A DNA stretch of 64,000 nucleotides. Source: Bacteroidota bacterium (GTDB lineage: Bacteria > Bacteroidota > Bacteroidia > Flavobacteriales_D > Crocinitomicaceae). Each line of letters opens with the position of its first letter. Position 1 is the stretch's first letter. The position numbers were made by a program, and so were the translations under genes. The stretch covers positions 1-64,000 of the forward strand of contig JACPUU010000002.1 in assembly GCA_016192075.1 (NCBI GenBank), given 5' to 3'. Below the pieces are notes generated by a model. That model searched no databases, was not told where the DNA came from, and saw only the letters and a program-made list of their open reading frames with translations. Positions 1-64,000 of the stretch are shown here, one piece after another.

Positions 1-96
1 CTTTGTGAGCCTTTGTGGAATAATTTAAGCAAAGCGCTGTTCCACAAAGTAGCACGAAGAAGACACAAAGATCCACAAAGAACAATGCCGAAAACA
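1..96. repeat. Dispersed repeat, copy A (cut by window edge)
   Basis: This is the first of three copies of a CTTTGTG-rich repeat. It carries a perfect 10-bp inverted repeat, CTTTGTGGAA at 11-20 and TTCCACAAAG at 40-49, with a 19-nt loop. The other copies lie at 271-392 and 393-510. Copy A differs from them at a few bases and starts outside the window. No coding function is apparent. Confidence 0.85.
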
Positions 97-189
97 AAAA
101 AAACGGATCAATTTTCATCATCCGGTTTTGAAAAAAATTGATTGAACTTATTTGTTCAGTTCCTACTTTACAATTTCAGATATTCGATC

Positions 190-246
190 AAAAAGGGGAA
201 TAATTTTTCCCGCAGATTTCCGCAGATTCCCGCGAATATCTGATAA
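190..246. repeat. CGCAGATT-type short repeat between copies A and B
   Basis: The segment contains the near-tandem motif CCGCAGATTTCCGCAGATT followed by CCCGCGAATATCTG. It differs from the CTTTGTG repeat on both sides. I recall similar CGCAGATT runs as common intergenic repeats in Bacteroidota, but that is memory, not a search. Confidence 0.45.
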
Positions 247-270
247 CGCCCTGCTTTTTCTGCCCACATT

Positions 271-392
271 TGCCGGAAACTGCAAACCCTTTGTGAAACT
301 TCGTTTGCTTTGTGAGCCTTTGTGGAATAATTTAAGCAAAGAGCTGTTCCACAAAGTAGCACGAAGAAGGCACAAAGATCTACAATGAACAA
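271..392. repeat. Dispersed repeat, copy B (122 bp)
   Basis: This copy begins TGCCGGAAACTGCAAACCC. It holds the same inverted repeat as copy A (318-327 with 347-356) and runs straight into copy C, giving a tandem pair with a 122-bp period. Short frames cross it on both strands but none looks like a protein. Confidence 0.9.
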
Positions 393-510
393 TGCCGGAA
401 ACTGCAAACCCTTTGTGAAACTTCATTTGCTTTGTGAGCCTTTGTGGAATAATTTAAGCAAAGAGCTGTTCCACAAAGCACCATAAAGAAGGCACAAAGA
501 TCCACAAAGA
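393..510. repeat. Dispersed repeat, copy C
   Basis: This is a near-identical tandem copy of B, with the inverted repeat at 440-449 and 469-478. It ends about 50 bp past the stop codon of the leftward gene at 562-1929, so the transcript of that gene would run into three possible hairpins. None has a clear T-tract, so a terminator role is only a guess. Confidence 0.9.
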
Positions 511-561
511 ATTCCCGATGATTTTCAGATTCAGTTATTCCAAAACTAAAATTCACAACGG

Positions 562-1929
562 CTAACTTCTACCAAACCCCGGAATTTCATCGAGCCTTTT
601 TTCGGCCGTATACCGCCTTTTTTCCAGGTTCAGATTTCCAAAATAATTCAGGTAAATCAGAATAAAGGCAAAGATAGAGTAGACCGGAATTTTATAACGG
701 CCAAGTGCACCAAAATTATACGATGTAAAGCCCACCACAAATCCAAAAATCAAACTGTAAATCAAAAAAGTGTAGAGAATTGGTTTTTCACGGATGTAGC
801 GCATAAACCGGAATCCAAGTTTATAGAACACCATCAGGCAGAGTAACAGCAGGGCAACACTCTCAAAAGCAGCCAGCATAACTACCGGGTTGCGGGCTTC
901 CCAGATATAAGGTCTGAAAAAGGTAACGTTGAGTGCGGCCGGAATTTTCCGCGCAACACCTGTCGGGGTATATTCCAGTTCACCCAGGTTGTACGATGAG
1001 CCGCCAACATCGGTATGCCAGGTATGAAATCCGCGGATGCGTGATTCAATAGATTCTACCGTGTATTTTTCAGAAGCCTCCTGCAAAAACTGTGGGCCAA
1101 TGTAAATGATTGAACCGGTAAAGAGCAGCAGAACCAAACCCAACCCGCGTTTGATTAGTTTGTTGCGGATTTCTACTTTGATCATTTCATTTATGCCGAA
1201 TAAAAGTGCCGGTAAAAAAGCCAGTATGATGTATCCCTTCATGAGAAAAACGACGGTGGCCGCAATCAGCGCTCCCACAAAAAGAGATAGTTTGAATTTT
1301 TTCTTGAACAGTGAAAAGTACAGGCAGTAAATAACGTAATTAATTCCGGCCAGGGTAAAGGTATCTTTCATAACACCGCTTCCCCAGAAGAGCGCAGAAG
1401 GAACCAGGAAAACAGCTGCAAAAGCAAGATCTTTGCGCTGAGGCAGAATATCTTTGAAAACGAGGTACAATTTCCAGCCGCCCCAGAATGAGATGAGTGA
1501 CATAAAAAGCGTACTGACCAGGTATGAGTGAAATGAAATCAGCATTAGTGGTGAAAACAGTTTCACCATAAACCACTCTTCGGCTCCGCGTGAATAGGTA
1601 ATGCGCTGTTCAAACTGCCACAGATCAGGCGGCAGGTTATCATTTTCAGCAACCAACAGGCGAAAATAGGTGGCCGGATCGTGCGTGAGCGTTTCAGCCA
1701 TGACACTGCCTCCTTTGGCATAAACAAAGGTATCTCCAAACGTATAATAGTAATTGAAAATATAGACGTAGGTGACGCCGGCAACTACTTTAATCACAAA
1801 GCCCAGCAGAAAATACCGGTACTTTTCTTCATCCCTTGACCATTTGTAGATCATCAGCAAGCTAAACAGGATGGCAAAATACGTCAGCCATATTCCCCAG
1901 TCAATCCATGTGATGGTTACACTTTCCAT
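562..1929 (-). CDS. Polytopic membrane protein of unknown function
   Basis: This is a 455-residue protein dominated by hydrophobic segments, about ten by eye, starting with one at residues 11-28. The first outward loop carries the acidic pattern FGDTFVY around D66. A loop Asp of this kind is seen in GT-C glycosyltransferases and related polymerases, but I cannot assign the protein to that class. The C-terminus is basic and probably cytoplasmic. The gene is divergent from the deacetylase/formyltransferase pair, so a role in glycan assembly is possible by context only. The ATG at 1927-1929 is the natural start. Confidence 0.8.
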   Translation of the reverse strand: MESVTITWIDWGIWLTYFAILFSLLMIYKWSRDEEKYRYFLLGFVIKVVAGVTYVYIFNYYYTFGDTFVYAKGGSVMAETLTHDPATYFRLLVAENDNLPPDLWQFEQRITYSRGAEEWFMVKLFSPLMLISFHSYLVSTLFMSLISFWGGWKLYLVFKDILPQRKDLAFAAVFLVPSALFWGSGVMKDTFTLAGINYVIYCLYFSLFKKKFKLSLFVGALIAATVVFLMKGYIILAFLPALLFGINEMIKVEIRNKLIKRGLGLVLLLFTGSIIYIGPQFLQEASEKYTVESIESRIRGFHTWHTDVGGSSYNLGELEYTPTGVARKIPAALNVTFFRPYIWEARNPVVMLAAFESVALLLLCLMVFYKLGFRFMRYIREKPILYTFLIYSLIFGFVVGFTSYNFGALGRYKIPVYSIFAFILIYLNYFGNLNLEKRRYTAEKRLDEIPGFGRS

Positions 1930-1995
1930 ATCTGAATTACATACGTATTCTGCACAAATTGGTTTTGCAACGTTCCTTCGGGGTTTGCGTAGACG

Positions 1996-2003
1996 TATAT
2001 TTG
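1996..2003 (+). promoter_or_regulatory. -7 promoter box TATATTTG
   Basis: This is an exact match to the Bacteroidota -7 consensus TAnnTTTG, inside the 12-mer CGTATATTTGTA (1994-2005) that recurs upstream of the genes at 34396 and 44231. The start of transcription would be near 2008. No good -33 TTG is seen at the usual spacing. Confidence 0.6.
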
Positions 2004-2033
2004 TAGTTTAGTAATATAATACATCCAACGCAT

Positions 2034-3002
2034 ATCAACGGCATCTTTTGCATATCACTTGATTTTGAAAAATTCTGGGGAGTCCGGGATGTTACTGATT
2101 TCAAGCAGGTAGAAGCCCGGTTTAAACAGGTGAAACCGGTTGTAGAGGGCATTTTAAACCTGTTTGAAAAATATGAAATTCATGCAACCTGGGCTGTTGT
2201 GGGCTTGCTGGAGGCCAATTCGCCGGATGAACTGATTGAAAAAAACAAAGGCAAAACCATTTCGTACCGCCACAAAAAATACAGCCCTTTTCCAATCACG
2301 GCTGAAAAATACGGTCAGATTCCGTTTGAAATACTGGGGGCTGCGGCTGAATTAAAACAAATCAGTGCTGCCCGCAACCAGGAACTGGCCTCGCACACGT
2401 ATGCGCATTTTTATACGCTGGAAGTAGGGCAGACGGAAGCGGAGTTTAAAGCAGACCTGGCTGCCATGAATCGTTTGGGAGAGGCTCTGCAGCATCCGTT
2501 CAGGAGTATCGTTTTTCCCAGGAACCAGGTAAACCAGGCGTATCTTGACTTGCTTGCCAGGGCCGGTTATGCAGCTTTCAGGGGAAACCAGGAAAATGCT
2601 GACTGGGCAAATTCAACCTATCAGGCTGAAACACGGAAGCAAAAAATAAGACGTGTATTGGATGCGTATTTTAAATTATCAGCGACCAAAGTATTCAGGG
2701 TAAACGAACTGCCGGTTCAAAATGGTTTAGTAAATATTCCCGCCTCACGGTTTCTGAGACCCCACCGCGGAAATTTTTTTCTGGAGAACCGCAAACTCAA
2801 ACGGGTCACAAATGAGATGACACGGGCGGCATTGAATGGCACCATCTATCATTTATGGTGGCACCCGCACAACTTTACGTTTCACCCTGAAAAAAGCCTT
2901 GCCCAGCTTGAAAAAATACTGCTGCACTTTAAGCAGTTGGAAAAATCACATGCATTTGTTTCAAGAAACATGGCTGAAATTGCTGCCTATGCAAAAACGT
3001 AA
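2034..3002 (+). CDS. Polysaccharide deacetylase (NodB family), start codon unclear
   Basis: Enzymes of this family remove N-acetyl or N-formyl groups from amino sugars, using a metal held by an Asp and two His. The frame holds the first motif (SLDFEKFWG, around 2055-2081), the HxxxH metal motif (SHTYAH), FPRNQ and a late WWHPHNF. The first usual start codon is GTG at 2130, but that would remove the catalytic Asp motif. The frame is open from 2007, yet it has no ATG, GTG, TTG or CTG before 2130. I place the start provisionally at ATC 2034; ATA and ATC codons nearby are alternatives. The 3' end overlaps the formyltransferase gene by 14 nt, so the two are probably co-translated. Confidence 0.75.
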   Translation: MNGIFCISLDFEKFWGVRDVTDFKQVEARFKQVKPVVEGILNLFEKYEIHATWAVVGLLEANSPDELIEKNKGKTISYRHKKYSPFPITAEKYGQIPFEILGAAAELKQISAARNQELASHTYAHFYTLEVGQTEAEFKADLAAMNRLGEALQHPFRSIVFPRNQVNQAYLDLLARAGYAAFRGNQENADWANSTYQAETRKQKIRRVLDAYFKLSATKVFRVNELPVQNGLVNIPASRFLRPHRGNFFLENRKLKRVTNEMTRAALNGTIYHLWWHPHNFTFHPEKSLAQLEKILLHFKQLEKSHAFVSRNMAEIAAYAKT

Positions 3003-3759
3003 ATTTGTTATACTGGCCACCGAAGGTGTTACAACCAATTTGCTTTGTGAAGAATTAAGCAGGCATGGTACCGTTGAGGCTGTTATGCTGGAAGAAAATG
3101 AATCAGCCCGGGTAAAAATAAAACGCCGCTTCCGGAAACTTTCATTTTTCAGGGTAGTGAGTCAGCTGTTTTTTTTGTTTTTTCTGATGCCTATGCTGTC
3201 ACGTGCTGCCCGAAAGCGAATGGCCGAAATTGTTAAAACGGCGGGGTTTAAAAATCAGCCGTGTGATTCTGCCGGAATAATTCGGGTGAAAAGTGTCAAC
3301 GATGCTGAAACGGTTGCGTTGATTTCAAAAATAAATCCTGATTTTGTTTTTGTCAACGGAACGCGGATTATCCACAAAAAAATACTGGATCAGATAGCGG
3401 TTCCGGTACTGAACATTCACGTAGGCATTACACCCAAATACCGCGGTATACATGGTGGTTACTGGGCACTGTACAGGGGTGATGCAGAAAATTTTGGCGT
3501 TACGTTACATTATGTAGACGCAGGGGTTGATACCGGAAAAATTATTTCACAAAAACGAATAAAACCCGGTGCCGGTGACAATTTTGCGTCGTACCCGGTT
3601 TTACAGTTTATTGCCGGGCTGGAACTGGCATCCGCTTTTTTCAGCAATGGAGGGGAGCAGGTAACTGAAACGGCCGGGCCGGTAACTGAAAGCGGGCAGT
3701 ATTATCACCCGGGGTTCTTTCAATATCTTTTCAAACGCTGGTTTGGCGGTGTCCGCTAA
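2989..3759 (+). CDS. Formyltransferase-family protein (sugar or amine N-formyltransferase)
   Basis: This is a 256-residue protein with a Rossmann-like start (KFVILATEGVTTNLL) and the formyltransferase core LNIHVGITPKYRG. The family's active-site triad is visible as N142, H144 and D181 (GVDTG), so it should use formyl-tetrahydrofolate to formylate an amine. It lacks the C-terminal RNA-binding domain of methionyl-tRNA formyltransferase, so a small sugar-linked acceptor is more likely than tRNA. A hydrophobic stretch at about residues 58-70 is unusual. The ATG at 2989 was chosen because everything upstream in this frame lies inside the deacetylase gene and does not resemble the family. Confidence 0.8.
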   Translation: MQKRKFVILATEGVTTNLLCEELSRHGTVEAVMLEENESARVKIKRRFRKLSFFRVVSQLFFLFFLMPMLSRAARKRMAEIVKTAGFKNQPCDSAGIIRVKSVNDAETVALISKINPDFVFVNGTRIIHKKILDQIAVPVLNIHVGITPKYRGIHGGYWALYRGDAENFGVTLHYVDAGVDTGKIISQKRIKPGAGDNFASYPVLQFIAGLELASAFFSNGGEQVTETAGPVTESGQYYHPGFFQYLFKRWFGGVR

Positions 3760-3763
3760 TAAA

Positions 3764-4237
3764 CTAACCGTGGTGATAGGGCTCGTTGTTGAGTATGGTA
3801 AAAGCCCGATAGATTTGCTCAATAAAAAACATGCGCACCATCTGGTGATTAAATGTCATTTGAGAAAGAGACATTCTGAGTTTGGCTGCGGCATACACTT
3901 CATCTGAAAAGCCATAGGCCCCGCCAATTACAAAGGTGATTGTTTTGTGTCCGCGGTTCATTTCTTCACGCATCCATTTGGCAAAACCGGCTGAACTGAA
4001 TTCCCGTCCGTTTTCGTCCAGCAAAATCAGTAAACCACTTTTATCAACCTTTGACAGAATCAGTTTGCCCTCTTCTGTTTTGATTTGAGCTTCTGTCATA
4101 CTGCGGGCATTTTTAACGTCCGGCAGCTCTGTTTTTTCAAATTGAATATATTTGGCAAGCCTTTTGTGATATTCCTGCTCAGCCTCAAGGAAATAAGATT
4201 TGTTGGTCTTACCAATTGTAATTAATTTGAATTTCAT
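3764..4237 (-). CDS. rlmH: 23S rRNA (pseudouridine(1915)-N(3))-methyltransferase
   Basis: RlmH methylates pseudouridine 1915 in helix 69 of 23S rRNA using S-adenosylmethionine. The 157-residue length is normal for the family. The SAM-binding GGAYGFSDEV segment and the conserved tail (LSQMTFNHQMVRMFFIEQIY, then NEPYHH) are intact. It converges with the formyltransferase gene, only 4 nt apart, and is read alone. The start MKFKLITIGKT is the family's usual beginning. Confidence 0.96.
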   Translation of the reverse strand: MKFKLITIGKTNKSYFLEAEQEYHKRLAKYIQFEKTELPDVKNARSMTEAQIKTEEGKLILSKVDKSGLLILLDENGREFSSAGFAKWMREEMNRGHKTITFVIGGAYGFSDEVYAAAKLRMSLSQMTFNHQMVRMFFIEQIYRAFTILNNEPYHHG

Positions 4238-4319
4238 GGCTGAAAAGTTAAAAAATGGCTCAATTTTTGATGAGATTAACCGAATTTAAAGATTCCTTTG
4301 ACAAAGCATTACGAAACGA

Positions 4320-4766
4320 ATGAAAAAATATCTGTCCATACTTGCAATTTTTTTGGGAACCGTATCTTTTGGTCAGCCGCTTGAGCCGGGTGAAGAAGAG
4401 TTGACCCGTCATGAGCGAAAAGCAACAGACCAGCAGCAACAACCTACGTATGAATCTATTATTGTAGCTGCTTTCAAAGCCGGTAATGCCACCAAAATAG
4501 CCGGGTATTTTTCTGAAAATGTCGATTTGTCGATTCTGGAGACCGAGAATTTGTATTCGAAATCACAGGCTGAGCAAATTCTCAAAAACTTTTTTATTAA
4601 ACATAAACCCTCTGAATTTACAATTGTTCACAAAGGAAAATCAGGGCAAAGTGAGTATTTTATTGGTGAACTGGTTTGTACAGATGCCATTTTCAGGGTA
4701 ACGCTCAACAGCAAGGTTGGAGAAACAACCAAAGAAATTACTGCGCTGACCATTGAAGTGAATTAG
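4320..4766 (+). CDS. DUF4783-type secreted protein
   Basis: This is a 148-residue protein with a signal peptide (residues 1-18, ending SFGQ), then a Gln-rich linker and an NTF2-like alpha/beta domain (about residues 48-146). The pattern IIVAAFKAGNATKIAGYFSENVDL matches Bacteroidota DUF4783 proteins as I remember them. The function is unknown. It is divergent from rlmH and nearly abuts the convergent lipoprotein gene (6-nt gap). Confidence 0.8.
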   Translation: MKKYLSILAIFLGTVSFGQPLEPGEEELTRHERKATDQQQQPTYESIIVAAFKAGNATKIAGYFSENVDLSILETENLYSKSQAEQILKNFFIKHKPSEFTIVHKGKSGQSEYFIGELVCTDAIFRVTLNSKVGETTKEITALTIEVN

Positions 4767-4772
4767 GTTGTT

Positions 4773-5522
4773 TTATTCAACCACGTCGCCACCGGCATAA
4801 ACCATTTGCTCCATGCCGCCGATAAACATAAATTCATGATAGGCCCGAATGGTTTTGCCCTGGTAGGCATCCTGGTTTTCATAAAGCGTATTGATCAAAG
4901 CATCGCCCTGTAACAGGTATAACGCCACACTGTAACCGCTTTCTTCATTTTCAAGAATCAGGTAAGACACCGGATCCAGTATCAGAAATTCGCCGAATTG
5001 CATTTCATAATCACCCGATTGTGTTACGGCCTGTTCTGCCCGCTCAAAGTCAAATTGCCCCATGGTCATGGTAATTTCTTTAAAGGCTACCTGTTCGAGC
5101 TCTTCTTCAGATGATGCTGACCGTTCGAGCGCTTTTAGAATAATGGCTCCGTTCAGGTAAATTTTGCGTTGGATGAAAATAGTTGCGTTGTTTTCAGTAC
5201 GAATTATATTTTCTTCCACAAAAACCGGCAGGTTCTCTTTAAAAAACAAGTTGCGGTAAGTAAGTCCGGTTGTATCTTCAATCAGTTCTGTGTAAAGAAT
5301 AGCGGTATCATTTTGGCTGAACCGTACGGCTGAATAAGCATATCCTTCTCCTTTTGAAAAACGCATACCGGTGAGAATATCGTACGTTTCTGAAGTATCC
5401 AGTTTTTCGTTTACATACGCATCAATTGAATTTTCATCAATTTCCAACGATTGTTTTTCACCGGCAACAGTGCAGGAATAAGCGATGGCTGAAATTATCA
5501 GATAAATAAAGAAGCGGACCAT
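4773..5522 (-). CDS. Putative lipoprotein, unknown function
   Basis: This is a 249-residue protein with a short hydrophobic leader and a Cys at residue 17 (IAYSC), which could be lipidated, although Tyr at the -2 position is not typical of a lipobox. The rest is acidic, soluble and beta-rich, with no motif I recognise. A -7 box TATCTTTG lies 17 nt upstream (5540-5547). It appears monocistronic. Confidence 0.7.
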   Translation of the reverse strand: MVRFFIYLIISAIAYSCTVAGEKQSLEIDENSIDAYVNEKLDTSETYDILTGMRFSKGEGYAYSAVRFSQNDTAILYTELIEDTTGLTYRNLFFKENLPVFVEENIIRTENNATIFIQRKIYLNGAIILKALERSASSEEELEQVAFKEITMTMGQFDFERAEQAVTQSGDYEMQFGEFLILDPVSYLILENEESGYSVALYLLQGDALINTLYENQDAYQGKTIRAYHEFMFIGGMEQMVYAGGDVVE

Positions 5523-5539
5523 TAATTTGGTTTTGTTTT

Positions 5540-5547
5540 CAAAGATA
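5540..5547 (-). promoter_or_regulatory. -7 promoter box TATCTTTG
   Basis: On the minus strand this is an exact TAnnTTTG match, ending 17 nt before the ATG of the lipoprotein gene. A -33 TTG at the right distance is not seen. Confidence 0.5.
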
Positions 5548-5626
5548 ATTCAAAACAAGCAGTAAGTAACGGGTTGATTTAATTGCTATATAGAACCTTG
5601 ACCGCACGTTTAAATAGCAGAGATAC

Positions 5627-6382
5627 TCACAATTTAAATCCAATAAAAACAGCTGCCTGAAACGGGTGAAAGATGAATTGTGAAACACGTTCCTCGGTTG
5701 GAGACTGTGATATTGTTGGATTCATAATACCTGGTTCATAACCTGATTCTACGGCCCTGGAAATTTTTCCGCCAGCGTAGGTGTAACTGTAGTTACTGTA
5801 AATTTCAGCACCCAGCATCAGGCGTTTTCCGAGGTTTACTGAACCACCCAGGTAAATTCCCAAACCAGCGCTGAAGCCTCCCGGCACATGTGTATTGGTT
5901 GTACGATAAGCGTATTGCCCCCACTCGTATTTGTAATGGTAAACACGATAAGCGGTCAGGTTTCCGATATAGCCAAGTGGCATTTCAACTCCGCCAAAGA
6001 ATTTAATTTTTTCACGGCTTAAAAAAGTCCGCTGAATGCCGGGGCATAGTTTGAGCAGTTGCTGGCTGATGGTTTCTGTATCGTAATAAGAAATGGGATT
6101 TGTAAGTGCATAGTTTACGCGCAAATGGCGTTGCATAAAAACACCGCGTATGCGAAAAGCCATGGATGTGTTCAGGTGTTTTTTATAGCAGATACCCAGG
6201 CCAAAACTGTGATTGCTGACATCACCGCCGTTGTAGCCAATACTGGTAACGTCATCATAACCGCCGGGCGGAAGTGCTTTTTCAATGGTATTAAACGAAA
6301 CAGAAATTTCGTGCTGCGGATAGTGTTGTGCATTTGCCACCAATGCGCCTGTAAAAACAAGTAAGAACCAGAAGATACGCAT
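5627..6382 (-). CDS. Small outer-membrane beta-barrel protein
   Basis: This is a 251-residue protein with a clear signal peptide (residues 1-18, ending ANAQ) followed by alternating amphipathic strands such as HEISVSFN, YKKHLN, MLGAEIYSNYSY and a last strand AAVFIGFKL. That end is typical of outer-membrane barrels. No enzymatic motif is visible. The terminator at 6411-6456 separates it from the OmpA unit, so it probably has its own promoter in the short gap. Confidence 0.75.
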   Translation of the reverse strand: MRIFWFLLVFTGALVANAQHYPQHEISVSFNTIEKALPPGGYDDVTSIGYNGGDVSNHSFGLGICYKKHLNTSMAFRIRGVFMQRHLRVNYALTNPISYYDTETISQQLLKLCPGIQRTFLSREKIKFFGGVEMPLGYIGNLTAYRVYHYKYEWGQYAYRTTNTHVPGGFSAGLGIYLGGSVNLGKRLMLGAEIYSNYSYTYAGGKISRAVESGYEPGIMNPTISQSPTEERVSQFIFHPFQAAVFIGFKL

Positions 6383-6410
6383 AGATTAGAAAGTTGGGTT
6401 ACAACCTTGT

Positions 6411-6456
6411 AAACGAAAAAAAGGGCTCCCCGGTTGGAAGAGCCCTTTTTCGTTTA
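6411..6456 (-). terminator. Rho-independent terminator after the OmpA gene
   Basis: The hairpin pairs AAAGGGCTC with GAGCCCTTT around a short loop, and A/T runs on both sides extend the stem. On the minus strand it follows the stop of the OmpA gene by about 12 nt and has a T-tract. Confidence 0.85.
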
Positions 6457-6467
6457 ATGAGTTAGAA

Positions 6468-9074
6468 CTATTGGAAAATGATTTCCATTTCAACACGTCG
6501 GTTACGCTGACGTCCTTCAGGAGTGTCATTTGTATCAACAGGTTTTTCCTCTCCAAAGAACTGAACAATAATTCTGTCCTCAGCTACTCCGCGTGAAACC
6601 AGGAAGTCTCTCACTGCCTCAGCGCGTTTTTTAGAAAGGATCAGGTTTTTCTGTGCTTCACCCTGATTGTCGGTGTGTCCGGCAATGATAATACGGTAGG
6701 TAGGATTATCCACCAGGTATTTTGCCAGATCTTCCAACGAAGCAAAAGATGATTCAAGAATAATTGCTTTCGCAGTTTCAAACTGAAGGTTATCAAATGC
6801 ACGTTTGATAATTTCCAGGTTTACAACCGGACAACCTTTGTTCTCAACTGGTCCAGGTGTGTTAACGCACTCGTCATCTTTATCAAGCACACCGTCACCG
6901 TCTGTATCAATATACGGACAACCGTGGTTTTGAACCGGACCGGCGTTGTATGGACACTGATCATCTTTATCCAACAATCCGTCAGCATCTGTATCCGGCC
7001 AAGGGCATCCGTTATTTTCAACCGGACCGGCTTTTTCAGGACAGCCGTCGAGGTAGTCAAAAATACCATCGTTATCCGTATCCGGACATCCCTGGTTTAC
7101 AATAGGACCTGCCACTTCAGGGCACAAGTCATCTGAATCCTTCAAACCATCACCATCACGGTCAGGACATCCTTTGAATGCTTCAAGACCTGGTTCTTCA
7201 GGACAATCATCCAGTTTATCAATAATCTTATCACCGTCTTTGTCAGGACATCCTCTGAATTCAGCTAAACCTGCATCATCCGGACAGTCGTCATTTTTGT
7301 CAATGATTTTGTCACCGTCACGGTCAGGACATCCCTGGAATTCAACCAGACCCGGATCAGCCGGACAAGCATCTTCTGAATCCTGGATACCATCCATATC
7401 GGTATCAGGACATCCTTTAAACGCCCATACACCCGGTGTTTCAACGCAAACGTCCAGTTTATCTGAAACTTTGTCTAAGTCAAGATCATCGGGATGACCA
7501 TACAGAATTGGAACTTTTAATGCAAAATAAATATCTGCTCCCCGGATTTGTTTGTCTTTACCCGGAGCAAAAACCCATTTCAAATCACCGGTTCCAATAA
7601 TGATTGGTCCCATTCTCAAACCAAGCCCAGCACGAACGCCGTAAATGCCGCTGTAAGAAACCGGTGCAGCAAGTCCTGCCCAGGCAAAATCATAACGTGG
7701 AGTAAGTGTAAAGCTGGTTGGATAACGTACTTTGTGTGCATCTTTATTCATCTGGAATCCAATCATGGAATTAAAATTCAGGTAGAAATCATTCCAGATA
7801 TGCCAGTCAACATCTGCATTGATGTGTGTTGGCAGGTTCATGTAAAAAGTACCGGCATCATTGATACGGGTAGCTGCACCTGTTGAGATCAGTGTGTCAA
7901 CGTTGTCATTGAATGATTCCAAACCTTCGCTGTCATCAAACTGGAAAAGGCTTAAAACACCTGTATTAACGCTGAAGTTGCGGCTATTTTCAGATTTTGC
8001 ATAACGCATACCGCCAATATCATTCACCGCCAAACCTACACGCAGTAAATATTTGTTTTTGTCACGACGCCAGAGGTTTGTCTCACCGTCCATGTCATAT
8101 TTATAGTCTTGCCAATCAGGTCTCCATTCATAGATTAACCCAATATCTACACCAAATCCAAGTTTAGACTGCAGTTTATAAACGTCATTGAATGTAAGGG
8201 CTGAGTCTGTTCCGGAGCCGCCCAGGTAGGTACTTGAACTGGCATCAAAGCGCTCATCAATATTAGAAGAATAACCGTAGTCAAAATTACCTGAAATGGA
8301 GGCAAGTGTATCGTCGTTGTAGACGTTATACCGCACTTCATCTGTATACAGGTAGAATGCACCTAATCCCTGTAGGAATTTCAGTTTGGTACCAGCTTTC
8401 AGAAAGTGCTCTTCGTCGTCCAGAACCACCATGGCAAAACCAGCGTGATATTCCATCCAGCTGTTAAAGGAGATGTTGAGGAGTTGATCATCCAGGTCGA
8501 GGTTCCAGAGATCCTGGTAGTCCAGCCCATTTTGAGCCAGTGTCAGGAGTTCAGAAGAAAGGTGATCCACGTTCAGGAAGGTTCTGCTTTTTACACCGCC
8601 GCTGATAGCCATTGTACGGTTAATCGAAACCATAAAGTTCAGAATGTCTACTTCTGTTTCAACAAAAGCAGTACGCGGTGTACCTTTGGGGTTTGTGAAC
8701 TGAAACAGGTTACCCTCACCGCGGTTCATGTAATAATCGGTAGAATCAGGGTGAATGATGTTAAACCCAGGCCCGGTAGTATCGTTAAGCCATGCATCCA
8801 CAGCCGGGTCTCCGGCTTTAAATGATTGTGACCACCAATAAGGCATCAGGTGCGTGTTCATGTAAAGGTGATTGTTGTACCCGGTGAAGGATACCCCGCC
8901 AAGCGTGACATCAACTACCATGCGGTTATCGGCTATCATGGCCGGATTCCAGTCTCCGCCTGAGACACCTGAGTAGTTACTTTGGCGGAAACCGCTAAAG
9001 TCCTGCGCAATGGCAGAAGTCATGGTGGCGGCCAAAAATAAACCCGTAAGCAGATTTGTTTTTTTCATCATCAT
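6468..9074 (-). CDS. OmpA-family protein with DUF5723-like barrel and eight TSP3 repeats
   Basis: This is an 868-residue envelope protein. Its order is: signal peptide (residues 1-23, ending AIAQ); a long outer-membrane region of the DUF5723 type (about 24-520); eight calcium-binding thrombospondin type 3 repeats (about 525-745, each DxDxDGxxDxxDxCP...GCP); and a C-terminal OmpA domain (about 746-868) with the peptidoglycan-binding IAGHTDNQG and LSKKRAEAVRDFL segments. It should link the outer membrane to the cell wall. The start ATG overlaps the TGA of the upstream gene (ATGA), so translation is probably coupled. Three Met codons in a row make the exact start ambiguous by 6 nt. Confidence 0.9.
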   Translation of the reverse strand: MMMKKTNLLTGLFLAATMTSAIAQDFSGFRQSNYSGVSGGDWNPAMIADNRMVVDVTLGGVSFTGYNNHLYMNTHLMPYWWSQSFKAGDPAVDAWLNDTTGPGFNIIHPDSTDYYMNRGEGNLFQFTNPKGTPRTAFVETEVDILNFMVSINRTMAISGGVKSRTFLNVDHLSSELLTLAQNGLDYQDLWNLDLDDQLLNISFNSWMEYHAGFAMVVLDDEEHFLKAGTKLKFLQGLGAFYLYTDEVRYNVYNDDTLASISGNFDYGYSSNIDERFDASSSTYLGGSGTDSALTFNDVYKLQSKLGFGVDIGLIYEWRPDWQDYKYDMDGETNLWRRDKNKYLLRVGLAVNDIGGMRYAKSENSRNFSVNTGVLSLFQFDDSEGLESFNDNVDTLISTGAATRINDAGTFYMNLPTHINADVDWHIWNDFYLNFNSMIGFQMNKDAHKVRYPTSFTLTPRYDFAWAGLAAPVSYSGIYGVRAGLGLRMGPIIIGTGDLKWVFAPGKDKQIRGADIYFALKVPILYGHPDDLDLDKVSDKLDVCVETPGVWAFKGCPDTDMDGIQDSEDACPADPGLVEFQGCPDRDGDKIIDKNDDCPDDAGLAEFRGCPDKDGDKIIDKLDDCPEEPGLEAFKGCPDRDGDGLKDSDDLCPEVAGPIVNQGCPDTDNDGIFDYLDGCPEKAGPVENNGCPWPDTDADGLLDKDDQCPYNAGPVQNHGCPYIDTDGDGVLDKDDECVNTPGPVENKGCPVVNLEIIKRAFDNLQFETAKAIILESSFASLEDLAKYLVDNPTYRIIIAGHTDNQGEAQKNLILSKKRAEAVRDFLVSRGVAEDRIIVQFFGEEKPVDTNDTPEGRQRNRRVEMEIIFQ

Positions 9075-11377
9075 TCTGTTTTATATACTTTAATTTTTGT
9101 ACCCACAAAAGTGTATAACAATCTGTCTTTTAAATGAAAGACACTTGTGCCGGTAACAGGAACCGGGAAAATCATTTTTCCGAATCCGTCGAGCAAATAT
9201 AAGGCATTCTGTGAATTATCGGCAAAAACATATTCAAAGCCGTCAGTGATAACGAGGCCGGCAAACAGTTGGTTTGGTTCAGGCTTTAAAACAGACTCTT
9301 TTTCATACCCGAATTCGTCCAGCACCACCACGCGTTCTACCTCTTCAATTACCAGCAAGGGTTGATTATTGTTAAACACCCATTTGGCACTCAGCGCATT
9401 AACTTCACGATCTACTTTAACAGAGTCTTTGTGACCATCAAGCAGGTAATAATTGAAAATATAGTTATTGCGGTATCCAAGTTTGCGTAACGAGGACTCA
9501 TCAAAAGCCCCAACCACAAAACCTGACTCGTTTGGCAGGGTTACCTTTACCGGCTTGCTCAGGCGTGATTCACCCCTGCGGTTAATTACATACTGGGTGT
9601 TTGTCATGTCTTTAAATGAAATCATGTCTTTGCCCTGTGTAACATAATATGAAACGGACCCCTGCAGGTCTGCTGTCATACCGGTAAATAACCACCCTTG
9701 TACAGCTGTACCGGTTTCATCCAAACTTTTTACCTGGTTTCCGACACTTACCAGGAAACGGTAATTAAAGGCATTGTCATAATTTACAGCAATACCGCCT
9801 TTTGAAATACCATTGTATTTTTTTGGAAGGCCGCTGCATGATTTTCCACTCTGGGTGATTATATCGATCTGATCTTTCTGAAAGAAAACCACTTCATCGG
9901 TTCCGTCATTTTCCAGGTCAATGATCTGCGGTACCCCGGTGAGATCAGATGACAGGTTCAGGCGCCAGATTTTTGTTCCCAGCGTATCGTAAAGAACTAC
10001 CTGGTTGAGGTTACTCAGGAGTACAAAAACGCTGTCATTTTTTCGCAATGTCTGAACGGCAGTTGGTATAATCTCAACCTCAAAGTCAGCAATGAGTTTT
10101 ACCGTTTCAGTGCTTTGAGCCGTTTGGCCTGTTTCACAAGCGGTAAATATGCAGTTTTGAGCATTGTTCCAGATTTTGGAAGACAGGCTGTAGTTTGTAC
10201 CGTTGTGATGAATGATAGAGAACTGATGTGCCCGCTGGGGTAAGGTTTGTTCATAGAGTGTACGCAGCCGGTTGTTTTTCAAAAAGAGATTACCCAGCTG
10301 CAGTTCACCCAGGTACCAACGCATAGCAGGAATGCTGTTTGCCAGTACATTGAAGTTATCAATGCATGTAAACAAATGAAAATTTTCAGATAAACCGGGG
10401 AGTGATTTACGCCAGTCAATGGTGGTTTCAAAAGGCATAACCTCATGTGAACCAATGGTGAAAAAAGGAATAAGGCTGGTGTCTCCCCTTGCTGCCAGCG
10501 TTTGCTCTTCCAGCATAAGCTTTAAATCAGCGTCTGTGTTTTGCGGTGCAATCAATAAGCTGAAAGAGTCTTTTTTGATAAAAAACAAGCCTCCGTCAAC
10601 CCATGAAAATGCCTGTTCATCGGGCTCAGCAAAAAAGTATTTACTGTCTTCATTAAACGCGTGGCTGCCGTAAAAATGAAGTTCTGAAAAAGATGCCGGA
10701 ACGAAAGGCAGATACCCGGCGTGCAGTATCGGGGGGCTGTAAGGTCCGGCAACAGAATCTTCCCAAACCAGCTGGTGCTGGTTGCTGCTTAGTATGTGAC
10801 GCTGGCCCCGCGGAAATTCATTCGAGAATAAAACAAAATCAGCATTTCCATAGTTCTCACGCTGGGTTGAAATTTGGGGTGTAAGTGGCTGTGTGCTAAT
10901 GACCAGGTAATGATTAAACTGCGACACCAGGTAATTTTTTCCATCCACCGAAAGTCCGCTTTCTGAGGCACTGGCCGTTACGTCAAAATAGGTCTGCAGC
11001 ATTTCTGCCAGGTCATACGCATCGGGAGATGTGGTTTTGAATGCGATTAAAAAATCTGTTTCACTGCATGACAGGTAACAATCTTTGCTTAGGTTTTCAC
11101 TGAAGCTGAAGTTCGGGTGGTTCAATACCTGCTCTATGGCATTAGTGAGATTGGCAGGCATTACAGGTAACATTAAGGCATCTGTGCTGCTGAGTTTTTT
11201 TACAAGGCGGTCAGCATTTGGAAATAGTGCTGAAAAAAGTTCATTTTCAACATGAAAAGAATTGTAGTTGTATTTTTCCTGCTGCTTTTTGTAAAGCACC
11301 CGGGCCAGCAGTATAAATACCAGAATAAGCAGTATACTTAGAATGAAACGTGTCCAGCGGGCAGAGGCAGAGATCAT
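9071..11377 (-). CDS. Membrane-anchored periplasmic protein with propeller-like region
   Basis: This is a 768-residue protein with one N-terminal membrane segment (about residues 10-27) and a large outer part. The first half resembles DUF3352-type proteins. The second half (about 460-768) has repeated blades such as DLENDGTDEVVFF and VVLDEFGYEKE, which suggest a beta-propeller. No catalytic motif is seen. It is the first gene of a two-gene unit with the OmpA protein, joined by an ATGA overlap, so the pair may span the envelope. A -7 box sits only 4 nt before the ATG (11382-11389). Confidence 0.8.
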   Translation of the reverse strand: MISASARWTRFILSILLILVFILLARVLYKKQQEKYNYNSFHVENELFSALFPNADRLVKKLSSTDALMLPVMPANLTNAIEQVLNHPNFSFSENLSKDCYLSCSETDFLIAFKTTSPDAYDLAEMLQTYFDVTASASESGLSVDGKNYLVSQFNHYLVISTQPLTPQISTQRENYGNADFVLFSNEFPRGQRHILSSNQHQLVWEDSVAGPYSPPILHAGYLPFVPASFSELHFYGSHAFNEDSKYFFAEPDEQAFSWVDGGLFFIKKDSFSLLIAPQNTDADLKLMLEEQTLAARGDTSLIPFFTIGSHEVMPFETTIDWRKSLPGLSENFHLFTCIDNFNVLANSIPAMRWYLGELQLGNLFLKNNRLRTLYEQTLPQRAHQFSIIHHNGTNYSLSSKIWNNAQNCIFTACETGQTAQSTETVKLIADFEVEIIPTAVQTLRKNDSVFVLLSNLNQVVLYDTLGTKIWRLNLSSDLTGVPQIIDLENDGTDEVVFFQKDQIDIITQSGKSCSGLPKKYNGISKGGIAVNYDNAFNYRFLVSVGNQVKSLDETGTAVQGWLFTGMTADLQGSVSYYVTQGKDMISFKDMTNTQYVINRRGESRLSKPVKVTLPNESGFVVGAFDESSLRKLGYRNNYIFNYYLLDGHKDSVKVDREVNALSAKWVFNNNQPLLVIEEVERVVVLDEFGYEKESVLKPEPNQLFAGLVITDGFEYVFADNSQNALYLLDGFGKMIFPVPVTGTSVFHLKDRLLYTFVGTKIKVYKTE

Positions 11378-11381
11378 ATTA

Positions 11382-11389
11382 CAAAAATA
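11382..11389 (-). promoter_or_regulatory. -7 promoter box TATTTTTG placed for leaderless transcript
   Basis: The minus strand reads TATTTTTGTAATATG: an exact TAnnTTTG, 4 nt, then the start codon. With a box centred at -7, transcription would begin at or next to the ATG. The same spacing is seen for moeA. Confidence 0.5.
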
Positions 11390-11451
11390 GGCGTAGTGAA
11401 GGCCTGAAACAGGCTCATTTGAATAAGAATATGCACAGCAGAATGTGAATC

Positions 11452-12057
11452 TTAAAAATCAAGCGTCAGCTGCTGCTCTTTCAAAAGGGTGAAAGTGGTG
11501 CGGTGCAGTACGGTAGGGCCATGTTTTTCAATGGCTTTGCGGTGGGCAATGGTGGGGTATCCTTTGTTCTGATTCCAGCCGTATTCCGGATATTCCAGGT
11601 GAAAACCGGTCATTAACCTGTCCCGGTGAACTTTGGCTAAAACAGAGGCGGCAGCAATGCTTTTATAAATTCCGTCGCCTTTGATAATGCAGGCATGCGG
11701 TATGCCCGGGTATTTGGTAAACCGGTTTCCGTCAATTAACAGGTATTCAGGTTTTTGTGTAAGCTGGTCAATGGCCCGGTGCATGGCCAGAAAAGAGGCG
11801 TTCAGGATATTAATGGTATCAATGGTTTTTGAATCAACCACGCCTACAGCAAAGGCCAATGCCTTTTCTTTAATGATGGGTTCCAGCAATTCGCGGTCTT
11901 TTTCAGTCATTTTTTTGGAGTCATCCAATAATTTATGCCTGAAGTTAGCGGGTAAAATAACGGCAGCAGCCACTACCGGACCCGCCAGGCAGCCTCTTCC
12001 GGCTTCATCGCAGCCGGCTTCAATCTGCCCTTTTACATGGAAACTTTTTAACGCCAT
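11452..12057 (-). CDS. rnhB: Ribonuclease HII
   Basis: RNase HII cuts the RNA strand of RNA-DNA hybrids and starts removal of single ribonucleotides from DNA. The protein has GCDEAGRGCLAGPVVAAAVILP with catalytic D17 and E18, then LLIDGNRF and KGDGIYKSIAAASVLAKVHRD carrying the further acidic residues. I chose the ATG at 12055-12057 (201 residues), which fits the family length and has an A-rich leader. An in-frame start at 12102 would add 15 residues of no family character. It is read alone. Confidence 0.93.
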   Translation of the reverse strand: MALKSFHVKGQIEAGCDEAGRGCLAGPVVAAAVILPANFRHKLLDDSKKMTEKDRELLEPIIKEKALAFAVGVVDSKTIDTINILNASFLAMHRAIDQLTQKPEYLLIDGNRFTKYPGIPHACIIKGDGIYKSIAAASVLAKVHRDRLMTGFHLEYPEYGWNQNKGYPTIAHRKAIEKHGPTVLHRTTFTLLKEQQLTLDF

Positions 12058-12199
12058 TGAATTTTTTCGTAGAATTTTCCCAGGCCTGATGCCGGTTTGC
12101 AACTTTTGTGAAAATTATTTTTTAAATTAGCGACACCTTTGGCACATGAATTGCGTCTGATGGTAAACAGTATTAAACATTAATTAATAAACCAAAGTT

Positions 12200-12571
12200 A
12201 TGAAAAAGATATTAGGTCTGGCTGTCGGAATCTTGCTGTCCTTTGCTACAATTGCTCAGTCCGGAGTTACCTTTATGGATGCAAATGAAGGCTATGATAA
12301 GACTACAGCGCAAACATTCCATTTTAGCTTTCCGTCAAAAATCACCGTTGAACAGATTAACAGTAACGCGGCGTTTTATACCTCGTATTTTACTGTTACC
12401 GCAACTCCGGTTGGAGAAACAATCAATGTAGATATTAAACTGGTTGAAGACAATGAAATGTCAAGACGTGTTATTTCCCGCTTCTTTGTTAGCCTTGAAG
12501 TGCAGGACATCATTGTAAACGGTGCCTATGTTAAGGTTCCTGATTTTATGACAACTTACATTATGCTCTGA
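12200..12571 (+). CDS. Small secreted protein of unknown function
   Basis: This is a 123-residue protein with a strong signal peptide (residues 1-19, ending ATIAQ) and a compact beta-rich domain containing MDANEGYDKTTAQTFHFSF. I do not recognise the family. It is followed closely by a strong terminator (12594-12630), so it is a single-gene unit. The region 12130-12200 holds CACCTTTG, one mismatch from the -7 consensus. Confidence 0.8.
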   Translation: MKKILGLAVGILLSFATIAQSGVTFMDANEGYDKTTAQTFHFSFPSKITVEQINSNAAFYTSYFTVTATPVGETINVDIKLVEDNEMSRRVISRFFVSLEVQDIIVNGAYVKVPDFMTTYIML

Positions 12572-12593
12572 TTCAGGGCTGTTAAACGATACA

Positions 12594-12630
12594 GAAACCC
12601 CGGTGCCACAAGCTCCGGGGTTTTTTCTTT
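12594..12630 (+). terminator. Rho-independent terminator
   Basis: The stem AACCCCGG pairs with CCGGGGTT around an 11-nt loop and is followed by a T-rich run. It sits 23 nt after the stop of the small secreted protein gene. Confidence 0.9.
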
Positions 12631-12756
12631 TAAACACTCTAGGAAATCTTAAAATTATTTTCTAAATTGCTGTTTGTTATAGCCTTAATCTATACTTTGT
12701 AAAACCACCTGCAGTAATGGTTACAAAGCCTGGATCTGACTCAAAACCTAAATCCT

Positions 12757-13041
12757 ATGCAAGAAACAATCAGCCCTACCCGTGTGGAAAAAGAAGCTAT
12801 AGCCAGTTTCTCATTCCGCAATACCGTAAAATTCAAACAGGTCCCTGACCTCATTCAGAAACTTGAACACGCTACACGGCTTGGTAATACGGCCAAAGTG
12901 AAGTTCAATATCGACTTTTATGCAGATTCAGGCCTGAAAACTGTCCAGACAACGATTTGGGCAACCGGAACCAAATTTATTTGCCTCAAAGGAGGCGTGT
13001 GGATTCCAATAGCAAACATTGTAGATGTAAGATCAATTTAA
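12757..13041 (+). CDS. Small cytoplasmic protein of unknown function (94 aa)
   Basis: This is a 94-residue protein without signal peptide or membrane segment. It has an Ile/Lys-rich centre (FKQVPDLIQKLEHATRLGNTA) and a tail of short beta strands ending VWIPIANIVDVRSI. No family is recognised. It is bounded by a terminator on each side (12594-12630 and 13062-13094), so it is a stand-alone unit. A TTTG followed 19 nt later by ATACTTTG around 12665-12700 could be its promoter. Confidence 0.75.
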   Translation: MQETISPTRVEKEAIASFSFRNTVKFKQVPDLIQKLEHATRLGNTAKVKFNIDFYADSGLKTVQTTIWATGTKFICLKGGVWIPIANIVDVRSI

Positions 13042-13061
13042 ACCCAATTCTGATTTGGTTC

Positions 13062-13094
13062 AAAGGCGATTCCCAAAGGGTCGCCTTTTTTGTT
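13062..13094 (+). terminator. Rho-independent terminator
   Basis: AAAGGCGA and TCGCCTTT pair around an 11-nt loop, followed by TTTTGTTTT. It ends the 94-residue orphan gene. Confidence 0.85.
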
Positions 13095-13148
13095 TTAGAA
13101 ATTCAAGAATGTCAAAGGTCTTATGTGCGAATTGTTTCTCAATTAATT

Positions 13149-13156
13149 TAACTTTG
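13149..13156 (+). promoter_or_regulatory. -7 promoter box TAACTTTG
   Basis: This is an exact TAnnTTTG match 30 nt before the DsbD gene. A TTG at 13132-13134 lies 14 nt upstream, a little short for the usual -33 spacing. Confidence 0.55.
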
Positions 13157-13186
13157 ACAGGCCACTAATGGCTACCGCTCCTATTT

Positions 13187-15643
13187 ATGCTTAAAAAACT
13201 TGTTCTATTTTTTGCAATAGCTTTTCCAGTCTTACTTGCAGCACAAGACGACATGCCAAATTCAGTTGATGAAGTTATCAAATGGAATTTTGATGTATCC
13301 TACGAATGCGATATCGCAACACTTACCATAACGGTTGACCAGAAAGATGGCTGGCATATTTATGCACAACAACAACCAAGCGGAGCGGTGTCGTTACCAA
13401 CTTCGTTTGTATTTGCACCCGGTAAAAACTTTGAACTGGTTGGCAAAGCCACTGAAATTGGTACTGAAGAACATGTGAACGAAGGATTTCCTGAAAAATA
13501 TTTTCCCGGGAAAAAAGCGGTCTTCAAACAAAAAATCAAAATCAAATCAAAAGAAGATTTTAAAATAAAACTCACCTACAATTTCATGGCCTGTAAAACG
13601 GCTTGCTTTCCACCTGATGAACGTGAGGTAGAGATTTTGATTAAGGGTGTTGATCCGGCTGCCCTTCCTTGTGAAACGGGTACAACGGCAGACACAACCG
13701 CTACCTTGAGCGGCGCGGCCTGGTTGGCTGATCTGGCTGGTACCTGCGAAGGATTTTCATACGCTGAAATTTTTGATCCGGTAAAAGTGAAAGTGTTTAA
13801 CGCAACACGGCTTGATGAGAAAATATTTTCGATAGCGGTTGAACTGGAGATTGATTCTATTTTCACCATGTATGCGTTTGATAATGCTACGGGTAGAAAA
13901 TCTGTCTTTAACCTGGCAGCCAATGATAATGTTGCGTCCATGAAAGAAATGGAGATAACTGCATCTGAGCCGGTGCAGTACGGAGAAACAAAAGGGTATA
14001 AAAGAAAGGTTGTTGTTAAGCAGGAAATTACCTTGAAAGACACACTTAAATTCCCGGTTCTGGATGCCAGCCTTGATATTTTTCTGATGGGCTGTGAAAA
14101 TGATTTTAAGACTGTAGAAACGGTTTCATTTTCCTACGATCTTTCACAATCACTTGATAACGGAACCCGAACTAAAACAGACTCGCTCTGGTGGATTTTT
14201 GTTATTGCTTTTTTGAGTGGTTTAATTGCTTTATTTACCCCGTGTGTGTTCCCTATGATTCCAATGACGGTGACATTTTTTACCAAGCAGTCAAAAACCA
14301 AGGCTGAGGGAATTCGTAAGGCAACATTTTATTCGGCATCTATTATTCTTATTTATCTCCTTTTAGGGGTTGTGGTTGCTGCCATTCTGGGACCAACGAT
14401 ATTGAATGACATGGCTACCAACCCATGGGTGAACATTGGTTTCTTTCTGCTGTTTGTGGTTTTTGCATTTGCCTTTTTGGGCGCCTTCGAAATTCGTTTG
14501 CCATCGTCCTGGGTTAATAAAGCAGATCGCCAGGCAGACAAAGGTGGTTTGATCGGCATTTTTTTCATGGCATTTACACTGGCATTGGTTTCATTTTCAT
14601 GCACAGGTCCAATTGTTGGCAGTGTTTTGGTTCAATCAGCCGGCGGCGGACTTAGTGGTCCGATAGTAGCCATGTTAGGATTTGGAATTGCATTGGCTTT
14701 ACCATTTGGTTTATTTGCTGCATTTCCAGGTTGGTTAAATTCATTGCCACAATCCGGCGGCTGGCTGAATACGGTTAAAGTAACCTTAGGTTTCTTAGAG
14801 CTAGCCTTTGCACTGAAGTTTTTATCAAATGCAGATTTGGTTAAACAATGGCATTTACTTGAAAGAGAATTATTCCTGGCTATATGGATCGGCATATTCC
14901 TGGTACTGGCCATTTATTTGTTAGGCAAAATTCAGTTCCCGCACGATGATGAGGTTAAAAAACTTTCTGTCGGACGCGGGATGTTTGCAACGGTAGTAAT
15001 TGGGTTTATCATTTATTTGTTACCGGGATTATTTGGTGCGCCGTTGAAATTAATTTCTGGTTTCCCTCCTCCGGGTACCTATGCTGAGGCTCCTTATGGA
15101 ATTCACGGAGAAGCACCGGTGGTAGATGACGGGTGGCCTGAATCCACACATCCGCACGGGCATGGAATCAATACCATTCGTGATTATGAAGATGCGCTGG
15201 CCTACGCTAAAAAAGTGGATAAGCCGTTGCTGCTTGATTTTACCGGATGGGCCTGTGTGAATTGCCGCCGGATGGAAGAAAGTGTATGGGCAGACGCGTT
15301 GGTATCTCCGCTAATGGCTGATAAATTTATCGTTGCTTCACTCTATGTGGATGACCGGGGTGAATTACCGGCTGATGAAGTTGGAACGCCAATGAGTAAT
15401 GGTGATAAAATGAAAACGATCGGTGACAAATGGATGGATCTTCAGATTAGCCGTTATAAAGAAGTGACTCAACCGATGTATGTTGTATTGGATCACAATG
15501 AAAATAATATTTCAGGCAAGGCCAATTATCAGACACATGGTAATCCGGAAGCGTTTAAAGAATGGCTTGAATTTGCACTGAAACAATTTGAAGCTTCTAA
15601 AGAGGCAACTGAAATTAAGCCTGAATTTGAAATTGTAAAATAA
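13187..15643 (+). CDS. DsbD-family thiol:disulfide interchange protein
   Basis: This protein carries electrons from cytoplasmic thioredoxin across the inner membrane to periplasmic thiols. It has 818 residues: signal peptide (1-18), an N-terminal DsbD-alpha-like beta domain (about 20-320), a polytopic centre with the paired cysteines C353 (TPCVFPMIPMT) and C472 (SFSCTGPIVG), and a C-terminal thioredoxin domain with C690-V-N-C693 (GWACVNCRRME). All parts needed for the relay are present. It is monocistronic, with its own promoter and terminator. A specific symbol is not given because Bacteroidota have several such proteins. Confidence 0.92.
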   Translation: MLKKLVLFFAIAFPVLLAAQDDMPNSVDEVIKWNFDVSYECDIATLTITVDQKDGWHIYAQQQPSGAVSLPTSFVFAPGKNFELVGKATEIGTEEHVNEGFPEKYFPGKKAVFKQKIKIKSKEDFKIKLTYNFMACKTACFPPDEREVEILIKGVDPAALPCETGTTADTTATLSGAAWLADLAGTCEGFSYAEIFDPVKVKVFNATRLDEKIFSIAVELEIDSIFTMYAFDNATGRKSVFNLAANDNVASMKEMEITASEPVQYGETKGYKRKVVVKQEITLKDTLKFPVLDASLDIFLMGCENDFKTVETVSFSYDLSQSLDNGTRTKTDSLWWIFVIAFLSGLIALFTPCVFPMIPMTVTFFTKQSKTKAEGIRKATFYSASIILIYLLLGVVVAAILGPTILNDMATNPWVNIGFFLLFVVFAFAFLGAFEIRLPSSWVNKADRQADKGGLIGIFFMAFTLALVSFSCTGPIVGSVLVQSAGGGLSGPIVAMLGFGIALALPFGLFAAFPGWLNSLPQSGGWLNTVKVTLGFLELAFALKFLSNADLVKQWHLLERELFLAIWIGIFLVLAIYLLGKIQFPHDDEVKKLSVGRGMFATVVIGFIIYLLPGLFGAPLKLISGFPPPGTYAEAPYGIHGEAPVVDDGWPESTHPHGHGINTIRDYEDALAYAKKVDKPLLLDFTGWACVNCRRMEESVWADALVSPLMADKFIVASLYVDDRGELPADEVGTPMSNGDKMKTIGDKWMDLQISRYKEVTQPMYVVLDHNENNISGKANYQTHGNPEAFKEWLEFALKQFEASKEATEIKPEFEIVK

Positions 15644-15667
15644 TAACGGAACAACTTTTAATGAATG

Positions 15668-15699
15668 AAGGAGTGCTTTACAAGGCACTCCTTTTTTTT
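15668..15699 (+). terminator. Rho-independent terminator after the DsbD gene
   Basis: AAGGAGTGC pairs with GCACTCCTT around an 8-nt loop and is followed by eight T residues, 24 nt after the stop codon. Confidence 0.92.
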
Positions 15700-15754
15700 G
15701 ATGATTTGCCGTAAATACGCAATTTTTTTTACAAGCGGCACAGCATTTACCACG

Positions 15755-17101
15755 TCAGAAAAGCACCAGCTTCTCAACACCTACAATCGTACCATCTGCG
15801 CTCAGAATTTTCACAAAATAAGTCCCTTCCGTTTTCAAACCCTGTACTGAAATTTGTGTTGAACCGGAAACCAGGGTTACCTGTAAAACAACTCTGCCTG
15901 AAACATCTGTGATAACAATTTGACCCGATGAAAGCGGGCCGGTTTCAAGGGTAATAAAATCATGAGCCGGGTTGGGCTGAATAACGATTGAACCAGTGGT
16001 TGATTCATACAATCCAACACCCGAAACGGTGAAACAGTCAGAGGTATCAACACAACCATGCTGGGTTACTTCAACAGCAAAATCTCCGTCGTAGGCTGGT
16101 GCAAAAGTCTGATTGGTTGCCAGGGTGACAGCGATGTGACCGTTGCCGCAATCCTGCCATTGGTAAGCAGCGCCCGTAGCATTGGATTCAAGTATAGTAC
16201 CCGATTGGTTTACTGAAATGTCAACGGTATTAATAACCAGGTTGATGGTAATGACAGAGTCACACCCCTCCACATTCTGAATGGTGTCAGAATAGGTATT
16301 TGAATTGGTCCAGGTATAATTTCCGCTGGGTGAGGTATATGTAAAACATACTTCCGGATTAATTGTACTTGCTGTTGGTGTGCAGATATCATAACCCGTA
16401 ATGGCAATATCATCAATGGCAAAACCAGGATTGGTTTCAGTGCCGGTGGTGGTGGCGCCCGAAACAAATCTGAAACCAAAACGCAGTGTTGCCTGGTTGT
16501 CCCAGTTTGGATCAGTGAGTATGGTATTGGTCCAGGTTACCTGGTCAATCCATTGGGTGGTGCCGTTCTGCGGATTGATTACCGGTGTCCATCCCAAACC
16601 GCCGTCGGTGCTGTAGTAAACTTCGCCGTAATAAAGTGTGCTTCCACCGCACATCCACCACAGGTCAAACGTAACAGAATCCTGACCAATTGTACTAATG
16701 TCTGAACTCATTCCTGAAAAAGTGCTTGCGCCTCCAAAAAGACAAAGTCCGTCTGCAGTGACGTAGGATGCAGCAGGTAAAAGACCACCAATATCAAGAG
16801 CAGCCTGAGGTGTTACGTGAAGGTAGGTACTGTTTGGAAAATTGGTAATTCCGGCCGGCTGCGGGGGTGTTGGCGGAACAAAAAGTGGCAGAGGCGGAAC
16901 GCAGGGTATCAGGTCCAGCCCGCCAATATAGATGTTATTCACCGTCCAGGGATTTTCACCATTCAGGACACTTCCCAGATCCAGCGTATTTAACAAAACA
17001 CCTGAGCTGCCTGATTCAAAATCTTCAGTGTGCAAGATAGTTTGTGAAAGTCCCTTTAGTGAGAATGAGATAACTGCCAGCGTGAGTAGAAGAGCTCTCA
17101 T
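15755..17101 (-). CDS. T9SS cargo protein with type A sorting domain
   Basis: This is a 448-residue secreted protein. It has a signal peptide (1-19, ending GLSQ), an ILHTEDFESG start typical of concanavalin-like or MAM-like lectin folds (about 20-240), a Cys-bearing middle (about 240-360) and a C-terminal type A sorting domain (about 366-448: VIQPNPAHDFITLE, then VTDVSGRVVL, GTYFVKI and EKLVLF). The tail marks it for export through the PorU/PorV system encoded at 40-45 kb. The adhesive or binding role is inference. Confidence 0.85.
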   Translation of the reverse strand: MRALLLTLAVISFSLKGLSQTILHTEDFESGSSGVLLNTLDLGSVLNGENPWTVNNIYIGGLDLIPCVPPLPLFVPPTPPQPAGITNFPNSTYLHVTPQAALDIGGLLPAASYVTADGLCLFGGASTFSGMSSDISTIGQDSVTFDLWWMCGGSTLYYGEVYYSTDGGLGWTPVINPQNGTTQWIDQVTWTNTILTDPNWDNQATLRFGFRFVSGATTTGTETNPGFAIDDIAITGYDICTPTASTINPEVCFTYTSPSGNYTWTNSNTYSDTIQNVEGCDSVITINLVINTVDISVNQSGTILESNATGAAYQWQDCGNGHIAVTLATNQTFAPAYDGDFAVEVTQHGCVDTSDCFTVSGVGLYESTTGSIVIQPNPAHDFITLETGPLSSGQIVITDVSGRVVLQVTLVSGSTQISVQGLKTEGTYFVKILSADGTIVGVEKLVLF

Positions 17102-17323
17102 GATTTTAGTCTATAAACGTTTCTTTCCTTGTTGTGAGTAAGCGAACCCTCTTCTGGTTAAAGGCCTTGTTAGGCCCTTTTACACAAAAGAGAAATTAAA
17201 GATAAGCAAAATTTACCGGATGCTTATGATGCAAGCGTCAAACACCGGCGGGCTTGGGTTTTGAGTCATAACAGGTGTTCCTGACCTGAACACAGATGAT
17301 ATTAAAAATTACCCCAATAAAAA

Positions 17324-17351
17324 ACCGCCGCCGGAATTTCCGGCGGCGGTT
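17324..17351 (-). terminator. GC-rich rho-independent terminator
   Basis: ACCGCCGCCGGAA and TTCCGGCGGCGGT form a long, almost loop-less stem. Read on the minus strand it follows the T9SS gene at 17374 and is trailed by a T-run. Confidence 0.9.
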
Positions 17352-17373
17352 CGTTCAAACGTAATAGTGTTTC

Positions 17374-19095
17374 TTAGCGGTTAACTACCACCTGAACATC
17401 TTTTGATGTTCCGTCAGCATACGTAACTTTTAACGTATACGTGCCGGTTGCCAGGGAAGTAACATCGAGTGTGAGCATAGAAGAGTTCATGCTTACATTC
17501 TGAACAGCTACAATTTTTCCGGTAATGTCAATGATTGAAACAAGTACATCACCTTCACAATTTCCAAGTGGAATGTTGATAGACTGGTTAGCCGGATTCG
17601 GGAATGGCATAAGTTCAGGTTTTGGCAGTTCAACCAATCCCAGCGTCGTTGCATCAAAGAAATTAATTGAAACAGATGGAGACTGGTCTGTTCCGTATCC
17701 TGCAGGATACCACTGACCACCATCGATGCGAATCATGTTAATTGGCTGCAGATAGGTTTCAAAATTCCAGTTGTAGTCAAGTTTTGAGTCATAACCCGGG
17801 TAAATGGTTGGTGAATAAATATTCAGGCAAAACAGGTAACGTTGATTGTCTTGCAGGGCCAGGTAGGTATCAAATTCTGCATAAACATTTTCAGCCTGAA
17901 GATCTGCGGTATAAATATATTCTGACGCAGCAATTTCATTCAGGGTAATGTTGTTCAGGTCAAGTGCAACATCATTGATGTCTGTAAAAACATCATTCCA
18001 TTCGTAAAGTGAAATTTCAACAAATTCACCATCAATACTTGTTGGTGTTGGGTTTTGCGAAGTACCGGCAGAAAAATTAATTCCTCTTGCAGCAATACGG
18101 CTGGCATTTGGATCCTGGAAAGCAAGGCAGATTTCGAGGGTTGAAGTAGACCCGTTGAATTGGGTAAGATCAGTAATTGGTTTAAGTGTTACTTCATCCA
18201 TTGAGGCATATGACCAGAGTGAATCATTGATCATAAAATCAGCTTCGCGGACATTGTCATAGGTTGATTCATCGAGTGGTGTCATGTCAACTGAATAAAC
18301 CATGTCGTAGTAGCCGTTTGCATACGTAGATTGTGAAAACGTTGGCAGGGAAACAAAAACCGAGTCGCCGGATACCAAATCAAACGGGGCCGAAGTAGCG
18401 TCGTATAAATTGGTAGCACCCAGGTCTATCATACAATTAACCGTAATTCCGGTCTGGTCGTTGGTTCCGTAGTTGCGGATCCAGGTTCCGATTTGTACTT
18501 CAAATTCAGTGTTATCCTGGCAAAGCATCTGAACATTCGAGAAACTTTCAGCGCGCAGTACATCAGCATCTGTGAAGCCCAGGTCGTCAGCATAAAGACC
18601 GTTTTTTGATCCGATAAAAATGGATGTGCTTTCAGCCAGAATTTCAGGACGCAATAAAGCACCGTCTGCGTTGGAGATCATAACAACGGGAATGGTTACA
18701 TTCAGTCCTTCAGCACCGCCGCCCATAGCAACGGGTGCACCGGCAGCATTGTTAATAATAACCACTGCTATGGCACCTGCATCCTGCGCATTTTTGGCTT
18801 TAAGACCAAATTCACAGCTTCCGCGGTAAAGCACCGCTACTTTGCCTGTAAGGTCATTGATCAGGGCATTGCAGGCCAGAGAGTCAGCGGATGTTCCATC
18901 GTCTGCAAATGCCATAATTCCCGACACGGCATTCAATGGGTCTGTCATATCAGGAGAAGCCCAGGTTGTTCCGGATGCGTAAGTAAAATCATAATTGCCT
19001 TCGTTTGGAGACGGAGCCTCCACATAGCAGATAATCTGCGAGGAGCTGACAAAGGCCAATAGCACAGCACCTACACTTAGTAGAAATTTTTTCAT
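17374..19095 (-). CDS. T9SS cargo protein with PA domain and type A sorting domain
   Basis: This is a 573-residue secreted protein. After the signal peptide (1-19) comes a protease-associated domain (about 55-155; KVAVLYRGSCEFGLKAKNAQDAG is its core, written here only in part: YRGSCEFGLKA). A long beta-rich region follows, then a type A sorting domain (about 490-573) with FPNPANQSINIPL, ITGKIVAVQ, TGTYTLKV and KDVQVVVNR. PA domains usually sit in or beside secreted peptidases, but no protease site is visible here. It is monocistronic with a terminator behind it. Confidence 0.85.
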   Translation of the reverse strand: MKKFLLSVGAVLLAFVSSSQIICYVEAPSPNEGNYDFTYASGTTWASPDMTDPLNAVSGIMAFADDGTSADSLACNALINDLTGKVAVLYRGSCEFGLKAKNAQDAGAIAVVIINNAAGAPVAMGGGAEGLNVTIPVVMISNADGALLRPEILAESTSIFIGSKNGLYADDLGFTDADVLRAESFSNVQMLCQDNTEFEVQIGTWIRNYGTNDQTGITVNCMIDLGATNLYDATSAPFDLVSGDSVFVSLPTFSQSTYANGYYDMVYSVDMTPLDESTYDNVREADFMINDSLWSYASMDEVTLKPITDLTQFNGSTSTLEICLAFQDPNASRIAARGINFSAGTSQNPTPTSIDGEFVEISLYEWNDVFTDINDVALDLNNITLNEIAASEYIYTADLQAENVYAEFDTYLALQDNQRYLFCLNIYSPTIYPGYDSKLDYNWNFETYLQPINMIRIDGGQWYPAGYGTDQSPSVSINFFDATTLGLVELPKPELMPFPNPANQSINIPLGNCEGDVLVSIIDITGKIVAVQNVSMNSSMLTLDVTSLATGTYTLKVTYADGTSKDVQVVVNR

Positions 19096-19216
19096 GGTTC
19101 AAGATTTAGTAAATTTTTCATGGCTAAAATACGAAAAAAAACGGGGAACCCAATACGTTCTAAAGTCTTGACAGGCAATGTTTAAAATTTCACAGATAAA
19201 TGCCGGGCTGTAGCCT

Positions 19217-21091
19217 TTACAGTTCCTTGAATTCACGATACATGCATTCCAGCACGGCACGGCATTTTTTCAACACCAGGTCTGTTTGGGCCTGGTCAGT
19301 ATAGGCGGTATTGATCAGGTGGTCTTCAATCATTTGGTAGACCGTATAACCTGAGCTGTCTTTCCAGCCATAAGAAAGTGTTGAGGTGCAAATAGCCCAT
19401 TCCGGAGAATTTGGATTCAGCAAATCTTTGCTCCAGTGAAACGCTGAAGCGTCCAGCTGTAATTGATTCAGCAGGGTTGCAGCAAGGTCAGCCTGTGATC
19501 CTATTTTAGTAATTTCAGTTCCACGCATTTCCGGTTTAATGGCTCCACCCCAGAATAGGAGAGGAATGTGAAAAAAGTCTTCTTGGTAAGTATCGTCATT
19601 GATGATATTGGTTTTACCATGGTCAGCCACAAAAATGACCAGTGTATTTTCAAAGTCAGGCAATGCCCTTATACCTTCTGTAAATTTTCCCAGGTGCTCG
19701 TCGGCATAATGCATGCTGGTTACATAACCGTCTCCGTTATAACCAGGGTAGGGTTGCGCCGGCATGTCGTAAGGTGCGTGTGTGCTTTGGGTAAACAAAC
19801 CATAGAAATAAGGTCTTTTGGCTTTTTGAATTTCAGACAGAAAATAGGGGAACATGGCTTCATCATGAATGCCAAGCTGTCCTTTGGGTTCAAGATTCAG
19901 ATCATTTTCATCAACCAGTTTATCAAAGCCCACATCACCCAGGTAACCGCCAATATTCCCGTATGAAAGTGATCCGCCAAATGTGTAAAATGTAGCATAC
20001 CCCTGTTCTTCCAATACCTGGTTCAGGCTTGGCAGTTTCCGGCATTTGGCAGATTCGGTGGAAATGGAAATTCCGGAAATGGTAGGATATCCGCTGATGA
20101 TAGAAGAGTGCCCTGTTTCAGATGTTCCGCCGGTTGCGTACACCTGGCTGAACAAAATTCCCTCATTGCAAAGCGCATTAAAATGAGGCGTTATGTCTTT
20201 TTCACCTCCCAGCGGCTCAATCATTTGGGCTGACCAGCCTTCAAGTGTAACCAGAACAATATTTGGCCTGTTTGTAGAAAAAACCGGTACCAGTGAATCT
20301 GCCGGAGCAGTAGCATAAACCTCGTTTTTAATTTGTTCTGCCTCTTCCGGTGAAAGGTTGTTGAAATATTCTTCCAGGTCAACTTTCATGTAAGTGTATG
20401 ACATGTGTATAAAATTCCAGGCAGAATTAACCGTTACATCATTCACAATACGGGCGTCTGAGTAATAGGCATCGGTGGCACTTACCGGAATTTCCTGCCA
20501 GCCACCGCGCACGCCTACACCAAAAATGCCGGTACCAATGAACAGGTAAATCAGTGCTGATCCGATTTTTTTTGTTGCGGACAACTCAATCACACCCAGG
20601 TAATTTTTTTTGAAAAGCCGGGTATAAATAAGCCAGGCAAAAACCAGTTGAATAACCAGGTAAAAAAGAAACCAGTAGGTATAAGAGCCGGATGAGGTTC
20701 TGAAAATTTCTGAAGGGGTGGTAAAATGAATCCAGATTTTGGAAGAGAGCTTGGTTTGCCATTCATAATAACTCACAATTTCGCCGGCTGCAATAAGTGA
20801 GGTAACAAGAATCATGAACCACATAAAAATGGCAATGACCCGGTTTAAGATGCGTATCCCTTTTTCAGTTTTTGGTATAAAAGCAAGCACACTCAGGAGA
20901 AACGGAATGCCCATAATGTAACTGAAACCGGCATAATCCAGCCGCAGGGCATGAAAAGGCATGGCAAACAGGTCACTGTAATGTCCTTTAAATTCACCGT
21001 AAAAGTGAAAAATAAAGAGTAACCGCTGAAACGTAAAAAGAATCAACCAGATCAGAAAAAGTTTGAGGGGGTAGAGGGCCTGACGCTTCAT
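19217..21091 (-). CDS. LTA-synthase-like membrane sulfatase/phosphotransferase
   Basis: This is a 624-residue enzyme with about five N-terminal membrane segments (residues 10-190) and a large outer domain of the alkaline phosphatase superfamily. The domain has NIVLVTLEGWSAQ (metal ligand), ATGGTSETGHSSI with the likely Thr nucleophile, and FVADHGK. This layout is shared by lipoteichoic acid synthases and phosphoglycerol or phosphoethanolamine transferases. In a Gram-negative cell the acceptor is probably a lipid or glycan head group, but which one cannot be told from sequence. Monocistronic. Confidence 0.87.
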   Translation of the reverse strand: MKRQALYPLKLFLIWLILFTFQRLLFIFHFYGEFKGHYSDLFAMPFHALRLDYAGFSYIMGIPFLLSVLAFIPKTEKGIRILNRVIAIFMWFMILVTSLIAAGEIVSYYEWQTKLSSKIWIHFTTPSEIFRTSSGSYTYWFLFYLVIQLVFAWLIYTRLFKKNYLGVIELSATKKIGSALIYLFIGTGIFGVGVRGGWQEIPVSATDAYYSDARIVNDVTVNSAWNFIHMSYTYMKVDLEEYFNNLSPEEAEQIKNEVYATAPADSLVPVFSTNRPNIVLVTLEGWSAQMIEPLGGEKDITPHFNALCNEGILFSQVYATGGTSETGHSSIISGYPTISGISISTESAKCRKLPSLNQVLEEQGYATFYTFGGSLSYGNIGGYLGDVGFDKLVDENDLNLEPKGQLGIHDEAMFPYFLSEIQKAKRPYFYGLFTQSTHAPYDMPAQPYPGYNGDGYVTSMHYADEHLGKFTEGIRALPDFENTLVIFVADHGKTNIINDDTYQEDFFHIPLLFWGGAIKPEMRGTEITKIGSQADLAATLLNQLQLDASAFHWSKDLLNPNSPEWAICTSTLSYGWKDSSGYTVYQMIEDHLINTAYTDQAQTDLVLKKCRAVLECMYREFKEL

Positions 21092-21169
21092 TGGGTAAAG
21101 TTAAGCATAGTTTTCAATTTGTCCGCGGCTGATGTGACGTTTGTCACTTTCCGGTTTCTTAAGTTGTCG

Positions 21170-21177
21170 TAATTTTG
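21170..21177 (+). promoter_or_regulatory. -7 promoter box TAATTTTG
   Basis: This is an exact TAnnTTTG match 9 nt before the ATG at 21187, giving a very short leader for the DUF983-thioredoxin pair. Confidence 0.5.
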
Positions 21178-21186
21178 GGGTATAAA

Positions 21187-21591
21187 ATGAACGTTATGTT
21201 TGCTTCATTAAAAGGAAAAAGAATTTACAGCATTTTAAATAATAAGTGCCCTGTTTGTCATGAAGGTGAATTTTACGAGGTACGTAATCCGTATGATCTT
21301 AAAAATTTCAGCAAAAACTATGAGCGCTGCAGTGTATGCAATCACAAGTTTGAAATGGAGACAGGCTTTTTTTACGGGGCCATGTATGTGAGTTATGCGC
21401 TGTCTGTCGCTTTTTCAGTTTCTATTTTTGTGGCTATCGGGGTTTTGTTTCCACAGTCGCCTTATTATGTATACCTGATTGCTATTTTGACCGGAATTGT
21501 AGTGTTGATGCCGGTAACCTACCGGTTAAGCCGCCTGGTGTGGATGAATTTTTTCTATCATTATGAACCCCAAAAAACGGCAGCGAAATGA
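21187..21591 (+). CDS. DUF983 membrane protein
   Basis: This is a 134-residue protein with an N-terminal zinc-ribbon-like part (CPVCHEG and, later, CSVCNHKFEM) followed by two membrane segments (about 62-84 and 92-112). That is the DUF983 plan, whose function is unknown. The start is taken at ATG 21187; ATG 21196 is also possible, and an in-frame TTG at 21175 lies inside the promoter box. The stop overlaps the thioredoxin ATG by 4 nt, so the two are translationally coupled. Confidence 0.82.
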   Translation: MNVMFASLKGKRIYSILNNKCPVCHEGEFYEVRNPYDLKNFSKNYERCSVCNHKFEMETGFFYGAMYVSYALSVAFSVSIFVAIGVLFPQSPYYVYLIAILTGIVVLMPVTYRLSRLVWMNFFYHYEPQKTAAK

Positions 21592-21884
21592 GCAAATTTG
21601 GTGAGTTGATTGCTTCTGAAAAACTTGTACTGGTTGATTTTTTTGCTACCTGGTGTGGTCCATGCAAGATGCTTGCCCCCATACTGGAAGAGGTTTCTAA
21701 AAAAGTTGGAAGCAAGGTAAAAGTTGTCAAAATAGATGTGGATAAAAATCAGGGGGTAGCGGCTAAATTAAATGTTCGCGGTGTGCCTACACTGATTCTG
21801 TATAAAAACGGAACCCAGGTCTGGAGACAATCGGGCGTTGTTCCGGTTGATCAGCTGGTGAAACTCGTAGAACATTATACTTAA
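21588..21884 (+). CDS. trxA: Thioredoxin
   Basis: This is a 98-residue cytoplasmic thioredoxin with the active site W22-C23-G24-P25-C26-K27, the cis-Pro segment VRGVPTLILYKNG and no signal peptide. It reduces disulfides in target proteins and could feed electrons to the DsbD protein encoded at 13187. It is coupled to the DUF983 gene by an ATGA overlap. The symbol is tentative because such genomes carry more than one thioredoxin. Confidence 0.88.
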   Translation: MSKFGELIASEKLVLVDFFATWCGPCKMLAPILEEVSKKVGSKVKVVKIDVDKNQGVAAKLNVRGVPTLILYKNGTQVWRQSGVVPVDQLVKLVEHYT

Positions 21885-22038
21885 CCCACAGGGTGCGGTT
21901 GAGGGTCCTCAATAGGTCCGTTTACCGGAATCATGAAGATTAATGCGGGTTCTGATACCGTTTACGCAGAATGATATAATTTCAGTGATCAACCACTCTG
22001 TCCTTTTTTTCGTAACTTAGTTTACAAACTTGTCACGG

Positions 22039-24468
22039 ATGAAATTTACCCTTACTGCTGTTATTTTTTTTGTTGGTATTCATTTTCTCAAAGCCCAGGG
22101 ACCATCCTGCCAGGATCGCCATCAGCATGAAATTCGCGCACAGTTTAAATCAGGCAATGAAAGTTTGCGCAGTGATACTGTTGATGTTCTCAATTATGAC
22201 ATTTACCTTGATTTTACCAATGCAGATGCAGGCTTGTTGAAAGGGTCCTGTGAAGTAAAGTTTTCACCTTTTTTTAATGTGAATTCAATCAGTCTTGATT
22301 TACTTCAGTTGAATGTAGATTCAGTTGTAATGCATGGTAACTCAATTCCGTTTTCACACAACGATACCTTACTTGTGGCACAGTTGGCGGCAACTGTTAA
22401 TGCCGGTGTGGCTGACAGTCTTACCGTTTATTACCAGGGTTCACCGCCAATGGATCCATCTGGCTGGGGCGGATTTTATATGACCGGCGGGTATTATTAT
22501 AACCTGGGTGTGGGCTTTCAGTCTGACCCGCATAATTTTGGCCGCGCCTGGCATCCTTGTTTTGATAATTTTGTAGAGCGGGCCACCTATCAGTTTCGTG
22601 TTTTAACTGACGGAGGAAACACTGCCTATTGCAACGGCACGCGTGAAAGTGTCACCAGCGTTGGAACAGATTCTCTGCTCACAGTCTGGAACCTTCAAAC
22701 AGAAATTCCGTCCTACCTGGCGTCTGTTGCGGTGTCTTCTTACACCCACGTTGTGCAGAATTATTTTTCAGTGTTGCAGAGTCAGAATATTCCGGTATGG
22801 CTTGCCGCAAAACCGGCTGATACGACTAACCTCAAGGCCTCATTCATTAACCTGACCAATGCACTGGCAGGTTTTGAAAATTATTATGGTCCGTATAACT
22901 GGGAGCGGGTTGGTTATGTATTGGTGCCTTTTAATTCAGGCGCCATGGAGCATGCTACCAACATTGCTTACCCGCTGCTCACCGCAAACGGAACCACGGC
23001 GTATGAAACGCTTATGGCACATGAACTTTCGCATCATTGGTGGGGTGATTGGGTGACCTGTATGACTGCAGAAGAAATGTGGATCAATGAGGGAATGGCC
23101 AAATATTCAGAACATCTTTTTACCGAATGGGTGTATGATTATGACGCTTATATGAACCTGGTGCGTGACAATCATTATGACGTGCTGCACAAAGCACACA
23201 TTAATGACAGCGGCTATTATGCGCTCAACGCCGTTCCGGTAAAATACACCTATGGTGATCACAGTTATAACAAGGGCGCTGATGTATTACACACACTGCG
23301 TTCATACATGGGAGATGCTGCTTTTTTTGCAGGGCTGCAATCTATTCAGGCAACGTATGGTGGCGGCAATATTTCCAGTGTGGAGTTTATGAATCATCTC
23401 AATTCATTAGGCGGTATTAACGTAACTGATTTTTTTAATGCCTGGATTTTTCAACCGGGTTTTGCTCATTTTTCAGTAGCTGATTTTAATGTGACACCAA
23501 CTACTGGTAGTTATTTGGTTGAGGTGATTGTTGATCAGAAATTGAAAGGCGGGGCTGATTATCATCAGAATGTTCCGTTGCAGATTACCTTTATGGATGC
23601 CGGCTTTAATGTACATACTGAAACTATTACAATGCCTGCCGGTTACGCTGTATTTAATTTTGATATTCCCATTAATCCGGTTTTTGTAGGTATTAATCTG
23701 AACGAACGAATTAATGATGCCACCACAGCGGTGTCAGAAACCATCACATCAACCGGAAATTTTCTGTGGAATTATGCCAACGTTAGATTGGGTGTTACCG
23801 GGTTGACTGACTCTGCCTTTGTGCGCATTGAACACAATTGGGTATACCCTGATGTAGTTGGAGTACCTGACAATATTCAGATTTCAATGGATCGTTATTG
23901 GAATATTCATGGTGTAAACCTTGAAAACGTAACAGGTAACCTGCGGTTTGATTACAACGGAAAACCAATTCCAAGCGGCAATTTTGACAATGCGCTCATG
24001 GTTGATTTAGGAAATCAGGCTTTCACGGAAGATAGTCTGGTGCTTTTATACCGGCCTGATGCACAATCAAGCTGGGGGGTTCACACAAATTACACCGTCA
24101 GTTATACCGGATCACATACCGACAAATCAGGATACATAACCGTAAATACTTTTGCGCCGGGACAATATGCATTTGGTTACCGCACCAATTCAGTTGGTAT
24201 TTTTGAAGCATCCAGGGCTGACAGAATTTATTCCATCTATCCGAATCCGGCAACTGATTCTGTTTTAATTGATCTTACCAATTGGGACGATGAACATCTA
24301 ATTCTTCAGGTTGTTGGAATGGAGGGTAAAGTTGCAATCCGGAAACAAATTCAGGGCGGTCAAAAAAATTTAATTGATCTGTCTGATCTGGGTGATGGGA
24401 TGTACCTGGTATTAATTTCTGAGGTATCCGGTCAAACGCTGGGTACCAAACGCATTGTGGTTAAGTAA
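22039..24468 (+). CDS. Secreted M1-family metallopeptidase with T9SS sorting domain
   Basis: This is an 809-residue zinc aminopeptidase homologue. It has a signal peptide (1-20), the N-terminal M1 saddle domain, the substrate motif GAMEHATN (GAMEN-like), and the zinc site H328-E329-L-S-H332 with E351 after 18 residues. The C-terminus (about 725-809) is a type A sorting domain with YPNPATDSVLIDL and LGTKRIVVK. So it is a secreted peptidase for nutrient peptides, delivered by T9SS. The ATG at 22039 gives a clean signal peptide; a TTG at 22030 adds three residues and is less likely. Confidence 0.92.
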   Translation: MKFTLTAVIFFVGIHFLKAQGPSCQDRHQHEIRAQFKSGNESLRSDTVDVLNYDIYLDFTNADAGLLKGSCEVKFSPFFNVNSISLDLLQLNVDSVVMHGNSIPFSHNDTLLVAQLAATVNAGVADSLTVYYQGSPPMDPSGWGGFYMTGGYYYNLGVGFQSDPHNFGRAWHPCFDNFVERATYQFRVLTDGGNTAYCNGTRESVTSVGTDSLLTVWNLQTEIPSYLASVAVSSYTHVVQNYFSVLQSQNIPVWLAAKPADTTNLKASFINLTNALAGFENYYGPYNWERVGYVLVPFNSGAMEHATNIAYPLLTANGTTAYETLMAHELSHHWWGDWVTCMTAEEMWINEGMAKYSEHLFTEWVYDYDAYMNLVRDNHYDVLHKAHINDSGYYALNAVPVKYTYGDHSYNKGADVLHTLRSYMGDAAFFAGLQSIQATYGGGNISSVEFMNHLNSLGGINVTDFFNAWIFQPGFAHFSVADFNVTPTTGSYLVEVIVDQKLKGGADYHQNVPLQITFMDAGFNVHTETITMPAGYAVFNFDIPINPVFVGINLNERINDATTAVSETITSTGNFLWNYANVRLGVTGLTDSAFVRIEHNWVYPDVVGVPDNIQISMDRYWNIHGVNLENVTGNLRFDYNGKPIPSGNFDNALMVDLGNQAFTEDSLVLLYRPDAQSSWGVHTNYTVSYTGSHTDKSGYITVNTFAPGQYAFGYRTNSVGIFEASRADRIYSIYPNPATDSVLIDLTNWDDEHLILQVVGMEGKVAIRKQIQGGQKNLIDLSDLGDGMYLVLISEVSGQTLGTKRIVVK

Positions 24469-24504
24469 TCAGCCGTATTTGCTTTCGCACATCATTTGGA
24501 GTAA

Positions 24505-24541
24505 AAAAAAAGCGAAGCCGTTTTATAGCTTCGCTTTTTAA
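24505..24541. terminator. Bidirectional rho-independent terminator
   Basis: AAAAAGCGAAGC pairs with GCTTCGCTTTTT around a 9-nt loop. It lies between two convergent genes and has a T-tract on both strands, so it can end both transcripts. Confidence 0.9.
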
Positions 24542-24559
24542 TATAAAATGGACAACGGT

Positions 24560-24973
24560 TTAATGTCTTCCCCAAAGTGAAATTACAGCGCGGCCTTTTT
24601 GTGTGGGAGCCGATTTGTAGTTCAGGTTTACTTTATGAATAATCCGTTTGTTGCCTTCCAGGTCAATAACCCGTGTCTCTGAACCGGCGGTAAATACTTT
24701 ATCAAAAACAATGTTTTCATTGTCACCGTTTCCAAAAATTATATTGATATTGGTCAGGTGAATAGGTGCTTTTGCAATGCGCAGTTGAACAGCGGTAAAA
24801 ACACCTTCATTGCCGGTAACAATTATTTCATCGTGATCAGCAGTCATGCTGACAATGCGTGATCCCAATTGTTCCCATGCCTGGGAAACTTTTGCCAGGC
24901 TTTGGCCGGCCTGTGAGGCAGAGAATGCTGATACTCCAACCAGGGTTAGTAATGCAAGCAGTGTAGTTTTCAT
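24560..24973 (-). CDS. Small secreted protein, DUF2541-like
   Basis: This is a 137-residue protein with a signal peptide (1-22, ASQAG). The mature part has the order WEQLGSRIV, HDEIIVTG, IAKAPIHLTNINIIFGNG, GSETRVIDLEGNKRIIHKV, ending in RAVISLWGR. This order matches what I remember of DUF2541 (YaaI-like) proteins, but I could not check it. Likely a periplasmic beta-sandwich of unknown function. Confidence 0.75.
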   Translation of the reverse strand: MKTTLLALLTLVGVSAFSASQAGQSLAKVSQAWEQLGSRIVSMTADHDEIIVTGNEGVFTAVQLRIAKAPIHLTNINIIFGNGDNENIVFDKVFTAGSETRVIDLEGNKRIIHKVNLNYKSAPTQKGRAVISLWGRH

Positions 24974-25090
24974 AGGTCTATTTTTAGTTTAACGATTTAC
25001 TTCTGTTGGTTTGACACTCAAAAAGGCAGAAGGTTTAATCCATCTTGTTGAATTCGTGTCTGTTTACACATTCAATTTCTGTGCCAGGTA

Positions 25091-25768
25091 TCAGAGGCTT
25101 TTTTGTAATTCCTCTATCCGCAATGCAATCAGGCGATTCATTTCAGACCGGTTTCGTAAAAAAAGATTGCGTTTTTTTTCACTCCGGTTAAAAGGGTCAC
25201 CTGCCAGTTCAAAGGCAATTAATTTCCGTTCCAGTGTAGGGTCAAGTTCGGTTACTTTCAGGTGAATGCTGCCATCAAGGCTTATTTTAGCTTCATATTG
25301 GGCAGGCAATGTCAGCAGCAAGGCCGTTTCGGTATCTGTCTGTTCCACCTCACCGGCGCCGTGTTCATCTATCGTACCTTTTAAATAACTGGCGTATGAT
25401 TCAAATGTAAAATCCGTATTGGTAGCAACTGATCTGAAATAGAGGTATCCGTTAGATAAAATACCTCCTTCAAACCGCGTTGAAAATTTATCAAAAGCAC
25501 CTTCGCCTTCTTTAACCCGGGTTACTTTAAGTTCAAACGAAGTATTACACATCAGCTGCATGTTCTGCTCATGTATTTTCTGATAAAAATCGTTGGATGT
25601 ACGCAGCTCTTCGATAATGGCGAGCTTTAAATTTTTGTAGGCCTGTTTCATGGCCAGTTTAGCCTCAGAGGCAAGGTGGTTTTCGGGTACACCTGAATCG
25701 CTCGCAACACGGTCAAAAGAAGCTTCACATGTTTTATATTCTTTTAGTAATTCAAGCAAATCGGTCAT
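25091..25768 (-). CDS. Protein of unknown function coupled to moeB
   Basis: This is a 225-residue soluble protein. The N-terminal third (about 1-75) is helical (MTDLLELLKEYKTCEASFDR); the middle is beta-rich; the C-terminus is basic (FNRSEKKRNLFLRNRSEMNR). No family is recognised. The start ATG at 25766-25768 overlaps the moeB stop by 4 nt; a longer frame to 25882 would run antiparallel through the rhodanese domain and is rejected. Its place as last gene of the molybdenum cofactor operon hints at a role there, but nothing in the protein shows it. Confidence 0.75.
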   Translation of the reverse strand: MTDLLELLKEYKTCEASFDRVASDSGVPENHLASEAKLAMKQAYKNLKLAIIEELRTSNDFYQKIHEQNMQLMCNTSFELKVTRVKEGEGAFDKFSTRFEGGILSNGYLYFRSVATNTDFTFESYASYLKGTIDEHGAGEVEQTDTETALLLTLPAQYEAKISLDGSIHLKVTELDPTLERKLIAFELAGDPFNRSEKKRNLFLRNRSEMNRLIALRIEELQKSL

Positions 25769-26862
25769 TCGTTCTCTGAAATAAAATTTAGGATGCCTCC
25801 TTTCAAATGTGCCACATCTCTGAAATGGTGTTTGATGCGTAAATAATCTACCGCTACGGTTGAACGGGTACCGTACTGGCATATCACCACAATTTTCTGA
25901 TCACGGGCCAGCATAGCAGTAGCGCGTTCAATTTCCTGCATGGGTACAGCAATCATGTTTTGGTAATCGAGTTTTGGGTCTTCCCATTCCTGCCGGATGT
26001 CAAAGATCTGCACTGCCTGGTCGCTGATAAGACGTTTTAATTCTTCACGGGTCACCGTATACTTTGTTTCTTCCTCCCCGCAAAAAAGCGCGTAATTGAA
26101 ATTCAGAATGGTATCTTTCGTTAACGCAGCAGCGTTAATCAGTGCTTCATTCCGCGTAAATGAAAACTGATGGGTTGCAGCTTTCAGTGAGTCATAAATT
26201 TCCAGTTTTCCTGAAAGGACATCACCGGTTCCGGTAATTATTTTAAGAACTTCATTTGCCTGTTTTGCCCCGATTATGCCGCATAAAACACCCATTACGC
26301 CTACTTCTTCGCAAGATGGTACAAAGTCAGGCGGTTGTGGAAAAAGGCAGCGGTAGGTTGGTCCGTTTTGGTAGTTGAATACGCTTACCTGGCCTTCTGT
26401 TTTAAAAATGGAACCGTAAACAAAGGGTTTATTAAGCAGCACGCAGCTATCATTGATCAGGTAGCGCGTTGTAAAATTATCAGTAGCATCTACTACCATA
26501 TCGTATTTCCCAATCAGCGTCAATGCCAGCTGTGCGTCCAGCTTTTTTGGAAAAGCCTCAACCGCTATAAACGGATTAATGATTTTCAGTTTTTCTTCAG
26601 CAGCAAATGCTTTGTTATTGCCAATGTCTTTATGTGTAAACAAAATCTGCCGGTGCAAATTTGTTTCATTAACGGTATCAAAATCCACAATTCCAATTTG
26701 CCCGACACCGGCTGCAGCCAGGTAATGTAAAACAGGGCAGCCCAAACCACCGGCGCCTATTACCAGTACGCTGGAAGCCTTTAGCTTTTCCTGGCCGGGC
26801 AGGCCCAGGTGATCCAGTTTTAGCTGGCGGCTGTAACGGTATTTTTCTTTTTCACTCAGCAT
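25765..26862 (-). CDS. moeB: MoeB/ThiF-type adenylyltransferase fused to rhodanese
   Basis: The enzyme adenylates the C-terminal Gly-Gly of MoaD so that sulfur can be added. It has 365 residues: an E1-like domain (about 1-245) with GAGGLGCPVL and the DFDTVNETNLHRQ segment, then a rhodanese domain (about 265-365) with the active-site loop CQYGTRS, which can carry the sulfur. The zinc cysteines of E. coli MoeB are largely missing: only YRC is seen where CxxC is expected, and the second CxxC is absent. It follows moaD by 3 nt, which supports a molybdopterin rather than thiamine role. Confidence 0.88.
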   Translation of the reverse strand: MLSEKEKYRYSRQLKLDHLGLPGQEKLKASSVLVIGAGGLGCPVLHYLAAAGVGQIGIVDFDTVNETNLHRQILFTHKDIGNNKAFAAEEKLKIINPFIAVEAFPKKLDAQLALTLIGKYDMVVDATDNFTTRYLINDSCVLLNKPFVYGSIFKTEGQVSVFNYQNGPTYRCLFPQPPDFVPSCEEVGVMGVLCGIIGAKQANEVLKIITGTGDVLSGKLEIYDSLKAATHQFSFTRNEALINAAALTKDTILNFNYALFCGEEETKYTVTREELKRLISDQAVQIFDIRQEWEDPKLDYQNMIAVPMQEIERATAMLARDQKIVVICQYGTRSTVAVDYLRIKHHFRDVAHLKGGILNFISENE

Positions 26863-26865
26863 CGT

Positions 26866-27105
26866 TTATCCTCCTGCAAAGGGTGGTAAAAAAGCAATTT
26901 CACTGGTAGTTTTAATCTCCAGTGAGGTATCGGCCAAAACCTGGTTAACGGCAATCCGGTAGTCTGTTTTTGCCAGCGCAGGGTATTCTGTTTCTTTCAT
27001 TTTCTTTAATTCAGAAACCAAAACCGGGCCCTCAAGTTCGAGTTTTTCATCTGCTTTTTGAAGCAGTTCTGCAATTTGTCCGAAATATTTAAACGTAATT
27101 GTCAT
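26866..27105 (-). CDS. moaD: Molybdopterin synthase sulfur carrier subunit
   Basis: This is a 79-residue ubiquitin-fold protein that ends in FLPPFAGG. The terminal Gly-Gly is the site of adenylation by MoeB and of thiocarboxylate formation. It delivers sulfur for the dithiolene of molybdopterin, together with MoaE, which is not in this window. It overlaps the mobA stop by 4 nt. Confidence 0.92.
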   Translation of the reverse strand: MTITFKYFGQIAELLQKADEKLELEGPVLVSELKKMKETEYPALAKTDYRIAVNQVLADTSLEIKTTSEIAFLPPFAGG

Positions 27106-27656
27106 AGGTCGGCCGGGGAATTAATATTACGAAAATTTTCCGGTAAAAAATTAGCCATGTCTACAATGCGAATGCTTAGCTCATCAAAAATACCGGTAAC
27201 CTTAAGCTGGTTTGCATGCAATTTGCGTTCAATAACGGGCAGGCATGATTTGCGGTAAACACCTACCAGCGGGTGCATTTTTCCGGCTGATTCTGAAATA
27301 GTGCAGTCATAACCGGTAGATGATTCAATCAAAAATTCCAGCACCCCTTCATGAATGAACGGAATGTCACAGGATAAAACCAGGTTGTATTCAGCCGTTG
27401 AATTTTTAAGTCCGGTATACAAACCCGCCAGCGGACCTTTTTCAAAAAAATCATCGGCATAAACCGGGTAACCAAACTGATTGTAGTCAGCGTTATTTGC
27501 AACAATCAAAATGGTGTCTGATATTTTTTTTGCTGTATCCAGTATAAATTGAACCATGGGTTTTCCATTCAGGGACATAAGCCCTTTGTCTTGCCCCATG
27601 CGCGAACTTTTGCCGCCTGCAAGCAAAATAATGCCGGTTTGTTGAAAAATAGCCAT
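27102..27656 (-). CDS. mobA: Molybdenum cofactor guanylyltransferase
   Basis: MobA joins GMP to molybdenum cofactor to make the guanine dinucleotide form used by DMSO-reductase-type enzymes. The 184-residue protein has the nucleotidyltransferase start LAGGKSSRMGQDKGL, the SCDIPF metal site and HPLVGVYR. Its presence implies a bis-MGD enzyme elsewhere in the genome. A near-consensus -7 box TATCTTTA (27671-27678) lies 14 nt upstream, so it may have its own promoter within the operon. Confidence 0.9.
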   Translation of the reverse strand: MAIFQQTGIILLAGGKSSRMGQDKGLMSLNGKPMVQFILDTAKKISDTILIVANNADYNQFGYPVYADDFFEKGPLAGLYTGLKNSTAEYNLVLSCDIPFIHEGVLEFLIESSTGYDCTISESAGKMHPLVGVYRKSCLPVIERKLHANQLKVTGIFDELSIRIVDMANFLPENFRNINSPADL

Positions 27657-27748
27657 TGGTATTCAGTATATAAAGATAATCAGAATCTGCGGTTTGTATA
27701 ACCCTTTTTCCAGGCTTTTACAACCTGTTTTTGCAAGGAGTTTCGGGT

Positions 27749-28501
27749 TTAACCAAAAAATAATTTGTAGGTGGCAATCAAAAGAACCGCTGCCAGCAGG
27801 TAACGTAAAGCCGCCGTATTCAATTTACTGCTGCCTAGGTATCCGCCTAAAAAGCCCCCCGCAGCGGCGCATGCAATCAGCAGGAGTATATGATCCTGAA
27901 TGATCAGTTTGTTTTCGGATACCTGACCCAGTAAACCCGCAGCGGAATTCACAAAAATGAAAAGGGCAGAAATACCCGCGGCCTCCCTGAGTGTTACCCA
28001 ACGTAAAAAAAGCAGTGCAGGGGTGAGCAAAATTCCGCCGCCAATACCTAACAGGCCTGATAAAAAGCCAATACCCGCACCCAGTGTCAGCGCAATTGGC
28101 AAATTGGGTGCGCGCAGCTGTTCATCTGGCTTTTGCCGCAGGTTAAAAACGCCGAGCAATTTCAAGACAGCCAGCAGTAAAAACACAGCCAATAGTTTTT
28201 TGAAAAGTGCATCTTCCACGTCCATTTTACCACCTAAATAAGCAGCCGGAATTGAAATAATACCTACTAACATGAAGACGTTAAAATTGAAATAATTCTT
28301 TCTGAAATAACTGACAAATGAAATGGCAGAAACACAAATGTTCAGAATCAGTGCCGTTGATTTCATTTCTTCATCAGGAAAACTGAAAAGAATCATCAGT
28401 GCCAGGTAGCCGCTTGCACCGCCGTGGCCAACAGCAGCATAGAGAAAAGCAACCAGGGGTAGCAAAAAATAAAACAGGGGTACCTGGTCAAATCCGGTCA
28501 T
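27749..28501 (-). CDS. TauE/SafE-family sulfite or organosulfur exporter
   Basis: This is a 250-residue protein with about eight membrane segments, with the family features GHGGASGYLAL near the N-terminus and a repeat of it at GIGFLSGLLGIGGGILLTP. Members export sulfite and related anions or take up sulfonates. It lies between moeA (7 nt gap) and mobA, so it is likely co-transcribed with cofactor genes. That suggests sulfite handling by a molybdoenzyme, but that is inference. Confidence 0.88.
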   Translation of the reverse strand: MTGFDQVPLFYFLLPLVAFLYAAVGHGGASGYLALMILFSFPDEEMKSTALILNICVSAISFVSYFRKNYFNFNVFMLVGIISIPAAYLGGKMDVEDALFKKLLAVFLLLAVLKLLGVFNLRQKPDEQLRAPNLPIALTLGAGIGFLSGLLGIGGGILLTPALLFLRWVTLREAAGISALFIFVNSAAGLLGQVSENKLIIQDHILLLIACAAAGGFLGGYLGSSKLNTAALRYLLAAVLLIATYKLFFG

Positions 28502-28508
28502 AGACTAA

Positions 28509-29681
28509 TCAAAAGAGATACACATCTACCAATGTATTTTCTGGAATTGTTTCAACAGATTCAGGTATATAAATCAACCCGTTTGCCAGCGCAAAAGAAT
28601 TCAGCATGGCTGAACTTTGTGAATCAGAAATTTTTACTGAAGTTTCACCGGCGTTGCTTTTTAGAAAATGGGCGAGTCCTGCTTTTTTCTGATATGTGGT
28701 GCTCAGTTTTCGTTTTACCTGCTGCAAACCTGAAAAATTTTTTCCGCTTAATTTATACAGTGCGGGTAGTACATAGATGTAAAGACAGGTAAGCGCAGAT
28801 GCCGGGTTGCCAGGCAGCGCGAAAATGAGTTTGCCGGTTTTTGTTCCAAAAAAAATGGGTTTGCCCGGCTTTTGTTTTACTTTGTAAAATTGCTGCTGAA
28901 CGTTCAGATTTTCCAATGCGGTTTTTACAAAATCATAATCACCTACAGAAATTCCGCCTGAAATTAAAATCACATCGTTTTTTGCAATTAGTTTTTCCAG
29001 CGCTTCGCGGGTAGATTTCAAATCATCTTTGACCTTTACCCGCTCGGGTTTTTCAAAATTGTAATTCTGGAGCACGGCACTAATCATGGCCGAATTGCTT
29101 TCATAAATTTGCCCGGGTTTAAGTTCACTGCCCGGTTTTACCAGTTCATTCCCCGTTGTCAGCAATCCGATTTTAGGCGTAGCAATGACATCAACCATTT
29201 CAATACCCAGTGTTGCCAGGTAACCAATTGCAGCGGGCCCAAGTAGTGTATCTTTGGGCAGAGCCAATTCTCCTTTTTTTATTTGTTCACCGGTTAGCCG
29301 GATATTTTGCCCCGGCTTAACGGGCGCCGTGAGTGTAAAGGTGCGTTCGGCACGATTAACAATTTCCTGCTGGGCAACCACGTTGGCAAAATCCGGCACT
29401 GCTGCGCCGGTAAATATGCGCACGGCATCACCCGGTTTTAAAATAAACGCTTCACCTGAACCTGCTGCTACTTCGCCAATTAGTGTATAGGTATGAATGG
29501 ATTCAGTGTAATTTAACGCATAACCATCCATGGCAGATTGTCTGAACGGCGGCATGTGAATGGGCGCAAAAATAGCACTGGCCAAAACCCGGTTCAGGGC
29601 ACTTTCCAGTGAAATGTGCTGCACAGGCAGCGACCTGCAATTTTCGGCAATAAGGGCCAGGGCTTCTTCAACGGTTACCAT
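28509..29681 (-). CDS. moeA: Molybdopterin molybdenumtransferase
   Basis: MoeA inserts molybdate into adenylated molybdopterin. The 390-residue length is normal. It shows PPFRQSAMDGYAL near the N-terminus, LTTGNELV, ISGGISVGDYDFVK in the central MoCF domain and LPGNPASALTC. It is the first gene of the leftward operon moeA-tauE-mobA-moaD-moeB-unknown. A -7 box lies only 4 nt before the ATG. Confidence 0.94.
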   Translation of the reverse strand: MVTVEEALALIAENCRSLPVQHISLESALNRVLASAIFAPIHMPPFRQSAMDGYALNYTESIHTYTLIGEVAAGSGEAFILKPGDAVRIFTGAAVPDFANVVAQQEIVNRAERTFTLTAPVKPGQNIRLTGEQIKKGELALPKDTLLGPAAIGYLATLGIEMVDVIATPKIGLLTTGNELVKPGSELKPGQIYESNSAMISAVLQNYNFEKPERVKVKDDLKSTREALEKLIAKNDVILISGGISVGDYDFVKTALENLNVQQQFYKVKQKPGKPIFFGTKTGKLIFALPGNPASALTCLYIYVLPALYKLSGKNFSGLQQVKRKLSTTYQKKAGLAHFLKSNAGETSVKISDSQSSAMLNSFALANGLIYIPESVETIPENTLVDVYLF

Positions 29682-29685
29682 ATTT

Positions 29686-29693
29686 CAAAGATA
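29686..29693 (-). promoter_or_regulatory. -7 promoter box TATCTTTG placed for leaderless moeA
   Basis: The minus strand reads TATCTTTGAAATATG, so an exact TAnnTTTG is followed 4 nt later by the start codon. A box centred at -7 puts the first transcribed base at about the A of ATG. Confidence 0.55.
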
Positions 29694-29752
29694 GGTTATT
29701 TGAAGGTTCAGCATGGTACCATGATTTATTTTGTGAACAGTGGTTTGCAGGT

Positions 29753-30964
29753 ATGGAAACGCAGCAGGCAATGCGCCCGGGCAGGTGTCACAGGCCTGGT
29801 TTTCAGATTGGATTTGTTAACAAAAACCAGGGCCGGAACTTTTCAACATGCTTGTTTCTGGGAGCTGGTTTTTCTACTTTTGAAGAAAGCCATTTCCCTA
29901 TCAATTCTGCTGAAAAAAATATCAAAGGCCGCGGTGCCCAGCACGAGGTAAAAAACCGGTTTCTGTCACAATCCTACGAACCCAACCAGGATTATGCAGA
30001 TTTTAATTTGCATGAGGCGGAACAAGAGGTAAAAACCACGTATACTGAAATTTTTCCAAAGACCATTGTCAACGCTGTTAAAAGCCCTGATATTAAGCTG
30101 GACTGGTCTATGAATCCGTACCAGGGGTGTGAGCATGGTTGTGTTTATTGTTATGCGCGTACCACCCATGAATATTGGGGACTTGGAGTTGGTCTTGATT
30201 TTGAACGCAAGATTTTTTACAAAAAAAATGCGGCGGCATTACTGCGTAAAACGTTTGATTCCAAATCATGGAAACCTGCGGCAATTATGACATCGGGAAA
30301 CACAGATTGCTATCAGCCCATTGAACGTAAATTAAAACTCACGCGTTCGCTGCTTGAGGTTTGCCTGGACTATAAAAATCCAATTGGTCTCATCACCAAA
30401 AACAGTTTAATTGAACGCGATCTGGATTTGCTGAAAGAACTGGCCAAAGATAATTTGGTTATGGTTGTGATCAGCCTTACGTCGCTTGATGAAGAACTTC
30501 GTTCAAAACTGGAACCGCGCACATCTACCGCAAAAAATAAATTGAAGACCATTGCATTGCTGCATGCGCATAACATACCTGTTCAAATTCTGATGGGACC
30601 CGTGATACCCGGTTTGAATTCGCACGAAATACCGGCTATTCTTGAAGCGGCTGCAAATGCAGGGGCTGATTGGGGCAGTTATACCATGGTTCGGTTAAAC
30701 GGGGCTATTGGTGAAATTTTTGAACGCTGGGTTGAAACCACGTTTCCGGATCGTGCTCAAAAAGTGCTCAACCAGATCAGGGAAGTAAACGGTGGGGCAT
30801 TGGGTAATACCATTGCAGGTAACCGCATGTCGGGCAATGGCAATGTGGCCGAAATTATTCATCAGCTTTTTTGTGTTCACCGGGCAAAATTTATGACCTA
30901 TAAAGAGCATCCTCTCAACACGTCACTTTTTAAAAGACCGAATGATCAGCTGACGTTATTTTGA
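29753..30964 (+). CDS. PA0069-family radical SAM protein
   Basis: This is a 403-residue iron-sulfur protein with the radical SAM motif CEHGCVYCYA (three Cys) and the family's N-terminal segment IKGRGAQHEVKNRF. The substrate is unknown; relatives include spore photoproduct lyase-type enzymes. The N-terminal 60 residues before IKGRGA look unlike the family and are rich in single-codon oddities, so translation may start further in than the ATG at 29753. It is divergent from moeA and converges with moaA. Confidence 0.87.
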   Translation: METQQAMRPGRCHRPGFQIGFVNKNQGRNFSTCLFLGAGFSTFEESHFPINSAEKNIKGRGAQHEVKNRFLSQSYEPNQDYADFNLHEAEQEVKTTYTEIFPKTIVNAVKSPDIKLDWSMNPYQGCEHGCVYCYARTTHEYWGLGVGLDFERKIFYKKNAAALLRKTFDSKSWKPAAIMTSGNTDCYQPIERKLKLTRSLLEVCLDYKNPIGLITKNSLIERDLDLLKELAKDNLVMVVISLTSLDEELRSKLEPRTSTAKNKLKTIALLHAHNIPVQILMGPVIPGLNSHEIPAILEAAANAGADWGSYTMVRLNGAIGEIFERWVETTFPDRAQKVLNQIREVNGGALGNTIAGNRMSGNGNVAEIIHQLFCVHRAKFMTYKEHPLNTSLFKRPNDQLTLF

Positions 30965-30997
30965 TTCAAAGGTGAATTTAGTTTGCGCAGCAGATTT

Positions 30998-31978
30998 CTA
31001 TCCGCCAATGCGAATCATGCTGCGGTTTTCAAATGTGAAACCGGCGTCGTCAAATTCTTTTAATCCGGCGCGCTCTTTGTGTTTGCCGGCAATGGATTTT
31101 TGAATCAATGACGTGACATCGTCTCCGTTTCGCAGCGCTTTTAACAGGTCTGTTTCATCGCCTGAAAACAGGCAGTTTTTTAATTTGCCGTCAGCGGTTA
31201 ACCGAATGCGGTTGCAGGTATCACAAAAAGGATTTGTAACAGACGAAATAATTCCAAAATCACCGGTGAAATTTTTAATTCTGAAATTGCGTGATGTGCT
31301 GTTGGCACCTTCAATGGCTTTTTCAATAAAAGATTCGCCGTAGTTATTTGTTACCCGGTCCAGAATGGTTTTGTACGAAACGGTTTTCGACCAATTCCAC
31401 TGATTGCCGTCAAAAGGCATAAATTCAATAAACCGGATGCTTATTTTTTTTTCACGGGTGAGTTCAATAAAATCAATCAGCTCATCGTCATTTTCTCCTT
31501 TCATCAGCACACAATTCAGTTTCACTTCAAAGTTGCGCCGCAGGGCTTCGTGGATATTGGTCTGTATCCGCTCAAAATAATTCCGGCGCGATATCCGGTT
31601 TACTTTTTCTTCAATCAATGAATCAAGGCTGATGTTGAGTGATTTTACGCCTGCCTTTTCCAGGTCATCAAAATACAGGTCCAGCAAAATACCATTGGTG
31701 GTTATGGAAATTTCAACCGGCAATTTTGAAAGTTGCTGCAGCAGTTCCCTGAAATTTTTTTTGATCAGCGGTTCACCACCGGTCAGGCGTATTTTGGTCA
31801 CACCCAACGCTACAAATTTTTTGGCAAGTTCCAGGGTTTCCTCCTGGGTCATAAATTCGGCACGGTCACGCAGTTGAATTCCTTCTTCAGGCATACAATA
31901 GGTACAGCGCAGGTTGCATCGCTCCGTAAGCGATATACGCAGGTATGTGTGCTTTCTGTTATGTGAATCAATCAGCAT
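30998..31978 (-). CDS. moaA: GTP 3',8-cyclase
   Basis: MoaA is a radical SAM enzyme that starts molybdopterin synthesis from GTP, with MoaC acting next. The 326-residue protein has the first cluster at C21, C25 and C28 (CNLRCTYC), a second cluster CDTCNRIRL followed by NCLF, and the conserved terminal Gly-Gly (RIGG) needed for catalysis. It is separated from the moeA operon by the radical SAM gene. A -7-like box TACCTTTA (31985-31992) lies 6 nt before the ATG. Confidence 0.96.
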   Translation of the reverse strand: MLIDSHNRKHTYLRISLTERCNLRCTYCMPEEGIQLRDRAEFMTQEETLELAKKFVALGVTKIRLTGGEPLIKKNFRELLQQLSKLPVEISITTNGILLDLYFDDLEKAGVKSLNISLDSLIEEKVNRISRRNYFERIQTNIHEALRRNFEVKLNCVLMKGENDDELIDFIELTREKKISIRFIEFMPFDGNQWNWSKTVSYKTILDRVTNNYGESFIEKAIEGANSTSRNFRIKNFTGDFGIISSVTNPFCDTCNRIRLTADGKLKNCLFSGDETDLLKALRNGDDVTSLIQKSIAGKHKERAGLKEFDDAGFTFENRSMIRIGG

Positions 31979-31984
31979 GTTGTG

Positions 31985-31992
31985 TAAAGGTA
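31985..31992 (-). promoter_or_regulatory. Near-consensus -7 box TACCTTTA for moaA
   Basis: It has one mismatch to TAnnTTTG, 6 nt before the moaA ATG, which gives a nearly leaderless transcript. Confidence 0.4.
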
Positions 31993-32000
31993 CAAATCAA

Positions 32001-32033
32001 AAAAAACGATCCGCCCACGGCGGATCGTTTTTC
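32001..32033 (-). terminator. Rho-independent terminator
   Basis: AAACGATCCGCC and GGCGGATCGTTT pair with a 3-nt loop. On the minus strand it follows the lipoprotein stop at 32034 immediately and ends in a T-run, insulating moaA. Confidence 0.9.
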
Positions 32034-32423
32034 TTATTCTATAATGGTATCAATCACTATGGGTTTAGATGGCAGCGTACACTGGCTGGGTCGCCTTGAA
32101 TCAGTATACGAGAATTCAATTTTTTTACCATCAACCCTATATTTTTCATCGAGCATTAATGGTTCAAGCAGTAGCTTTTCTCCATTACCCGCATCCAGTT
32201 CAATCATAAAACCGCAACCCTCGTGCTGGCTCATGTCGCGCACAATGCCCGTGTAATTCAATACAAAATTAACCGAGCCGTTTTGAGGCGTAACAAGCGT
32301 ATCATATTGTACCATTCCGGTTTCAGTAGCCGGGGCACTTGCGGTCTCAGCCTGTTTTCTGCTGTGACAGGCAGTTACCAGAACCAGGGCAGCAATATAT
32401 GCTATGACTGGCTTATCGCGCAA
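32034..32423 (-). CDS. Small lipoprotein of unknown function
   Basis: This is a 129-residue protein with a good lipoprotein signal (LVLVTAC, Cys at residue 19) and a small soluble domain with two conserved-looking Cys (HEGCGF and RPSQCTL). The function is unknown. Its start lies 11 nt inside the end of the T9SS cargo gene, so the two are probably co-translated; it uses the shared terminator. Confidence 0.78.
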   Translation of the reverse strand: MRDKPVIAYIAALVLVTACHSRKQAETASAPATETGMVQYDTLVTPQNGSVNFVLNYTGIVRDMSQHEGCGFMIELDAGNGEKLLLEPLMLDEKYRVDGKKIEFSYTDSRRPSQCTLPSKPIVIDTIIE

Positions 32424-34251
32424 GGTAAATTTTCTGACTCAGGTTTGTTTGTTCACCTTTCAGACTGATAAAATAAATGCCTGAAGCAACAGTTGAAACA
32501 TCAAAATCTTCCTGTGTATTTTGCGTATTGATCTGTGTATTTGCAACCAGTTTTCCGTTCATATCAACAATGGTGGCATTTACCGTTTGGTCTTTAATTC
32601 CGTTCCAGATTACGCGTACAACATCTGGTGAAGGCTGGTAAGCGTTAAAGAACGGAATGGCTTCCTGAATTTCTTCTTCACCGGCCAGGTTCCAGCTTGA
32701 GAATGACATAATGCGGGTTCTTCTGGAACCTGATGGTCCTAAATATTCTCCGGTGAACCAGAATGTCATGTCATCAGATGGGTCCATGGTCATTTGAGAA
32801 TAATCACCGTAACGGTTTCCGGTAGTTTGGGCTCCGGCACCATCAACACCAATTTGTTCCTGAACAGTCATTTCACCCAGTGGATCATCTTTAAAACGTC
32901 CGGTGTAACGGATACCGGCATAATCACTTGGTCCGCAGAAAGAGTAGGCCAGTGCAATATTACCCTGCTGATCCATCGCTACGTTACCCATCCAGCGGCT
33001 GTTTTGAGAGTCCGGTGAATACGTGCCCTGCTGGTAAATATACCATACGGCATCATTGTTTTCACGAAGTTCATACCAGCGTACGCCGGCACGGTTGGTA
33101 TTGTCCACATCTACCGTGTGACAAAGCATTACCACGTTGTAATCTGTAAAGCGGCGGTATTGTGCACGATACATAAAAATACCGGTAACTGCGTCAAGTT
33201 TTTGTGTGGTGCCTTGTTGTGAAATATCATCCCAGGTATTTGTAAATACGGAGTTAAATGCTGTGGTATTTAATGTCTGGTGACTGACAACAGAAGAACT
33301 ACCCGGAGAGGTCCAGTTAATAGTTGCTTTTAATACTTTAATATGGTCGGTTGAAATTCCGGACCAGGAGTTGTCCTGAACGGCAAAGAAATAACCGGGC
33401 TCGTCGGCATCTGGTTCAGTTGGGCCTTCAGCGTATGCCGGTGCAACACTGTTAAAGAACTGGTAGAAACTTGGAAATGACATGTTGATTTTTGAAGCTG
33501 TTGGGTCACCTAACAGCATTTTTTCACGTTCAAAAGCAATACAGTCGTTGGCTGATGTATTGCAGGTCATGAAATAAGCATTTGACCATACACCAAATTT
33601 CGGGTAATCCGGAAAAGCAGTAAATGCAAACGTATAGAGAAAATAAGAACCCAGCGGATCAGCTGTTTCAGAAATAGCGATCAGAATTTCATTCGATCCG
33701 GTTTGAAACTGGCTGATAAACCACCGGTCAGCAAAACGGTCATACATTACAATAGGGTCACCATCAGCCGAACTGCCTGGCCATAATGTAGCCAGTGAAG
33801 CAGGGGAGGTGGCAGCTGAACCATCTTTGTTATAAACGCGGTAGGTTGAGTTTACAGCCTGTACAAAGTAATCAGGGCCAGCTGCTCCGGTTGGGTCTGG
33901 TGGAAATGCGCCGGATTGAGCCTGCCAGTTGGCTTTAAGCCATCCCTGACCGTCACGGGTACCGTTGGTTGACTGAAGAGCAGGGTCTATCCCCTGGTTT
34001 TCAGGAATTCCAATATCTGAAATAGCCGAATAATCGGGTTTAAAGTCCCTGTCTTTTGGTTTCCAGTTATCATAATACCCTTCTTCAATGATGGTGGCAT
34101 TTTTCAGAAGGTCTTTCAACGGCTGGGTCTTCATAAAGCCGGTGCACTGGTCATGTGTGATTTTCACATCAATTTTCTCTTCCTGATTCTGGGCAAAGGA
34201 AGAGATAGATCCTGCCAGAATCGCTACATAGAGCGTAGTAATTTTTTTCAT
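32413..34251 (-). CDS. T9SS cargo protein with type A sorting domain
   Basis: This is a 612-residue secreted protein. After the signal peptide (1-20, SSFAQ) is a region without known enzyme motif but with repeated WFISQFQTG and DRWFIS-type strands that suggest a beta-propeller. The C-terminal type A sorting domain (about 530-612) shows IVDMNGKLVANT, GIYFISLKG and KIYLAR. I start at the ATG at 34249-34251, which begins the signal peptide; a start at 34296 adds 15 polar residues ahead of it. A TACCTTTA box lies about 25 nt upstream. Confidence 0.83.
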   Translation of the reverse strand: MKKITTLYVAILAGSISSFAQNQEEKIDVKITHDQCTGFMKTQPLKDLLKNATIIEEGYYDNWKPKDRDFKPDYSAISDIGIPENQGIDPALQSTNGTRDGQGWLKANWQAQSGAFPPDPTGAAGPDYFVQAVNSTYRVYNKDGSAATSPASLATLWPGSSADGDPIVMYDRFADRWFISQFQTGSNEILIAISETADPLGSYFLYTFAFTAFPDYPKFGVWSNAYFMTCNTSANDCIAFEREKMLLGDPTASKINMSFPSFYQFFNSVAPAYAEGPTEPDADEPGYFFAVQDNSWSGISTDHIKVLKATINWTSPGSSSVVSHQTLNTTAFNSVFTNTWDDISQQGTTQKLDAVTGIFMYRAQYRRFTDYNVVMLCHTVDVDNTNRAGVRWYELRENNDAVWYIYQQGTYSPDSQNSRWMGNVAMDQQGNIALAYSFCGPSDYAGIRYTGRFKDDPLGEMTVQEQIGVDGAGAQTTGNRYGDYSQMTMDPSDDMTFWFTGEYLGPSGSRRTRIMSFSSWNLAGEEEIQEAIPFFNAYQPSPDVVRVIWNGIKDQTVNATIVDMNGKLVANTQINTQNTQEDFDVSTVASGIYFISLKGEQTNLSQKIYLAR

Positions 34252-34358
34252 GGTATTAGTTGCTTTTCGATTCTTAAAGGTACGAAATTTTTCCAAATCT
34301 GCTAAGTATCGCTAAACAGGCCGGGGTAACAGGTATAGCAGAGTCTGATCAGATTGCG

Positions 34359-34366
34359 TATATTTG
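34359..34366 (+). promoter_or_regulatory. -7 promoter box TATATTTG
   Basis: This exact match lies within CGTATATTTGTA (34357-34368), identical to the boxes at 1996 and 44207. It is 29 nt ahead of the TTG start of the acyltransferase gene. Confidence 0.6.
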
Positions 34367-34395
34367 TACTGAATTGTATCGTTTTTTGACCAATC

Positions 34396-35160
34396 TTGGC
34401 CCTTTTTAAAAGAAATATCTTCAATCAGTCTGTTTTTTTGAAAAAATCAACAATCCGGTTTTTTGGCTCGGTTGTTTATTTCAGATTTAATTTCAGGTAC
34501 AAGGCACGTATTGAGGGGGCTGAATTATTTCAATACCTGCCTGATCAAAATGTACTGATCATTTCAAATCACCAGACGTATTTTGCGGATGTGTCTTTTT
34601 TCTTTCACACCATTCATGCGGCTATTACGGGGCATCCGAACAGCATTAAGTACCCGGGATTTCTCAAATGCAGAAAGCACAATATTTACTATGTGGCTGC
34701 AGAAGAAACAATGAAAGCAGGTTTTTTGCCAAAATTGCTGGCATTTTCAGGGGCAGTAACCATTAACCGTTCCTGGCGTGCCAACGGGCAGAATGTGCGC
34801 AGGAAAGTAGACCGGAGTGAAACTCAAAACATTGACCGCGCCCTGCAGGATGGGTGGCTCATTACGTTTCCACAGGGTACAACAACGCCCTATGCCCCGG
34901 GCAGAATAGGAACGGCTATTATTGTTAAGAAACACAAACCGGTAGTAGTACCGGTTGTTATTGACGGATTCAGGCGGTCGTTTGACAAAAAAGGAATCCG
35001 CACGCGGAAAAAAAATTCAGAATTGCGGATGCGCGTAAAAGCCCCGCTTGAAATTGATTATTCAAAAACGGTTGAAGAGATTATGCATCAGATGATGACC
35101 GCCATTGAGCAGACACCTGAATTCAACACACTGGAAAAAATAAAAAAACAGGAGACCTAG
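34396..35160 (+). CDS. PlsC-family 1-acylglycerol-3-phosphate acyltransferase
   Basis: This protein transfers a fatty acyl chain to a lysophospholipid at the inner membrane face. It has 254 residues, with the catalytic motif NHQTYFAD (HX4D) and the TFPQGTTTPY acceptor-binding segment. The only possible start in frame is TTG at 34396: a TGA stands three codons before, and the first ATG comes after the HX4D motif. The protein may be poorly expressed for that reason. It converges with the DUF4139 gene. Confidence 0.87.
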   Translation: MALFKRNIFNQSVFLKKSTIRFFGSVVYFRFNFRYKARIEGAELFQYLPDQNVLIISNHQTYFADVSFFFHTIHAAITGHPNSIKYPGFLKCRKHNIYYVAAEETMKAGFLPKLLAFSGAVTINRSWRANGQNVRRKVDRSETQNIDRALQDGWLITFPQGTTTPYAPGRIGTAIIVKKHKPVVVPVVIDGFRRSFDKKGIRTRKKNSELRMRVKAPLEIDYSKTVEEIMHQMMTAIEQTPEFNTLEKIKKQET

Positions 35161-35208
35161 TGTCTCCCGCTTTTCCTCATCAACCCTGGTTTTTAGTTTT
35201 CAGGAAAT

Positions 35209-36915
35209 TTAATAATAGGCCAGATTGATGCTTTTCGTTTTGTCGTATTTGATGGTATAAATTAGGTTGAATGTTTGTGATTCATTAGGTTTCATACGAA
35301 CATTCCAGTCAATGATTCCGGTAATAGGGTCAGCCTCACCCTTGCTCAGCTCAGTTACCTCCAGTTCAATTTCAGAGTTTCGTATAACCGGTAACTGGTC
35401 TTGCAGTATCAACCGGATATTTTTAGCCTTTTGATTTTTAATGGTGATACGGTATGAAACAGTTTTTTCAATTTTATCGCCAACCACTTTTTCTTTTGAT
35501 TCATCTTTGAGCAGGTTTCGGGTAACCACAATGTTCTGGTCTTTGCCAAGGCTCAGGTTCATGGTATCTTCAAGTGTTGTAGGGTTCAGGTATGTTTCGC
35601 CAATGTAGGCCCCGTCATGAAATAAATTGGCTTTTCCCGGTATCAGGTTCAGGCTTCCCAGGTCAGTGATGCGCGCCACCATATAAACAGAAAGGTCAAG
35701 TTTTGGAACAGCATAATAAATATATTCGGTGTTCAGTGATTTGGTATTGATCAAAACCATGTTCATTTGATTATCTGATTTAATGCTGTAGGGCAAATCA
35801 ATGGCATATTCAATTGAAAGCAATTGTTCTACCATGGTGCTGAAGTTTAAAGATGTCTGTGCGTTGTAATCATCCTGGTTTATATTGCCGGAGCTTTCAG
35901 TTTCGGAAAGCGATGGCATGGCAGTACCAAACCCGTTCATGTCTGAGGTGGTTCGTTTACCCTGGTCGTAATAGACATCATTGCGGTAGGTGTAATAATC
36001 AAGATACCACGGGTAGAGTTCAGGTTTTGTTTTATTGGCATAGGGGTTGTTGGTTGAAAGATTCAGGCGCACGCCATCCCAATCAATTCCGGTATTCTGA
36101 TAAACGTGTGCCTTGTAGGTAAGATCAATTGAACTGGTAGCTGCTGAACTTCTGAAATCATACATTGGAACCCAGCCGGCGTTATTGACCAGGTAAGTTG
36201 CTTCAATTTTACCCGTTGCCGCTTCTTCTGCAGATACGGTAATTTCTATGCGGTGAATAGGTTCTTTGTATTGCTGATCAACCAGGTTGTTGTTTGAATT
36301 ATAATTGTAAAGGCTGTTAAGACGGCTTTGCATGCGGGTTTGTTTTTTGCCCAGAATTACTTTTTCTCTTCCAAGCCGCAGAAGTTCTTTGTTAATCTGA
36401 TTCATTTTTTCATGATAAAACAGCAGGGCATCTTTTAATAAGGGAATGGAATCATTTACTTTTCCCTGACCTTTGATGGTGCCATTGTTCTCTATGATTC
36501 GTTTTTCGCTGTTGAGTACGTCAATCTGGTATTGAATGGTTGACATTTCATATTCCAGGTCAAAAAGCGAATCCTGAAGCAGGGTAATTTCGCGCTGAAT
36601 TTTGACCGGAATTTCGCTGGTAGAATTTTCTACAGGATCAGGCTCAGGGTAATAAACAGAGTATTTGGTTTCAAGCAACACAATGCTGCCTGAGGCGTTA
36701 ATCTGAATGCTGTTTGGATCAATGCTCGGACTGATACCTTCAATAACAAGAGTTGTTATGCCTTTGGTAATGCTGTACGAAGCTTTTTCCTGAATTTGTG
36801 CTCCCTGCATGTAAACCGTAACCTTGCTGATAGCCGATTTTATGACGGTTCCTTTATCTGCACCAAAAGAGGTAATTGCAGTGAAGGAGAGGAGAAGAAA
36901 CATAATTTTTTTCAT
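35209..36915 (-). CDS. DUF4139/MuiA-family protein
   Basis: This is a 568-residue exported protein. It has a signal peptide (1-18, ITSFGAD), an N-terminal DUF4140-type region (about 28-125: ISKVTVYMQGAQIQ), a coiled-coil stretch (about 95-200) and the C-terminal DUF4139 region (about 220-568). The last is the fold of the 'mucoidy inhibitor' MuiA family, whose role is not known. It is monocistronic; a gap of about 190 nt separates it from gldJ. Confidence 0.85.
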   Translation of the reverse strand: MKKIMFLLLSFTAITSFGADKGTVIKSAISKVTVYMQGAQIQEKASYSITKGITTLVIEGISPSIDPNSIQINASGSIVLLETKYSVYYPEPDPVENSTSEIPVKIQREITLLQDSLFDLEYEMSTIQYQIDVLNSEKRIIENNGTIKGQGKVNDSIPLLKDALLFYHEKMNQINKELLRLGREKVILGKKQTRMQSRLNSLYNYNSNNNLVDQQYKEPIHRIEITVSAEEAATGKIEATYLVNNAGWVPMYDFRSSAATSSIDLTYKAHVYQNTGIDWDGVRLNLSTNNPYANKTKPELYPWYLDYYTYRNDVYYDQGKRTTSDMNGFGTAMPSLSETESSGNINQDDYNAQTSLNFSTMVEQLLSIEYAIDLPYSIKSDNQMNMVLINTKSLNTEYIYYAVPKLDLSVYMVARITDLGSLNLIPGKANLFHDGAYIGETYLNPTTLEDTMNLSLGKDQNIVVTRNLLKDESKEKVVGDKIEKTVSYRITIKNQKAKNIRLILQDQLPVIRNSEIELEVTELSKGEADPITGIIDWNVRMKPNESQTFNLIYTIKYDKTKSINLAYY

Positions 36916-37042
36916 AAGACGCGTATTTGTTTAAAGTGGTCGTATGAAATTTCCGGCTGCAGTAAAAGTGTCTTTAATGCCGGCACTGAATTTCATAACC
37001 CGTTTTGTTTTTATCCGGTACAACGGGTTATAAAAAAGGTTC

Positions 37043-37081
37043 AAAAAAAAATCCCGCTGAAATTTTTCAGCGGGATTTTTT
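37043..37081 (-). terminator. Rho-independent terminator after gldJ
   Basis: AAATCCCGCTGAA pairs with TTCAGCGGGATTT around a 4-nt loop, with A and T runs on both sides. It lies about 22 nt past the gldJ stop on the minus strand. Confidence 0.92.
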
Positions 37082-37102
37082 AAAAATAATTTTTGTCTGT
37101 GA

Positions 37103-39151
37103 CTATCTGTAGCGACCAAGACCTTTAGGGCTTCCCAGTCGATCCATAGCACATCTGAAACCAATGGTACAGCTTGACTGATCTTCATCCAGGAAGCGGC
37201 GGTTTGAACCAACAATCCAGTATGCACGGTCTTTCCATGAACCACCTTTATAAACACGTGATTTATCGGATACCATTGTTGTAGGCCAGCCTGTTCTGTC
37301 ATTTGGTCTGATAGAGTTACCTACCAGGTCATACGCTTCGTGATCATTCTGATACATGACCAATGACTCATCGCGGATACCGGAATTGATATCACTCTTA
37401 CGCTGATCATCACCAAAGAACTTAGACGACTCAAAATCACCGTCAATATAATCACGGTAGTCTGAGTTTTTGTAGTTTGTGCGGTCAATGTTTTCCTCGT
37501 TTGTTACCTGGCGCCATTTCAGGTTACCAGGCGTGTTAACGATGTAGTCAGAAATACCTTTGCGCAGAATCGGAATAATTTCAAGCGGGTATTCATTACC
37601 TAAATTATCTGTGCGGATAAAACGAGGATCAACACCTTCAAATAATCCGTCAAAAATGTTGGTTTGAATAATCTCTGAAGCTTCCATGTAGAATTGCTGG
37701 TTGGCAGCATCAATTGCCATATCCACCACACGATTCAGTTCTTTCAGCAATTCAAGCTCCATAGAGTCTTTTGATTTGTTTTTAGAAAGATATACCTGTT
37801 CTGGCGGGCTGTTGTAATAATCAATATCATTTCTTGATTTAACGTTCATAGACATACCACGGTATAAACCGGTTGAATCAAGTGAATCTCTTTCAGTCAT
37901 ACCCTGAACGTGATCTTGTGCAGAAATACGTTGAAAACGAACGCGTTCAAACTCATGCAGGTATTCTTTAATTCCATACACGTCATAAATTACCTGGTTG
38001 GTTTTTTCATCAATTGCACCGTCGTTACCAAGCACTTTTGTTGTAAATACGTTCCCTCTGAAAGGTCTGAACTCATCAAAATCTTCATGTGACAATGGGC
38101 GGTAAACATCCATTACCCACTCAGAAACGTTACCGGCCATGTGATACAAACCGTAATCATTTGGCCAGTATGAATCAACCGGAGCAGTAATGTCGGCAGC
38201 ATCGTTCAATGCACCGGCAACTCCCATGTAGTCACCTTGTCCGCGAACAAAGTTTGCGCGAATATCACCCTGGAATTGTTCGTCATCCTGGCGAACCCAG
38301 TGTCCGGTCCATGGATAAGTTCTTCTGTTTTCAATAACACCGGGGTCAGCTTCGTTGGTCATAGATCCAATGAGACCGTAGTAGGCAAATTCCCACTCAG
38401 CTTCTGTAGGCAGGCGGTAACGCGGTAAAAGAATACCGTCTTCCATACGCACAATACGTTGTCCAAGGTCAGCTCTTTTTCCACTCCATCCCTGTTTAGG
38501 ATCAAGGTCAATCAATTTCTGTTCTTTGTCTTCACCCGGGTGATACTGGTCAGCCATGTAGGTATCTGTAGTGAATGGTTCACCGGATTGATCGGGATTC
38601 ATCGTTAAAACACCTTCACGGATAAGGATAAACTCGTTTACACGGTCTGTTCTCCATTTGCAGAAATCGTTTGCCTGGTTCCAGCTAACGCCAACAACCG
38701 GGTAATTCTGGTAAGCCGGGTGTCTTAAATAGTACTCAACATACGGCTCGTTAAATGCTAAAGGAGATCTCCAGCAATTGGTATCCGGCAGCGCATTTTT
38801 ATAAACCATCGGGAATTCTGCATAGGTTCTTCTGGTCCAGTACAAATACTCCAGCCAGTTAAAGTTTGTAACCTCAAACTGATCCATGTAGAATGAAGAA
38901 ACGGTAACCCTTCTTGGTGTATTGTTCCACTCGTAAGTTACATCCTGTTCACCGCGCCCCATGGTAAAGGTACCGCCTTCAACCAGAATCAGACCAGGGC
39001 CTGTTTCCTGATCATAATACGGCACTTTTTGAAAACCGCCATTGCGTGGGTTGTTATATTCCCAACCTGTTGCATTGGATCTTTCACGGGCACATGAGCC
39101 AATGAAACCAGCAGCGGCTAACATAACTACAACTAACTTATTCCCTCTCAT
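37103..39151 (-). CDS. gldJ: Gliding motility lipoprotein GldJ
   Basis: GldJ is an outer-membrane-linked lipoprotein needed for gliding and T9SS function. The 682-residue protein has a lipobox with C20 (FIGSC), then ATGWEYNNPRNGGFQKV, VEGGTFTMG and a formylglycine-generating-enzyme-like (FGE-sulfatase) fold. The WNNTPRRVTVSSFYMDQFEVTN and YPVVGVSWNQA segments match GldJ rather than GldK, as I remember them. It is longer than I recall for Flavobacterium GldJ (about 560), mostly through a central insert at about residues 380-590. The ATG at 39149-39151 is used; a TTG at 39172 adds seven residues. Confidence 0.9.
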   Translation of the reverse strand: MRGNKLVVVMLAAAGFIGSCARERSNATGWEYNNPRNGGFQKVPYYDQETGPGLILVEGGTFTMGRGEQDVTYEWNNTPRRVTVSSFYMDQFEVTNFNWLEYLYWTRRTYAEFPMVYKNALPDTNCWRSPLAFNEPYVEYYLRHPAYQNYPVVGVSWNQANDFCKWRTDRVNEFILIREGVLTMNPDQSGEPFTTDTYMADQYHPGEDKEQKLIDLDPKQGWSGKRADLGQRIVRMEDGILLPRYRLPTEAEWEFAYYGLIGSMTNEADPGVIENRRTYPWTGHWVRQDDEQFQGDIRANFVRGQGDYMGVAGALNDAADITAPVDSYWPNDYGLYHMAGNVSEWVMDVYRPLSHEDFDEFRPFRGNVFTTKVLGNDGAIDEKTNQVIYDVYGIKEYLHEFERVRFQRISAQDHVQGMTERDSLDSTGLYRGMSMNVKSRNDIDYYNSPPEQVYLSKNKSKDSMELELLKELNRVVDMAIDAANQQFYMEASEIIQTNIFDGLFEGVDPRFIRTDNLGNEYPLEIIPILRKGISDYIVNTPGNLKWRQVTNEENIDRTNYKNSDYRDYIDGDFESSKFFGDDQRKSDINSGIRDESLVMYQNDHEAYDLVGNSIRPNDRTGWPTTMVSDKSRVYKGGSWKDRAYWIVGSNRRFLDEDQSSCTIGFRCAMDRLGSPKGLGRYR

Positions 39152-39221
39152 TGTATATGGTTTAATTAACAATTCTTATTTTGGTATATAATTGGTCTTT
39201 CTAAAAAGGTTACAAACATAA

Positions 39222-40220
39222 TTAAAAAGATGGACATGATATCGTTCTGAACTTTTGCGGTTTGTTTGTACAGCTAAAATTCAGCCCCAGTGATAACTCA
39301 TGTGATCCGCCTGAAGCATTGGTCAGCGGAGAAACCGTAATGTCATAGGAATAGCCGAATTTAAAGGTTCCGGAATCAATACCAATTGACAAAATAAATG
39401 CATCACGGGCCCTTAACCAGGCTCCGGCTGTGAAAACACCGTATTTCAGGTAGGTTCCAATGTTTAACTGCTGAAAACCATCCTGGTAGGTGTAGATAAT
39501 ATTGGGTGAAATGGATGTAACATTTTGGTATTGAGAGCCGCTGCCAAAAACAATATTAACCCCCATGTGGCCTGTAAAACGCATTGGAAGCCGTGAGTTG
39601 CCCAAAATCAATGATTCGTCCGGCATGTTGAGGTGTTTTGCGGCAAAACCGAAATAGAAATTTTTTGAAAACCCGACAAGTCCGGCAGAAACATCAAAAA
39701 AGCCACGTGTTCCCCAGCCATTGTCCATCAGCGTTCCGCGCGGTACATCACCGGTTTGATAAATAAAACCACGGCGCGGGTCAATCATATCACCAAAGGT
39801 CAGTTTATTCCAGTCAAGAAACTTCTGATTCCAGGTAGCCTGTGCACCAAACAGGAAAGAAAATTTGCGCGTTACGTGCAGGTGATAAGAGTAGGCAACA
39901 CTTACGGTTGACCAGTTTATGGTGTTTTTACCAGCCATGTCATTGGTGACCATAAATGCAATGCCGCCTTGCAGGGTGTTAACAAACTGATCATACGAAA
40001 TGCTATTGGTAATAAAAGAACCTGAAATAGAAGGCCACTCATTGCGGTGATTCATATTCAGGCGCGGACATCCATGTGTACCGGCCATAGCCGGGTTCAG
40101 GTAAATTGGATTTGCATAAAACTGCGTAAACTCAGGGTCCTGGGCCCAAGAAACCACTGAGCCGGCAAATGTTATTGCCAGCAAAAAAGTTTTAAAAATC
40201 CGATTCGTAAATCTTTTCAT
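39222..40220 (-). CDS. PorP/SprF-family T9SS outer-membrane protein
   Basis: This is a 332-residue beta-barrel protein with a signal peptide (ending VVSWAQ) followed by the family hallmark DPEFTQFYANPIYLNPAMAGT. PorP/SprF proteins work with T9SS and gliding adhesins; there are usually many copies per genome. It lies directly upstream of gldJ on the same strand (70-nt gap) and is divergent from porU, so it sits in the secretion block. Confidence 0.9.
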   Translation of the reverse strand: MKRFTNRIFKTFLLAITFAGSVVSWAQDPEFTQFYANPIYLNPAMAGTHGCPRLNMNHRNEWPSISGSFITNSISYDQFVNTLQGGIAFMVTNDMAGKNTINWSTVSVAYSYHLHVTRKFSFLFGAQATWNQKFLDWNKLTFGDMIDPRRGFIYQTGDVPRGTLMDNGWGTRGFFDVSAGLVGFSKNFYFGFAAKHLNMPDESLILGNSRLPMRFTGHMGVNIVFGSGSQYQNVTSISPNIIYTYQDGFQQLNIGTYLKYGVFTAGAWLRARDAFILSIGIDSGTFKFGYSYDITVSPLTNASGGSHELSLGLNFSCTNKPQKFRTISCPSF

Positions 40221-40352
40221 AATTATGATATCGCCTGGTGTTACGGCTCACCCGTGCATAAGGTTTCAAAATTCTGAATTTTTCCCGAGTTTTGCAATAA
40301 TAAGTAATTTTAGGCGTTTTTTTAACACTTACGTCTGTGATCGTTCGAAAAT

Positions 40353-43300
40353 ATGCCCCTTTTAACATCTAAATTCTTCCGTTCTGCCATTGTCCTGATC
40401 AGTAGTTTGATAATGGTTCCAACAGGTGCACAGGCTTACCAGGTTGTTATTTCCAATACCTGGAACACGGCGCAGGGAATATGTATACCCTGTAACTACG
40501 ACGCAGTTTTGGGTAATGTTTATTCAAATCAATCTATCCTTTTAACTGAAAAGGGCCGCTTTAGTTACAGTTATACGGTCAGTAATCTGGTTTATACCCC
40601 TGTTGAACTGCCCGCAAAATATGATAAAAAGTATCTTTCAACAGCACCTGAACTGGTTGTGAAATTTGAAAAGGCACGCACTGAAAATTTTCTGGTTGTT
40701 TATTATCATCCGTTAATCAATAGTAACGGGCAGGTTCAGATTCTGAGTGAAATACAGGTGGAGGTAGAGGCTACACCGCTTATGACAACGCGGGCGGCAA
40801 CGTTTGTACCAAATTCAATTCTGGCTTCTGGTAGCTGGTATAAAATTGGCGTTTCGCAATCAGGGGTACATAAAATTGATCTGTCGATGCTGCAATCACT
40901 TGGTGTGTCAACTTCAGGTCTCAATCCCACACACATTAATATTTATGGCAATCACGTGCCAAAACTCCCAACCATGAACAATGCCTATCATCCGGATGAT
41001 TTGCTTAAAAATAACATCTACATTGAAGGCGAGGGAGACGGTGTTTTTGATGCGTCTGATTATATCCTGTTTTATGCCACCGGGCCCGATGTGGTTACTA
41101 CCGGAAGTTCGGATTTTGCCGTTTCAAAAAATGATATTGACTCGCTGTCATATTATTTTATACACATTGACGCAGGTGACCCGGCACAACGTATTTCATC
41201 CATTTCAAACTCAGGTTCGCCGGTAAGTCATACGGTTAACAGTACGGCAGATTATTTTTTACATGAACTGGATGAACTGAATTTGCTGAAATCTGGTGAT
41301 ACCTGGTTAGGTGAACATTTTGACATTGAACTTACAAAAACATTTACGGCTGATTTGGGAAGTATTGTTTCAGGTACAGATATCAGCATGAAAACAGCAA
41401 TCGGTTCTGCTGTAAAATCCGGCAGCGGAAGCATGAGTGTTGTTGTAAATGGAACTGAGCAGGATTTAGTCGTATGTCCAACCATGTTTGGCTCTTATAT
41501 TGAAGCAAAGTATACCACATCAACAGCATTGTTTCAATCACCCACCTCACTCCTGAATTTCAGCCTGACATTTCAGCGTTCAAGTGCCGCCAGTGAGGCC
41601 TGGCTTGATTACATTTTGCTTAACTACCAGCGCAACCTGGCCATGGGATCAAGCCAGTTGTTTGTGCGTAATTTTGCTTCGGTGGGGGTGGGCAACACGG
41701 CACAGTTTACTATTTCTTCTGCCAGTTCTGCGGTCCAGGTTTGGGAAATTACAGATCCAACGGCGGTGCAAAAAGTGAATGGAACACTCACGGGTTCTGA
41801 CTATGTTTTTATTCAGAATTCAGATTCGCTGCGGTCCTATGTTTCTTTTTATGTGAGTCAGGCACTTTCGCCGGTTGCTGTGGGTGCCGTATCCAATCAG
41901 AATTTGCATGCCTTGAGTCAGGCTGATTATATCATTGTGGCGCATGCATCTTTGCTGGCGCCGGCTGATCGCCTGGCAAATCTGCACCGCAACCAGGGGC
42001 TTGATGTACATGTGGTAGATGTTCAAAAAATATACAATGAATTTGGAGGCGGTGCTGCTGATCCGGTTGCTGTCAGGTGGTTTATGAAAATGTTTTATGA
42101 CCGCGCCGCAGGTGATCCGGCTTTAATGCCGCGATACCTTTGCCTGTTTGGTGACGGAACGTATGACCCGCTTAACCGCCTGAGTGATAATAATTACCTG
42201 GTGCCAACCTATAACAATCCACGGAATGATGATATTGAATATACCTCGTCCTTTACCTCAGATGATTTTTTTGGAATGCTTGATGACAATGAAGGTATTT
42301 CTGCATTCAACCTGCTTGACATTGGTATTGGCCGTTTTCCGGTTACTACACCTGAAGAGGCTGAAGATGTGGTGAATAAAATTGAGCATTACATGAATTT
42401 TGGTTCTACGTTGTATAGCAATGCAACCGGTGTTCAGTGTAATTCTGACGGGTATTCAAGTTCGTTTGGTGATTGGCGAAACCGCATTGTATTAATGGCA
42501 GATGATGAGAACAACGGAACGTTTGTGAATGATTGTGAATCACTCAGTGATACTACTGCCAAATATCATCCTGAAATAAATGTTGTAAAAATATACCTGG
42601 ATGCTTACCAGCAAACGGTAACTTCAGGCGGACAGCGTTTCCCGGATGCCGAAGAGGCCATTAATCAGAATATAAATAAAGGGGCTTTGATTTTTAATTA
42701 CGTAGGTCACGGCGGTGAAACAGGTTTGTCGCTTGAACGCGTTGTTACCATTCCAATGATTGAGGCGTGGACCAATGTAAATAACCTGACCGTGTTTATT
42801 TCAGCAACGTGTGAGTTCAGCCGGTTTGATGATCCGGGACGTATTTCTGCGGGTGAAATAACATTGCTGGCACCTTATGGCGGCGCGGTAAGTTTGCTTA
42901 CCACAACGCGCCTGGTTCAGATAACGGTGAATACCACCATGGTGCAAAACCTGTATACCGTATTGTTTAATGAGGTGAATGGTCAGGCCTTGTCGCTGGG
43001 TGATATTATTTCACAAACCAAAAACCTGTCAGCAGGCAGTGACAATATCCGTAATTTTACGCTGCTGGGTGATCCGGCACTGCGACTCGGTAAACCGCAG
43101 CCGTTTATTGTTACAGACAGTATTAATGGGGTTAGCATTACCGCGACACCTGATACGCTCAAAGCGCTTTCTAAAATTACTATTTCAGGTCACGTGGAAG
43201 ATGTAAACGGAAATCTGATGTCATCCTATAGCGGAATTGCCTACCCAACCATTTATGATAAAATCAAAACGCGTTATACCCTTGGGCAAGACGCGGAATC

Positions 43301-44177
43301 ACCGGTTAAGGCATTTTACACCCAAAACAACATTATTTACAAAGGAAAATCAACTGTCACCAACGGATATTTTTCATTCACCTTTATTGTACCCAAAGAC
43401 ATTGATTACAATTATGGTAAAGGCAAAGCCAGTTACTATTCACACAACACCAATTCAAACAGCTATGGGTATGACACGTCTTTTGTGGTTGGCGGGGTAG
43501 ACCCCAATGGAATTAATGATCAAACCGGGCCTGAGATAACGTTGTACATGAATGACGCCAATTTTGCAAACGGCGGCATTACCAACACCATTCCGCTTCT
43601 GATTGCAGAAATATCAGATGAAAACGGCATCAATACTACCGGAAACGGTATTGGACATGATATTACACTGATTCTTGACAGAAACTCAGCATCACCCATT
43701 TTGCTGAATAATTTTTACGAGGCAGACCTGGATACCTATCAGAGCGGCAAAGTAACCTACCAGTTTTCTGCACTTGAACCGGGCGCTCATGAAATCACCT
43801 TAAAAGTATGGGATGTCAACAACAATTCTTCAGAACAGACACTTGAATTTACAGTGGTTGATGAAGAAGATTTAGGAATCAGCCATGTGTTGAATTATCC
43901 GAATCCGTTCACCACCCATACCGAGTTTTATTTTGAGCACAATCAATGCTGCTCAGCCCTGGAGGTGCGCATAGAAATATTTACGGTTTCAGGCAAACTG
44001 GTTAAAACCATTTTTGACAATGTAAATACCATTGCCTATCGCAGTGAGGGTATAGTTTGGGACGGGCGTGATGATTTTGGTGACAAACTGGCCCGTGGCG
44101 TTTATGTGTACCGGCTCACCGTCAAAACCCCTGAGGGAGTAAAGGCTGAAAAAACCGAAAAACTGGTTATTTTATAG
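40353..44177 (+). CDS. porU: T9SS sortase PorU
   Basis: PorU is a gingipain-type cysteine protease on the cell surface that removes the C-terminal signal of T9SS cargo and attaches it to the outer membrane. The 1274-residue protein has a signal peptide, a C25-type catalytic domain with H786 (GHGGETG) and C820 (SATCEFSRF) as the dyad, and a non-processed C-terminal beta domain (about 1180-1274) with YPNPFTTHTEFYF and VYVYRLTV. It leads a porU-porV-ispF run. The ATG at 40353 fits the signal peptide. Confidence 0.94.
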   Translation: MPLLTSKFFRSAIVLISSLIMVPTGAQAYQVVISNTWNTAQGICIPCNYDAVLGNVYSNQSILLTEKGRFSYSYTVSNLVYTPVELPAKYDKKYLSTAPELVVKFEKARTENFLVVYYHPLINSNGQVQILSEIQVEVEATPLMTTRAATFVPNSILASGSWYKIGVSQSGVHKIDLSMLQSLGVSTSGLNPTHINIYGNHVPKLPTMNNAYHPDDLLKNNIYIEGEGDGVFDASDYILFYATGPDVVTTGSSDFAVSKNDIDSLSYYFIHIDAGDPAQRISSISNSGSPVSHTVNSTADYFLHELDELNLLKSGDTWLGEHFDIELTKTFTADLGSIVSGTDISMKTAIGSAVKSGSGSMSVVVNGTEQDLVVCPTMFGSYIEAKYTTSTALFQSPTSLLNFSLTFQRSSAASEAWLDYILLNYQRNLAMGSSQLFVRNFASVGVGNTAQFTISSASSAVQVWEITDPTAVQKVNGTLTGSDYVFIQNSDSLRSYVSFYVSQALSPVAVGAVSNQNLHALSQADYIIVAHASLLAPADRLANLHRNQGLDVHVVDVQKIYNEFGGGAADPVAVRWFMKMFYDRAAGDPALMPRYLCLFGDGTYDPLNRLSDNNYLVPTYNNPRNDDIEYTSSFTSDDFFGMLDDNEGISAFNLLDIGIGRFPVTTPEEAEDVVNKIEHYMNFGSTLYSNATGVQCNSDGYSSSFGDWRNRIVLMADDENNGTFVNDCESLSDTTAKYHPEINVVKIYLDAYQQTVTSGGQRFPDAEEAINQNINKGALIFNYVGHGGETGLSLERVVTIPMIEAWTNVNNLTVFISATCEFSRFDDPGRISAGEITLLAPYGGAVSLLTTTRLVQITVNTTMVQNLYTVLFNEVNGQALSLGDIISQTKNLSAGSDNIRNFTLLGDPALRLGKPQPFIVTDSINGVSITATPDTLKALSKITISGHVEDVNGNLMSSYSGIAYPTIYDKIKTRYTLGQDAESPVKAFYTQNNIIYKGKSTVTNGYFSFTFIVPKDIDYNYGKGKASYYSHNTNSNSYGYDTSFVVGGVDPNGINDQTGPEITLYMNDANFANGGITNTIPLLIAEISDENGINTTGNGIGHDITLILDRNSASPILLNNFYEADLDTYQSGKVTYQFSALEPGAHEITLKVWDVNNNSSEQTLEFTVVDEEDLGISHVLNYPNPFTTHTEFYFEHNQCCSALEVRIEIFTVSGKLVKTIFDNVNTIAYRSEGIVWDGRDDFGDKLARGVYVYRLTVKTPEGVKAEKTEKLVIL

Positions 44178-44206
44178 TTATAGACAATATAAGCGCGCCT
44201 TTTGCG

Positions 44207-44214
44207 TATATTTG
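44207..44214 (+). promoter_or_regulatory. -7 promoter box TATATTTG before porV
   Basis: This exact match is embedded in CGTATATTTGTA (44205-44216), 16 nt before the porV ATG. It lies in the 53-nt porU-porV gap and may let porV be made without porU. Confidence 0.55.
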
Positions 44215-44230
44215 TATCAATACAGATTAA

Positions 44231-45466
44231 ATGAAAAAAACTGCATTTTTACTGGCAGCCATTGCTTTTGGTTCAGTGACTAAGGCTCAGAATCTCCAAA
44301 AAGACGACGAGGAATTTACCATTCAGTTGAATACCATTACCACCGCTGTTCCGTTTTTGATTATTGCACCTGATTCACGTGCCGGTGCGTTAGGTGATGC
44401 GGGTGTGGCAACATCACCCGATGTTAACTCATTTCACTGGAATACCGCAAAACTTTCTTTTTCCAAAGAAAAGGCTGAGTTTGGGGTTTCTTATTCTCCC
44501 TGGCTGAGACAGCTGGTTGATGACATTCATTTATCCTACCTGGCAGGTTATACCAAATTTGGAAGAAACCATGCGGTGGGCGGATCACTGCGTTATTTTT
44601 CATTGGGTAACATTTCGTTTACCGATGCACTTGGTAACCCTATCCGTGATTTTTCACCCAATGAATTTGAAGTATTGGGCGGTTATGCGTTCAGATTGTC
44701 AGACAGAAATTCAATTGGTTTGAATGCGAAATTTGTTTATTCAAACCTGACGGGTGGTGTGAATGTTGGATCTGTCGGATCGAAAGCAGGCCTTGCCGGC
44801 GCAGTTGATCTTTCATACGCTTACGTGAATGATGAGGTGCGTTTGGGAAACATGGATGCTACCCTTTCTGTTGGAACAACCATCTCCAACATTGGAAATA
44901 AGATTGCTTATACAGTTGATGCGTATCGTGATTTTTTACCAACCAATCTGCGCGTTGGAACTTGCCTGAACATGCGTTTTGACAAATACAACTCGTTGGC
45001 TGCAACGGTTGATTTTAATAAACTGCTGGTGCCAACACCGCCTGAATATGGTATTGATGGCAGCATTATTTCAGGTATGAATCCGGATGTACCGGTGGTA
45101 TCAGGTATTTTGCAATCATTTTACGATGCACCGGGTAACGTTTATCAGAATGCAGACAGTACGTATTCGGTAGAAAAAAACTCCCGTTTTGGTGAAGAGC
45201 TGCGTGAAATTAATATCGGCGGCGGTTTGGAATATTGGTACTCCAGCACACTGGCGGTGAGAATGGGTTATTTTCACGAACACCCGTCTAAAGGGGCACG
45301 TCAGTACCTGACTTTTGGTGCCGGTGTGTATTACAGCGTTTTTGGTATAGATGTGTCGTACCTGGCCGCATTTACCCGCACCAATCCATTGGCTAATACC
45401 GTGCGCTTCTCGTTAAAATTCAAATTCGGAAACACAAATAAAGCATCCGCTCCAGCAGGTGAATAA
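44231..45466 (+). CDS. porV: T9SS outer-membrane shuttle protein PorV
   Basis: PorV is the outer-membrane barrel that takes cargo from the translocon and hands it to PorU. The 411-residue protein has a signal peptide (1-20, VTKAQ) and the FadL-like barrel opening with TTAVPFLIIAPDSRAGALGDAG and HWNTAKL, the usual PorV/LptO region. It ends in strands VRFSLKFKFG. It follows porU and overlaps ispF by 8 nt. Confidence 0.93.
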   Translation: MKKTAFLLAAIAFGSVTKAQNLQKDDEEFTIQLNTITTAVPFLIIAPDSRAGALGDAGVATSPDVNSFHWNTAKLSFSKEKAEFGVSYSPWLRQLVDDIHLSYLAGYTKFGRNHAVGGSLRYFSLGNISFTDALGNPIRDFSPNEFEVLGGYAFRLSDRNSIGLNAKFVYSNLTGGVNVGSVGSKAGLAGAVDLSYAYVNDEVRLGNMDATLSVGTTISNIGNKIAYTVDAYRDFLPTNLRVGTCLNMRFDKYNSLAATVDFNKLLVPTPPEYGIDGSIISGMNPDVPVVSGILQSFYDAPGNVYQNADSTYSVEKNSRFGEELREINIGGGLEYWYSSTLAVRMGYFHEHPSKGARQYLTFGAGVYYSVFGIDVSYLAAFTRTNPLANTVRFSLKFKFGNTNKASAPAGE

Positions 45467-45953
45467 AGTACCTCCATTCAGAATTGGATTTGGGGTTGAT
45501 ATCCATCAACTGCAACCCGGCTATGATCTTTTTATCGGGGGTGTAAAATTTGAAGCACCGTTTGGAGCCGTCGGACACTCTGATGCCGATGTACTTTTAC
45601 ATGCTATTTGTGATGCGCTGCTTGGCGCAGCAAACCTGAGAGATATTGGTTTTCATTTTCCGGACACTGACCCGGCGTACAAAGGTGCTGACAGCAAATT
45701 GCTGCTGCGTGATTCATTTCTCCTGGTAAAACAAAAAGGATACCTGGTGGGTAATGTTGATTGTACGGTGATGCTTGAATTTCCAAAAGTAAATCCACAC
45801 ATTCCTGAAATTCAGAAAATCATTGCCGGCATACTGGAGGTTGACACCGATGCTGTTTCGATCAAGGCCACACGCGGTGAAAAGCTGGGATATGTGGGAG
45901 AGAGCAAAGGCATTCAGGCATACGCTACGGCATTAATTTACAAAGTAGCATAA
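45459..45953 (+). CDS. ispF: 2-C-methyl-D-erythritol 2,4-cyclodiphosphate synthase
   Basis: IspF makes the cyclodiphosphate in the MEP isoprenoid pathway. The 164-residue protein has the metal-binding GFGVDIHQL, the GGVKFEAPFGAVGHSDADVLLH-type core (seen in parts as GHSDADV) and DIGFHFPDTD. The start is GTG at 45459, inside the last codons of porV; no ATG lies close enough upstream of the DIH motif. Overlap of 8 nt indicates coupling to porV. Confidence 0.94.
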   Translation: MNKVPPFRIGFGVDIHQLQPGYDLFIGGVKFEAPFGAVGHSDADVLLHAICDALLGAANLRDIGFHFPDTDPAYKGADSKLLLRDSFLLVKQKGYLVGNVDCTVMLEFPKVNPHIPEIQKIIAGILEVDTDAVSIKATRGEKLGYVGESKGIQAYATALIYKVA

Positions 45954-45982
45954 CCTGACTAGCGAATACTGAACACCAGATG

Positions 45983-46165
45983 TAGAACGGTAGAATTACT
46001 TCGACATTCATTATTCCTTGTTTGATATTCATTATTTCTGCACGCTTTACGGGAAAAAATTAGCGCAACAAGTAGCCCTATTTCCCTACAACATCAAACG
46101 CTACTGCCGCCGTTAACCCATTCATCAACCACTGTCAGCAAATGTTTTCCAACAGCAAGAACCAA
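45983..46165. repeat. Tandem duplication, copy 1 (183 bp)
   Basis: This segment repeats at 46166-46346 with a 183-bp offset. The first 94 bases differ at about one position (AGCGCAAC versus AGCACAAC), then come the 3' end of pbpC and a diverged tail. The intergenic segment 45954-46260 holds nothing else recognisable. Confidence 0.9.
46078..46161 (-). pseudogene. Remnant of the 3' end of pbpC
   Basis: On the minus strand this encodes the same tail as PBP1C (NGLTAAVAFDVVGK, stop) but a 2-bp deletion (CCCATTCATC versus CCCATTTTCATC) breaks the frame and the rest has drifted. It is a by-product of the tandem duplication. Confidence 0.8.
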
Positions 46166-46346
46166 TAGAACGGTAGAATTACTTCGACATTCATTATTCC
46201 TTGTTTGATATTCATTATTTCTGCACGCTTTACGGGAAAAAATTAGCACAACAAGTAGCCCTATTTCCCTACAACATCAAACGCTACTGCCGCCGTTAAC
46301 CCATTTTCATCAACCAGGGTAAGCAGGTGTTTTCCAATAGAAGGAA
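46166..46346. repeat. Tandem duplication, copy 2
   Basis: The first 95 bases (46166-46260) are the region downstream of pbpC and the rest (from 46261) is the intact pbpC 3' end. This is presumably the original copy because its coding part is functional. Confidence 0.88.
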
Positions 46347-48624
46347 TAAGTTCCCACTGATGAATGTTTTCTGTAAAACCAAGATACGTTTCATCCAGGT
46401 GCCAGTATAATTTCATATCAGGGCGTTTGTGTGTTGCTTCAAAAATTACCTTTTCGCGCTCTTCATCAAAATTCAGCGGCACATAAATTTCACTGTGGTG
46501 TTTGGGGTATAAAATAACCAGTTCTTTCAGTTCATGTTCGTCAGCACAGCCGTCGAGGTAAGGGGGCCGTTCCTGGTAATTGGGATCATGATTTTTATAA
46601 TAGAAGGCCGCTTCGGCCGGCAGGGTGAACCAGAATTTTTTTTGTGCCAGCGCCATGTCATAACACGATGCGTTAACTGAAAATTGTCCGGTTTCATCCA
46701 GGTAAATAATTTCATGATAGGGGCATGAAACGGTGTTGAGACATGTTTTGGGGAGCCACATTTTTTTTGTTTGCTCACAATAATCACCGGCACGGTATCC
46801 GCTTTTTTCACACACATCCACCTCGGTCATTAAATCAAATGGTTTGCTGAACCAGTCAGATTTTGGCAGGGCAGAAAAAACATCAAACAAAACGGGGGCG
46901 GCAACCTCACGTCCGATCAGTCCCGGGCGGCCTTCACCATCGGCATTACCAACCCACACACCCACAACATAGTTAGGTGTAAGCCCAACTGCCCATGCAT
47001 CTCTGAACCCAAAACTGGTACCTGTTTTCCAGGCAATTTGTTGTGAGGTAGAATACATTTCCCAATTAATATCTTCCTCAGGCCGGGCAAGTTCTTTCAT
47101 GGCTTCAAAGGTGTACCAGCATGCTGCAGGGTCCAGAACGGGAAGTTCAGCAGTATACGTTGTGTTTTCCTGATTATAGTGCGCTTTGCGGTTAACACCG
47201 GGCATATAATTTGGATATTGGTTTAATCCCCGCGCCATGATGCCGTATGCTGAAACAAGGTCCCACAGGGTGGCTTCTGCTCCGCCTAAAATCAGTGACA
47301 GACCATAGTGATCAGGGCTTTTGGTAATGGTTGTGAATTTTAATTTATGAAGCATGAACTGGAATTTGGCCACACCAAATTTGGTAAGCATGCGCACTAA
47401 CGGAACGTTGAGTGATTTGGACAGGGCTGCATCAGCCGGTATAATACCATCGTATTTGAGGTTGTAATTTTTGGGGCTGTAACCTGACATGACAGTGGGA
47501 ATATCCTGTATCAGCATTTGGGGTGTAATTTCGCCGCCGGCCAGCATGCCGCCGTATAAAAAGGGTTTTAAAATACTGCCGGTGCTGCGCGGGGCGTTAA
47601 TCATGTCTACATCTTTTCCATGCTCTTCTTCCAGTTCGGGCACATTTCCGGTATAAGCCAGCACCTCACCGGTAGTAACATCCATTACTAAAACGGCGGC
47701 ATTAAAAATCTGGTTTGTGCGCAATTGTTCATGGTGAAAACGTACAATGTCGTTGACACGTACCTGAAGGTTCATGTCAATGGTAGAGTGAATAATTTGG
47801 CCTTTTAAGCCATCGTTGATACACCGGCTCATAAGTTGCGGGGCAATCATAGGCATGGGGTGCGGTTCGTCAGGCAAGGGCTCCAGTTTTGAGAGCTGCC
47901 AGGTGGTGGAATCCATTTCACCTACCGCATACAACCGGTCAAGCAGGCGGTTTCGTTTGGCCATTAATTCATTGCGGTTTTTGCCCGGGTGCATCAGTGA
48001 CGGTGCGTTTGGGAGTACTGCCAGGGTAGCACTTTCAGCCCAGGTGAGTTCATAGGGTGGCCTTCCAAAATAGCGCCAGCTTGCGGCATCAAGTCCCACC
48101 ACATTGCCTCCCATAGGGGCGTTGCTTGCGTACAAGGCCAGTATTTCATCTTTTGAATAGCGCCATTCTGCCCGGGTTGCCCAAAAAATTTCAACGGTTT
48201 TTTGCCAGATATTGCGGCTTTTACCTTTGCGGGCCAGGCGCATTAACTGCATGGTAATGGTGCTGCCACCGCTTACCTTGCGGCCTCCTTTTAAATTTTG
48301 CCACACGGCGCGTGAAAGCCCGCGAATACTTACTCCCCAATGGTTTTCAAAAGTGCGGTCTTCAAACTGAATCAGGGCTGTTTTGAACCGGTAGGGTACT
48401 GAATCATTTTGAGGAAAACGCCACTGCCCGTCATCTGCAATGGTGGCACCCAGCAAATTTCCGTTGCGGTCATAAAGTACGGTTGAGGTGGGGTCGTTAA
48501 ATAATTGTTCAGGCAGACAAAAAAGCCAAACCAGGAAAATAATGAGAAAAGTACTCCCTAAAATGTACCGGTATCGCTTAATGAATGTCCAGCAGGCAGC
48601 TCCTATTTTTTTTATCCACTTCAA
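46261..48624 (-). CDS. pbpC: Penicillin-binding protein 1C
   Basis: PBP1C is a two-domain peptidoglycan synthase. It has 787 residues: a membrane anchor (about 20-38), a glycosyltransferase domain with E88 (FEDRTFENHWG), a transpeptidase domain with STGSILKP (SxxK), SKSLN (SxN) and WKTGTSFGF (KTG), and a C-terminal BiPBP_C domain (about 690-787). The start is TTG at 48624; a stop stands two codons before and there is no ATG until well inside the enzyme. The alpha-2-macroglobulin gene that often accompanies pbpC is not in this window. Confidence 0.94.
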   Translation of the reverse strand: MKWIKKIGAACWTFIKRYRYILGSTFLIIFLVWLFCLPEQLFNDPTSTVLYDRNGNLLGATIADDGQWRFPQNDSVPYRFKTALIQFEDRTFENHWGVSIRGLSRAVWQNLKGGRKVSGGSTITMQLMRLARKGKSRNIWQKTVEIFWATRAEWRYSKDEILALYASNAPMGGNVVGLDAASWRYFGRPPYELTWAESATLAVLPNAPSLMHPGKNRNELMAKRNRLLDRLYAVGEMDSTTWQLSKLEPLPDEPHPMPMIAPQLMSRCINDGLKGQIIHSTIDMNLQVRVNDIVRFHHEQLRTNQIFNAAVLVMDVTTGEVLAYTGNVPELEEEHGKDVDMINAPRSTGSILKPFLYGGMLAGGEITPQMLIQDIPTVMSGYSPKNYNLKYDGIIPADAALSKSLNVPLVRMLTKFGVAKFQFMLHKLKFTTITKSPDHYGLSLILGGAEATLWDLVSAYGIMARGLNQYPNYMPGVNRKAHYNQENTTYTAELPVLDPAACWYTFEAMKELARPEEDINWEMYSTSQQIAWKTGTSFGFRDAWAVGLTPNYVVGVWVGNADGEGRPGLIGREVAAPVLFDVFSALPKSDWFSKPFDLMTEVDVCEKSGYRAGDYCEQTKKMWLPKTCLNTVSCPYHEIIYLDETGQFSVNASCYDMALAQKKFWFTLPAEAAFYYKNHDPNYQERPPYLDGCADEHELKELVILYPKHHSEIYVPLNFDEEREKVIFEATHKRPDMKLYWHLDETYLGFTENIHQWELIPSIGKHLLTLVDENGLTAAVAFDVVGK

Positions 48625-48711
48625 TTCCTATCTTTATTCTCCGAAAGCTACTAAGAAAATACGGAACCAAAAATTCGTTTTATTAATCGTCTCCACTTGT
48701 CTTTTAACTGC

Positions 48712-51700
48712 ATGTATCGTTTTTACCTGAGATTGGTTTGGGTTGTTGTTTTGGCCATTCAGGTAACTATAAACTGGAGTCAGGCTTATAATTTCAGGCA
48801 GGTTTCAATTCAGCAGGGATTACCCCAGTCACAGGCCTATGCCATTTTGTTTGATGAAGACCAGCGGGCATGGATTGGAACCCAGGGCGGCGGTTTGTGC
48901 CGCTATGACGGTTCTGAATTTGTTTACCTCACAAAGAATGATTCCCTGTTATCAAACCGCGTATTTTCATTGCAACTGATAAAGGGTGAAATTTGGGTAG
49001 GTCAGCGCGGTGGGGTATCTGTGTTTAATACGGATGCACAATTTATACGCAATTACCGCCTTCCACAGCAATCAGCCATTGTAAATGATCTGATTTTTTT
49101 TGACGACAAGGTTTATGCCGCCACAGATATGGGACTGTATCAGTCAGAGAATCACGAACTGGTTGCCTATTCTGGCAATGTCAATTTAATGGAGGCAAAT
49201 CTCACACGTTTTTTTACGGATGGTGAGGGCAAATTATGGATTTGCTCCCAGGATGGTTTGCTGAGTTTTTCAGATCCGTTTACCAAAATAAATAAGGCTC
49301 GTGGGCTACCGGTTAATGAGGTGGAGTGTGTTGTCAGCTTTGAAGATAAATGGTTAATAGGTACCTATGGCGGCGGTGTTTTGTTCTACGATAAAAACCA
49401 GGGAATTTATCAGCCCGATGAATTAAAACCGTATTCTTCTGAAATCATTACTACCATGTTTGTATCCGGCGGCGGTGAAATCTGGATCGGAACACAAAAC
49501 AACGGCGTTTATCAGTATTCCATGCTAGACAAAAGCATTAAAAATTACCGGACTGAAAACGGATTGGCCAACAACAATGTGCAAACCATTTTAGCTGACC
49601 GGTGGAACAATATCTGGATTGGTACAAGCGGTGGCGGAATATCCATTTTTCAAAACAGCCCTTTTATCAAATATTCAACCGAATCAGGGCTTAACGGAAA
49701 TTATGTATACAGCGTAGTGAACGACCGCAACAACAACATCTGGCTTGGAACAGAGGGGACCGGGGCGTTGCGTATCAATGACACATCTGCAACACTTTTT
49801 GATGAAGATTTTGGTTTTTGTTCAGATAAAGTTCGGTCTATTTTACTGGATAACGACGGTGATGTATGGTTTGGAACAGAAGGGAGCGGACTGGGCATTT
49901 TTTCGCCGGCACTGAACAAGGACACCATTTTTCATTTTACACAAAACAACGGGCTTACCTCAAACTGGATTAAGGGATTTGCTCAGAATGAAACAACCGG
50001 TGAAATTTACATTGCCACGGTGAATGGCGGCATTATGCGGGTTAATAAAGAAAAAGGGTTTCCGCCGGGCGTGTATTTTTCAAAGCTCAAAATAACTTCG
50101 GGTAAGTTACCTGACCGCATCAGTCACCTGTTTATGTTCAACGATAAACTGTGGTTCCTGGGTGATGAAAACAGCTATGGATTTATTTCCAAAGGGCACG
50201 TGCATACAACTTCGTTATCCAATGTTAATTTGAGAAATGCGGTGGTTTATAATGATCATATCTGGATTGGCTCATTTGATAATGGCATTCTGCAACTGAC
50301 CATGGATGGTGATTCTGTTAAATCGCAAAAGTGGATTACCACCTCAGACGGCATTGCATCCAATACCATTTACCAGCTTATTTGGGACAATGGTGATTTA
50401 TGGGTTGGTTCTGAAAAAGGGTTAGATAGGCTGAAGTTAAATACCGGTTTTGAAATCACTGAAATTGTTCATTACGGTTCAGCTGAAGGTTTTGAGGGCG
50501 TTGAAACAAACGGCAACGCATCGTACCGTGATGAAGCCGGAAACCTTTGGTTTGGCACCGTAAATGGCCTCTATGTTTACAAAGGCGGGGGCATTAACTA
50601 TGCGCAAAAAGATCCGCCGTACCTGATGTTGAATGACTTTCGGATTTTTTATGAGTCTATTGAAAAAACAGAATTTGCCTCGTATTTTGAGCATGGAAGA
50701 ATGACTAAACCACTGCTGCTGCCGTATGACAAAAACCACATTGGGTTTAGTTTTAAGGCCATTCATTATACACATGCCGGCAGTATCCGGTACCGGTGGA
50801 AACTTAGTGGAATTGATGCATCATGGACTCCGCCGTCTACCAGCCATGAGGCAACTTACGGTAATTTATTACCCGGAAAATATACGTTCAGTGTCAAGGC
50901 TTCCATTACCGATAGCTGGGAGGTTGAACCCATTGAAATAGCATTTGAAATTGATCAGCCTTACTGGCAAAAATGGGGATTTAAGTTCATGTATTATTCG
51001 GCCATCTTTCTGGTAGTATTGATTGTTTTTCTGGTCGTTTTGTTCAGGCTGAAGCGCAAAAATAAACGGCTGCGTGAAAAACTGGAGATGGAAAAAAACC
51101 TGATTGAGCTGGAACAAAAAGCCCTCAGGTTGCAAATGAATCCGCATTTTATTTTTAACGTGCTTAATTCAATTCACAACCTGATTATTCTGAATGATCC
51201 GGATAAGGCCCGTTATGCCCTTGCCAAATTCTCCAAACTGATGCGGCGTGTTTTGGAAAATTCCCGTGAAAAAATGATTTCGGTAGACAATGAAATTGAA
51301 ACACTTGAGAATTATGTCCAGCTTGAAAGGTTAACAAGCGGGGTAGAGGTAGACCTTGATTTTGAGGTAGATGAAAACCTTGATTCAGCAGAAGAAATAT
51401 TACCCCCGTTAATGATTCAGCCTTTTGTTGAAAATGCACTTATTCACGGTATCAAAAACCTGGATAAAAGGGGCGTTATTAAAGTTGGATTCAAGCTGAT
51501 CAGCGAACACTTACTGGAGTGTTCAATTGAAGACAACGGTCGCGGTCGCGAACATGCAGCTAAACTGGTAGCACAAAAAGAAAATTATCACAAGTCAACC
51601 GCGCTGCAGGTTACAGAAGAACGTCTGGCTTCACTGAATAAAAAATCAACCTTTGTGCCGTTTGAAATTATTGATTTGAAAGATCAGGACGGAGAACCGT

Positions 51701-51735
51701 CAGGGACTAAAATTATTCTGAGATTGGAAATCTGA
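48712..51735 (+). CDS. Propeller-sensor histidine kinase, LytS type
   Basis: This is a 1007-residue one-piece sensor kinase. A signal-like N-terminus leads to about 14 WIGT-type two-component propeller repeats (about 25-650), a Y_Y_Y domain (about 670-750), one membrane segment (about 758-782) and a LytS-type kinase end. There the phosphorylated His is H812 (NPHFIFN), the N-box is VENALIHG and the G-box is DNGRGRE. It detects an outside signal, perhaps a glycan, but no regulator gene is next to it. The ATG at 48712 is preferred to TTG 48697 (five residues longer). Confidence 0.92.
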   Translation: MYRFYLRLVWVVVLAIQVTINWSQAYNFRQVSIQQGLPQSQAYAILFDEDQRAWIGTQGGGLCRYDGSEFVYLTKNDSLLSNRVFSLQLIKGEIWVGQRGGVSVFNTDAQFIRNYRLPQQSAIVNDLIFFDDKVYAATDMGLYQSENHELVAYSGNVNLMEANLTRFFTDGEGKLWICSQDGLLSFSDPFTKINKARGLPVNEVECVVSFEDKWLIGTYGGGVLFYDKNQGIYQPDELKPYSSEIITTMFVSGGGEIWIGTQNNGVYQYSMLDKSIKNYRTENGLANNNVQTILADRWNNIWIGTSGGGISIFQNSPFIKYSTESGLNGNYVYSVVNDRNNNIWLGTEGTGALRINDTSATLFDEDFGFCSDKVRSILLDNDGDVWFGTEGSGLGIFSPALNKDTIFHFTQNNGLTSNWIKGFAQNETTGEIYIATVNGGIMRVNKEKGFPPGVYFSKLKITSGKLPDRISHLFMFNDKLWFLGDENSYGFISKGHVHTTSLSNVNLRNAVVYNDHIWIGSFDNGILQLTMDGDSVKSQKWITTSDGIASNTIYQLIWDNGDLWVGSEKGLDRLKLNTGFEITEIVHYGSAEGFEGVETNGNASYRDEAGNLWFGTVNGLYVYKGGGINYAQKDPPYLMLNDFRIFYESIEKTEFASYFEHGRMTKPLLLPYDKNHIGFSFKAIHYTHAGSIRYRWKLSGIDASWTPPSTSHEATYGNLLPGKYTFSVKASITDSWEVEPIEIAFEIDQPYWQKWGFKFMYYSAIFLVVLIVFLVVLFRLKRKNKRLREKLEMEKNLIELEQKALRLQMNPHFIFNVLNSIHNLIILNDPDKARYALAKFSKLMRRVLENSREKMISVDNEIETLENYVQLERLTSGVEVDLDFEVDENLDSAEEILPPLMIQPFVENALIHGIKNLDKRGVIKVGFKLISEHLLECSIEDNGRGREHAAKLVAQKENYHKSTALQVTEERLASLNKKSTFVPFEIIDLKDQDGEPSGTKIILRLEI

Positions 51736-51767
51736 TCAAAACAAAAGCCCCAACCGAAGCCGTCATG

Positions 51768-51866
51768 CTGAACGCAGCAAAGCGGAGAGAGGGATCTGCT
51801 GAGGTTTACACCTGATAGATTATAAATTCCGGGTTAATTTGAGCGGATCTTTCCCTGCGGTCGGGA
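51768..51866. repeat. Imperfect foldback repeat, dispersed type
   Basis: The segment begins GTCATGCTGAACGCAG and its arms (GGGATCTGCTGA and the inverse of GAGCGGATCTTTCCC) pair imperfectly. The GTCATGCTGAAC opening is one I recall from intergenic repeats of many Bacteroidota. It falls between the kinase stop and the 81-bp tandem repeat. Confidence 0.5.
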
Positions 51867-51945
51867 TAACATTTTCAATGGGGTTTTGCAAATAAATGGG
51901 CAGATTCACACGGTTAAAAATTACCCGAAAGTATCCTTGAAAGAA

Positions 51946-52212
51946 CTTCTCCTCTCCCTGGAGCGTGGAATCACCATCACCGCCAAAGAGCAAAGTGATT
52001 TTGCCTCCCACCCCCCTGCGAAGCGACTTTTCCTCTCCCTGGAGCGAAGAAAACCATCACCGCCAAAGAGCAAAGCGATTTTGCCTCCCAAACCCCCTGC
52101 GAAGCGACTTCTCCTCTCCTTGGAGCGAAGAAAACCATCACCGCCAAAGAGCAAAGCGATTTTGCCTCCCAATCCCCCTACGAAGCGACTTCTCCTCTCC
52201 CTCGGAGAGGAG
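51946..52212. repeat. 81-bp tandem repeat, about 3.3 copies
   Basis: Copies start at 51946, 52027, 52108 and (partial) 52189, each exactly 81 bp apart. Each reads CTTCTCCTCTCCCTGGAGCG, then a segment with CACCGCCAAAGAGCAAAG. Copies 1-3 differ by point changes; the last ends in the hairpin CTCCTCTCCCTCGGAGAGGAG (52192-52212). As 81 is a multiple of three, frames stay open on both strands across the array. It lies between convergent genes; no real coding is supported. Confidence 0.93.
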
Positions 52213-52226
52213 AAAGAGAGGAGAGG

Positions 52227-54536
52227 TCATCTCAAAATCTCCAGTTTTGCAAACTTCAACAACAATTGTTTATTGCCTACTTTTGGAAAAAACACCGTTG
52301 CTTTTTGAGGAGGTGTACCTTCAAGGCCAATGACTTTTCCTTTGCCAAATATCTGGTGAACCACATTGTAACCTACTTTTAAATCAGACAAATCAGACGG
52401 GGTTATTTCAGTGGTGGTATCCGGTTGTTTTGTTTTTGGCGCGGTATCGGTATCCGTTTCCGTTTCAACATCTTCTACCCTGCGGAGATTTGGTTTCGAC
52501 CGGAATAAAGGTTCTTTGGTACGCCCTAATTTGCGTTCAAGTGTATATTGGTTCAGTGAAACACCACCGCCGCGTGTTGGATTGGCAACATCTAAAAATT
52601 CAGCATTTATTTCTTCAATAAAACGGCTGGGCTCACTGGTAATAATATTTCCAAACCGGTAACGGCTGGTAGCATAGGTAAGTGTTGCTTGTTTTTCAGC
52701 CCGGGTAAGTGCCACGTAAAACAAACGCCGTTCTTCTTCCAGTTCAGGGCGTGAGTGCAATGCCATTTGTGAAGGAAATAAATTTTCTTCCAATCCAACA
52801 ATATAGACAAACGGAAATTCAAGTCCCTTGGAGGCATGAATAGTCATCAGCGTAACGTGATCTTTGTTTTCGTCTTTCTCCTGGTCAGCATCCGTCAGCA
52901 AGGCAACATCACTCAAAAAATCGTTGAGGTAACCCACTTCATTTTCACCTACCCCTTCAGTAAATTCTTTGATTCCCGCCAGCAATGCCTGAATGTTTTC
53001 ATACCGTGAAACGCCCTCGGGTGATTTATCATCATACAGTTCTTTCAGAATGCCGGAATTTTTTGCAATTGTCTGAGCCAGGTCATGTGCATCCAGTTTG
53101 TTCAACTGCACGCTGAAACTTTCAATCATGGTTACAAACGCAGAAATTTTGTTCATGGCTCCACCCGGAATATCGGTTGGAAATTGCTGCGGACGTGCAA
53201 TAACATCCCACAATGAAACACCGTACTGGCTGGCCGCAATAATTATTTTTTCAATGCTGGTATCGCCAATTCCACGTTTTGGGTAATTGATTACCCGTTT
53301 AAGCGCTTCTTCATCGGTAGGGTTGGCGGTTAACCTGAAATAAGCCAGCAAATCTTTAATTTCTTTGCGTTGATAAAATGAAAGTCCGCCGTAAATTTTA
53401 TACGGCAGATTCATTTTGCGAAGGGCCTCTTCAAATGACCGCGACTGGGCATTGGTGCGGTATAAAATGGCAAAGTCAGAATTGTTGGCCTGTTCATTTA
53501 CCTTGGTTTCGTAAATGTGATTGGTCACTACCTTCCCTTCTTCATTGTCTGTCAGCGTTCGTATTACCTTTATCAGGTTTCCGCTGTCATTGGCTGTCCA
53601 TACCGTTTTTTGAATCTGGTCTTTGTTTTTTTCGATAATACTGTTGGCTGCATTTACAATAGTTTGCGTGCTGCGGTAATTCTGCTCCAGCTTGAAAATT
53701 TTATAATCGGGGTAGTCGTTTTTAAAATTCAGAATATTTTCAATGTTTGCACCGCGGAATGAGTAGATACTTTGCGCATCATCACCTACAACACAAATGT
53801 TGCCATAAAGAGCGGCCAGGCTTTTCACAATCAGGTATTGCGCATAATTGGTATCCTGGTACTCATCTACCAGAATGTATTTGTATTTGCGTTGATAACG
53901 CAGCAGAATTTCAGGATGATCTCTGAAAAGAATATTTGTTTTAAAAAGTAAATCGTCAAAATCCATGGCGCCGGCCATAAAACAACGCTTTTCATAGGTT
54001 TTGTAAATTTCAAAAAGGCGTGGTTTGGCGCTCATGCGGTCTTCCCCCACAATTTCAGCATTGGCTTCATACTCCGGGGCAGAAATCAGGTTGTTTTTTG
54101 CGCTTGAAATGCGCCCGTGCACCATGGCCGGTTTGTAAATCTTATCATCCAGGTTTAGTTCCTTAATAATGGTTTTTAGCAAGCTCCTTGAATCCTGTGT
54201 ATCATAAATGGTAAAGTTGGTTGGATACCCGATTTTATCTGCATTGTTGCGCAAAATGCGGGCAAAAACGCTATGAAAAGTCCCCATGGAGATGTTTTTG
54301 GCTTCAGAATCTCCAACGATTGAGGCAATGCGGCTTTTCATTTCTTTGGCCGCTTTGTTGGTAAAGGTAAGGGCCAAAATATTAAAGGCATCAACGCCCT
54401 GGTTGATCAGGTACGCAATGCGATACGTTAAAACCCTTGTCTTTCCTGAGCCGGCGCCTGCAATGACCATGGTTGGTCCATCAATATTTTTTACCGGGGC
54501 AAGTTGTTCCTGATTTAAGGATGATAAAAAGTCCAT
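52227..54536 (-). CDS. ATP-dependent DNA helicase, UvrD/PcrA family
   Basis: This is a 769-residue SF1A helicase that unwinds DNA in repair and removes bound proteins. Motifs in order: Walker A GAGSGKT (residues 27-33), VDEYQDTN, GDDAQSIYSFRGA, HASKGLEFPFV, VALTRAEK. The C-terminal region (about 700-769) is the Tudor-like PcrA tail (VGYNVVHQIFGKGKVIG, then LLLKFAKLEI). It is monocistronic. The UvrD and PcrA names overlap here, so no symbol is given. Confidence 0.94.
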   Translation of the reverse strand: MDFLSSLNQEQLAPVKNIDGPTMVIAGAGSGKTRVLTYRIAYLINQGVDAFNILALTFTNKAAKEMKSRIASIVGDSEAKNISMGTFHSVFARILRNNADKIGYPTNFTIYDTQDSRSLLKTIIKELNLDDKIYKPAMVHGRISSAKNNLISAPEYEANAEIVGEDRMSAKPRLFEIYKTYEKRCFMAGAMDFDDLLFKTNILFRDHPEILLRYQRKYKYILVDEYQDTNYAQYLIVKSLAALYGNICVVGDDAQSIYSFRGANIENILNFKNDYPDYKIFKLEQNYRSTQTIVNAANSIIEKNKDQIQKTVWTANDSGNLIKVIRTLTDNEEGKVVTNHIYETKVNEQANNSDFAILYRTNAQSRSFEEALRKMNLPYKIYGGLSFYQRKEIKDLLAYFRLTANPTDEEALKRVINYPKRGIGDTSIEKIIIAASQYGVSLWDVIARPQQFPTDIPGGAMNKISAFVTMIESFSVQLNKLDAHDLAQTIAKNSGILKELYDDKSPEGVSRYENIQALLAGIKEFTEGVGENEVGYLNDFLSDVALLTDADQEKDENKDHVTLMTIHASKGLEFPFVYIVGLEENLFPSQMALHSRPELEEERRLFYVALTRAEKQATLTYATSRYRFGNIITSEPSRFIEEINAEFLDVANPTRGGGVSLNQYTLERKLGRTKEPLFRSKPNLRRVEDVETETDTDTAPKTKQPDTTTEITPSDLSDLKVGYNVVHQIFGKGKVIGLEGTPPQKATVFFPKVGNKQLLLKFAKLEILR

Positions 54537-54565
54537 GTAACAAAGTTAGTGATTATTATACGTAG

Positions 54566-54585
54566 GGACGAATCCCTATTCGTCC
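54566..54585. repeat. Short palindrome GGACGAAT...ATTCGTCC
   Basis: This is a perfect 8-bp stem with a 4-nt loop, just upstream of the helicase start on the minus strand. I recall REP-like units of the form GGGACGAATC in Bacteroidota. It lies in the 491-bp gap between uvrD and rpsL. Confidence 0.55.
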
Positions 54586-54929
54586 TGTTTTTGTGAAGAA
54601 ACCCTTTTAAAAGCAATAGGGCACAGTCAATGACTTTTCAATGATAAACGGTATTTTAAGGGGAGATGTTTATCGGATCCTGTCAGAACGAACCTTACCC
54701 TTTAAAAATCTAAAAAAAATGATTTTTTCAACACGAGTTCTGAAATCAAAATGCGAAATTTGTACTGACAAGAGCAGGGGGCCTGGCGGGCGTTGAGAAA
54801 TGAATCACTGAATTTTTTTTCACAATTTTGAGCAATATATAAGTTGTTGATAATCAAACAAAATTGTAAAATATCCGAATTCTTCTAACAACGGACGGTG
54901 AAAAAACTCAAATTAATTTTAAACAAATG

Positions 54930-54959
54930 TTGTTTTATAAAAAAAACTATATACCTTTG
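54930..54959 (+). promoter_or_regulatory. Promoter of the rpsL operon: TTG, 19 nt, TACCTTTG
   Basis: A -33 TTG (54930-54932), 19 nt and an exact -7 box TACCTTTG (54952-54959) match the Bacteroidota promoter well. It lies 69 nt before rpsL, in an AT-rich stretch expected of a strong promoter. The predicted leader is about 64 nt. The rest of the 54537-55027 gap holds only the palindrome at 54566. Confidence 0.85.
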
Positions 54960-55027
54960 CGCTCCGATTTTTGACGAAATTGGGACATTTTTAGAGTGAA
55001 AACATTAGAAAATAAGCGATATTAACT

Positions 55028-55411
55028 ATGCCAACCATTCAGCAGTTAGTAAGAAAAGGAAGAACACAGTCTGTTTATAAAAGCAAATCTGCTGCTCTTG
55101 ACTCTTGCCCACAAAAGAGAGGTGTTTGTGTACGTGTTTACACAACAACACCAAAAAAACCAAACTCAGCAATGAGAAAAGTTGCCAGGGTGAGATTAAC
55201 TAACAAAAAAGAAGTAAATGCCTACATCGGAGGTGAAGGACACAACCTGCAAGAGCACTCGATTGTACTTGTAAGAGGTGGAAGGGTGAAAGATCTTCCG
55301 GGAGTTCGTTACCACATTGTACGTGGGGCTTTGGATACTGCTGGTGTAGAAGGCAGATTACAAAGACGGTCAAAATACGGCGCAAAACGCCCTAAAGCAA
55401 AAAAATCTTAA
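55028..55411 (+). CDS. rpsL: 30S ribosomal protein S12
   Basis: S12 supports decoding at the A site. The 127-residue protein is intact, with [17 protein letters not shown] and [14 protein letters not shown]. The lysines where streptomycin-resistance changes occur are wild type. First gene of the long ribosomal operon. Confidence 0.98.
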
Positions 55412-55423
55412 GCTTAACTAGTC

Positions 55424-55894
55424 ATGAGAAGAAGACAAGCTAAAAAACACAACATTCTGCCTGATCCTAAATTTAAGGAAGTGGTAGTAACTAAATTCGT
55501 GAACAGCATGATGGAGCACGGAAAGAAAAGTACTTCTTTCCGCATTTTCTATGAGGCAATGGATATCGTTGGTACCAAACTTGAAAATGAAAACGCGCTG
55601 GAAATCTGGAAAAAAGCATTGGAGAATGTTTCTCCAAACGTAGAAGTTCGTTCACGCCGTGTAGGTGGAGCAACATTCCAGATTCCTACTCCGGTTCGTG
55701 AAAACCGCAGACAGGCTTTGGCAATGAAATGGTTGATTTCTTATTCACGCAAAAGAAATGAAAAAACCATGGCTTCTAAATTAGCTGGTGAGGTTATTGC
55801 TGCTTCGAAAGAAGAAGGTGCAGCTTTCAAAAAGAAAGAAGACATGCACAAAATGGCAGAGGCAAATAAAGCCTTCTCGCACTTCAAATTCTAA
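55424..55894 (+). CDS. rpsG: 30S ribosomal protein S7
   Basis: S7 is the primary binder of the 16S 3' major domain. It has 156 residues, starting [17 protein letters not shown], with [18 protein letters not shown] and ALAMKWL. It follows rpsL by 12 nt and fusA by 5 nt. In other bacteria S7 represses this operon; no such site was identified here. Confidence 0.98.
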
Positions 55895-55899
55895 TACAA

Positions 55900-58035
55900 A
55901 TGGCTAAAAGAGATTTATCATATACAAGAAATATTGGGATCATGGCCCACGTAGATGCTGGTAAAACCACCACTACTGAGCGTATCCTTTATTATACCGG
56001 TATCAGCCATAAAATTGGAGAAGTTCACGAAGGAGCAGCTACAATGGACTGGATGGTGCAGGAGCAAGAGCGTGGTATCACCATCACCTCTGCAGCTACA
56101 ACTTGTTTCTGGCAATATCCGACTGTACAAGGTCAGAAAGTTGCTGATACAAAAGAATACAGAATTAACATTATTGATACTCCGGGCCACGTTGACTTTA
56201 CCGTTGAGGTAGAGCGTTCATTGCGTGTTTTGGATGGTGCAGTTGCACTTATCTGCGCTGCTTCAGGTGTTGAACCGCAATCTGAAACAGTTTGGAGACA
56301 AGCAAACAAATACGGCGTTCCAAGACTTTGTTTCATTAATAAAATGGATCGTGCCGGTGCTGATTTTTTCCGTTGCATCAACGAAATTAAAGGCAGACTG
56401 GGCGGCAATCCGGTTCCTTTGCAAATTCCAATCGGTGCTGAAGACGAATTTAAAGGAGTTATTGATTTGCTGATCATGAAAGGTATTTCCTGGAATGAGG
56501 CTGATAAAGGAATGACTTACGAAGTTTTTGATATCCCTGCTGAACTGCTTGATGAGGCTAAAGAGTGGAGAGATAAACTGATTGAATCAGTTGCAGAGTC
56601 AGATGAAAAACTGATGGAGAAATTCTTCGAAAATCCGGATTCAATTACCCGTGAAGAAATTATGGCTGCTGTACGTGTTGCTACAATCAACATGACAGTT
56701 CAACCGGTACTTTGCGGTTCAGCTTTCAAAAACAAAGGTGTTCAAACCATGTTGGATGCGGTAATGGCTTATTTGCCTTCTCCGTATGACAAAGGTGCTG
56801 TTGAAGGTATTAACCCTGATACAGAAGAAACTGTAAAAAGAAATCCAAACCCGGATGAGCCAATGGCTGCCCTGGCGTTTAAAATTGCTACCGATCCGTT
56901 TGTAGGAAGACTTTGCTTCTTCCGTATGTATTCAGGAAAAGTAGATGCCGGTTCTTACGTTTACAATACAAGAACAGAGAATAAAGAGCGTATTTCACGT
57001 CTGTTCCAGATGCACGCCAACAAACAAAATCCAATTGAATTTGTTGAAGCGGGTGACATTGCTGCAGGTGTTGGGTTTAAAGATATCCGTACCGGAGATA
57101 CATTGTGTGATGAAAAGAATCCAATTATTCTTGAGTCCATGGATTTCCCTGAACCGGTTATTGGTATCGCTATTGAGCCTAAAACTCAGGCTGACGTTGA
57201 TAAACTGGGTCTTGCACTGAACAAACTGGCTGAAGAGGATCCAACCTTTAAAGTTCACACAAACGAAGATTCAGGACAAACAATCATTTCAGGTATGGGT
57301 GAGCTTCACCTGGAGATCCTGGTAGATCGTCTGAAACGTGAGTTCAAAGTTGAAGTAAACGAAGGTGCTCCTCAGGTTGCTTACAAAGAAAGAATCACTG
57401 CTGCTGTTGAGCACCGTGAAACCTATAAAAAACAAACCGGTGGTCGTGGTAAATTTGCCGACATTCAGATTAAGGTAATGCCGCAAACTGACGAAGAAAA
57501 ACTTGGTTTGGAATTCGTGAACAACATTAAAGGTGGTAACATTCCACGTGAGTTTATTGCACCGGTTGAAAAAGGATTCAAAGAATCTATGAAAAACGGT
57601 GTACTTGCGGGATTCCCGATGGACAGCCTGAAAGTAGAATTGAATGATGGTTCTTACCACGATGTGGATTCAGATTCATTGTCTTTCGAAATCTGCGCCA
57701 GAATGGCTTACCGTGCTGCTGTAAGATTGGCTAAACCAGAATTGCTTGAGCCAATCATGAAAGTAGAAGTGGTAACACCAGAAGAGAACATGGGTGACAT
57801 CGTTGCAGATTTGAACCGTCGTCGTGGTCAAATGACCGGTATGGATGACCGTTTGGGAGCCAAAGTTGTTCGCGCTGACGTTCCGCTTTCTGAAATGTTC
57901 GGTTATGTAACCACACTCCGTACACTTTCTTCAGGACGCGCTACATCAACCATGGAGTTCTCGCATTACACTACTTGTCCAAAAAATATTGCGGATGATG
58001 TTGTAGCAAAAATTAAAGGAAAAATTGAAGCTTAA
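55900..58035 (+). CDS. fusA: Elongation factor G
   Basis: EF-G is the GTPase that moves tRNA and mRNA after peptide bond formation. It has 711 residues, near the usual length, with G1 AHVDAGKTT (residues 16-24), G3 [11 protein letters not shown] and G4 NKMDRAGAD, then the domain II-V region ending with [16 protein letters not shown]. There is no tuf gene after it: rpsJ follows by 11 nt. Confidence 0.98.
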
Positions 58036-58046
58036 TAAAATACAAA

Positions 58047-58352
58047 ATGAGCCAGAAGATCAGAATAAAATTACAGTCGTACGACCATAATCTGGTAGAT
58101 AAATCTGCCGAGAAGATTGTGAAAGCGGTGAAGGTAACTGGTGCAATTGTCAGTGGTCCTATTCCATTGCCAACTCACAAAAGAATCTATACCGTTTTGC
58201 GTTCACCACACGTAAACAAAAAAGCAAGAGAACAGTTTCAGCTTTGTGCTTACAAACGGCTGATTGACATTTACAGCTCGTCATCAAAAACAGTTGATGC
58301 CTTGATGAAATTAGAACTTCCAAGCGGAGTTAACGTAGAAATTAAAGTTTAA
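58047..58352 (+). CDS. rpsJ: 30S ribosomal protein S10
   Basis: This 101-residue protein of the 30S head also takes part in NusB-dependent antitermination. [21 protein letters not shown] and [21 protein letters not shown] are typical. It begins the S10 cluster, directly behind fusA, with no separate promoter seen in the 11-nt gap. Confidence 0.98.
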
Positions 58353-58365
58353 TTATAAATAAAGT

Positions 58366-58980
58366 ATGCCAGGAATAATTGGAAAAAAAATCGGGATGAC
58401 TAGCGTCTACAGTGCCGAGGGTAAGGCAACACCATGCACGTTGATAGAAGCTGGTCCTTGCGTGGTAACGCAGGTTAAGACCCTCGAAAAAGATGGATAC
58501 GAAGCTATCCAGCTTGGATTCGGAGAAAGACGTGCTAAAAACACGCCGGGTGCTCTAAAAGGGCATTTCGAAAAAGCCAAAACAACGCCAAAAGAAAAAT
58601 TGGCTGAGTTTAAAGGGTTCAAAGATCTGAACCTGGGTGATGTTGTAACTTCAACTGTATTTACTGAAGGTGACTTCGTAGATGTAGTAGGAACCACAAA
58701 AGGTAAAGGTTTCCAGGGTGTTGTAAAACGTCACGGATTTGCCGGAGTTGGTGAAGCTACACACGGTCAGCATAACAGGCTGCGTGCTCCTGGTTCTATT
58801 GGTGCATGTTCATTCCCTGGACGCGTTTTCAAAGGAATGAGAATGGGCGGACAATTAGGTAACACCCGTGTTAAAGCTCAAAACCTTCAAATTGTTAAAG
58901 TATTAACCGAGAAGAATATCATTTTGATCAAAGGTTCTATTCCTGGTCACAACGGTGCATTCGTATTAATTCAGAACTAA
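58366..58980 (+). CDS. rplC: 50S ribosomal protein L3
   Basis: L3 is an early binder of 23S rRNA. It has 204 residues, starting [20 protein letters not shown], with the conserved [14 protein letters not shown] and [13 protein letters not shown]. It starts 13 nt after rpsJ and ends 1 nt before rplD. Confidence 0.98.
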
Positions 58981-58981
58981 G

Positions 58982-59608
58982 ATGGACGTAAAAGTTGTAG
59001 ATAATAAAGGTAAAGAAACCGCAAAAAGCGTTTCGCTTACAGATTCAATTTACGGAATCGAACCAAACGACCATGCCATTTACCTGGATGTGAAACAATA
59101 TCTTGCCAACCAAAGACAAGGTACTCACAAATCCAAAGAACGTGGTGAAATTTCTGGTTCAACCCGCAAACTGAAAAAACAAAAAGGTACTGGTGGAGCT
59201 CGTGCAGGTAGCATTAAAAACCCTCAGTTCAAAGGTGGAGGACGCGTATTTGGTCCACGCCCGAGAAACTATGAGTTCAAATTAAACCAAAAAGTAAAAT
59301 CTCTGGCTCGTAAATCGGCATTGACTTACAAGGCAAAAGAAAACGGAATCATCGTTTTGAATAACCTTGAAATGAAAGCGCCAAAAACGAAAGATTTCAT
59401 GAAAGTGTTGACTGATATGAATCTGGCCTTTGATAAAGTTTTGTTTGTTGTTGCCGGAGAAAACAAAAACGCATTACTCTCTTCACGCAATATACAGGGA
59501 GCAAACGTGGTAACGGCTGATGGTCTTAACACGTATGAGATTCTGAATGCAAACAAACTGGTGATTGTTGAAGAAGCGGTAGGAAAAATTGAATCAATTC
59601 TGAATTAA
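58982..59608 (+). CDS. rplD: 50S ribosomal protein L4
   Basis: L4 lines the peptide exit tunnel. It has 208 residues with KQKGTGGARAGSIKNPQF and GGRVFGPRPRNY, the loop that enters the tunnel. In E. coli L4 also represses this operon; no leader site is visible here since the cluster has no separate promoter. Confidence 0.97.
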   Translation: MDVKVVDNKGKETAKSVSLTDSIYGIEPNDHAIYLDVKQYLANQRQGTHKSKERGEISGSTRKLKKQKGTGGARAGSIKNPQFKGGGRVFGPRPRNYEFKLNQKVKSLARKSALTYKAKENGIIVLNNLEMKAPKTKDFMKVLTDMNLAFDKVLFVVAGENKNALLSSRNIQGANVVTADGLNTYEILNANKLVIVEEAVGKIESILN

Positions 59609-59619
59609 TAAGAGGAGCG

Positions 59620-59916
59620 ATGAGCAATATAATTATTAAACCGATCCTGACCGAAAAAGCGACAAACGACAGCGAAACAAAAAATCGTTTTGCCTTTGTG
59701 GTTTCTCGTGAAGCAAATAAGATCGAAATTAAAAGTGCAATAGAAAAAATGTACAGTGTTCACGTAAAAGGTGTACGCACTGCAACATACGGCGGCGGAA
59801 AACCAAAAAAGAAATTCACCTCAAAAGGAGTTTCTGAACAGGCTAACCCGATCTGGAAAAAAGCTGTAGTATCTGTTGCCGAAGGTGAAACAATAGATTT
59901 GTACGATAATATTTAA
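59620..59916 (+). CDS. rplW: 50S ribosomal protein L23
   Basis: L23 sits at the tunnel exit and binds signal recognition particle and trigger factor. It has 98 residues with IIKPILTEKATN and FVVSREANKIEIKSAIEKMY. Confidence 0.97.
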   Translation: MSNIIIKPILTEKATNDSETKNRFAFVVSREANKIEIKSAIEKMYSVHVKGVRTATYGGGKPKKKFTSKGVSEQANPIWKKAVVSVAEGETIDLYDNI

Positions 59917-59927
59917 GAAGCTGAAAA

Positions 59928-60752
<825 letters not shown>

Positions 60753-60755
60753 GGT

Positions 60756-61028
60756 ATGAGCAGATCGTTAAAAAAACCTCCTTTTGTTCACTACAAATTG
60801 GTGAAAAGAGTTGAAGCGTCTCAAAGTGCTGATAAAAAAGCAGTGATTAAAACATGGTCAAGATCATCGACTATCACTCCTGACTTTGTCGGATTAACTT
60901 TTGCGGTTCACAACGGAAACAAATTCATACCGGTATATGTGACTGAAAACATGGTAGGACACAAATTAGGTGAATTCTCTCCTACACGTACCTTCAGAGG
61001 TCACGCGGATAAGAAGAAAAAGAAATAA
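60756..61028 (+). CDS. rpsS: 30S ribosomal protein S19
   Basis: S19 belongs to the 30S head and contacts S13. It has 90 residues, [16 protein letters not shown] and [18 protein letters not shown], and a basic C-terminus. It lies 3 nt from rplB. Confidence 0.98.
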
Positions 61029-61051
61029 TTCATAGCTAAACAGAACTAAAA

Positions 61052-61447
61052 ATGGGAGCTAGAAAAAGATTAAAAGCAGATCAGATTAAAGAGAAAAAAA
61101 GCACAACTGCTATTGCTCATCTGAACAACTGCCCGATTTCGGCGCGTAAAATGCGTTTGGTAGCCGATATCGTACGTGGAGTAGAAGTAAACAAGGCGCT
61201 GAACATCCTTCAGCACAATTCGAAAGAAGCAGCTGGCCGTCTTGAAAAATTATTGCGCTCTGCAATTGCTAACTGGGAACAAAAAAACCAGGGGAAAAGT
61301 ATTGAAGATTCAACATTGGTTGTTTCTGAAATCAAAGTTAACCAGGCCGGAATGCTGAAACGTATTCAACCTGCCCCTCAGGGAAGAGCTCACAGAGTTA
61401 GAAAAAGATCGAATCATACAACAATTATTGTTGACAGTAAAAAATAA
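61052..61447 (+). CDS. rplV: 50S ribosomal protein L22
   Basis: L22 reaches into the exit tunnel. It has 131 residues with [19 protein letters not shown] and [14 protein letters not shown]. Confidence 0.97.
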
Positions 61448-61452
61448 ACAGA

Positions 61453-62187
61453 ATGGGACAAAAAGCTAACCCAATTGGTAACAGATTAGGATTCATCCAC
61501 GGGTGGGATTCAAACTGGTTTGGAGGTAAAGATTACGCTTCAAAAATTGTGGAAGACTATAAAATCAGAGAATATCTGATGGCACGTCTTTCCAAAGCGA
61601 GCATCTCAAAAATTATCATTGAGAGAACAATTAAACTTGTTACAGTTACTATTAACACTGCCCGTCCGGGTGTTATCATCGGAAAAGGTGGAAAAGAAGT
61701 TGATAAACTGAAAGAGGAATTGAAAAAAATCACCGGCAAAGAAGTTCAGATCAACATCTTCGAAATCAAACGTCCGGAGCTCGATGCACAATTGGTAGCT
61801 GACAGCATTGCCCGCCAGATTGAAGGCCGTGTTTCATTCAGAAGAGCTATTAAAATGGCAATTGCTTCAACCATGAGAATGGGAGCTGAAGGAATTAAAG
61901 TGAAAATTTCAGGTCGTTTGAACGGTGCAGAGATGGCGAGAAATGAAATGTATAAAGAAGGAAGAACACCACTTCATACGTTCAGAGCAGACATCGATTA
62001 CGCATTAGGTGAAGCACACACTACCTACGGACGTATCGGAATCAAAACCTGGATTTGCAAAGGTGAGGTTTATGGTAAAAGAGATCTTTCTCCAAACATT
62101 GGTTTGACACAAAAAAACAGATCAACTACTGAAAACTCAGGACCTGCTCCAAAGTCGTCAAAACCAGCACCAAGAAAAAAGAATTAA
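61453..62187 (+). CDS. rpsC: 30S ribosomal protein S3
   Basis: S3 lies at the mRNA entry and contributes to helicase activity. It has 244 residues: [22 protein letters not shown] domain with [13 protein letters not shown], and a basic, Pro/Ser-rich tail (about 218-244) of low complexity. Confidence 0.98.
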
Positions 62188-62208
62188 TTAAGATAAAGCA
62201 GTACAATC

Positions 62209-62628
62209 ATGTTACAGCCTAAAAGAACAAAATTCAGAAGAACCCAAAAAGGGAAAAACAGAGGCGTTGCTCAAAGAGGAGCAACCGTGGCTTTCGGTTC
62301 TTTCGCATTAAAATCAATGGATGCCGGTTGGTTGACTTCTCGTCAGATCGAGGCTTCCCGTGTCGCTTTGACCCGTCACATGAAACGTGAAGGTCAGGTT
62401 TGGATCCGCATTTTCCCTGATAAACCAATTACGATGAAACCTGCAGAGGTTCGTATGGGTAAAGGTAAAGGAGCTCCTAGTCACTGGGTTGCTGTTATCC
62501 AGCCAGGCCGTGTGATTTTTGAAGCAGATGGTGTTTCAACTGAAACAGCAAAAGAAGCAATGCGTCTGGCTGCTCAGAAATTACCATTGCGTTGCAAATT
62601 TGTAGTAAGAGCTGATTACGCTGAATAA
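62209..62628 (+). CDS. rplP: 50S ribosomal protein L16
   Basis: L16 binds near the A-site tRNA elbow. It has 139 residues with [17 protein letters not shown] and [15 protein letters not shown], and is full length. Confidence 0.98.
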
Positions 62629-62640
62629 TATTAGAAAGGC

Positions 62641-62835
62641 ATGAAAGCAAAAGAAGTAAAAGAGTTGTCCCTGGAGGACCTGAAAGATAAGATCATTGAG
62701 TTGACTGTAAAGCATGAGAAACTTGTTCTCACCAATGCAGTTACTAAATTGGAGAACCCGCTGCAGATTCGTTCAAACCGCAAAGATCTTGCACGTTTGA
62801 AAACAGAACTGAGAGGAAGAGAGTTAAAGGCATAA
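62641..62835 (+). CDS. rpmC: 50S ribosomal protein L29
   Basis: This 64-residue alpha-helical protein sits near the tunnel exit. MKAKEVKELSLEDLKDKI and NPLQIRSNRKDLARL are typical of the family. Confidence 0.96.
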   Translation: MKAKEVKELSLEDLKDKIIELTVKHEKLVLTNAVTKLENPLQIRSNRKDLARLKTELRGRELKA

Positions 62836-62859
62836 TAAAAGTCAATTAAAGATTCTGTA

Positions 62860-63120
62860 ATGGAAACTAAAAGAAATTTAAGAAAAGAACGTATCGGTGT
62901 CGTTACCAGCAACAAGATGGAAAAATCAGTGGTGGTTTCGGTAGAAAGAAAGGTGAAACACCCGAAATACGGTAAGTTCGTGAAAAAAACTACTAAATTT
63001 GTCGCCCACGATGAAAAAAACGAGTGTAACCCTGGGGATACAGTTCGCATCATGGAGACCCGTCCCCTGAGCAAGACAAAATGCTGGAGACTAGTAGAAA
63101 TTGTTGAAAGAGCTAAATAA
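62860..63120 (+). CDS. rpsQ: 30S ribosomal protein S17
   Basis: S17 binds helix 11 of 16S rRNA. It has 86 residues with [19 protein letters not shown] and [17 protein letters not shown]. Confidence 0.97.
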
Positions 63121-63129
63121 GTATTACAA

Positions 63130-63498
63130 ATGATTCAGCAGGAAAGCAGGCTCACAGTAGCCGATAATAGCGGAGCAAAGGATGTGTTATGCATCCGGGT
63201 TCTGGGTGGAACCGGAAGAAGATATGCTTCGGTGGGTGATAAAATTGTAGTAAGTGTAAAAGATGCACTTCCTTCAGGTAACATAAAAAAAGGACAGGTT
63301 TCAAAAGCTGTTATTGTAAGAACGAAAAAAGAAGTTCGTCGTCCGGACGGGTCTTACATCCGTTTCGATGATAACGCAGTTGTTCTTTTGAATGAAGCCG
63401 GTGAAATGAGAGGTACTCGTATTTTTGGGCCTGTTGCCCGTGAATTAAGAGATAAACAATATATGAAAGTGGTGTCTCTGGCGCCTGAAGTACTTTAA
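63130..63498 (+). CDS. rplN: 50S ribosomal protein L14
   Basis: L14 forms bridges to the 30S subunit. It has 122 residues with [19 protein letters not shown] and [20 protein letters not shown]. Confidence 0.98.
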
Positions 63499-63510
63499 TA
63501 CTTGATCACA

Positions 63511-63828
63511 ATGCAAAAGAAATTACACATAAAAGTTGGCGATACAGTTCGCGTAATCACTGGCGAATCGCGTGGAAGCGAAGGAAAAGTGCTGCGTATT
63601 GACCGTGCAAAAAACCGCGTGGTTATTGAAGGGGTAAACGTTGTTAAAAAACACGTTAAACCAAGCGCTTCAAATCCTCAGGGTGGTATTGAAGAAAAAG
63701 AAGCCGGAGTTCACATTTCAAATGTGATGGTGGTTGTAGGAAGTGTTGCTTCCAAAATTGGCCGCAAAAAAGCGGATAATGGTAAAATGGTAAGATTTTT
63801 AAAAAAGAACGGGGAGGTAGTTAAATAA
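63511..63828 (+). CDS. rplX: 50S ribosomal protein L24
   Basis: L24 starts assembly of the 50S subunit. It has 105 residues with the KOW motif KVGDTVRVITGESRGSEGKV. The ATG at 63511 is used; a TTG at 63502 adds three residues. Confidence 0.97.
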   Translation: MQKKLHIKVGDTVRVITGESRGSEGKVLRIDRAKNRVVIEGVNVVKKHVKPSASNPQGGIEEKEAGVHISNVMVVVGSVASKIGRKKADNGKMVRFLKKNGEVVK

Positions 63829-64000
63829 TGAGCTATACACCAAGACTTAAAGCGAAGTATTCGAACGAGATTGCAAAGGAATTGCAAAAACAATTCGGAT
63901 TTAAATCAGTAATGAGAATACCAAAGCTGCAGAAAATTGTATTGAGCCAGGGATTAGGTGATGCAATTTCTGATAAAAAACTGATCGAGTCTGCAATTAA
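63828..64000 (+). CDS. rplE: 50S ribosomal protein L5 (partial, runs past the window end)
   Basis: L5 binds 5S rRNA. The ATG at 63828-63830 overlaps the rplX stop by one base (TAATG). The visible 57 residues start MSYTPRLKAKYSNEIAKEL and contain QFGFKSVMRIPKLQKIVLS, matching L5 and continuing the spc cluster order L14-L24-L5. Confidence 0.95.
   Translation, partial: MSYTPRLKAKYSNEIAKELQKQFGFKSVMRIPKLQKIVLSQGLGDAISDKKLIESAI

Follow-up and report, generated by a model that had tools for sequence, protein, structure and literature searches.

A conserved AUC/AUU codon as the probable start of a polysaccharide deacetylase gene in Crocinitomicaceae

Results

Analysis of a 64,000-nucleotide stretch of genomic DNA from a Bacteroidota bacterium of the Crocinitomicaceae (contig JACPUU010000002.1; hereafter, the window) revealed a gene encoding a polysaccharide deacetylase that is probably intact and translated from AUC at position 2034, in a column that also holds AUC or AUU (AUY) in most related genes. 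The argument for this start is a comparison of sequences across the family. The positions of the features discussed are given in Table 1.

Reading frame at the deacetylase locus

The deacetylase frame is open from 2007 to 2999 on the forward strand and ends with a TAA stop at 3000-3002. From 2007, the codons read TTT AGT AAT ATA ATA CAT CCA ACG CAT ATC(2034) AAC GGC ATC TTT TGC ATA(2052) TCA CTT GAT TTT GAA. An earlier annotation made from the letters alone (the sequence-only reading) had stated that this frame contains no ATG, GTG, TTG or CTG between the TAG at 2004-2006 and the GTG at 2130, which is the first canonical in-frame codon. This was confirmed, and a canonical start is likewise missing in six of the eight orthologs. 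The catalytic motif SLDFEKFWG and the promoter box TATATTTG were likewise found where that reading had placed them (2055-2081 and 1996-2003). Its statement that ATG is missing from every frame holds upstream of the catalytic motif and fails after it, where an out-of-frame ATG is present at 2089-2091. The gene had been described as having no usable start codon, which is probably incorrect: its start is likely to be usable, though non-canonical.

Table 1. Features of the deacetylase locus and of related genes
Feature	Position	Strand	Remark
Divergent membrane protein gene, ATG start	562..1929	-	Conserved neighbour
Predicted -7 promoter box TATATTTG (Bacteroidota TAnnTTTG)	1996..2003	+	Box upstream of ATY column, nine genomes
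In-frame stop TAG	2004..2006	+	5' of deacetylase gene
Proposed start codon ATC	2034..2036	+	ATC/ATT in same column in six orthologs; ATG in L020, L021, L026
CE4-like polysaccharide deacetylase CDS, 322 aa	2034..3002	+	PF01522 match, model, fold neighbours
Predicted strand beta-1, residues 3-11 from ATC	2040..2066	+	Model; directly after ATC
Rare ATA codon, Ile of FCISLDFE	2052..2054	+	ATA 9/9
First catalytic motif SLDFEKFWG	2055..2081	+	Asp at 2061-2063
Second motif H-T-Y-A-H	2394..2408	+	Both His invariant in alignment
Formyltransferase-fold gene, overlaps deacetylase end	2989..3759	+	Conserved partner
Glycosyltransferase (LPRWYPN)	G000:C1:316755-317921	-	L178
infC, ATA start, strong SD (AAGGGGG, GGGAGG)	G000:C20:229927-230427	-	Loci L043, L136
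infC in relatives, ATA start			Loci L035-L037, L040, L045, L046, L049, L051, L052

Conservation of the ATC/ATT column

Searching 240 genomes of the family for homologs of the deacetylase revealed nine other homologs, namely, eight orthologs and a more distant one (G055, locus L011) that starts at ATG. The eight orthologs have F-C-I-S-[LI]-D-F-E-K in common and are 44 to 50% identical to the window protein. Codon identity with the window at conserved residues is 42 to 49%, and synonymous sites are therefore essentially saturated. The divergent membrane protein gene flanks the deacetylase gene in seven of the eight orthologs, the contig of the eighth ending too early, and the overlapping formyltransferase-fold gene is present on the other flank in all eight; rlmH lies near the pair in six.

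The column of codon 2034, two codons before a conserved Gly, is occupied by ATC in the window, G104, G070, G096, and G011 and by ATT in G059 and G025. In none of these seven genomes, which represent three genera and mostly show 44 to 56% pairwise identity, does a canonical start precede the Asp motif. The two remaining orthologs have a canonical start further upstream and did not keep ATY in the column: G046 carries ATG two codons upstream and AAT in the column, and G022 carries TTG three codons upstream and TCA in the column. An alignment with relatives had been proposed in the sequence-only reading as a way to see whether they carry ATG at this position; six of the eight orthologs gave ATC or ATT, and the other two gave no ATG either. 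ATG is nearly always the start in distant homologs of the class, and in three of them it stands exactly in the ATY column. A near-cognate codon is thus conserved in the orthologs at the position homologous to AUG starts.

If positions were free and independent, the product for ATC or ATT at one fixed codon in six genomes would be about 7e-8, a value that marks the contrast with the unconstrained case and is not a p-value because the genomes are related by descent. Between ATY and the catalytic motif, the residues of Gly-x-Phe-Cys are constant while their synonymous positions vary, which indicates that this stretch is translated. The tree places G046 as the sister of the remaining eight (91/91) and G022 next to G025 (98/94). 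The most economical history is then a single AUG-to-AUY change on the stem of those eight, followed later by TTG in G022.

Promoter and leader

All nine genomes have a -7 box, exact or relaxed, 22 to 47 nt 5' of the ATY column, and the mRNA should therefore begin just before the ATY codon. The box is an exact TAnnTTTG in five genomes and TAnnTTCA in the remaining ones; the exact motif occurs at 0.74 per kb in these loci. The predicted leaders are about 10 to 25 nt long in most genomes. G011 has two candidate boxes, the distal one giving a leader of about 35 nt. For G022 and G046, the prediction puts the canonical start almost at the 5' end of the mRNA. Between the box and ATY, no canonical triplet (ATG, GTG, or TTG) occurs in any frame in the window, G104, G070, G059, or G096. 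In this interval, a TTG occurs out of frame at -11 in G011, and G025 has an out-of-frame ATG at -7 of ATY that runs immediately into a stop.

No Shine-Dalgarno (SD) sequence upstream of the ATY column is conserved across the orthologs, and A at -3, the start context favoured in F. johnsoniae (PMC6847099), is absent before ATY; both points speak against initiation at ATY. Folding of four leaders revealed no conserved mRNA structure at the start, the leaders folding about as shuffled sequences do (z from -1.56 to 0.25). Ribosomes of the Bacteroidia conceal their anti-SD, and in F. johnsoniae, as in many other Flavobacteriales, an obvious SD has been reported for rpsU only (PMC9976891).

The deacetylase and its partner

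The deacetylase protein matches PF01522 with 31.9 bits (gathering cut-off in Pfam, 23.1) and scores below the cut-offs of the named NCBIfam deacetylases. Fold neighbours of its structure model (pLDDT 72.8, built from five sequences) are CE4-type deacetylases, e.g., 3qbu and 3rxz; a PDB sequence search returned nothing credible. The likeness to CE4-type enzymes (3qbu, 3rxz, and the PuuE and ArnD folds) comprises the Pfam match, the fold, and H-T-x-x-H, HTYAH fitting the motif 2 pattern H-[ST]-x-x-H. The first motif is different, SLDFE in place of TFDDG, with the first Asp retained and the second replaced. A start at ATC 2034 gives a complete strand beta-1 in the model.

The deacetylase and formyltransferase-fold genes form a constant overlapping pair (2034-3759 in the window). 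The partner protein scores under the cut-off of every named family. De-N-acetylation of an amino sugar followed by its N-formylation would be a plausible pathway for this pair.

Alternative starts

The codon at 2052, six codons downstream of ATC 2034, is ATA in all nine genomes, although ATA makes up just 11 to 26% of their Ile codons; the other invariant Ile columns are mostly ATT or ATC. A start at 2034 gives no account of this invariance, which counts against it. Translation could instead begin at ATA 2052 (M-S-L-D-F-E), with ATY belonging to the leader, or both codons could be used, and it fits such a start that infC begins at ATA in the same genomes and that ATA starts are likely for a YigZ gene and a lipoprotein gene in G004. 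An initiation at ATA 2052, alone or mixed, nevertheless appears clearly unlikely. It would cut beta-1 in half in the model, it would leave untranslated the upstream G, F, and C residues, which are conserved with synonymous change, and no SD precedes the ATA. G055 also has this ATA, and so do G046 and G022, whose canonical starts lie further upstream. The codon may serve as a secondary AUA start, as a slow codon, or as part of a nucleic-acid motif.

Initiation at some other place is very improbable. The window does offer the near-cognate codons ATA 2016 and 2019, and GTG 2130 is the first canonical codon of the frame, but upstream stops leave just three codons before ATC in G104, G070, and G096, and the orthologs share no upstream codon. 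As the sequence-only reading had anticipated, a start at GTG 2130 would cost the short protein its catalytic Asp; in the model, beta-1 and part of helix 23-46 are lost as well, and this truncated product was rejected on conservation together with the model. Frameshift or readthrough from an upstream frame was rejected too, there being no ATG, GTG, or TTG in any frame from the box to ATC in the window. Still less credible, to the point of being negligible, is a pseudogene or a sequencing or assembly error that destroyed an ATG. ATC and ATG differ by a single base, and the window genome (4.65 Mb) is an assembly of 22 contigs; yet seven genomes of three genera, assembled separately, display the same state with alternation of C and T at the third base, and the frame, the catalytic residues and motifs, and the synteny are all conserved. 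The sequence-only reading had offered two branches, a rare start codon or a start lost by mutation or sequence error. The first is supported for ATC 2034 by ATC/ATT in the column of the orthologs and ATG in that of distant homologs, and the second was discarded on the evidence of the relatives.

Proposed initiation at AUY and the role of IF3

For initiation at AUC 2034, an ancestral AUG in the column would have changed once to AUC/AUU on the branch to these genera, with AUY kept since. The product would begin fMet-Asn-Gly-Ile-Phe-Cys-Ile-Ser-Leu-Asp. In the tRNA loci that were read, CAU is the anticodon of the initiator tRNA-Met and tRNA-Ile(GAU) is ordinary, and AUC/AUU would therefore be read with a third-base mismatch. 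No special initiator tRNA reading AUC was present among these loci (12 weaker tRNA matches were left out). The ordinary initiator tRNA would thus act, with this mismatch, on an mRNA with a short leader and without a conserved SD, and initiation would therefore be weak and perhaps limited by IF3. IF3 strongly disfavours initiation codons with weak third-base pairs in vitro (PMC10158994), which counts against an AUY start. Control of the deacetylase gene by IF3 at the level of translation is conceivable, with the balance somewhat against it.

The gene for IF3 itself, infC, starts at ATA behind an SD in the window genome and in nine family genomes examined, and its first canonical codon lies deep inside the domain. 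In eight other genomes of the family infC starts at ATG, as it does in other genera of the family, and in G022 probably at TTG. The SD before the ATA of infC is strong in the window genome and the nine relatives; in Flavobacteriales, an SD had been reported for rpsU alone. It may be that, in SD-less Bacteroidota, a few genes including infC and the deacetylase gene use conserved AUH starts as translational dimmers read by IF3, the deacetylase gene doing so with a short leader, without an SD, and perhaps with help from the downstream AUA; this wider proposal is speculative and, taken whole, rather unlikely.

Comparison with known non-canonical starts

The infC gene of Escherichia coli has a near-cognate AUU start and is autoregulated. 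An AUA start is used by infC of S. aureus (PMC13009471). The deacetylase gene resembles infC in its conserved AUH start replacing AUG. It differs in that infC here has a strong SD and encodes the regulator itself, whereas the deacetylase gene uses AUC/AUU with no conserved SD beside it. In Streptomyces, the GTC start of sigR is repressed by IF3, which demonstrated IF3 control outside infC (PMC5472188). Like sigR, the deacetylase gene is a gene other than infC, has a conserved non-canonical start, and is the first of an overlapping gene pair; unlike sigR, it has ATC/ATT and not GTC, it belongs to another phylum, and its control by IF3 is something we only infer. In S. aureus, ccpN (AUA) and cvfC1 (AUU) have conserved starts that hold translation low (PMC13009471). 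These share the conserved AUH codon with the deacetylase gene, but they are directed by an extended SD. The deacetylase gene is set apart from SD-bearing near-cognate starts because it is without a conserved SD. The open-access literature searched contained no report of an AUY start in Bacteroidota that is both SD-less and conserved across a clade.

Gene callers based on ATG, GTG, and TTG would miss this enzyme or cut it to GTG 2130, without the catalytic Asp. The locus is also a naturally occurring case in which to test how ribosomes that disregard the SD can select a non-AUG start and whether IF3 controls genes besides its own in Bacteroidota.

Other genes without a canonical start

A census of headless genes, based on codon bias and not on homology, covered parts of three genomes. 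In the window genome (746 kb, 523 ORFs), only the deacetylase gene and one glycosyltransferase gene were recovered. G004 (800 kb, 633 ORFs) yielded a YigZ gene and a lipoprotein gene, both with ATA, and G010, in which infC starts at ATG (740 kb, 494 ORFs), yielded none. The infC gene of the window genome passes the head test and, with a score of 11.5, just missed the threshold of 12; the census is therefore conservative. A genome-wide habit of ATx starts was not supported by the census, and a restriction of such starts to genomes with an ATA infC was weakened by a headless YigZ gene in G006.

The glycosyltransferase gene has no ATG, GTG, or TTG before its conserved N terminus, and a CTG or ATC start is likely; most of its orthologs have canonical starts. 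For the YigZ/IMPACT family gene of G004 (C1:350432-351043, minus strand, L158), an ATA start is likely. Its counterpart in G006 (L174) is without a canonical start, and the start codons of this gene differ widely within the Crocinitomicaceae. In the lipoprotein-like gene of G004 (C1:167508-168161, plus strand), the signal peptide opens with ATA AGA AAA and not with ATG.
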